Assembly: GCA_029779995.1 (NCBI GenBank)
Contig: JAKOZM010000301.1
Location: forward strand, 1-15,716
Source: Actinomycetes bacterium
GTDB lineage: Bacteria; Actinomycetota; Actinomycetes; S36-B12; UBA10799
DNA: 15,716 nucleotides
Direction: 5' to 3'
The notes beneath the pieces are model-generated. The model was not told the origin of the DNA, ran no database searches, and saw only the letters and a list, made by a program, of their open reading frames with translations. Position numbers and translations under genes: made by a program. Positions 1 to 15,716 of this stretch are shown here, in pieces (position 1 is the first letter of the stretch; each line of letters opens with the position of its first letter).

Positions 1-410
1 GCTTCGATCGCAGACTCCCGATCCTGCGGGGTGGAGGCCAGCGAGTGCCGCATCTGGACTTCTTCCTTCTCGTTCATCAGCTTCTTCGACCAGTGGATGG
101 CACCGGTGCCGATGAGCAGGATGGCGAGTCCGAAGGTCACGCCGAGAGCGATGTTGCTGGCGTTGACCGTGCCGAAGCCCCAGATGTAGACGTTCTGGTC
201 CACGGGGATGACGACAAAGGCGACGATGAACAGCACCGTCATGAGCGCCGATCCCAGGAACATCAGCGCGATCTGACGCTCAGCGCGACGAGCGGCCCGG
301 GGATCCACGTCGGTGCGCCGCGGGCGGTGTGCGGGCAGTGCCGCGGTTGCGGCGGCAATCGCCGCTTGCTCATCCTGCGATGTCTGTGCAGGCAGGTTGT
401 CGTGACTCAT
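1..410 (-). CDS. qcrA: QcrA, Rieske iron-sulfur subunit of cytochrome bc1, N-terminal part (runs off the left edge)
   Basis: This is the N-terminal part (about 136 residues) of the Rieske subunit of the menaquinol-cytochrome c reductase, which passes electrons to the diheme cytochrome QcrC in the membrane-bound bc1-aa3 supercomplex. Reading the minus strand from the ATG at 410-408 gives [15 protein letters not shown], then a basic stretch and two hydrophobic segments at about residues 47-69 and 86-107, followed by GAIHWSKKLM. This long N-terminal membrane region is characteristic of actinobacterial QcrA. The [2Fe-2S] Rieske domain lies outside the window, so its Cys/His ligands cannot be checked. 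The start overlaps the qcrC stop as ATGA (410-407), which implies translational coupling. I infer the family from the N-terminal pattern plus the ctaE-qcrC context; qcrB should follow beyond the left edge. Confidence 0.9.
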   Translation of the reverse strand, partial: MSHDNLPAQTSQDEQAAIAAATAALPAHRPRRTDVDPRAARRAERQIALMFLGSALMTVLFIVAFVVIPVDQNVYIWGFGTVNASNIALGVTFGLAILLIGTGAIHWSKKLMNEKEEVQMRHSLASTPQDRESAIE

Positions 411-1240
411 CGAACCTTCGCTCCGATCCAGATGGCGGCCACAATCAGGAAGCCCAGGCCAGCGGTCCACAGGAACAGACCCTCAGTCACGGGACCGAGA
501 CGACCCAGATCCAGGCCCCCGGGGTTCGGTTCGACCTTCAGGGATTCCACGTAGGCGATGAGGTTCCGCTTGTCCTCGGGGGTGAGGGTCTCATTGCTGA
601 AGATGGGCATCTGCTGCGGGCCAGTGACCATGGCCTGCCAGATCTGCTCCTTGGTGGCGTTCATGAGGCTGGGGGCGTACTGGCCGTCGGTCAGGGCCCC
701 GCCACTGCCGGCGAAGTTGTGGCACTGCGTGCAGTTCGTCCGGAAGATCTCCCCGCCCTCAGCGATGTTGGCCTCTTCGAGGTTCAACTCCTCCTCAGTC
801 GGGTTGACCGGGCCGGGTCCCAGTGTCGCCACGTAGGCGGCCAGCGCGGCGATTTCCTCCTGTGTGTACAGGGGGTCCTTGCGCGGCGCCTGCGCCTCCG
901 GCGCTGCCAGCGGCATGCGCCCGGTGCTCACCTGGAAGTCGACGGCGGCTTCCCCGACCCCGATCAGGCTCGGGCCGCCGTTACCCCCGGTGGCATTGAC
1001 GCTCTCGATGCCCTGTCCGCTGAGACCGTGGCAGGAGGAGCACCCTTCGAGGAAGAGCTGACGCCCGACCTGCAACTGCTCGATGGAGCCCTCGGCGATG
1101 GCCACGACGGGTTCCGGGGTGGTCTCGGCAGATACCACCGCATAGCCCGACCCCACGGCCAGCAGGGCACCTCCCATCAGGACCCCGGCGGCCAGTGACC
1201 TCCGACGACTGCTGCGCTTCTTCATGGAACCTCGCATCAC
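407..1240 (-). CDS. qcrC: QcrC, diheme cytochrome c subunit of cytochrome bc1
   Basis: This is the membrane-anchored diheme c-type cytochrome that carries electrons from the Rieske protein to the aa3 oxidase. Numbered from the GTG at 1240, an Arg/Lys-rich N-terminus is followed by a hydrophobic signal or anchor (about 16-37). Two heme-binding CxxCH motifs follow, CSSCH (67-71) and CTQCH (170-174), with likely axial Met109 (GRMP) and Met211 (QQMP). A C-terminal membrane helix lies at about 252-273. The length of 277 aa is normal for actinobacterial QcrC. The GTG start overlaps the ctaE stop by 4 bp (GTGA). A second candidate start is the ATG at 1225-1223 (MKKRSSRRR), which has GAGG about 4-5 nt upstream and gives a more typical signal sequence. 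The stop overlaps the qcrA start. The operon order ctaE-qcrC-qcrA is classic for actinobacteria. Confidence 0.97.
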
Positions 1241-1845
1241 TTGACCAGGTAGATCGTGGCGAACAGGGCGATCCAGACCACATCGACGAAGTGCCAGTAG
1301 TACGACACGACGATCGCCGAGGTGGCTTGTTCATGGGTGAAACGTTTGGCTGCGTAGGTACGCGCCAAGACGAAGAGGAAGGCGATCAGACCACCCGTCA
1401 CGTGTAGTCCGTGGAAGCCGGTGGTCAGGTAGAACGCCGATCCGTAGGGCGACGACGACAGCGTCAGACCCTCGTGCACCAGTTCGGTGTACTCAGTCAC
1501 CTGGCCGCCGATGAAGATCGAGCCCATGATGAAGGTGATGATGAACCATTTGCGCAGGTTCTTCACGTCGCCGCGCTCCGCGGCGAACACACCCATCTGG
1601 CACGTCACCGAGCTCAGGACCAGGATCGTGGTGTTGACCGCTGCGAACGGGATGTTCAGCAGGCCGGTGTCGACCGCCCAGATCTCAGGGTTCACAGAGC
1701 GCAAGGTGAAGTACATCGCGAACAGGGCCGCGAAGAACATCAACTCGCTGGCCAGCCAGATCATCGTCCCGATGGCCACGTTGTTGGGCCGGTCAGAATG
1801 ACCCGCTGGCGCCAACCGGGTCGTCACAGCAGATGCATTAGCCAC
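1237..1845 (-). CDS. ctaE: CtaE, cytochrome c oxidase (aa3) subunit III
   Basis: This is subunit III of the heme-copper aa3 oxidase, an integral membrane protein that stabilises the catalytic core. At 202 aa it has the usual size of the short, five-helix actinobacterial form. Visible family signatures are the conserved membrane Glu34 in [18 protein letters not shown] (144-152) and the final-helix motif [14 protein letters not shown] (182-195). Translation begins at GTG 1845. No Shine-Dalgarno sequence precedes it, but CAGAAT ends 6 nt upstream, so a leaderless mRNA is likely. It is the first gene of the operon and its stop overlaps the qcrC start. The rest of the oxidase (ctaC, ctaD) is not in the window, as is usual. 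Confidence 0.96.
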
Positions 1846-1851
1846 GCGCCG

Positions 1852-1857
1852 ATTCTG
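1852..1857 (-). promoter_or_regulatory. Candidate -10 element of a leaderless ctaE-qcrCAB promoter
   Basis: On the minus strand CAGAAT lies exactly 6 nt before the GTG start of ctaE, which places the expected transcription start on the G of the start codon. No ribosome binding site is present, and no convincing -35 box is seen. The spacing repeats upstream of several other genes in the window. This is inferred from spacing only. Confidence 0.4.
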
Positions 1858-1891
1858 GCAGGTTTACGTGATTCAAACCGAACGACCCCCC

Positions 1892-1916
1892 GATTCCGTG
1901 GCATTTTTCCGGAATC
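1892..1916. promoter_or_regulatory. Inverted repeat upstream of ctaE, possible operator
   Basis: GATTCCG (1892-1898) and CGGAATC (1910-1916) form a perfect 7-bp inverted repeat with an 11-nt AT-rich centre. The right arm also sits in an 8-bp palindrome, TTCCGGAA (1907-1914). It lies about 35-60 bp upstream of the candidate ctaE -10 element, in the 221-bp divergent gap between ctaE and the receiver-like gene. That is where a regulator of either promoter could bind. No known operator consensus is recognised. The rest of the gap (1846-2066) shows no further gene. Confidence 0.25.
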
Positions 1917-2066
1917 TCGTGCGCTCAGACCCTTAATTGATCTTGAAACAGCCCATCAGCGCCCCCATGCGGGAGGAAATGGCGGTTTGCAGGGCGCGGT
2001 GCGGGACAGAGGTCGTGTGGGGCGCGGCGTCTGCCAAATGACTAGCATCAGAGCAGGAGGTGCTCG

Positions 2067-2474
2067 ATGGCACGCGCTTTGAGGGTCATGGTCTACAGCG
2101 ACAACGTGGACACCCGACAGAAGATCATGCTGGCGCTCGGCCGGCGGCCGTCCCGGGAACTGCCGGAGGTGGAGTACGTCGAGGTGGCCACTGAGCCGAT
2201 GCTGATCCGCACGGCCGACGCGGGCGATCTCGATCTGCTCATCCTGGATGGCGAGGCCTCCCCGGCCGGCGGGATGGGTGTGTGCCGCCAACTCAAGGAC
2301 GAGTTGTACAAGGGTCCGCCCATTCTGGTGGTCGTGGCCCGATCGCAAGATGCCTGGCTGGCCACCTGGTCGCGTGCCGATGCCGTCGTCCCACAACCCC
2401 TGCAGCCCATGACGTTCGCCCGGACCGTGGCCGACCTCCTGCGTCCGCGGGTCACCCAAACGCTGACTCCCTGA
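2067..2474 (+). CDS. Degenerate response-regulator receiver-like protein (stand-alone, 135 aa)
   Basis: A single receiver-type domain with no output domain. The beta-strand pattern RVMVYSDN, LDLLILDGEA and PPILVVVA fits a CheY-like fold. Asp61 (LILDGE) sits at the phospho-acceptor position and Asp12 at the acidic pocket. The invariant Lys after beta-5 is replaced: the segment reads ADAVVPQPLQP, with Gln110 where KP is expected. One of the two pocket acids is also a Ser (Ser11). It is therefore probably a pseudo-receiver that does not undergo normal phosphorylation switching. From memory, similar proteins with the DAWLATWSRA segment occur beside trpD and the bc1-aa3 genes in many actinobacteria. 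The ATG start is well supported by AGGAGG (2055-2060) with a 6-nt spacer. The function is unknown. Confidence 0.82.
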   Translation: MARALRVMVYSDNVDTRQKIMLALGRRPSRELPEVEYVEVATEPMLIRTADAGDLDLLILDGEASPAGGMGVCRQLKDELYKGPPILVVVARSQDAWLATWSRADAVVPQPLQPMTFARTVADLLRPRVTQTLTP

Positions 2475-2525
2475 ACGCCGGCGGGCAGGGCCCGGGTTCG
2501 CGCTCTGAGGGGTTCCCCCGCGGTC

Positions 2526-2531
2526 TAGGCT
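2526..2531 (+). promoter_or_regulatory. Candidate -10 element of a leaderless trpD promoter
   Basis: TAGGCT lies 7 nt upstream of the trpD ATG and no Shine-Dalgarno sequence is present between them. The same hexamer, TAGGCT, lies 6 nt before the start of the zinc-ribbon gene at 5550. A -35 box is not evident. The 64-bp gap after the receiver-like gene is enough for an independent promoter. Confidence 0.45.
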
Positions 2532-2538
2532 GCGATCT

Positions 2539-3588
2539 ATGACCGAATGGCCACAGATCTTCACCACTCTGCTCGCGCGTCGCCAGTTGCAGCCCGAGCA
2601 AACGCAGTGGGCGATGCAGGAGATTCTCGAGGGCCGGGCGACAGCCAGTCAGATCGCCTCCTTCGGCGTGTTGATGCGCGCGAAGGATGAGACGCCCGAG
2701 GAGATGGAGGATCTGCTCGCCGTCATGCTGGCCCACGCCACGTCAGTGCGAGTCCCGGGGCCGGTGCTCGATGTGGTCGGTACCGGAGGGGACCGGGCGC
2801 ACACGGTCAACGTGTCCACCATGTCGGCCATCGTGGTGGCCGCTGCTGGCGCCAGAGTAGTGAAGCACGGCAATCGGGCGGCCTCGTCGAAGTCCGGTTC
2901 TGCTGATGTACTCGCCGCGCTGGGCGTCAAGGTGGATCTGCCCGCGGAGTCGGTGGCGGAGGTCCTGGAGGCCACGGGTATCGCCTTCTGCTTCGCGCCG
3001 GTGTTCCATCCCGCCCTGCGCTACGCCGCCGAGGCCCGCAAGGAACTCGGTATCCCGACGTTCTTCAACATTCTCGGCCCGCTGGCCAACCCCGCCCGGC
3101 CAGCGGCAGCCCTGATCGGCTGCGCCTTCGAGCCCATGGCACCGGTCATGGCGGACGTGCTGCATCGGCAGGGGGTGAAGGCACTGGTGGTCCGCGGCCT
3201 TGACGGTCTGGACGAGATCAGCACGGAGGGGCCCACCACAGTCTGGGATGCCACTGGGCCGCGCATGACCATGACGTCATTCACCCCCGAGACGTTCGGC
3301 GTGCCCCGCTCGCCCTTGTCGGCACTACGCGGAGGTGATGCTGAGCGCAACGCCGAACTCGCGCGGGAGGTCTTGGACGGTGCGCCCGGCCCCATTCGGG
3401 ACGTTGTGGTGGCCAATTCGGCAGCCGCGTGGGCCGCCTGGGCTGCGGTCACCGACCCCGGCCGTTCGCTGCAGGAGCGCATCGCCGATGGCCGGCAACG
3501 AGTCACCGATGCGCTGGACTCCGGTGCGGCTGCGGAACTGCTGGTGAGGTGGGCTGCGTTCACCCAGAAGTTGCAGGCGGGGAACTAG
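2539..3588 (+). CDS. trpD: Anthranilate phosphoribosyltransferase
   Basis: This cytoplasmic enzyme transfers the phosphoribosyl group of PRPP to anthranilate, the second step of the tryptophan branch. At 349 aa it is of normal family length. Family motifs are the PRPP-binding GTGGD (81-85), KHGNRAASSKSG (109-120), the segment HPALRYAAEARKELG continuing into FFNILGPLANP (158-185), and the metal-binding Asp-Glu pair in GLDGLDEIS (225-226). The N-terminal helical domain (1-70) is also typical. The start is ATG 2539, without a ribosome binding site but with TAGGCT 7 nt upstream. No other trp gene is nearby; a stand-alone trpD next to the bc1-aa3 cluster is a known actinobacterial arrangement. The gene converges on the exonuclease gene at 3803. 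Confidence 0.97.
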   Translation: MTEWPQIFTTLLARRQLQPEQTQWAMQEILEGRATASQIASFGVLMRAKDETPEEMEDLLAVMLAHATSVRVPGPVLDVVGTGGDRAHTVNVSTMSAIVVAAAGARVVKHGNRAASSKSGSADVLAALGVKVDLPAESVAEVLEATGIAFCFAPVFHPALRYAAEARKELGIPTFFNILGPLANPARPAAALIGCAFEPMAPVMADVLHRQGVKALVVRGLDGLDEISTEGPTTVWDATGPRMTMTSFTPETFGVPRSPLSALRGGDAERNAELAREVLDGAPGPIRDVVVANSAAAWAAWAAVTDPGRSLQERIADGRQRVTDALDSGAAAELLVRWAAFTQKLQAGN

Positions 3589-3802
3589 GCATTCCACGGT
3601 TCGTCTGACGGTCGGTCCCGCGGCTGCTTTTCCGGCCGTTGTCCTTTGCCCACGGTGTGTCGAGGCCCACGGTGTCGAGCCAACAACGTCGGGAAAGCTC
3701 GTGGGGTCGCAAGCGTGCGTTTGCCGGTGCCGGGCCGAGTTGGCATGCGCCTGCACCGGGAACGAACCTCTGGGTCCGAGGAGACCGAAACCGATCTCTG
3801 CC
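3589..3802. other. Tail-to-tail intergenic gap between trpD and the exonuclease gene
   Basis: The 214-bp gap separates two convergent genes. It holds no credible gene. A 7-bp inverted repeat, CCGGTGC (3724-3730) and GCACCGG (3753-3759), is present, with a 22-nt loop that itself contains GGCATGCGCC. It could form a weak hairpin terminator for either gene. A short direct repeat, GCCCACGGTGT, occurs at 3648-3658 and 3665-3675. No run of T follows either structure, so terminator function is uncertain. Confidence 0.35.
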
Positions 3803-5488
3803 TTACGAGGCCGAACCACCGCGGTCCGCCATCAGCGGTAGCGACCATTCTCCCTCTACTCCCACGAGGCGGGCGCTCTCCAGCCAGCGCAACAGCATCC
3901 GGGTCTCGGCGGTAAGCGCAGCTCCGGTGGGCGCGGGTCTGCCTCTCACCTCCTCCGCCGTCTGCACCGCGGTGCGCAGGACCTGATGCGGGTCTGCGGT
4001 CACGGGGCAGAACACGGCGTTGGCCAGCCGGCCGAACCTGATCACATGGAGATCCCAGCCGCCGGGCCTGCTGGCCGCCGCGATGACCTGCGGCAACTGG
4101 CAGAAGGACCGCAACTGGGTACCTGAGGCAACGCCTCGCAGAGCAGTCTCCATCCGGTCTCGCCACAGAGCGGCCTGCTCAAACCGCTGCGAGTGCGCGA
4201 GTTGTCTCATGCGCTCGCGCAAGGACTGTTCCAGTCGACTACTGCGGCCGAGCAAGATGTCGCGGGTCTGATCGGTGATCGGCGCATACGTCTGCGGGCT
4301 CACGTCGCCCGTGCAAGGCGCCGAACACTTGCCCATCTCCGCCAGTACACAGGCCGGGCTCGGATGGCCGAACCGCAGGCGTTCGGTACATGTGCGCAGA
4401 CTTGTGACCTCGGCGATCGCCGCCGCCGCCTCCGAGGCATCCCGGCGTGACCCGAAGGGACCGAGATAGACAGCACCGGCGGCTTCATCATCTGCCACCA
4501 CGCGCACGATGGACAGGCGGGGGTAAACCTCCGCGGTGAGCTTGAGCCAGACGTTCTTCTCCGGATGTCGGGAACGCCGGTTGTACGGCGGCTTCCACTG
4601 CGCGATCAACCGGACCTCGCGCACCCGCGCCTCCAGATCGGTCGCGCACGTGATCGCCGTGACGGACTCGGCGATACCGACCATCTCGTTCATCCGCGGT
4701 CGCTGTTCGGCGCTGGTGAAATACGAACGCACGCGCCGGCGAATGTTCCCCGATACGCCCACGTACAGTGCTCGCCCCTCGGCGTCGCGGAAGGTGTAGA
4801 CCCCAGGACTCTCCGGAAGTCGGACCGCGAGGTGACGCTTGCCCCGGCGCTGCGCCGGGACCTTTCGCATCGACGCCGACAACTCCTCGACCGTGAGGAT
4901 GCCCAGCGACCCCAACCGTTCCAGCAAGCCGTGAAGCACGTCCACGGTGGCACGGGCGTCGTCGAGAGCGCGGTGGGTCGGGGTGACGGATGCGCGGAAG
5001 AACTGGGCCAGTGTGGCCAGCTTGTGGTTGGGCACCTCATCGCGGCTCAGGATGCTGCGCGCCAGGCGGGCGGTGTCGATGATCTGCGGCGAAGGCCATG
5101 TGACATCCAGCCTGCTGCAGGCGCCTTTGAGGAAACCGCTGTCGTAGGGGGCGTTGTGAGCAACGAACACCGCACCAGCCATGAAGTCCAGCAGCATGGG
5201 CACGGCAGCCTCCTCCCGGGGCGCAGCGGCCACCATGGATGGCGTGATCCCGGTGAGCACCGTGATGAACGCCGGAATCGGCTGCTCGGGGTTCACGAAG
5301 GTCTGGAACTCCCCGATGATCCGGCCGCCGCGGACTTTGACCGCTCCGATCTCGGTGATCCGGCCCTGCGTGGGGCTGCCTCCAGTCGTCTCGAGGTCGA
5401 CGACGCAGAAGGTCGTGTCGAGTAGGGGTGTCCCGTCGAAATCGAGGTTGAGCTGAGCGCCGGTGGTGGACACGGGCAGAGCGGTCAT
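3803..5488 (-). CDS. DEDDh 3'-5' exonuclease fused to a UvrC-like GIY-YIG module
   Basis: A 561-aa two-part nuclease. Residues 22-190 form a DnaQ-like DEDDh exonuclease: Asp31 and Glu33 (VVDLETTG), Asp116 (HNAPYDSGF), and His172 with Asp177 (THRALDDARA). Residues about 225-303 resemble the GIY-YIG nuclease domain of UvrC (SPGVYTF, ALYVGVSGNIRRRVRSYF, then WKPPYNRR). After it comes a Cys-rich stretch (CTERLRFG, PACVLAEMGKCSAPC) like the one in UvrC, then a UVR-like helix pair (MRQLAHSQRFEQAALWRDRM). The helix-hairpin-helix and RNase H-like C-terminal nuclease of full UvrC are missing. This matches the architecture of Rv2191-type actinobacterial proteins, thought to act in DNA repair. I chose ATG 5488 because the conserved exonuclease domain begins just after it and TAGCGT lies 7 nt upstream. 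A longer frame to 5692 would run through the opposite-strand gene. Confidence 0.9.
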   Translation of the reverse strand: MTALPVSTTGAQLNLDFDGTPLLDTTFCVVDLETTGGSPTQGRITEIGAVKVRGGRIIGEFQTFVNPEQPIPAFITVLTGITPSMVAAAPREEAAVPMLLDFMAGAVFVAHNAPYDSGFLKGACSRLDVTWPSPQIIDTARLARSILSRDEVPNHKLATLAQFFRASVTPTHRALDDARATVDVLHGLLERLGSLGILTVEELSASMRKVPAQRRGKRHLAVRLPESPGVYTFRDAEGRALYVGVSGNIRRRVRSYFTSAEQRPRMNEMVGIAESVTAITCATDLEARVREVRLIAQWKPPYNRRSRHPEKNVWLKLTAEVYPRLSIVRVVADDEAAGAVYLGPFGSRRDASEAAAAIAEVTSLRTCTERLRFGHPSPACVLAEMGKCSAPCTGDVSPQTYAPITDQTRDILLGRSSRLEQSLRERMRQLAHSQRFEQAALWRDRMETALRGVASGTQLRSFCQLPQVIAAASRPGGWDLHVIRFGRLANAVFCPVTADPHQVLRTAVQTAEEVRGRPAPTGAALTAETRMLLRWLESARLVGVEGEWSLPLMADRGGSAS

Positions 5489-5495
5489 GGTCTCG

Positions 5496-5543
5496 ACGCT
5501 ACGAGAGACCTCTGACAAAGCGCCGCAACTGCGCGCATAGGCT
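5496..5543. promoter_or_regulatory. Divergent leaderless promoter pair between the exonuclease and zinc-ribbon genes
   Basis: In the 61-bp divergent gap, minus-strand TAGCGT (5501-5496) lies 7 nt before the exonuclease ATG at 5488. Plus-strand TAGGCT (5538-5543) lies 6 nt before the GTG at 5550. Neither gene has a Shine-Dalgarno sequence. The two -10-like elements are only 36 bp apart, so the upstream halves of the two promoters must overlap, and the genes may compete for RNA polymerase or share control. A -35 box is not clear on either strand. Confidence 0.45.
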
Positions 5544-5549
5544 GGTCCG

Positions 5550-5786
5550 GTGGCGATCACAGCACCGAATGAGACGACCCGGTGGCGCTGTTCCCGGTGT
5601 GGCAACTTGACCCGATTTGATGTCGTGCGTGCGACGAGGGCCAAGCAGTACTGGCATTTCGACCTCGGCGGCGAGCACCGCGTGGAGGACATGGATGTCC
5701 TACGAGATGAGATCGAATCCGTGACCTGTCGCTGGTGTGGGGCTGACGATGCGGTCGAGATCGTGCCACGGGCAGCCGATGCCTAG
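5550..5786 (+). CDS. Small zinc-ribbon protein, function unknown (78 aa)
   Basis: A small soluble protein with two CxxC knuckles, Cys14/Cys17 (WRCSRCGN) and Cys60/Cys63 (VTCRWCGA). Together they make a probable four-Cys zinc ribbon enclosing an acidic segment (VEDMDVLRDEIESV). It starts at GTG 5550 with TAGGCT 6 nt upstream and no ribosome binding site. Its last 8 bp overlap the start of the CoA-transferase gene in another frame, so the two are probably co-transcribed and translationally coupled. I recognise the pattern as a conserved actinobacterial hypothetical family but know no function. DNA, RNA or protein binding are all possible. Confidence 0.75.
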   Translation: MAITAPNETTRWRCSRCGNLTRFDVVRATRAKQYWHFDLGGEHRVEDMDVLRDEIESVTCRWCGADDAVEIVPRAADA

Positions 5787-6867
5787 CCTGCCGCTGGCCG
5801 GGGTGCGGGTGCTCGACATGACCCGCCTACTGCCCGGCAACTACGCCACGGTCACATTGGTGGAGATGGGCGCCGAAGTGATCAAGGTGGAGGCGGCGCA
5901 GGGAGACGGCACGCGCTGGGTGGGGCCCTTCCTCGCCTCGGGTGAGTCCGGCGCCTTCGTGCAACTCAACCGAGGTAAGGGCAGCGTCGTGCTCGATCTG
6001 AAGGATCCGGCCGGGTCGGCGGAGTTCGCGACGTTGATCGCAGATTCCGATGTGCTTGTGGACTCCTTCCGTCCTGGGGTGCTCGACCGGCTCGGCTTCA
6101 GCCAGGAACAGTTGCGTGCCCTGCGCGAGAACCTTGTGCACGTCAGCATCGACGCGTACGGATCGGGCGGGGAACTCGAGCAGGTACCCGGACACGATGT
6201 GAACGCGCTGGGCTATGCAGGCGTGCTGACCCTTGCTGGCGACCCGGCGCTGCCCGGCCTGCAGGTCGCTGACCTCGCCGCCGGCCTGCATGCTGCCCTG
6301 GCCGTCCTCGCCGGACTGCGGCTGGCTGCCCGCGGGGAGTTCGCCCGCTACGAAGTGTCCATGGTCGACTCGGCACTTGCCATGGCGCAGTTGCCGCTGG
6401 GAGGGTGGCTGGCCACTGGTCAGTCGCCGTCGACGCCCTGGGATCTGACCGGCCGCTGGGCCTGTTACGACATCTATGAATGCGCCGACGGCTTGTGGAT
6501 CACGGTCGGCGCACTGGAGCCGAAGTTCTTCGCTCAGATTCTCGACAGCCTGGGACTTGGCGACTGGAAGGTCAGCCAGTACGACGACTCACGACAGGAG
6601 GCCTTGCGCGAGGTATTACGGGACGTGTTCGGCGCGCAGCCCCGATCCCACTGGCTGGACCTGTTGGCCCAAGCCGATACCTGCGTCGGTCCCGCACTGA
6701 CTCTCGCTGAGGCGATGCAGCACCCAAATCTCGGGCAGCGCTCGATCCTGCGCACCGTGCGCGCCTCGGATGGCAGCCTGCACGAGGTCTTCCCGGCCCT
6801 GCCGTGGTTGCCCTCGGCGCCCGAGGTGTTCCCCGGTGCGCCGGGGCTAGGCGCGTCGGGCACCTGA
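5779..6867 (+). CDS. CaiB/BaiF (family III) CoA-transferase or alpha-methylacyl-CoA racemase-like enzyme
   Basis: A 362-aa enzyme of the CaiB/BaiF superfamily. Signatures are LAGVRVLDMTRLLPG at the N-terminus, GAEVIKVE (31-38), LNRGKGSVVLDLK (63-75), DSFRPGVLDRLG (95-106) and GHDVNALGYAG (138-148). The set His139-Asp140 (GHD), Asp165 (VADLAAG) and Glu247 (GALEPKFF) corresponds to the catalytic His/Asp and assisting residues described for M. tuberculosis alpha-methylacyl-CoA racemase (MCR). This favours a racemase of 2-methyl-branched acyl-CoA over an oxalate/formate-type transferase, although substrate cannot be read from sequence. The start at ATG 5779 fits the usual family N-terminus and overlaps the zinc-ribbon gene by 8 bp. 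A longer in-frame start at 5737 would add 14 unconserved residues. Confidence 0.9.
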   Translation: MPSLPLAGVRVLDMTRLLPGNYATVTLVEMGAEVIKVEAAQGDGTRWVGPFLASGESGAFVQLNRGKGSVVLDLKDPAGSAEFATLIADSDVLVDSFRPGVLDRLGFSQEQLRALRENLVHVSIDAYGSGGELEQVPGHDVNALGYAGVLTLAGDPALPGLQVADLAAGLHAALAVLAGLRLAARGEFARYEVSMVDSALAMAQLPLGGWLATGQSPSTPWDLTGRWACYDIYECADGLWITVGALEPKFFAQILDSLGLGDWKVSQYDDSRQEALREVLRDVFGAQPRSHWLDLLAQADTCVGPALTLAEAMQHPNLGQRSILRTVRASDGSLHEVFPALPWLPSAPEVFPGAPGLGASGT

Positions 6868-6951
6868 GGTCGGGGCAAATCCTCCCGCCGGCACTTTGTC
6901 GTAGGTGGTTCCTATGGTCGCGGTACGCACCGAGGATGGAGGAATCACGAG

Positions 6952-7128
6952 ATGCTCATCGATTGTGGTAGATGTGTCGCCAAGCCCGTGGCTTGTGCCG
7001 ATTGTGTGGTGACGGCCCTGCTAGACAGTCCGGCGGATGGTCATTTGACAGCTGACGAGGTGGCGGCAGTGGACGTATTGGCGTCCAGCGGCCTCGTTTC
7101 ACCCCTGCGATTCGTACGCGCTGTGTGA
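6952..7128 (+). CDS. Small Cys-rich protein, function unknown (58 aa)
   Basis: A short gene with a good ribosome binding site: GGAGGAA (from 6938) precedes the ATG at 6952 by about 8-9 nt. The product starts MLIDCGRCVAKPVACADCVV, placing four Cys in two CxxC pairs (Cys5/Cys8 and Cys15/Cys18) only 6 residues apart. An acidic helix (LTADEVAAVDVLASSG) and a short tail (LVSPLRFVRAV) follow. The Cys spacing suggests a compact metal site. The composition is purposeful and I believe it is a conserved small actinobacterial protein, but I know no function. It lies 40 bp upstream of the NlpC/P60-like gene on the same strand. The preceding 84 bp (6868-6951) after the CoA-transferase gene hold only this ribosome binding site and no clear promoter or terminator. 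Confidence 0.7.
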   Translation: MLIDCGRCVAKPVACADCVVTALLDSPADGHLTADEVAAVDVLASSGLVSPLRFVRAV

Positions 7129-7156
7129 GGGCTCGGCTTGACCGACGAGTTGGGTG

Positions 7157-7162
7157 CACAAT
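7157..7162 (+). promoter_or_regulatory. Candidate -10 element of the NlpC/P60-like gene
   Basis: CACAAT lies exactly 6 nt upstream of the ATG at 7169 and no Shine-Dalgarno sequence is present, again the leaderless arrangement. TTGACC at 7138-7143 resembles a -35 box, but the 13-nt spacer is too short for a standard promoter. Promoter activity is inferred from spacing only. Confidence 0.4.
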
Positions 7163-7168
7163 TGACCT

Positions 7169-8194
7169 ATGGGGACGTATCGCTTCTGGCCCACAGTCGT
7201 GGCCGTCATGGCGTGCGCCGTATTCCCCGTAACGCCGGTTCACGCGGACATCGATCAGCAGATCCAAGATGTGCAGTCGCAATTGAGCCAGTTGCAGCAG
7301 CAGGCGGCAGCGGCCGCGGAGCAGGTCAACGACGCCACCCTGGAGTGGCAGGAGGCCCAGCAGGCTGTGACGGCCAAACAGGCCGAACTGGCGACCACTC
7401 AGCAGGCCATGACCACCCAGCAGCAGAATCTGAACCAGGTCGTCAGCCAGATCTATCGCAATGGCGGCATCGACCCGACCTTGCTGGTGCTGGCCTCCGA
7501 CCGCCCCTCGGACTTGCTGGCGACGCTGGACACCGCCCGGATCATCGCCAGCGAGCAGAACGGTGCCCTGGAACGAACCGTGGCCACCGAGCAGCAGATG
7601 GTGCGCGATGAGACGGCCCTGGCGAAGGCCGAGAACCAGGCGGACAAGGCCCGCAATCGCATCATCGATGCCAAGGCGGCGATTGACGAGAAGGTCGCGG
7701 AGTCCACGGCACTGTTGTCGCAGTTGCAGGTCGAGCAGCAGCGCATCCTCGCGGAGCAGTTGGCTCAGCAACAGCAGCAGCAGGCCGATCAGGCCGAAGA
7801 GGCCGTCCAGCAGGTCGAGCAACTGCCCGACTCCACAACCAAGCCCGTGGTGGAGTACGCCATCAAGCAGGTCGGCAAAGCCTTCAAGCAGGGGGCCGCC
7901 GGACCGGACGACTTCGACTCCTCGGGTCTTACGAAGGCGGCGTGGGGGGAGTCCGGAGTCAGACTTCCGCATTCTGTGCAGAAGCAGTTCAATGCCACGG
8001 AGCGCGTCGACATCACGGGCCTGCAACCCGGTGACATCGTGTTTCTTTACGGAACCGGGGAGCATGCGGGTCTATACACCGGAGACGGCTACTTCGTCCA
8101 CGCCAAGAGCCCGCGTGATGGTGTGGTCTACGAGAAGCTGTTCACCAACGAGTTCATGTCGCAGTTCGCCGGTGCCGGTCGGCCCAAGGTCTGA
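7169..8194 (+). CDS. Secreted coiled-coil NlpC/P60-like protein with catalytic Cys replaced by Ser
   Basis: A 341-aa exported protein. Residues 1-26 form a signal peptide with probable cleavage after PVHA. Residues about 27-215 are a Gln/Ala/Glu-rich coiled coil (LSQLQQQAAAAAEQ; a QQQQQQ tract near 200), interrupted by a GGIDPTLLVLAS-type linker. Residues about 226-341 match the NlpC/P60 peptidoglycan peptidase fold. The usual FDCSGL is FDSSGL here: Ser251 (codon TCC, 7919-7921) stands at the nucleophile position, and the upstream aromatic PY-W-G segment reads KAFKQG. His299 (EHAGLYTG) and His311 (YFVHAKS) are kept. Members of this layout (Rv2190c, RipA-like) hydrolyse peptidoglycan stem peptides; this one is probably inactive and may bind the wall or activate another hydrolase. 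The start is ATG 7169, and it is followed 5 bp later by pimB'. Confidence 0.88.
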   Translation: MGTYRFWPTVVAVMACAVFPVTPVHADIDQQIQDVQSQLSQLQQQAAAAAEQVNDATLEWQEAQQAVTAKQAELATTQQAMTTQQQNLNQVVSQIYRNGGIDPTLLVLASDRPSDLLATLDTARIIASEQNGALERTVATEQQMVRDETALAKAENQADKARNRIIDAKAAIDEKVAESTALLSQLQVEQQRILAEQLAQQQQQQADQAEEAVQQVEQLPDSTTKPVVEYAIKQVGKAFKQGAAGPDDFDSSGLTKAAWGESGVRLPHSVQKQFNATERVDITGLQPGDIVFLYGTGEHAGLYTGDGYFVHAKSPRDGVVYEKLFTNEFMSQFAGAGRPKV

Positions 8195-8199
8195 CCGGA

Positions 8200-9372
8200 G
8201 TGGAACGCACGCTGGTCGTGACAAACGACTTTCCGCCGCGCGCTGGCGGGATCCAAGCCTTCGTGCACAACGTGTTGCTGCATCAGTATCCCGAATCCGT
8301 TGTGGTGTACGCCCCCCGGTGGAAGCGCGCAGATGCATTTGACGCCGAACAGCCCTTTCCTGTGATCCGGCACCGAACCTCGTTGATGCTGCCTGAACCA
8401 CTGGTGCTCAACAAGGCGCGCCAGATCGCCGCGGACTTCGACTGCACCCGCGTGCTGTTCGGGGCTGCGGCGCCCCTGGGTCTGTTGGCGCCCAGATTGC
8501 GCTCGCAGGGCCTCGGGCCCATCGTGGCGATGACGCACGGTCATGAGGCTGCCTGGGCCAGCACCCCCGGCGCGCGGCAGGTGATGCGTTCCATCGGTGG
8601 TTCGGTGGACAACATCACGTATCTGGGGGAGTACACCCGCACCCGAATCGCCGCGGCGCTGAGCATGCCCGCTGCGTCGCGGATGCGCCGGCTGGTTCCC
8701 GGTGTGGACGTGGATGCCTTCCACCCGACCGTGCGGGACCGCGGTCGGGAGTTGCGCGAGGAACTGGGCCTAGGTTCCCGGCCGGTTGTGGTCGTCGTCT
8801 CACGTCTGATGCCGCGCAAGGGTCAGGACACCCTGATCAGGACCCTGCCTCATATCCAGCGCGCGGTGCCTGACGCCGCCCTGCTGATCGTGGGAGGCGG
8901 GCCCTACCGGTCGACGCTGGAGAAACTGGTGGTCGAGCACGGGCTGGGCAACAGTGTCGTGCTGACCGGCACGGTTCCCTGGTCGGAACTGCCGGCCCAC
9001 TATGCGGCGGGCGACGTGTTCGCCATGCCGTGCCGCACACGCAACAGGGGTTGGGACGTCGAGGGCTTGGGGATCGTTTACCTGGAGGCCGGGGCGATCG
9101 GCATGCCCGTCATCGCGGGGAATTCCGGGGGCGCTCCGGACGCGGTCCTGGATGGTGAGACGGGGTATGTCGTGGACGGCCGCAATGAGGCACAGGTGGC
9201 TGAACGGGTCATCGAGCTGCTGTCAAACCCGGCTCTGGCAGCGCGCCTGGGCCAACGCGGTCGGGAGTGGGTGGAGCAACAGTGGACGTGGCCGATCGTG
9301 TCACGCCGTCTGACTGACCTGCTCGACGGCCACGACCCGGACCTCAGGCACCCGATCGCTGGGCCGCAGTAG
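8200..9372 (+). CDS. pimB: PimB'-type GDP-mannose-dependent mannosyltransferase (GT4)
   Basis: A 390-aa GT4-family, GT-B fold glycosyltransferase. By similarity it adds the second mannose to PIM1 on the cytoplasmic side of the membrane, giving PIM2 in phosphatidylinositol mannoside synthesis. The N-terminal VTNDFPPRAGGIQAF (7-21) is the acceptor-side glycine loop typical of PimB'. MTHGHEAAW (111-119) and PGVDVDAFHP (167-176) follow. The donor-binding residues are Arg202 and Lys207 (SRLMPRKGQD) and the E-x7-E motif Glu288/Glu296 (EGLGIVYLE). The start is GTG 8200, 5 bp after the NlpC-like gene, so it is probably in the same transcript; AAGG (8187-8190) could serve as a weak ribosome binding site. 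Its last 72 bp overlap the convergent GT87-like gene. Acceptor specificity is inferred from motif and context. Confidence 0.9.
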   Translation: MERTLVVTNDFPPRAGGIQAFVHNVLLHQYPESVVVYAPRWKRADAFDAEQPFPVIRHRTSLMLPEPLVLNKARQIAADFDCTRVLFGAAAPLGLLAPRLRSQGLGPIVAMTHGHEAAWASTPGARQVMRSIGGSVDNITYLGEYTRTRIAAALSMPAASRMRRLVPGVDVDAFHPTVRDRGRELREELGLGSRPVVVVVSRLMPRKGQDTLIRTLPHIQRAVPDAALLIVGGGPYRSTLEKLVVEHGLGNSVVLTGTVPWSELPAHYAAGDVFAMPCRTRNRGWDVEGLGIVYLEAGAIGMPVIAGNSGGAPDAVLDGETGYVVDGRNEAQVAERVIELLSNPALAARLGQRGREWVEQQWTWPIVSRRLTDLLDGHDPDLRHPIAGPQ

Positions 9373-10506
9373 TCGCCAGAGACCCCACCCGGTGGCAGTG
9401 AGCAGAAGCAGGATGCGAGCCCCGTGGACGCTGAGTTCGGCGAGGTCATCGGACATCAGCCAGTTGTAATGCATCGGGTAGAGCACCTGTCCTACCGCGG
9501 CCACCGGCATCAGTACGACGATCACCGGTCGCATCACGGTTTCCTTCGACAACAGGCACACGGCCGCGATGGCAGCGACCCAGACGAAGTACTGCGGCGA
9601 CAGCACCCGAGAGGTGACCATGGACACCAGCACCAGAATGAGGGCGATATCGGCGGGCAACCGGTGATCGAGGCGGCCGGTGAGCCGCAGCAGCGCGATG
9701 ACTCCCAGTGTGACCAGACCCGCAATGGTGACCGCGGCGGCCACGGTATCTGTGCCCTGGGCCATCACTTCCATGGCGCCGTACCGGTACTCGAACCTCC
9801 GGGGCCATCCCAGATGCCAGCCCAGAAGGAAGACGAAAGCGGGCACCGATTCGATCTGTAGCCCGCGGGCAGCCTGTTCGGACGCGAACGACCCGGCGCC
9901 GTCCATCGTCACCAGCAGGACTGCCACGAGGGCTGCCGCGGTCACTGCAAAGCCCAGAATGGCCTTGGGCCACGATCGTCGGGGCACGGCTACCAGAAGC
10001 AGGACCGGCCACACCTTCAGCAGCGCGCCCACTGCCAGCCAGGCTCCGGACCGCAGTGGTCGTGCCAGGGCCAGCAGGCCCAGCACTGCGAAGAGCGCCG
10101 GCAGCACATCGAAGCGGGTCAGCCACACGGGCCCGATCAGCATGCCGGCCGCGATCCAGGCCCAGGGTCCCTCGATCTCGCCACCACGCCGGGTCGCTCG
10201 CATCAGCACGACGAACGTGGCCGCGTCTGCGGCGAGCATCAGCACCACGAGGCCGGCGGTGGGGGTGGGTGGGATCAGGGAACCGAGTGCCAGCAACGGG
10301 CCGACCAACGGCGGGTACTGCCACATGTCATCCCCGACCGGGAACTGGCCTGTGCGCAGCAGTTCAGCCCACTGGGCGTAGAGGGTGACATCGTTGATCA
10401 CCATCGTTCCGCCCAGATAAGGGATCACGCCGAAGGGGATGAGAAGTAGCCAGAGCCGGGTGCCGATGAAGGCCAAAGTGGGCAGCAGCCACCATCGCGA
10501 ACGCAC
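9301..10506 (-). CDS. GT87-like (DUF2029) membrane glycosyltransferase, probable mannosyltransferase
   Basis: A 401-aa polytopic membrane protein with about ten or more hydrophobic helices, matching the GT-C fold of the GT87 family. That family includes PimE and other alpha-1,2-mannosyltransferases that use polyprenyl-phosphate mannose on the outer side of the membrane. The first periplasmic loop carries NDVTLYAQWAELL (Asp39, the candidate catalytic Asp) followed by DDMWQYPPL (59-67), a pattern typical of the family. SRVLSPQYFVW appears near the C-terminal third, again family-like. The GTG start at 10506 has GATACT 6 nt upstream. The gene lies 17 bp after the regulator gene on the same strand and may also be read from that transcript. 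Its last 72 bp overlap the end of pimB' in antisense. Substrate is inferred. Confidence 0.82.
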   Translation of the reverse strand: MRSRWWLLPTLAFIGTRLWLLLIPFGVIPYLGGTMVINDVTLYAQWAELLRTGQFPVGDDMWQYPPLVGPLLALGSLIPPTPTAGLVVLMLAADAATFVVLMRATRRGGEIEGPWAWIAAGMLIGPVWLTRFDVLPALFAVLGLLALARPLRSGAWLAVGALLKVWPVLLLVAVPRRSWPKAILGFAVTAAALVAVLLVTMDGAGSFASEQAARGLQIESVPAFVFLLGWHLGWPRRFEYRYGAMEVMAQGTDTVAAAVTIAGLVTLGVIALLRLTGRLDHRLPADIALILVLVSMVTSRVLSPQYFVWVAAIAAVCLLSKETVMRPVIVVLMPVAAVGQVLYPMHYNWLMSDDLAELSVHGARILLLLTATGWGLWRLLRPSDRVPEVRVVAVEQVSQTA

Positions 10507-10512
10507 ACGTGC

Positions 10513-10518
10513 AGTATC
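10513..10518 (-). promoter_or_regulatory. Candidate -10 element of the GT87-like gene
   Basis: On the minus strand GATACT sits 6 nt before the GTG at 10506, inside the 17-bp gap after the regulator gene. No ribosome binding site is seen. It may give the glycosyltransferase its own leaderless transcript. No -35 box is clear; it would have to lie inside the regulator coding region. Confidence 0.35.
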
Positions 10519-10523
10519 GCAAA

Positions 10524-11165
10524 TCAGACGGTGGGGTCCGATTGCCGCAGTAGGCCGAGTTTGAGGGCGGTCATGAGAGCCTGCGCGCGATTGCCCGCAC
10601 CCAGCTTCTCATACAGCTTCGAGATGTGGGTCTTGGTGGTCGACTCGCTGATGAACAGCCGCCGTGAGATCTGGGCGACCCCGAGCCCATCGGCGAGCAG
10701 TTGCAGCACTTCCCGTTCGCGGGGACTCAGCTGTGGTCCGCTGGGGCTGAGCTTGCGCTTCATCGCGTCGGCCAGGTCCTTGGCCGTGAAGGACTGCGGA
10801 GTGGTGGCCGCGTGCCGGGCGGCTGCCACGACGTCTTCGGAGGGTGCGTTCTTGGGAACGAACGCGCTGGCACCGGCTTCCAGAGCGGCGAACAACTGCT
10901 CGTCGCCGGCGTACATGGTCAGGATGACGATGCCGAGTTGCTGGAAATGCTCACGGGCGTTGGCCGCCAGCTTCAGCCCCGATCCGTCCGGCAGGCGGAC
11001 GTCGAGGACTACGACGTCCGGATGCGTGATCCGCAGGAGGCGATCTGCATCGGCGATGGACCCGGCTTCTCCCACGACCTCGAAGTCGCCGTCGCGCTCA
11101 AACGATCGGCGTAACCCCTGCCGGATCAGTTCGTGATCGTCCACGAGCAGAACAGTGATTGCCAC
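10524..11165 (-). CDS. NarL/FixJ-type response regulator
   Basis: A 213-aa two-domain DNA-binding regulator. The receiver domain (1-125) has the acidic pair Asp9-Asp10 (LLVDDHELIR), phospho-acceptor Asp55 (VVLDVRLPDGSG), Thr83 and Lys105 (FVPKNA), so all key switch residues are present. The LuxR-type helix-turn-helix (about 145-205) shows LSPREREVLQLLADGL and the recognition region ISESTTKTHISKLYEKLG. It starts at GTG 11165, with GGAGGAG about 7-8 nt upstream inside the end of the kinase gene, and 3 bp separate it from the kinase stop. It is the cognate partner of the kinase. Target genes are unknown; the downstream GT87-like gene is the obvious local candidate. Confidence 0.95.
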   Translation of the reverse strand: MAITVLLVDDHELIRQGLRRSFERDGDFEVVGEAGSIADADRLLRITHPDVVVLDVRLPDGSGLKLAANAREHFQQLGIVILTMYAGDEQLFAALEAGASAFVPKNAPSEDVVAAARHAATTPQSFTAKDLADAMKRKLSPSGPQLSPREREVLQLLADGLGVAQISRRLFISESTTKTHISKLYEKLGAGNRAQALMTALKLGLLRQSDPTV

Positions 11166-11168
11166 CGA

Positions 11169-12332
11169 CTACTCCTCCCTCTCCCCAGCTGCTGGCTGCA
11201 GCACCGCCTCCAGAACGGTGCCACCGCCTTCCCGCGCCCGCCACGTCAATTCTGCCCCGATGCGGTCGGCGCGCTCCTGCATAATGTCCAACCCGAAGCT
11301 GTCGTTGCGCGGTGAGTCCATTCCGTGTCCATCGTCTGCCACCTCGAGGAAGGCTGTCGGGGGATCGGCGCGATACGTCACCCACAGGTTGTCGGCTTCG
11401 GCATGTCGGCGCACGTTGGTGACTGCCTCCTGCGCGATGCGCAGAAGCTCGGTCTCCTGCGGCAAGGACAGCCGGTCGTGACCCTCGTCAATCACCAAAT
11501 GCACCGTCAATCCGGCTGCTGAGGCCGCCTGTTGGACGTAGCTGGTCAAGGCTGAGCCGAGGCCCACTCCCGGCTGGATGTCGGCCCGGAGATCGAAGAT
11601 GCTCAGTCGCAGCTCGCTGATGATGCGGCGCACTTCCGCGCGGATCTCATCGGCGAAGACCTGGTTGTCGGTGCCCTGCAGATCCGCGACCAGGGCGTCC
11701 ATTGCGTACCCGACGCTGGCCAGTTCCTGGGCGATGCCATCGTGGATCTCGCGGGCCAGCCGTCGGCGTTCCTCCATCGTGGCGGCCTGGCGGACCTCGG
11801 TGAAGATCCGCCCGCTGTCGATGCGCAGGGCGTACTCATGGGCCCGTTGCACCGCCTTCTTCAGGGCCGTGTAGTCGAAGGGCTGCTGACTGTCGTTCTG
11901 CAGCACCGCCACTCCGACCAGTCTCGAGCCGAGGGTGAGCGGAATGACCGCCTCCTGTTCCGGTCCGTGGGTGATCAGCCCCTTCGCAGTCTGCGGTTTG
12001 CCGTCACGCACGGCATCGATCACCGCGACCGGGATCGCCGGAAAGACGCTGCGGTCCGATCCCTTGAGGGCATAGGGCACGAAGCGGTCCTCTTGATTGA
12101 GCAGGAGAATCGACCGTTGACTGGGAACGTCCTTGGCCAGTTGATCCAGCGTCTGCTGGGCCAGTGCCACTTCATCCAGCCCGACGGGCAGTTGCCGCGA
12201 GATGGACTGCAGCCGTGTGAGCAGTCGATGAGCCAGGCGGTACTCCTCACCGCTTCGCCGGCGCTGGCCGATGACGACCAGCGTGACCCCCACGGCCACC
12301 AGCACGCCGAGGGCGACCAGCAACAGTTCCAC
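11169..12332 (-). CDS. NarL-family sensor histidine kinase with one membrane helix and a GAF-like domain
   Basis: A 387-aa kinase. Residues 1-21 form a single membrane helix with almost no extracytoplasmic part. Residues about 35-165 look like a cytoplasmic GAF-type sensor (SILLLNQEDRFV, AVIPLTLGSRLVGVAVLQ). The HisKA_3 dimerisation segment follows with phospho-acceptor His197 (RRLAREIHDGIAQEL). The ATPase domain has the N-box Asn306 (QEAVTNVRRHA), G1 motif VADDGHGM (331-338) and SFGLDIMQERA. The input is therefore likely intracellular or membrane-derived. The start is GTG 12332 with no ribosome binding site; TGGAAT lies 6 nt upstream. It is encoded directly before its regulator. Confidence 0.93.
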   Translation of the reverse strand: MELLLVALGVLVAVGVTLVVIGQRRRSGEEYRLAHRLLTRLQSISRQLPVGLDEVALAQQTLDQLAKDVPSQRSILLLNQEDRFVPYALKGSDRSVFPAIPVAVIDAVRDGKPQTAKGLITHGPEQEAVIPLTLGSRLVGVAVLQNDSQQPFDYTALKKAVQRAHEYALRIDSGRIFTEVRQAATMEERRRLAREIHDGIAQELASVGYAMDALVADLQGTDNQVFADEIRAEVRRIISELRLSIFDLRADIQPGVGLGSALTSYVQQAASAAGLTVHLVIDEGHDRLSLPQETELLRIAQEAVTNVRRHAEADNLWVTYRADPPTAFLEVADDGHGMDSPRNDSFGLDIMQERADRIGAELTWRAREGGGTVLEAVLQPAAGEREE

Positions 12333-12338
12333 GACCCG

Positions 12339-12344
12339 ATTCCA
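12339..12344 (-). promoter_or_regulatory. Candidate -10 element of the kinase-regulator operon
   Basis: Minus-strand TGGAAT lies 6 nt before the GTG of the kinase, the same spacing as in front of ctaE, the NlpC-like gene and the GT87-like gene. It lacks the usual A at hexamer position 2, so it is the weakest member of the series. The region from 12345 to 12470 upstream holds no gene and no other recognisable signal. Confidence 0.25.
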
Positions 12345-12470
12345 CCACGACGGGGTGTGCGCAGTCAGCCGTTCGGGTGAGGGGAGGTGACGCGAAGTCG
12401 GCCACCGGTGTCGGAGAACGGTCTGTCGCCCCCCAGCCCAGGCCCCCGAGGTGATGTGCCGGCGACGACT

Positions 12471-12612
12471 GGTTCAAAGATCCGCACGACGGCCGGGATG
12501 ACGCGGAGTTTTGACCCTTACTGCGCCCGATATGCCGGGTATGACCGCTCAGATAGGGTCAGAACTCCGCGCCACGGCCTGCCGAAGCGGTCCGCGTGCG
12601 GATCTTTGAACC
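12471..12612. repeat. 142-bp nested imperfect palindrome (MITE-like or structured-RNA candidate)
   Basis: The outer arms are a perfect 18-bp inverted repeat, GGTTCAAAGATCCGCACG (12471-12488) and CGTGCGGATCTTTGAACC (12595-12612). Inside them is a second 17-bp pair, CGCGGAGTTTTGACCCT (12502-12518) and AGGGTCAGAACTCCGCG (12555-12571), complementary except for one T/G position that pairs as G-U in RNA. Between the two stems GGCCG (12491-12495) pairs with CGGCC (12575-12579). At the centre CCCG (12526-12529) pairs with CGGG (12536-12539). The right side has about 10 extra bases that could make a small hairpin (CCGAAGCGG). It lies between the fadD15 terminator and the kinase operon. It has no coding potential and no obvious flanking target-site duplication. 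It may be a miniature inverted-repeat element or a large RNA or DNA hairpin. Confidence 0.75.
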
Positions 12613-12632
12613 GAATGTGGCCTTGTGGCACA

Positions 12633-12670
12633 GCAGAGGGGGCCCTCCCACGCGGGAAGGCCCCCTCTGC
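12633..12670 (-). terminator. Strong hairpin terminator downstream of fadD15
   Basis: A perfect 12-bp stem, GCAGAGGGGGCC (12633-12644) with GGCCCCCTCTGC (12659-12670), encloses a 14-nt loop that itself contains TCCC and GGGA. It begins 6 bp past the fadD15 stop codon. There is no U tract after it on either strand, which is common for actinobacterial hairpin terminators. Being symmetric, it could stop transcription from either side. Confidence 0.85.
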
Positions 12671-12676
12671 CGACTG

Positions 12677-14464
12677 TCAGGCGTACAGTGCCTCGACGTC
12701 GCTACCGAACTCCTTCATCACAACGTTGCGCTTGAGCTTCATCGAGGGGGTCAGTTGGCCACCCTCTTCTGTCCAGTCAACGCCGAGAATGTGGAACTTC
12801 TTGATGGCCTCGGCGTTACTGACCGCCTTGTTGGCCTGGTCCACTGCCTGCTGCATCTCAGCGATCACCTTCGGGTTGTTCGCAAGGTCGGCGATGGGTG
12901 TGTCCGCGGGCAGGTCATTCTGATCCAGCCAGGTGGGAACGGCCTCGGGGTCCAGCGTGATCAGAGCCGCGATGTACGGCTTGTTGTCGCCCACCACCAT
13001 GCACTGGCTGATGAGCATGTGGGCGCGCAAACGATCCTCAAGCACAGCCGGCGCCACGTTCTTACCCCCTGCGGTGACGATCAGCTCCTTCTTACGACCG
13101 GTGATCCGCAGGAACCCGTCCTTGTCCAGCTCGCCGATGTCCCCACTGTGGAACCAACCATCGGCCTCCAGCACCTCAGCGGTGGCCTTCTCGTTGTTCC
13201 AGTAGCCACGGAAGATCTGCCCGCCCTTGAGCAGGATCTCGCCGTCCGAGGCGATCTTCACGCTCGCCCCCGGGATGGGGCGCCCCACCGAACCCACTCT
13301 GATGGCGTCGGGCCGGTTGACCGTGGTGGCCGCTGAGGTCTCGGTCAGGCCGTAGCCCTCGAGGATCGTCACCCCGATGCCGCGGAAGAAGTGGCCGAGG
13401 CGGTCACCGAGAGCGGCACCACCTGAGACGGCGTACTTCACCTCACCGCCGAGGGCGGCGCGCAGTTTGCTGTAGACCAACTTGTCGAACACGAAATGCT
13501 TGATCTTCTGCACCAGGCTGGGACCACCGGTGTCCAGGGCTTTGGAGTACGAGATCGCCTCCGACGCCGCCATGTCGAAGATCTTGCCCTTGCCGTCGTT
13601 GACTGCCTTCGTGCGGGCGTTGTTGTAGACCTTCTCGAACACCCGGGGCACGGACAGCAGGAACGACGGCTTGAACTCGCCAAGGTGGGCGACGATGTTC
13701 TTGACGTCCGAGGTGTGACCCAGCACGGTCCCGGATTCGATGCAGCCGACCTGGATCACCCGACCGAACACGTGGGCCAATGGAATGAACAGCAACGTCG
13801 ACGAGGTCGAGTCGAACAGGTTCGGCATGCTCTTGACCACGTTGTCGACCTCGAAGCGGAAGTTCGACTGAGTGAGCACACAGCCCTTGGGCCGACCGGT
13901 TGTGCCGGAGGTGTAAATGATGGTCGAGATGTCCTCGGGCCCCACAGCGCTGCGCCGGGACTCCACCTCAGCGGCCGAGATGTCGGCGCCAGCGGCCACG
14001 AGGTCGGCCACCGCCCCATCATCGAAAACCCAGACGTGCTTGGTGGGCACCTTGTCGGCCACTTCGGCGAAGGTCGCCTTGTGGCGGTCGGCCTCCAAGA
14101 ACACGGCGACGCAACCGGCGTCGGACAGGATCCATTCGACCTGCTCGGCCGAGGAGGTCTCATAGATCGGGACGACTGTGGCTCCCACGAACCAACCGGC
14201 GTAGTCGGCCAGCGTCCACTCGTAGCGGGTCGCCGACATGATGGCGATCCGGTCACCGTGCTCGATGCCGGCCGCGATCAGACCCTTGGCAAGGTCGATC
14301 ACCTCGTCGTGGAACTGCTTGGCACTGACCTCGCTCCACTGGCCCCCCACGAGCCTGCGCAGGGCGACGCGGTCTGGTGTTGCCGATGCATGGTGGACCA
14401 CGCTGTCCGTCAGGCCACCGGATGTAATGGGATGGGCGACCGGCGCCTCGGAAACCTCGATCAT
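12677..14464 (-). CDS. fadD15: Long-chain fatty acid-CoA ligase, FadD15-type
   Basis: A 595-aa AMP-forming acyl-CoA synthetase that activates long-chain fatty acids with ATP and CoA. Motifs (numbered from the ATG) are the phosphate-binding loop TIIYTSGTTGRPKG (about 181-194), EGYGLTETSAATT (369-381), GWFHSGDIGELDKDGFLRITG (436-456), the linker RKKELIVTAGGKNVAP, and a C-terminal catalytic Lys in TPSMKLKRNVV (about 572-582). Length and motifs fit the FadD15 group. I chose ATG 14464, preceded by GAGGAG (14476-14471) with a 6-nt spacer, over an in-frame TTG at 14467 that would be only 3 nt from it. A strong terminator follows the stop. An IS5-family element sits 61 bp upstream, so native upstream control may be altered. 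Confidence 0.95.
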   Translation of the reverse strand: MIEVSEAPVAHPITSGGLTDSVVHHASATPDRVALRRLVGGQWSEVSAKQFHDEVIDLAKGLIAAGIEHGDRIAIMSATRYEWTLADYAGWFVGATVVPIYETSSAEQVEWILSDAGCVAVFLEADRHKATFAEVADKVPTKHVWVFDDGAVADLVAAGADISAAEVESRRSAVGPEDISTIIYTSGTTGRPKGCVLTQSNFRFEVDNVVKSMPNLFDSTSSTLLFIPLAHVFGRVIQVGCIESGTVLGHTSDVKNIVAHLGEFKPSFLLSVPRVFEKVYNNARTKAVNDGKGKIFDMAASEAISYSKALDTGGPSLVQKIKHFVFDKLVYSKLRAALGGEVKYAVSGGAALGDRLGHFFRGIGVTILEGYGLTETSAATTVNRPDAIRVGSVGRPIPGASVKIASDGEILLKGGQIFRGYWNNEKATAEVLEADGWFHSGDIGELDKDGFLRITGRKKELIVTAGGKNVAPAVLEDRLRAHMLISQCMVVGDNKPYIAALITLDPEAVPTWLDQNDLPADTPIADLANNPKVIAEMQQAVDQANKAVSNAEAIKKFHILGVDWTEEGGQLTPSMKLKRNVVMKEFGSDVEALYA

Positions 14465-14485
14465 CAACTGCTCCTCGTCGTCAAT

Positions 14486-14505
14486 ACCTGAATTCGTTAT
14501 CAGGT
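14486..14505. promoter_or_regulatory. Palindromic operator candidate in the fadD15 5' region
   Basis: ACCTGA (14486-14491) and TCAGGT (14500-14505) form a 6-bp inverted repeat with an 8-bp AT-rich centre. The total of 20 bp is a common size for TetR-family operators, which often control fatty-acid genes. On the minus strand GATAAC (14501-14496) inside it could serve as a -10 box, so a bound repressor would cover the promoter. No regulator gene is next to it in the window. Confidence 0.35.
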
Positions 14506-14521
14506 GTGTTCTTAGTGTGAC

Positions 14522-14525
14522 CTAA
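14522..14525. repeat. Left target-site duplication CTAA of the IS5-family element
   Basis: CTAA directly abuts the left inverted repeat GGAAGC and is matched by CTAA at 15713-15716 just after the right repeat. It fits the YTAR target and 4-bp duplication known for the IS5 group. Confidence 0.75.
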
Positions 14526-14540
14526 GGAAGCACTGATCTG
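14526..14540. repeat. Left terminal inverted repeat of the IS5-family element
   Basis: GGAAGCACTGATCTG matches the right end (GGAAACGCTGATTTA when read inward) at 11 of 15 positions and starts directly after the CTAA duplication. Confidence 0.85.
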
Positions 14541-14630
14541 TGGGTGTTCTGTAGGTGCGGGGTCCAGGTCGGGGTAGTTTCCGGGTGATTCCCGTGATGG
14601 GCGACCCCTTTCGGGGCCTTGTCGGGGTGT

Positions 14631-14677
14631 CCTGACCGTTTCCGGGCAGGCTGGCGCCGGGCCGTTACCCGGTCAGG
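14631..14677. terminator. Possible hairpin at the end of the transposase gene
   Basis: CCTGACCG (14631-14638) and CGGTCAGG (14670-14677) form a perfect 8-bp inverted repeat, and CCGG pairs lie in the intervening sequence. It spans the transposase stop codon (TAA, 14667-14665) and could limit read-through out of the IS toward fadD15. A smaller CCCC/GGGG hairpin lies at 14605-14616. No T tract is present, so termination is uncertain. The remainder of the noncoding IS end (14541-14630) shows nothing else. Confidence 0.35.
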
Positions 14678-15648
14678 GCAACGGCACGGGCCCGCATCAG
14701 CCAGTTCGCCGACGCGAACAGCATGTGCAGATGGTTGAGGTTCTTGGCTATCCCGCGGTATCGGGTCTTGGTGAACCCGAAGTCACGTTTCACGATCAGG
14801 AACGGGTGCTCCACCTTCGCCCGCACCGACGCCTGCTGGGAGGCCTCTACCCGGTCGTGGGCGGGCATCGCCTTGAGCGTTCCCTTACGCGGCGCGACCC
14901 GCCACCGTACCGACGACATGTGCTCATCGGCGACGACGTCGCCACGTCTGTCGACGCCTTGGTAGCCGGCGTCGGTGTACACCACCTCGTCATCGGAACG
15001 GACCAGTTTGGTGACCTCGTCGAGGTCGTGGACATTCGCCGACGTGGCCGTCACCGAATGGATGTAGCCGGTACCGGCGTCGACTCCGATGTGGGCCTTC
15101 ATCCCGAAGTACCACTGGTTGCCCTTCTTCGTCTGATGCATCTCCGGATCACGCTCACCCGTGGCGTTCTTCGTTGACGAGGGTGCGGCGATGATCGTGG
15201 CGTCCACGATCGACCCCCCGCGCATGATCCAGCCCTGCTCATCGAACATCGCCGTCTGCGCGGCCAGCAGTTTCTCGCCCAGGCCGTGTTTCTCGATCAG
15301 GTGCCGGAAATGCAGCAGGGTGGTGGCGTCCGGGACCTGCTCGACCGCGAAGTTCAGCCTCATGAACCGGCGCATCGCGTACGAGTCGTAGATCGCGTCC
15401 TCCACGCCTTCGTCGGACAGCGAGAACCACACCTGCAACAGGTACATCCGCAGCATCGTCTCCAGCGGTTTCGGCTTCCGGCCCTTCTTCCCGCCGCGCT
15501 TCTCGGCGTAGTAGAACGGCTCGATCAACCCCACCCACACATCCCACGGAATGGTCTCGTCCATCGACTCCAGAAACTGCTCCCGGCGTGACACCCGACG
15601 CCGATTCCCGTACTCCAGATCCGTGAACGAAGGCTGCTCAACACCCAT
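14665..15648 (-). CDS. IS5-family DDE transposase
   Basis: A 327-aa transposase that cuts and joins the IS ends. The N-terminal region carries the helical domain usual for the family (YYAEKRGGKKGRKPKPLETMLR, split by position around 46-67). The catalytic triad is Asp149 (SIVDATIIAAPSSTKN), Asp226 (VVYTDAGYQG) and Glu280 (RAKVEHPFLIVKRDFG), with the conserved downstream Lys/Arg of the Y-(2)-R-(3)-E-(6)-K region. The frame is intact from ATG 15648 to TAA, so it is likely functional. No ribosome binding site precedes the ATG, but GACAAT lies 5 nt upstream on the minus strand. It is the only gene of the element. Confidence 0.95.
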   Translation of the reverse strand: MGVEQPSFTDLEYGNRRRVSRREQFLESMDETIPWDVWVGLIEPFYYAEKRGGKKGRKPKPLETMLRMYLLQVWFSLSDEGVEDAIYDSYAMRRFMRLNFAVEQVPDATTLLHFRHLIEKHGLGEKLLAAQTAMFDEQGWIMRGGSIVDATIIAAPSSTKNATGERDPEMHQTKKGNQWYFGMKAHIGVDAGTGYIHSVTATSANVHDLDEVTKLVRSDDEVVYTDAGYQGVDRRGDVVADEHMSSVRWRVAPRKGTLKAMPAHDRVEASQQASVRAKVEHPFLIVKRDFGFTKTRYRGIAKNLNHLHMLFASANWLMRARAVALTG

Positions 15649-15697
15649 GATTCATTGTCCCGGAAACCATCCATCCGAAGCACCCAGGACGAGCGAG

Positions 15698-15712
15698 TAA
15701 ATCAGCGTTTCC
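15698..15712. repeat. Right terminal inverted repeat of the IS5-family element
   Basis: TAAATCAGCGTTTCC on the plus strand is the inverted counterpart of the left end. It is separated from the transposase start by about 50 bp, which would hold the transposase promoter. Confidence 0.85.
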
Positions 15713-15716
15713 CTAA
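15713..15716. repeat. Right target-site duplication CTAA, at the window end
   Basis: CTAA directly follows the right inverted repeat and equals the left flank (14522-14525). The window ends here, so the uninterrupted target cannot be confirmed. Confidence 0.65.

Follow-up and report, generated by a model that had tools for sequence, protein, structure and literature searches.

The locus and its genes

The window, that is, the whole 15,716-nucleotide stretch of DNA analysed here, originates from an Actinomycetes bacterium and carries, in minus-strand order, a fadD15-like ligase gene, a 17-bp hairpin, a 142-bp nested quasi-palindrome, a sensor kinase gene and the gene of a LuxR-type response regulator. 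The AMP-binding acyl-CoA ligase (PF00501), for which the name fadD15 is taken from the preliminary description, is encoded at 12677–14467 on the minus strand, upstream of the palindrome. The hairpin after it (12633–12670, minus strand; 17 bp, loop of 4, −39.6 kcal/mol) is a structure separate from the palindrome, as had been described, and is probably the fadD15 terminator; it has no T run, and a consensus scan returned no terminator-like sites. The sensor histidine kinase, with HisKA_3 and HATPase_c domains, is encoded at 11169–12332 on the minus strand, downstream of the palindrome. Directly before its start lies the sequence GTGGTGGAATCG (12337–12348, minus strand), also present in G116, the genome of the nearest relative. 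Relatives of the window kinase include sequences from Candidatus Nanopelagicales MAGs at 73–75% identity and others at 81–86%, and the host is probably an actinobacterium of the Nanopelagicales type. A kinase search of genome contigs covered 80 of 552 matches, beyond which closer relatives may lie; the kinase search of viral contigs found no relative.

In 48 of 175 loci fadD15 and the kinase gene lie within 3 kb of each other, the locus set including four repeats of places already counted (L081, L083, L084 and L085). In 47 of these 48 loci the kinase frame is open across at least 70% of the gap between the two genes, so that the gap there encodes an extended kinase N-terminus. A survey of eleven gaps for inverted repeats gave 11 as the longest perfect arm. 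The window kinase is without the N-terminal part whose reading frame takes up the gap in those 47 loci.

The palindrome had been said to code for nothing. This is likely, judging from the plus-strand ORF 12387–12923, for which a search of predicted proteins found no homologue, although that frame does run through the palindrome.

The right end of the window (14522–15716) is occupied by an insertion sequence, presumably IS5-like, with a 327-aa DDE transposase frame (14665–15648, minus strand), imperfect 15-bp ends (12/15) and CTAA at each end; the right-hand CTAA coincides with the last bases of the window.

Architecture of the palindrome

The element (12471–12612, 142 bp, no strand assigned) can be aligned with its own reverse complement over the whole length, at a mean column identity of 83% and with a 10-nt gap on each side. 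The outer left arm, GGTTCAAAGATCCGCACG (12471–12488, plus strand), is complementary at 18 of 18 positions to the outer right arm (12595–12612, minus strand), with which it forms a perfect inverted repeat. Nested between them are two inner arms of 20 nt, the left one at 12499–12518 on the minus strand and the right one at 12555–12574 on the plus strand, joined by 18 Watson-Crick pairs out of 20, one wobble and one mismatch. The central loop (12519–12554, no strand assigned) forms a stem of 4–5 bp (CCCG/CGGG) in predicted folds. All three levels of pairing agree with the preliminary description, but its claim that the stems share one centre does not hold: the outer arms are centred at 12541.5 and the inner arms at 12536.5, 5 nt apart, because the spacers between outer and inner arms are unequal (10 nt on the left, 20 nt on the right).

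The inner arms resemble the outer arms, with alternating orientation. An inverted motif inside the inner left arm, GGGTCAAAACTCCGC on the minus strand (12502–12516), matches the outer arm at 12 of 15 positions, and the motif inside the inner right arm, GGGTCAGAACTCCGC (12556–12570), at 11 of 15, or 18 of 24 with an extension; the ungapped scores were equalled by 22 of 2000 shuffles on the left and by 1 of 2000 on the right. The element ends in GG...CC. No target-site duplication, sought as a direct repeat of at least 5 bp, was found at the palindrome tips; the flanks have two 5-mers in common, neither in register with the tips.

The palindrome is real and far beyond chance, as had been claimed. 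Its RNA fold reaches −97.9 kcal/mol on the plus strand (z −9.7) and −93.9 kcal/mol on the minus strand (z −8.5), and its DNA fold has a z of −9.2; in each case none of 200 shuffles was as stable. The inner 76 nt folded alone give z values of −6.8 and −6.1; when the left and right units are folded separately, the left one is not above chance (z −0.27) and the right one has a z of −2.4. No other inverted pair in the window has perfect arms of at least 14 within 300 bases. In 1,730,576 bases, comprising 173 loci and the window, perfect arms of at least 18 with a span of about 60–320 occur at 11 places including the window, and four of these, again including the window, span at least 100. Palindromes like that of the window are rare, not unique. 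One of 149 bp, with 28-bp perfect arms (GGTGCGGTGTCCACC...), lies at 18277–18425 of L029, from another actinobacterial MAG.

Such stability on both strands would suit an RNA of the kinase operon, either a structured 5' leader or a small RNA, and a G-U pair had earlier been taken to favour a plus-strand RNA slightly. However, there are two imperfect positions in the inner stem: T12511/G12562 is U-G on the plus strand and A-C on the minus strand, and A12501/C12572 is A-C on the plus strand and U-G on the minus strand. With one wobble and one mismatch on each strand, the plus-strand argument fails and no strand is preferred. The whole window gave no Rfam match at gathering score. Two further points against an RNA come from G116, which has no long hairpin at this place and whose analogous family of palindromes, considered below, shows no covariation above shuffles.

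The orthologous spacer in the nearest relative

Among 166 genomes of the order, G116 holds the only close orthologue of the kinase (72%; next best 52%), and its best fadD15 is 79%. The gene order is as in the window, the fadD15 end being followed by the kinase, and the gap holds a terminator-like hairpin plus about 80 bp of further sequence, with no long palindrome. The hairpins after fadD15 agree between the window and G116 in position, not in sequence. In the G116 assembly the 3' end of fadD15 and the spacer behind it occur in two versions, L121 and L141, so the assembly may be a strain mixture.

The spacer in L121 resembles, with matching order and orientation, the inner part of the window element (76 nt, 12499–12574, minus strand). 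The alignment, whose blocks are GGAG-TCTGACCC, GCATRTCGG and GGGTCMAAAC, has a score of 41.5, equalled by none of 3000 GC-matched G116 segments, the inner 76 nt having been chosen for testing only after the alignment had been seen; against the second haplotype, L141, 13 of 3000 segments scored as high. For the whole element the corresponding counts are 18 of 3000 (L121) and 293 of 3000 (L141), with 2 of 500 shuffles as high. The 138-nt stretch from the palindrome to the kinase, with the common GTGGTGGAATCG, was equalled by 84 of 3000 and 2267 of 3000 segments; since it too reaches 84 of 3000, part of the resemblance signal may be general. If the resemblance is real, the inner sites would be ancestral at this place, either as an operator of that operon or as the counterpart of an old element's remains in G116.

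Because the inner 76 nt match the orthologous spacer better than all 3000 controls, the main rival to the reading favoured below is that the palindrome is cis-regulatory DNA of the kinase/response-regulator operon, which we regard as possible but on the whole unlikely. The inner sites (TGACCC ... GGGTCA), which lie after the fadD15 terminator and ahead of the kinase start, would then be an ancestral regulator-binding pair, to which the outer pair would have been added as a second; the binder would be a regulator, perhaps the LuxR-type partner itself. As the neighbouring hairpins after fadD15 have diverged in sequence while keeping their position, conserved inner blocks would imply function. 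The preliminary description had suggested a leader or regulatory RNA for the kinase operon; a regulatory role at the level of DNA is conceivable, given the resemblance of the inner 76 nt to the G116 spacer. Nevertheless, 18-bp perfect arms 106 nt apart, together with 20-nt inner arms, far exceed what an operator needs, and the G116 spacer keeps at most GACCC/GGGTC pairing. The post hoc choice of the test region and the score of the 138-nt stretch also weigh against an operator, as does the coding nature of the gap in other syntenic actinobacteria (47 of 48 loci). A consensus scan found no promoter, the same result as in shuffles. If the inner sites are an operator, they would offer a lead to the regulation of a two-component operon kept beside fadD15 in many actinobacteria.

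The short inverted pair at this place in G116 is also relevant to a local origin. A shorter ancestral inverted repeat, for example the GACCC/GGGTC pair, might have grown by replication-fork template switching into a functionless quasi-palindrome whose symmetry is kept by the same process. This is improbable, in spite of the missing target duplication and of the failure to find a second copy in the sequences searched, both of which agree with it: two conserved blocks with a diverged, unequal spacer are unlike the product of one switching event, and the likeness in layout to the G116 family would be coincidence.

A family of nested palindromes and the mobile-element reading

Further copies of the element were sought widely. 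None above background was found in plasmids and phages, nor in related actinobacterial genomes (166 of the order, 394 of the class), where the preliminary description had proposed looking for them. In the 166 order genomes blastn gave short matches only (best E 0.002, about 29 bp) and none of full length, a covariance model reached E 1 or better in two genomes, with matches of 41–59 nt only, and the paired-motif pattern was absent from all 166. Exact 12-bp ends with a span of 127–157 bp gave no match in the species genomes. At class level, blastn matches at E 0.01 occurred in 55 of 394 genomes; the control, the element reversed without complementing, matched 45 of 394, so the result is near background; upon re-examination of 44 class-match loci, 40 matched, all within stop-free frames of 183–1006 aa. 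Viral contigs searched by both ends and by the inner arms held no relative; a single 18-bp viral match has no inverted repeat around it and appears coding by eye. A degenerate 15-bp motif (at most 2 mismatches) occurred 483 times in eight genomes versus 338 for the reversed pattern, and 61 versus 42 times in G116, an excess that may reflect composition. A full-length insertion sequence sharing the ends of the element, also proposed earlier as something to look for, was not encountered: the insertion sequence of the window has other ends, and GGTTCAAAGATCC was found in 3 of 166 order genomes, at one site each, with an equal result for the reversed-pattern control. A 29-bp "arm" in L185 turned out to be a run of N.

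G116 itself harbours a dispersed family of nested palindromes. It was spotted via repeated arms, in two initial copies of sequence unlike that of the window; a nested-palindrome filter applied to 120 G116 contigs (690,489 bases) found none; 47 of these contigs were masked in part or entirely, and the 73 others total 564,239 bases. The whole genome (3.0 Mb) contains 18 full-length or nearly full-length places of 81–100% identity, one of them (L326) cut by a contig end, as well as divergent ones, three of which score 65–90 bits with the family model; the members are labelled L311–L337. The 145-bp core consists of an outer arm, 16 nt, an inner arm, about 38 nt, an inner arm, 5 nt and an outer arm, and CGTAC-N6-GGTTG occurs four times per element in alternating orientation. 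Twenty of the 21 copies examined have no overlap of at least 20 nt with a coding-like ORF, defined as at least 90 aa with GC3 of at least 0.78; the exception is the end of L313, and L325 and L337 are in contact with such an ORF. In some loci the sequence is too short for both flanking genes to be seen. By eye, the flanks of the copies differ, and the divergent L329 and L333 share theirs. Outside G116, the family appears at E 1e-4 in one other genome of the 166 (G151), as 25 bp inside a long gene, presumably lepA, a match put down to chance.

In an alignment of 17 copies, excluding the truncated L326 and the divergent ones, stretches of the four motif blocks show little or no variation, and most changes between them are uncompensated. 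Paired cells amount to 87.9% for the nested fold and 87.7% for a two-hairpin fold versus 30–44% for slid versions, a difference expected from a structure taken from the consensus. Covariation did not exceed that of shuffles (239 of 500 and 149 of 500 as high), and among 31 pairs RNAalifold showed 2 in which both sides had changed with pairing preserved. Conserved motif blocks and pairs without covariation fit protein-recognised DNA better than RNA, and the leader or small RNA considered above is a very remote prospect.

The window element and the G116 family are much alike in layout. The core measures 142 bp in the window and 145 bp in G116, the outer arms pair at 18 of 18 positions versus a predicted 14 pairs in about 17, the inner arms at 18 of 20 versus 17 in 24, and the central gap between motifs is 39 versus 38 nt. 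The outer-inner spacers are 10/20 and 16/5, unequal by 10–11 nt in both; motifs alternate, with an inverted relative of the outer motif on the inner arm, and the window element is intergenic, as most G116 sites are. In contrast, the arm sequences have no detectable relation. The G116 model scores the window palindrome weakly and through its inner hairpin only (16.1 and 14.1 bits, E 0.006 and 0.02; next window place 13.0), so homology of the two is not shown, and the window model found nothing in seven G116 loci. The four-motif layout alone is not specific and not rare in GC-rich DNA: at a strict threshold it missed the window copy, 40 of the 63 places found lay outside G116, and 1.5 Mb of shuffled DNA returned 11 raw matches. 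A similarity of the central loops (GCGCCCGAWATG) was set aside because, with the long/short polarity taken as reference, it runs on opposite strands. It is rather doubtful that the two are sequence-divergent branches of one undescribed actinobacterial class of mobile hairpins. Such a class would have four alternately oriented binding sites around a core of roughly 38 nt, with one pair of arms displaced by about a helical turn, and its motif would shift from species to species along with the putative enzyme.

The reading we favour, tentatively and at slightly less than an even chance, is that the window palindrome is one copy of a lineage-specific, non-autonomous, intergenic element of the MITE/REPIN/ERIC type. 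Support comes from the palindrome structure, the absence of a palindrome from the orthologous G116 gap, the dispersed G116 family of similar layout and its intergenic bias, and sites conserved without covariation. The element would work like the MITE and REPIN families, of which it is a putative rather than an established member; one copy is known. An enzyme that handles DNA and is encoded at another place, a candidate being a trans-acting transposase, would bind the outer arms and the alternately oriented inner motifs of the element, and single-stranded DNA would allow the hairpin to form. More copies in the window's genome, past movement and a responsible enzyme would be expected. Against this stand the lack of a second copy among the genomes searched, the lack of a target-site duplication, the other ends of the insertion sequence in the window and the unrelated sequence of the G116 family, which through its size and layout nonetheless favours the earlier suggestion of a MITE or repeated extragenic hairpin. 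The resemblance of the inner 76 nt to the G116 gap would also be unexpected under a clean recent insertion.

Enterobacteria, Pseudomonas and Neisseria provide the best-described examples of small dispersed palindromes. IS-derived MITEs are short and non-coding and have long terminal inverted repeats; the window element, at 142 bp well below 600 bp, apparently non-coding and with 18-bp perfect ends, resembles them in all three respects and differs in that no parent insertion sequence with its ends and no target duplication were found. ERIC (127 bp) and YPAL (about 168 bp) are enterobacterial intergenic palindromes termed MITE-like (PMC2759123). The window element shares with them the length range, a stable stem-loop, the intergenic location and an open frame through the element, whereas theirs are repeated units with TA ends and a TA duplication at insertion (PMC2759123). 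REPINs are hairpin-forming doublets of REP sequences tied to RAYT tyrosine transposases and fold as a long hairpin or a "clover" (PMC3116915). Inverted conserved units likewise flank a spacer in the window element, and single G116 copies are folded into two hairpins (L337) or one (L314); the comparison is one of layout, and no RAYT was found near the palindrome among the 10 Pfam-scanned window proteins, the single transposase being of the DDE type.

A family of about twenty copies confined to one of 166 order genomes, together with an apparent counterpart with another motif in a related genome, would make a case for studying the rate at which recognition sites change in such elements and the nature of their mover.

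A common pair of flanking sequences, like GGCTGTTGCTGAATTCCGGT and ATCCGGACCCCAACAGG at opposite sides, accompanies several G116 copies (L314, L316, L317, L320, L322 and L323); the mobile unit in G116 may therefore exceed the 145-bp core. It is also worth mentioning that a second short palindromic repeat, roughly TTTTCCGGCGAT...GTTGCCGGTTTTCCGCAT, lies by eye beside L312, L313, L318–L320, L327 and L328, which suggests that the G116 genome is rich in extragenic palindromes.
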